In this document: one piece after another, positions 1 to 5,810 of the stretch
Position numbering within the stretch: position 1 is the first letter of the stretch
How the letters are laid out: each line of letters begins with the position of its first letter
From: Candidatus Desantisbacteria bacterium CG1_02_49_89
GTDB lineage: Bacteria > Desantisbacteria > UBA1551
Assembly (NCBI GenBank): GCA_001871075.1
Contig: MNUP01000023.1
Coordinates: 1 to 5,810 of the forward strand
Direction: 5' to 3'
DNA: 5,810 bases
Notes under the pieces: generated by a model
Databases searched by the model: none
Seen by the model: the letters and a program-made list of their open reading frames with translations, nothing else
Told to the model about the DNA's origin: nothing
Translations under genes and position numbers: made by a program

Positions 1-3000
1 AGCATGAAGCCGCGCGGTGAGTTGTCTATGCCGCCGAAACGCAGGCTGGGCACTTCCACCATAAGGGTCTGCTTGTACATGTAGATCTTGTTCGAATGCC
101 AGTGCCCGTTGAATATGGCCGCGGCGTTGTACCCGGATAATGCCTCGGTAAATTCTTTATGCTCTGCCTGGTGGAAAAGACCTATGATCTTTTTGCCGCC
201 CGGCTGCATCGCTGCGTCCTTCGCAAGCCAGGACAGCTGGGCCGCGGCGTTGGACCTGGCATCCGAATCCAGGAAAATAAAATGGCAGTTACCCCAGTCA
301 AACGAGTAATACGTCGGGGCGAGCAGGTCCTTGAAGTTCTTGCTCTGGTCCAGGCCGGTATTGTAATCGTGGTCGCCGATAACGTGGAAAACCGGCTTTG
401 TAAAACTTTCGCAGGCGCTTATGTAACCCTGGTAGTGCGCGAGGTTAGCCCCGTTCTCAGTGAGGTCTCCGGTAGCGATAGTGAACGCCGGCGCGGGCGA
501 CGCCGCGTTTATCTGCTGGATGTCTGTTTTGAACTGTGTCTCGTCAGCAGTGAGGTCCCTGCCTATGTGTATGTCCGTGACCTGGACAAAATAGAAATCC
601 GTGTCCGCTGAATCCGGGTAGCCGGTGATGCCGAAATCACGGGTCTTGGTCTCTCCGGGGGATATCTGGACCTGCCAGTAGAATTCCGTGGTCTTTATGT
701 ATCCTGACGGCATCGTTATGAAAACAAGCGCGGTCTCCGCACCGGTGAGCGTGCGTGTAATGCTGTATCGGCCGCTGTCGTCTGTCTGCACAACGCTGAT
801 CCCGTCGGATACTAACACCCCTGCGGCGCCTGTCTCTCCCGCGTCCCGCACCATGTCCGCGTCCGTATCGTAATACACCGTGCCGCCAAAGGTCCCGTAA
901 TCCCTGAAATCAACAAGGCAGGGCGAGATCTTCACGTCCTCAAAGTGCGTGTGGGACGAGCTCACCCACAGCATCGGTTCGCCGTAGGAAAAGGTATTTG
1001 CCGAGGTTGCATACCTGTTTACGCCGTTGACAAAGCAGGTCAGGGTGTTCCCTTCTGCTTTCAGCCTGAGCCTTACGGGCATGGACACACCCGTAGCAAC
1101 CGTGTACATATATATCCAGTTCCCTTCGTAGGAATAAAGCTGGACCTGGCCGTTCTTCCTGGCAAGGAGCACGTACCCGTCGTTGCTGGAAGGCTGTTTC
1201 CTTATTTGGATCCCGCCCCACCTGCCCTGGTCCCCGGCGTATACCTCTTTCACGTCCACAACAGCCTCAAGCCAGCAGTCAGCGTAGGAAATGCCTTTGA
1301 TATAGCTATAAAAAGTGCCGTTCGCAAGAGAGCTGTTAACGCTGTATTCCCCTGCCTCCGCTTCCCACATTCCGGATTTTACCGACCACATCGGCGAACC
1401 GTCCCCGCCTTCCGGGTAGAACGAGAAATCGTCCCCGAAATAAGAGACGGTCTGGCCCTCGCATACCGCGGTGACAGTGTCAGTGCCTGTCTCGGAAGAT
1501 GAAAGCACGAACGTGCATCTCCCGCTTGAATCGGTTGCCAGCGGGTTTGCCAGTATCGTGTCTGAATCCGGCCTTGACGTGTAAAGTGTGACGGTTTTGC
1601 CGCTCATCGGGAAACCGAACGTATCGTTTATAGTTACCACTATGTTTATCGTGTCAACGCTGTCCGCGACAGCGTAAAGCGGGAACGGGGTAATGAAAGA
1701 CGCCGTGTCCTTGAAAGAAGGCGCGAGGATCGATTCTGTCTGCGTGCCGCCTGCTGAACCCAAGCGCGTTACGCTGACCACCGGGGTCCCGGTGTCCGGG
1801 TCCTTGTAATAGAAGGACCCTGCTCCGGACTGCAGGCTGATGATGGTGGTGTCTGCCCAAGGATCTTTCAGGAGGGAGAACCTGCCGTTCATGGATGACG
1901 AAGAAAGGACGGCAGTGCCGGTGAACGCCTGGTTCTTGTTCCCGTAGATATCCTGGATCTCCACAGTGACCGCCGGGGACGGGTTGTTCTGGGTGGTCGC
2001 GAAAGCAGGGCTTGTTATTTTTATGACGGCATTCGGATCCACAAAATCCACGGTAGGAATACGCTTCACCCTCACGCAGTCAAACCATGCAGTCCCGACT
2101 CCGCTGTTGTGGCAGCGGTACATCAGCTGGTTGGCGGTTGATGGCACCATCCAGGTATATGCCTGCTTAGTCCAGCCTGTTGTGCCTGAAACCCCGGAAT
2201 ATGTTGCCTCCCCGATATACGTGGAGTTGTAGAACCATATAAGCCTTATATAGGAACCGCCGCTTGAAAGTTCGGTTTTAGTATGCTGGGTGCAGAGATA
2301 AGGGATATTCGGCGTGACCGGATACCTGTCAGCGTAAGAAAGCCCTGTCCATCTCGCCTCAGCGAACCTGTCAGCCGCGATCGTGGAGGTATTGCGGATA
2401 GAGCGGACTCCCATATAAACCGTGTCACCTGCCCAGGCCCACTGCCCGCCTGCCGGATTATTGAAAACCCAGTTGTTCGGGCTTGAAGTCCCTTCTTCAA
2501 ACGATGAATTGTTTATGATGTTCTCTGTGATTGTTGTCCCGTCGCACACCGCGGATACCGTGTCCCCGCCTATTATGGAGGAAACAAGGACGCTAGTGCA
2601 CATGCCGTTTGTGTCCGTTAACGCAGGCTGGGTCACGGTTGTGAACGCCAAGCCCCTGGCAGTCAGGATCGTGACCTGCCTGCCCTGCAGAGCGCTGCCG
2701 TTTTCGTCTTTCACGTATATTGAAACCGTGCAGGGAGATTTGCCGTTCGCCTGCACAACCCCTGAATTCGTCCTCAGGTACGAAGCCGTTTCGGAAACTG
2801 AAGCAGGCGCAATAAAAAATATGTTCGCCCGGGATCCATACGAGGCACTGATCTCCGCGTCGGCAAGCGCCCGGCCGTAGGTCCTTACTTCGTCAATAAA
2901 GCCTTTCAATTGCTGGTTGGGGTCCCAGCCTCCGCCGAACGCGTCCTGTTCCCCGTTTATGAACAGCCCGCCCGCGTCTATTGTAAGAGAACCGGAAGGA

Positions 3001-4157
3001 ACAGTAATGTCCGTGGAATCCAAGATCCCGTCAATATATACCTTTGTGTAGGATGTAGTTCTCACCATCGCTATGTGGTGCCACTGGTTGTCGTTTATAG
3101 CGGTTGTTCCGAGGTCAGACGCCTGACCTTTTATGTAAGGCTGGGCCCTGCCGCCGGCGAAATATGTCAGATACTCGTTAAACTGCGTGGAGTTGGCGCC
3201 GGTGATCAGGCCGAAATCCCCGTCAGAATCCTGGGTTTTGACCCAAGCTTCAGAAGTAATGTCAGTCAGGCCGTTGATCGCGGAGTTCGGCAGGCCTATT
3301 CTATCGTTCACTCCGTCATACTGCAGGCAGGAACCAAACAAGCTGTCAGCCCACACCGGACCGTTATACAATGTTCCATCATACCCGTTCCCGGATACAT
3401 CTTTCGCATCAGTGTCAAAGCACCATATTCCGGTTACGCCGTATTTATTTATGCCGCGCGTTATCGTTTTTCCGGCGCAGGCCGCGGTTATCGTGTCCTG
3501 GCCCGCGTATCCCGATCTTACGGAGAACGTGCATCTGCCCTGAGCGTCCGTGGTCTGCGGGTTCACGTACCCCCCCGCGCTGTCCAGGACCGTATCAGAA
3601 TCCCCCCTCGCGGTCTGCAGGGTAACAAGTTCATTGGCTATCGGAAAACCGAAAGTGTCATTGATAATAACAACCACCGTGCAGGCAGAGCTGTCGTCGG
3701 CAGGGACCTGATAAGGCGTGAAGAAGATAAAGGAAGCGGTTTCGTTCACTCCCTGTTCCAGCACTGATTCTGCCTGCGTGTCTGACATTAACCCCGGACG
3801 GGAACCCGTGATGACGAAACTGCCGGAAGCCGAGTTCTTAAAATAAAATATTCCTGACCCGGATGAGAGCGTTATGATCGTGGTGTCCTGCCAGTTTACC
3901 CTGTCCGCCGAGAACAGGCCGGTCACCGAACTGGCAGACAGGAAGACCGTATCGTTAAATGCCGCGTCAATGGAAGCAAGCGTGTCATCCCAAGCTTCTA
4001 TTACAATTGTGGGCGAGGGATTTCCCTGGGTGGTTGTGAACGGCAAGGAACTTAAAGCGAGGCGGTTGGCCTGTGCATATAAATTAGCTGAAGGATGAAG
4101 TATAGAAGCTGAAAGTAAAAACAAAAAGACTGACAAAACAAGATGGTTTTTTTTCAT
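1..4157 (-). CDS. Large secreted modular calcineurin-like phosphoesterase with Big_1, LamG and CBM-type domains (3' end beyond window)
   Basis: One uninterrupted frame of 1385 codons starts at the ATG at 4157-4155 and leaves the left edge without a stop. A weak GGGG Shine-Dalgarno lies four bases upstream. Residues 1-28 are a signal peptide (MKKN, hydrophobic core, cleavage near LYA|Q). Then follow: Ig-like module plus Big_1-like domain (40-232); LamG/concanavalin-like domain (about 241-441, with WHHIAMVR and GFIDEVRTYGRAL); second Big_1 (about 450-543); CBM4/9-like sandwich (about 546-702, starting INNSSFEEG); a second copy of the Ig module plus Big_1 (719-904); a LamG/DUF1080-like sandwich (about 907-1079); an SdrD-B/MetallophosN-like domain (about 1082-1180, with DTDADMVRDAGETGAAGV); and a calcineurin-like phosphoesterase (from about 1190). 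Catalytic motifs visible are D1195-x-H1197, G1230-D1231, G1261-D-H-D1264, H1329 and G-H1352-W-H1354. The Asp at 1262 replaces the usual Asn of GNH(D/E). The family hydrolyses phosphomono- or diesters with two metal ions; the substrate here is unknown. The C-terminus, where a sorting domain might lie, is not visible. Export and the phosphoesterase fold are secure; polysaccharide binding is inferred. Confidence 0.93.
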   Translation of the reverse strand, partial: MKKNHLVLSVFLFLLSASILHPSANLYAQANRLALSSLPFTTTQGNPSPTIVIEAWDDTLASIDAAFNDTVFLSASSVTGLFSADRVNWQDTTIITLSSGSGIFYFKNSASGSFVITGSRPGLMSDTQAESVLEQGVNETASFIFFTPYQVPADDSSACTVVVIINDTFGFPIANELVTLQTARGDSDTVLDSAGGYVNPQTTDAQGRCTFSVRSGYAGQDTITAACAGKTITRGINKYGVTGIWCFDTDAKDVSGNGYDGTLYNGPVWADSLFGSCLQYDGVNDRIGLPNSAINGLTDITSEAWVKTQDSDGDFGLITGANSTQFNEYLTYFAGGRAQPYIKGQASDLGTTAINDNQWHHIAMVRTTSYTKVYIDGILDSTDITVPSGSLTIDAGGLFINGEQDAFGGGWDPNQQLKGFIDEVRTYGRALADAEISASYGSRANIFFIAPASVSETASYLRTNSGVVQANGKSPCTVSIYVKDENGSALQGRQVTILTARGLAFTTVTQPALTDTNGMCTSVLVSSIIGGDTVSAVCDGTTITENIINNSSFEEGTSSPNNWVFNNPAGGQWAWAGDTVYMGVRSIRNTSTIAADRFAEARWTGLSYADRYPVTPNIPYLCTQHTKTELSSGGSYIRLIWFYNSTYIGEATYSGVSGTTGWTKQAYTWMVPSTANQLMYRCHNSGVGTAWFDCVRVKRIPTVDFVDPNAVIKITSPAFATTQNNPSPAVTVEIQDIYGNKNQAFTGTAVLSSSSMNGRFSLLKDPWADTTIISLQSGAGSFYYKDPDTGTPVVSVTRLGSAGGTQTESILAPSFKDTASFITPFPLYAVADSVDTINIVVTINDTFGFPMSGKTVTLYTSRPDSDTILANPLATDSSGRCTFVLSSSETGTDTVTAVCEGQTVSYFGDDFSFYPEGGDGSPMWSVKSGMWEAEAGEYSVNSSLANGTFYSYIKGISYADCWLEAVVDVKEVYAGDQGRWGGIQIRKQPSSNDGYVLLARKNGQVQLYSYEGNWIYMYTVATGVSMPVRLRLKAEGNTLTCFVNGVNRYATSANTFSYGEPMLWVSSSHTHFEDVKISPCLVDFRDYGTFGGTVYYDTDADMVRDAGETGAAGVLVSDGISVVQTDDSGRYSITRTLTGAETALVFITMPSGYIKTTEFYWQVQISPGETKTRDFGITGYPDSADTDFYFVQVTDIHIGRDLTADETQFKTDIQQINAASPAPAFTIATGDLTENGANLAHYQGYISACESFTKPVFHVIGDHDYNTGLDQSKNFKDLLAPTYYSFDWGNCHFIFLDSDARSNAAAQLSWLAKDAAMQPGGKKIIGLFHQAEHKEFTEALSGYNAAAIFNGHWHSNKIYMYKQTLMVEVPSLRFGGIDNSPRGFM
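1446..2003 (-). repeat. Internal duplication, copy 2 (Ig-like module + Big_1, residues 719-904)
   Basis: This is the second copy of the module found at residues 40-232. It opens with FATTQNNPSP and carries DTTIISLQSGAGSFYYKD, INDTFGFP, DSDTIL, GRCTF and AVCEGQTV in the same order and spacing. It lacks the first Cys of copy 1 (Thr-Ile-Asn where copy 1 has Ser-Ala-Cys-Thr) but keeps the later two. It leads directly into the third beta-sandwich of the protein. The copies share protein sequence more clearly than DNA, so the duplication is not recent. Confidence 0.85.
3462..4040 (-). repeat. Internal duplication, copy 1 (Ig-like module + Big_1, residues 40-232)
   Basis: This stretch of the large protein matches residues 719-904 along its length. 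Shared landmarks in order are F-x-TTQ-x-NPSP, DTTII-x-L-S/Q-SG-x-G-x-FY, TQ-x-ES, a TASFI block, INDTFGFP, DSDT-x-L, GRCTF and the C-x-G-x-T-I/V end. The second half (from about residue 150) looks like a Big_1/invasin-type Ig domain. It holds Cys before the first long strand (SSAC), in GRC, and in AAC, so a disulfide is possible in the exported protein. Copies are separated by a LamG domain, another Big_1 and a CBM-like domain, so this is a dispersed duplication rather than a simple tandem one. Confidence 0.85.
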
Positions 4158-4236
4158 TATTCCCCGCTTTCTTTTTATATTATTTTAATAAATAGACTTC
4201 TCAGGCGCACTGCCACAGGTGAAAAACAGTGATTTT

Positions 4237-4272
4237 AAAACGAAAAAATAACCTGAAACTCATTTAGGTTAT
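4237..4272 (-). terminator. Candidate rho-independent terminator upstream of the large gene
   Basis: Arms 4248-4254 (ATAACCT) and 4266-4272 (AGGTTAT) pair exactly. The stem extends inward through AAA 4256-4258 with TTT 4263-4265 past one bulged base, leaving a four-base loop. On the minus strand the stem is followed by five or six U, then CG and four more U. The stem is A/T-rich, so termination may be inefficient. It lies about 80 bp before the large gene's start, so attenuation is an alternative role. Confidence 0.45.
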
Positions 4273-4356
4273 GCGCAGAAAAATTCCATAAAAAAATTGT
4301 CGCAGATCCCGCTGCCCCCTTAAAATATCACGCCGCCGCTGCCGTAAGGTATCTTC

Positions 4357-4386
4357 GAAAAAAATAAAACCAGGAAAATCTCCTGG
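4357..4386 (-). terminator. Candidate rho-independent terminator for the barrel-gene transcript
   Basis: Arms CCAGGA (4370-4375) and TCCTGG (4381-4386) form a perfect six-pair stem with a five-base loop. Read on the minus strand, the stem is followed at once by TTTTATTTTTTT. This is the classic shape of an intrinsic terminator reading leftward. It sits about 240 bp after the stop codon of the PorV/PorQ-like gene, which would leave a long 3' untranslated region. Confidence 0.6.
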
Positions 4387-4460
4387 CCGGTATTTTATAC
4401 GAGTCAAATCTTACTATCCGACCCAAAGAAATTTTTTTATGCGCCCGTTACCCCTGGAAT

Positions 4461-4496
4461 TTTACAGAGTTTACACAGTTTACAAAGTTTAAACTG
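4461..4496. repeat. Four-copy 9-bp direct repeat, TTTACANAG type
   Basis: Consecutive units are TTTACAGAG, TTTACACAG, TTTACAAAG and a diverged TTTAAACTG. The array is followed by two related 10-mers (AATCTGTGTC, GATCTGAGTC at 4501-4520) and two 8-mers (TTTCGTGC, TTTCGTAC within 4529-4545). No ORF covers it. Such word-like repeats between genes are often dispersed in a genome, but that cannot be tested from one window. Confidence 0.75.
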
Positions 4497-4549
4497 TGAT
4501 AATCTGTGTCGATCTGAGTCTAATTTTATTTCGTGCTTTCGTACTTTCC

Positions 4550-4598
4550 TCGCCCATCCTTTCAGGTGGGCGAAGTCTCGCCCGCTGAAAGACGGGCG
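4550..4598. repeat. Four-armed GC-rich inverted repeat with alternative folds
   Basis: Four arms lie in a row: A TCGCCCA 4550-4556, B TGGGCGA 4567-4573, C TCGCCCG 4578-4584 and D CGGGCG 4593-4598. A pairs with B and C pairs with D as two hairpins. B also pairs with C in one longer hairpin (4559-4573 with 4578-4591, 14 pairs including one wobble, one bulge, four-base loop). It begins 26 bp after the barrel gene's stop codon on the minus strand. There is no U-run after it, so it is not a standard intrinsic terminator; mRNA protection or a mobile repeat of the REP kind is possible. Confidence 0.7.
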
Positions 4599-4623
4599 GA
4601 GTGATTTCGTGGTAAGATTGTCT

Positions 4624-5661
4624 TTACTTGATGCGCAGCGTCATCCCGACGCGGTGCGTGCCTCCCGTGCCTTCGATCCCGCTCAGGGAATACATGAACG
4701 CGTAATCGAACTGATACATGAACGGGCCGCTGAGCGGCATAAGAAGGTAGCTTGCACCTATGGATATCTGCGAATAGCGCCTGCTCCCGAAAGCAAAGCC
4801 GCCGCGGATCCCGATCGGTAATTCAGTCATCCACCACTCAACTCCGAGGTTCAGGTTATAATCGTAGTTGCGCGTTGTGAGGTCGCCCAGTATGCGGAAC
4901 TCGCCCAGCTCGTATTTCGCCCCGACCTTTATGCTCATCGGCACAGGGCTGGGATCTTTCAGGCCCATGTTGGGCTGGTTGAAATCCTTCAAGCAGAAAC
5001 CGATGCGCAGTTTTTCGTCGATGTCGAACAGAACGCCAAGGTCAAGCCCGACCCCCACCACTGAGGTTCCCTTGTCGAAAACCGGGTCGGACGTGCCGCC
5101 TTCTTCCCACAAAATCCCACCCAGGTTCTCATCGTAGGTCCACAGCGTTGGCGAATAAGCCAGCTGCAGTATCTTGAAATTAGCCCCGACGTAAATGCCT
5201 TCCCTGAGCTTTCGGCCGTACGAAACGATGAACGAGTTTTCGCTGTAGATATTGGACGCCTGGCGGTTCAGCCACATCCCGCCGATAGTGCCGCCTATTT
5301 TGTCCGGAAGAGGATGCACGTAACCGATGAACATATCCCCGAGGTTCGTCTTTCCGGTCGGGTAGTCAAGGCCCGGGTAAAGCGCTGCGTATGAAAAACC
5401 TACTTCCTTCTCAAACAGCTGGCCGACGCCTGCAGGGTTGTAATACATGGCAAGCGCATCATCCGCAAGCCCGGTGAACGCATTTCCCATCCCCTGAGCC
5501 CTCGGACCAAGGCCTATATCCAGGTATGACGCCTCGCACAAAGAAGGTGAAAGGTGAAAGGTGAAAGGTGAAAGCACAAAAGATATTATAATAAGGAATA
5601 ATATATTATATATCTTCTGGCTTTTCCCTTTACACGTAACACGTGACACGTTACACGTCAT
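4624..5661 (-). CDS. PorV/PorQ-family outer-membrane beta-barrel protein
   Basis: This complete gene encodes 345 residues. I take the ATG at 5661-5659 as the start because AGAGG lies eight bases upstream; a GTG at 5670-5668 in the same frame overlaps that ribosome site and is unlikely. Residues 1-44 look like a signal peptide: basic KGKSQK, hydrophobic INILFLIIISFVL-type core at 17-30, and a cleavage after CEA before SYLDIG. The Cys at 42 lacks a lipobox. The mature start (GLGPRAQGMGNAFTGLADD, then YYNPAGV at 73-79) is the hallmark of the PorV/PorQ (UPF0164) group, distant relatives of FadL-type barrels. The rest alternates glycine- and aromatic-rich amphipathic strands, as in a barrel. PorV itself is the shuttle/attachment component of the type IX secretion system, while many paralogs have no assigned role, so I give no gene symbol. 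The final residue is Lys, not the usual aromatic. The start of the gene contains two heptamer arrays. Confidence 0.88.
   Translation of the reverse strand: MTCNVSRVTCKGKSQKIYNILFLIIISFVLSPFTFHLSPSLCEASYLDIGLGPRAQGMGNAFTGLADDALAMYYNPAGVGQLFEKEVGFSYAALYPGLDYPTGKTNLGDMFIGYVHPLPDKIGGTIGGMWLNRQASNIYSENSFIVSYGRKLREGIYVGANFKILQLAYSPTLWTYDENLGGILWEEGGTSDPVFDKGTSVVGVGLDLGVLFDIDEKLRIGFCLKDFNQPNMGLKDPSPVPMSIKVGAKYELGEFRILGDLTTRNYDYNLNLGVEWWMTELPIGIRGGFAFGSRRYSQISIGASYLLMPLSGPFMYQFDYAFMYSLSGIEGTGGTHRVGMTLRIK
5546..5573 (-). repeat. Perfect heptanucleotide tandem repeat (TTTCACC)x4 inside the signal-peptide code
   Basis: Four exact copies of GGTGAAA on the plus strand (TTTCACC on the coding strand) lie within codons 30-39 of the barrel gene and encode SPFTFHLSP. 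Since seven is not a multiple of three, loss or gain of one unit would shift the reading frame between the start codon and the mature barrel. Confidence 0.9.
5632..5659 (-). repeat. Second heptamer array, ACACGTN x4, abutting the start codon
   Basis: Units on the plus strand are ACACGTA, ACACGTG, ACACGTT and ACACGTC: six fixed bases and a seventh that differs in every copy. The last unit overlaps the start codon of the barrel gene, so the array encodes residues 2-10 (TCNVSRVTC). It has the same period and copy number as the TTTCACC array 58 bp away. The CACGTG core in the second unit is palindromic. Confidence 0.85.
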
Positions 5662-5669
5662 TTTAATCA

Positions 5670-5674
5670 CCTCT
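5670..5674 (-). promoter_or_regulatory. Ribosome-binding site of the PorV/PorQ-like gene
   Basis: The minus strand reads AGAGG followed by eight bases and then ATG at 5661. This spacing decides the start: the in-frame GTG at 5670-5668 lies within the site itself. The site falls in the 19 bp gap after the upstream gene, which fits translation from one mRNA. Confidence 0.75.
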
Positions 5675-5680
5675 TTAAGG

Positions 5681-5810
5681 CTATTTCGCTATGACAACGA
5701 TTCCGTTGTAGACATTGGAGCCGATCTTCGCCTGCCAGATATACGCGCCGGCCTCAGCAAGGTCTGTCCTGCCGAAGTTGCAGTAGCCGTCCCATGAAGC
5801 GTGCTTTGCG
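5681..5810 (-). CDS. C-terminal end of an exported protein with FlgD/CHU_C-like Ig fold (5' part beyond window)
   Basis: Only the last 42 codons are visible, ending at the stop at 5683-5681. The peptide contains WDGYCNFGRTDL, then EAGAYIWQAKIGSN and NGIVVIAK at the very end. The pattern W-D-G-x-x-N-x-G, G-x-Y-x-W/Y-x-x-K, N/K-G-x-V-x-I is that of FlgD-type Ig domains and of the C-terminal domains found on gliding-motility and type IX secretion cargo (CHU_C type). What the rest of the protein does cannot be seen. Its stop lies 19 bp before the PorV/PorQ-like start on the same strand, so the two probably share an operon. A C-terminal sorting role is inferred from the context and not shown. Confidence 0.75.
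   Translation of the reverse strand, partial: AKHASWDGYCNFGRTDLAEAGAYIWQAKIGSNVYNGIVVIAK

Follow-up and report, generated by a model that had tools for sequence, protein, structure and literature searches.

The 5,810-nucleotide stretch of DNA analysed here (the window) contains the 5' part of a gene from an uncultured bacterium that is probably diderm, and the gene encodes a secreted protein of giant size. With moderate confidence, this protein is read as an exported phosphodiesterase that binds glycans and cuts an external phosphodiester substrate, in which a stalk of repeated domains holds catalytic cassettes and whose gene continues into another contig of the same assembly, C91. The source genome amounts to 2.48 Mb in 150 contigs and is 93.5% complete; the window corresponds to bases 1–5810 of contig C28 (7,641 bases). 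The gene lies on the minus strand (3..4157), as do all domains given below, and starts with an ATG at 4157; ahead of it lies a purine-rich stretch resembling a ribosome-binding site. Its frame covers 1385 residues without a stop and runs off the contig at bases 1–3. A probable Sec signal peptide, read from the translation by eye, occupies about residues 1–29 (4071..4157) and is followed by the order A, Big_1, LamG, Big_1, CBM4/9-type, A, Big_1, DUF1080-type sandwich, MetallophosN and Metallophos. Plus-strand frames of up to 285 aa opposite the window genes were given no weight.

Immunoglobulin-like domains recur along the chain. Three stretches match Big_1 (PF02369; 1.4e-31 in all, 108.9 bits in Pfam), at residues 139–235 (3453..3743; local HMM 6e-33), 456–543 (2529..2792; 4e-30) and 817–904 (1446..1709; 1e-29, best Pfam stretch 829–903). 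A further Ig-like domain, termed A, was detected by local HMM in two copies, at residues 31–138 (3744..4067; alternatively delimited as 33–144) and at residues 712–822 (1692..2024; 5e-37). The second copy forms a beta sandwich in its AlphaFold model and has no Pfam match when searched alone. Domain A directly precedes two of the three Big_1 domains.

Each Big_1 domain leads straight into a different sandwich. The first, of LamG type (aa 240–443; 2829..3440), is matched by Pfam Laminin_G_3 over residues 281–437 (2e-18; 67.4 bits against a cut-off of 27.6) and by a PDB profile, with the S-layer-domain protein 4qvs at 3.8e-6. The second (aa 552–717; 2007..2504) is a jelly roll of the CBM4/9/16/22/70 type that lacks a Pfam match when searched alone. 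Its AlphaFold model (pLDDT about 60–95, mostly 80–95) aligns with CBM70, CBM16, CBM4-2 and CBM22 at Z values of 12.7–14.6 over about 135–149 residues in VIA-align, the best being 14.6 to 4d0q, 14.2 to CBM16 and 13.7 to CBM4-2. A PDB profile (4e-8) points the same way, and a paralogue of this sandwich is matched by Pfam CBM_4_9. The third sandwich, S3 (aa 906–1088; 894..1442), also without a Pfam match when searched alone, is assigned to the DUF1080 or 3-keto-disaccharide-hydrolase type entirely by way of its paralogues, because it is unfolded in the five-domain AlphaFold model (pLDDT below 50). Specifically, an HMM of S3 matches the C71 protein at 1.3e-6, the C71 paralogue segment is PF06439 (DUF1080, 3keto-disac_hyd; 2.4e-7, 31.4 bits against a cut-off of 26.8), and hhalign relates the third sandwich to the copies in C91 and C58 with a probability of 90. 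An N-terminal sandwich of Caldithrix was rejected as a homologue of the third sandwich, hhalign giving only 10% against the paralogue copies. Foldseek searches with the five-domain model returned mostly generic Ig rods and were left out of the family claims. The LamG, CBM4/9 and DUF1080-like classes are all supported, and sandwiches of these types may bind glycans, a property that the fold itself does not prove.

The sandwiches are followed by a MetallophosN domain (SdrD_B-like; aa 1089–1185; 603..893; pLDDT 89–97) and a Metallophos catalytic domain (aa 1186–1385; 3..602), adjacent, in that order and both above cut-off. Pfam places PF16371 at residues 1106–1163 (1.9e-10; 41.2 bits, cut-off 35.6) and PF00149 at residues 1190–1355 (7.8e-7; 30.2 bits, cut-off 21.5), and motif alignment and Foldseek also identify the catalytic domain. 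The motif residues are D1195/H1197, D1231, G1261-D-H-D1264, H1329 and H1352/H1354; all five metal motifs (DxH, GD, GNHD/E, H, GHxH) are in place, except that GDHD stands for GNHD. The model of the catalytic domain (pLDDT 89, with the last 13 residues poorly modelled and the C-terminus missing) matches Rv0805 at 2e-10, GpdQ at 1.8e-8 (rmsd 3.4) and also purple acid phosphatases in Foldseek, and a PDB sequence profile retrieves the same proteins at about 1e-13. The active site is predicted to be dinuclear for metal, as in the Rv0805/GpdQ class. Because GDHD replaces GNHD, a metal-ligand Asn being Asp in the window protein, phosphoesterase activity cannot be taken for granted; no named relative has GDHD. 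In the PQQ-type subfamily the Asn varies, since six members (L089, L092, L093, L094, L116 and L130) have GGHD.

The preliminary description had proposed a giant surface phosphoesterase, and a giant secreted phosphoesterase is indeed supported. The domain map agrees with its three Big_1 domains running directly into different sandwiches, and its LamG, CBM4/9-like and DUF1080-like calls held up on the evidence above. Every domain it named stands, but it missed the two A domains. It also let the chain end in MetallophosN plus a phosphoesterase: both domains are present, but the end is that of the contig, because base 1 of the window is base 1 of C28 and the assembly holds no sequence to its left.

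The stalk is a genome-wide building material. A search of the genome with the window protein returned 37 matches, on the window contig and seven others, and modules were mapped with HMMs made from window segments in the family proteins of this genome and in one genome of the same order. Big_1 is followed at once by a sandwich in 48 of 49 cases (26 LamG, 17 CBM4/9-type and 5 DUF1080-type), the remaining one leading into a C-terminal domain, CT; for three of the five DUF1080-type cases (one in C91, two in C58), the class was assigned from position, similarity of sequence and Pfam, not from the HMM. Domain A, with 55 copies in the family by local HMM, stands directly before 36 of the 49 Big_1 domains. 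The same unit makes up the stalks of at least seven further long proteins, encoded on C21, C58, C91, C138, C116, C72 and C10. Their cargo includes a WbsX/GH99-like domain (C21), NPCBM with GH20 (C58), GDPD (C91) and SBBP propeller repeats (C10); the pieces on C72, C138 and C116 hold no known enzyme in their assembled part, C138 and C116 being incomplete. The C150 protein combines a weak Metallophos match with CT and has no Big_1.

Where paralogues carry enzymes, these are internal to the chain, and modules of the same kinds resume behind them. The phosphoesterase had been envisaged at the end of its stalk, a position abandoned here as the product of a contig edge; very probably the modules of the window gene likewise continue behind it. 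The stalk itself is real, but it is not special to the phosphoesterase, being a repeat common to many long proteins of the genome.

Several observations concern the neighbourhood and condition of these genes. Directly beside the C72 stalk protein lies a 941-aa protein with CBM60 and a WbsX/GH99-like domain (L031:4931-7756). The giant genes on C116 (L030:3-8388) and C138 (L029:1-14763) look split between two module-bearing frames by a stop codon or a short gap, as frameshifts, assembly errors or decay would produce. An intergenic element of about 75 bases (window 4536-4615) is 95–96% identical to stretches on C58 (3847-3922) and C91 (8784-8862) and is a dispersed repeat near several giant genes.

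Wherever a Big_1-bearing protein is assembled to its 3' end, it finishes in CT, a domain of about 135 residues ending KGLRWR...IRFRVRVK, and nearly all of these proteins have one to three A domains ahead of it. CT is 76–95% identical among C21, C58, C91 and C138 (the C138 copy is partial), and the last A is up to 91% identical among the same proteins; the median identity of module copies at large is 28–39%. CT resembles DUF11 weakly and matches DUF11-like models only. Among 241 genomes it scores strongly only in this genome and one same-order relative, and a genome scan with CT returned no named relative. Comparison with the known type IX secretion (T9SS) signals TIGR04183, TIGR04131, PF18962 and PF13585 in Pfam and NCBIfam gave no match. 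A second CT-bearing protein (L177:4042-6096; 684 aa) has a weak Metallophos match, at 0.0004 just under cut-off, and may be a further phosphoesterase of the surface that shares this C-terminal domain.

The immediate upstream neighbour in the window is a PorV/PorQ-like outer-membrane protein (4624..5670, minus strand; NCBIfam PorV_fam 1.5e-17, under cut-off). Beyond it, on the same strand, come a CHU_C type IX signal protein and then, outside the window, a small DUF11 protein. This trio of small DUF11, CHU_C and PorV-like genes occurs on the window contig and on C140 (L178), adjoining CT-bearing proteins. Elsewhere in the genome, a 1659-aa SprA-like protein (L075:358-5337) matches TIGR04189 at 1.5e-50, scores 171.6 bits where the cut-off is 200, and is collinear with the SprA model but shorter than its 2319 positions, which makes it a candidate for a divergent type IX translocon. 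TIGR04189 was used for this test after SprA_N (PF14349), matched nowhere and hence uninformative. Together, the SprA-like protein and the PorV-like neighbours suggest a T9SS-like export route.

MetallophosN proteins are normally much shorter than the window protein, as had been expected. Matches over cut-off in 290 genomes lie in open frames of 431–757 aa, apart from one 174-aa fragment. A scan of named genomes with the phosphoesterase found 161 relatives, of which 80 were kept; the 77 named relatives with complete frames have a median length of 588 aa and a maximum of 1,507 aa. Local HMMs found the A, Big_1, LamG and CBM modules absent from all 80, and the search for the same domain order, proposed in the preliminary description, found none among them. 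Those closest to the window protein come from Caldithrix, Sumerlaeota and Chloroflexota and are of the MetallophosN-Metallophos-PQQ type, and in 12 of the 15 closest named relatives a PQQ propeller lies behind the phosphoesterase. Open-access papers yielded no literature on MetallophosN function.

This propeller provides the link to the missing 3' half, since C91 opens in mid-gene with LWTFNIGVPVASSPAVTGNALYVGAYDGNVYAF, an in-frame stretch that begins at base 2 and lacks a start. The opening gives a 33-residue ungapped match to the last PQQ blade of L090 and L087, with a score of 124, compared with at most 44 for shuffled sequences and 31 for the other open contig, C72. Its three best matches (124, 124 and 121) all fall in MetallophosN-Metallophos-PQQ loci, the third being the PQQ half of a split gene in L091, and among the remaining PQQ proteins of the genome the top score is 83. 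After the last blade, C91 continues with Big_1-LamG-GDPD and ends in A-A-CT; the GDPD motifs HRG..PENT, ELDV and HD are intact. Codon GC3 is 0.66 in C28, 0.62 in C91 and 0.46 in C72. Other candidates for the 3' part were rejected: C94, C17 and C19, all with PQQ blades, have their own gene starts or an internal blade, and C72 has no propeller match and the deviating GC3. On this sequence evidence, the window gene very likely joins C91. Bases 1–200 of the window overlap no other contig, no read overlap links C28 with C91, and the piece between them is on no other contig of the assembly. Because no sequence overlap joins the two, the full-length protein is a reconstruction: from the relatives, the gap is estimated at about 390–490 codons, and the whole protein would probably have about 4,250 aa and two phosphodiesterase domains. 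With B for Big_1, its order would be signal - A-B-LamG - B-CBM - A-B-S3 - MetallophosN-Metallophos-[PQQ] in the first half and B-LamG - GDPD - B-CBM - A-B-S3 - B-LamG - A-B-LamG - A-A-CT in the C91 half.

In the proposed mechanism, the protein would be exported by Sec and then cross the outer membrane by a type IX-like route, with CT perhaps holding it at the surface. The repeating unit A - Big_1 - sandwich would act as a spacer between the cell and the catalytic cassettes, its Ig domains forming a rod that presents the LamG, CBM and DUF1080-type sandwiches for glycan contact. One cassette would be the metallophosphoesterase of the MetallophosN-Metallophos-PQQ type; C91 would add the end of the PQQ propeller, the GDPD, more stalk units and the shared A-A-CT end. 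The metallophosphoesterase and, if joined, the GDPD would then cut phosphodiesters in the bound material, either glycerophosphodiesters or a phosphorylated glycan, with release of phosphate or glycerol phosphate.

The identity of the substrate is the point at which a serious alternative has to be weighed. Relatives of the GpdQ, Rv0805 and GDPD kinds have small glycerophosphodiesters or cyclic nucleotides as substrates. The protein might thus scavenge phosphate from phospholipid headgroups or nucleotides instead of a glycan polymer, the sandwiches only anchoring the cell to particles, and this is a real though lesser possibility, with small glycerophosphodiesters as the substrate. It draws on the fold match to GpdQ and Rv0805, and it fits a genome that makes no TagF-type polymer: a search that finds TagF-like polymerases in three control genomes finds none here, so a teichoic-like polymer target would be foreign. 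A giant stalk resembling glycan binders would, however, be costly for small soluble substrates, and other enzymes of the family (WbsX/GH99-like, GH20) are glycan-directed. In Bacillus subtilis, the exo-acting GDPD enzyme GlpQ and the endo-acting PhoD together degrade wall teichoic acid (PMC7086022). By analogy with this pair, the GDPD on the probable 3' half lends some weight to the earlier idea of a phosphorylated extracellular polymer.

It is unlikely that the protein is mainly an adhesin or a surface-layer-like structure in which the enzyme domains ride along as passengers with little or no activity. Such a role would suit Big_1 and A domains that fold like those of invasin and intimin, stalk units that vastly outnumber the enzymes, and the three pieces without a known enzyme in their assembled part; GDHD may also suggest a weak or inactive enzyme. 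Yet all other catalytic residues are kept, the GDPD is intact, and several paralogues carry known enzymes (WbsX, GH20, GDPD), many for mere passengers. Least probable is a gene complete but for a short tail, with the phosphoesterase as its end or only a PQQ propeller behind it and C91 as another gene: the two contigs do not overlap and the free-standing relatives do end with their propeller, but whatever precedes C91 must close with just this type of propeller, which no other contig offers, CT terminates the paralogues that are assembled to their 3' end, and the GC3 of C28 and C91 agrees.

Beyond the preferred reading of a stalk-borne, glycan-binding phosphodiesterase, a broader picture can be drawn tentatively, though it is rather doubtful in full: an interchangeable-enzyme surface system with one stalk, a constant A-A-CT sorting or anchoring cassette (a new T9SS-type or T9SS-like signal) and swapped enzymes, whose window member, of about 4,250 residues with a metallo-type and a GDPD phosphodiesterase, would strip phosphate from the glycopolymer of other organisms. 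In this lineage, represented by one same-order comparison genome, an array of giant surface enzymes may arise through repetition of a single scaffold that serves as a natural plug-in chassis. In the genomes searched, CT scores strongly in this order alone, and it is a candidate signal of a new kind for sorting or anchoring. If the C91 join is true, a metallophosphodiesterase and a GDPD share one chain, and the fate of phosphorylated polymers in the environment would become directly testable with a single protein.

Comparison with known systems places the novelty in the assembly of the parts. The MetallophosN-Metallophos-PQQ proteins (L087 from Caldithrix sp., L088 and L090 from Sumerlaeota, L089 from Chloroflexota, L073 and L074) share the domain order and 31–40% identity with the window protein, and the closest members also share its conserved end around RFGGIDxSPxGF. 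A PQQ propeller follows their phosphoesterase, as it would in the window protein, but they are free-standing proteins of 680–1,100 aa without A, Big_1, LamG or CBM units (local HMM), and have GNHD or GGHD instead of GDHD. Bacteroidota-type phosphoesterases share the MetallophosN and Metallophos domains but mostly measure about 470–600 aa, without stalk or propeller. The GpdQ/Rv0805 class has the same catalytic fold and metal motifs in compact single-domain enzymes of about 270–330 aa, without stalk or binding modules. Invasin and intimin stalks resemble the window protein in Big_1 fold and rod role; here, in contrast, a sandwich of LamG, CBM or DUF1080 type follows Big_1 almost without exception, enzymes are built in, and no intimin beta-barrel is seen in the assembled part of the window protein. 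Multimodular CBM exoenzymes, such as the S-layer associated endoglucanase from which CBM16 derives, also combine several binding and catalytic modules in one secreted chain, whereas the window family has a constant A-Big_1-sandwich triad, a shared A-A-CT end and phosphodiesterase cargo. GlpQ and PhoD of B. subtilis likewise direct a GDPD-type exo enzyme and a second phosphodiesterase at one polymer (PMC7086022), but as two separate proteins in place of what is probably one chain here, an analogy for which no homology is claimed. The open-access literature yielded no description of giant proteins of the A-Big_1-sandwich build. The parts are known; new with respect to that literature are their combination, the rule-like A-Big_1-sandwich unit, its recurrence alongside different enzymes, and CT as the constant end.
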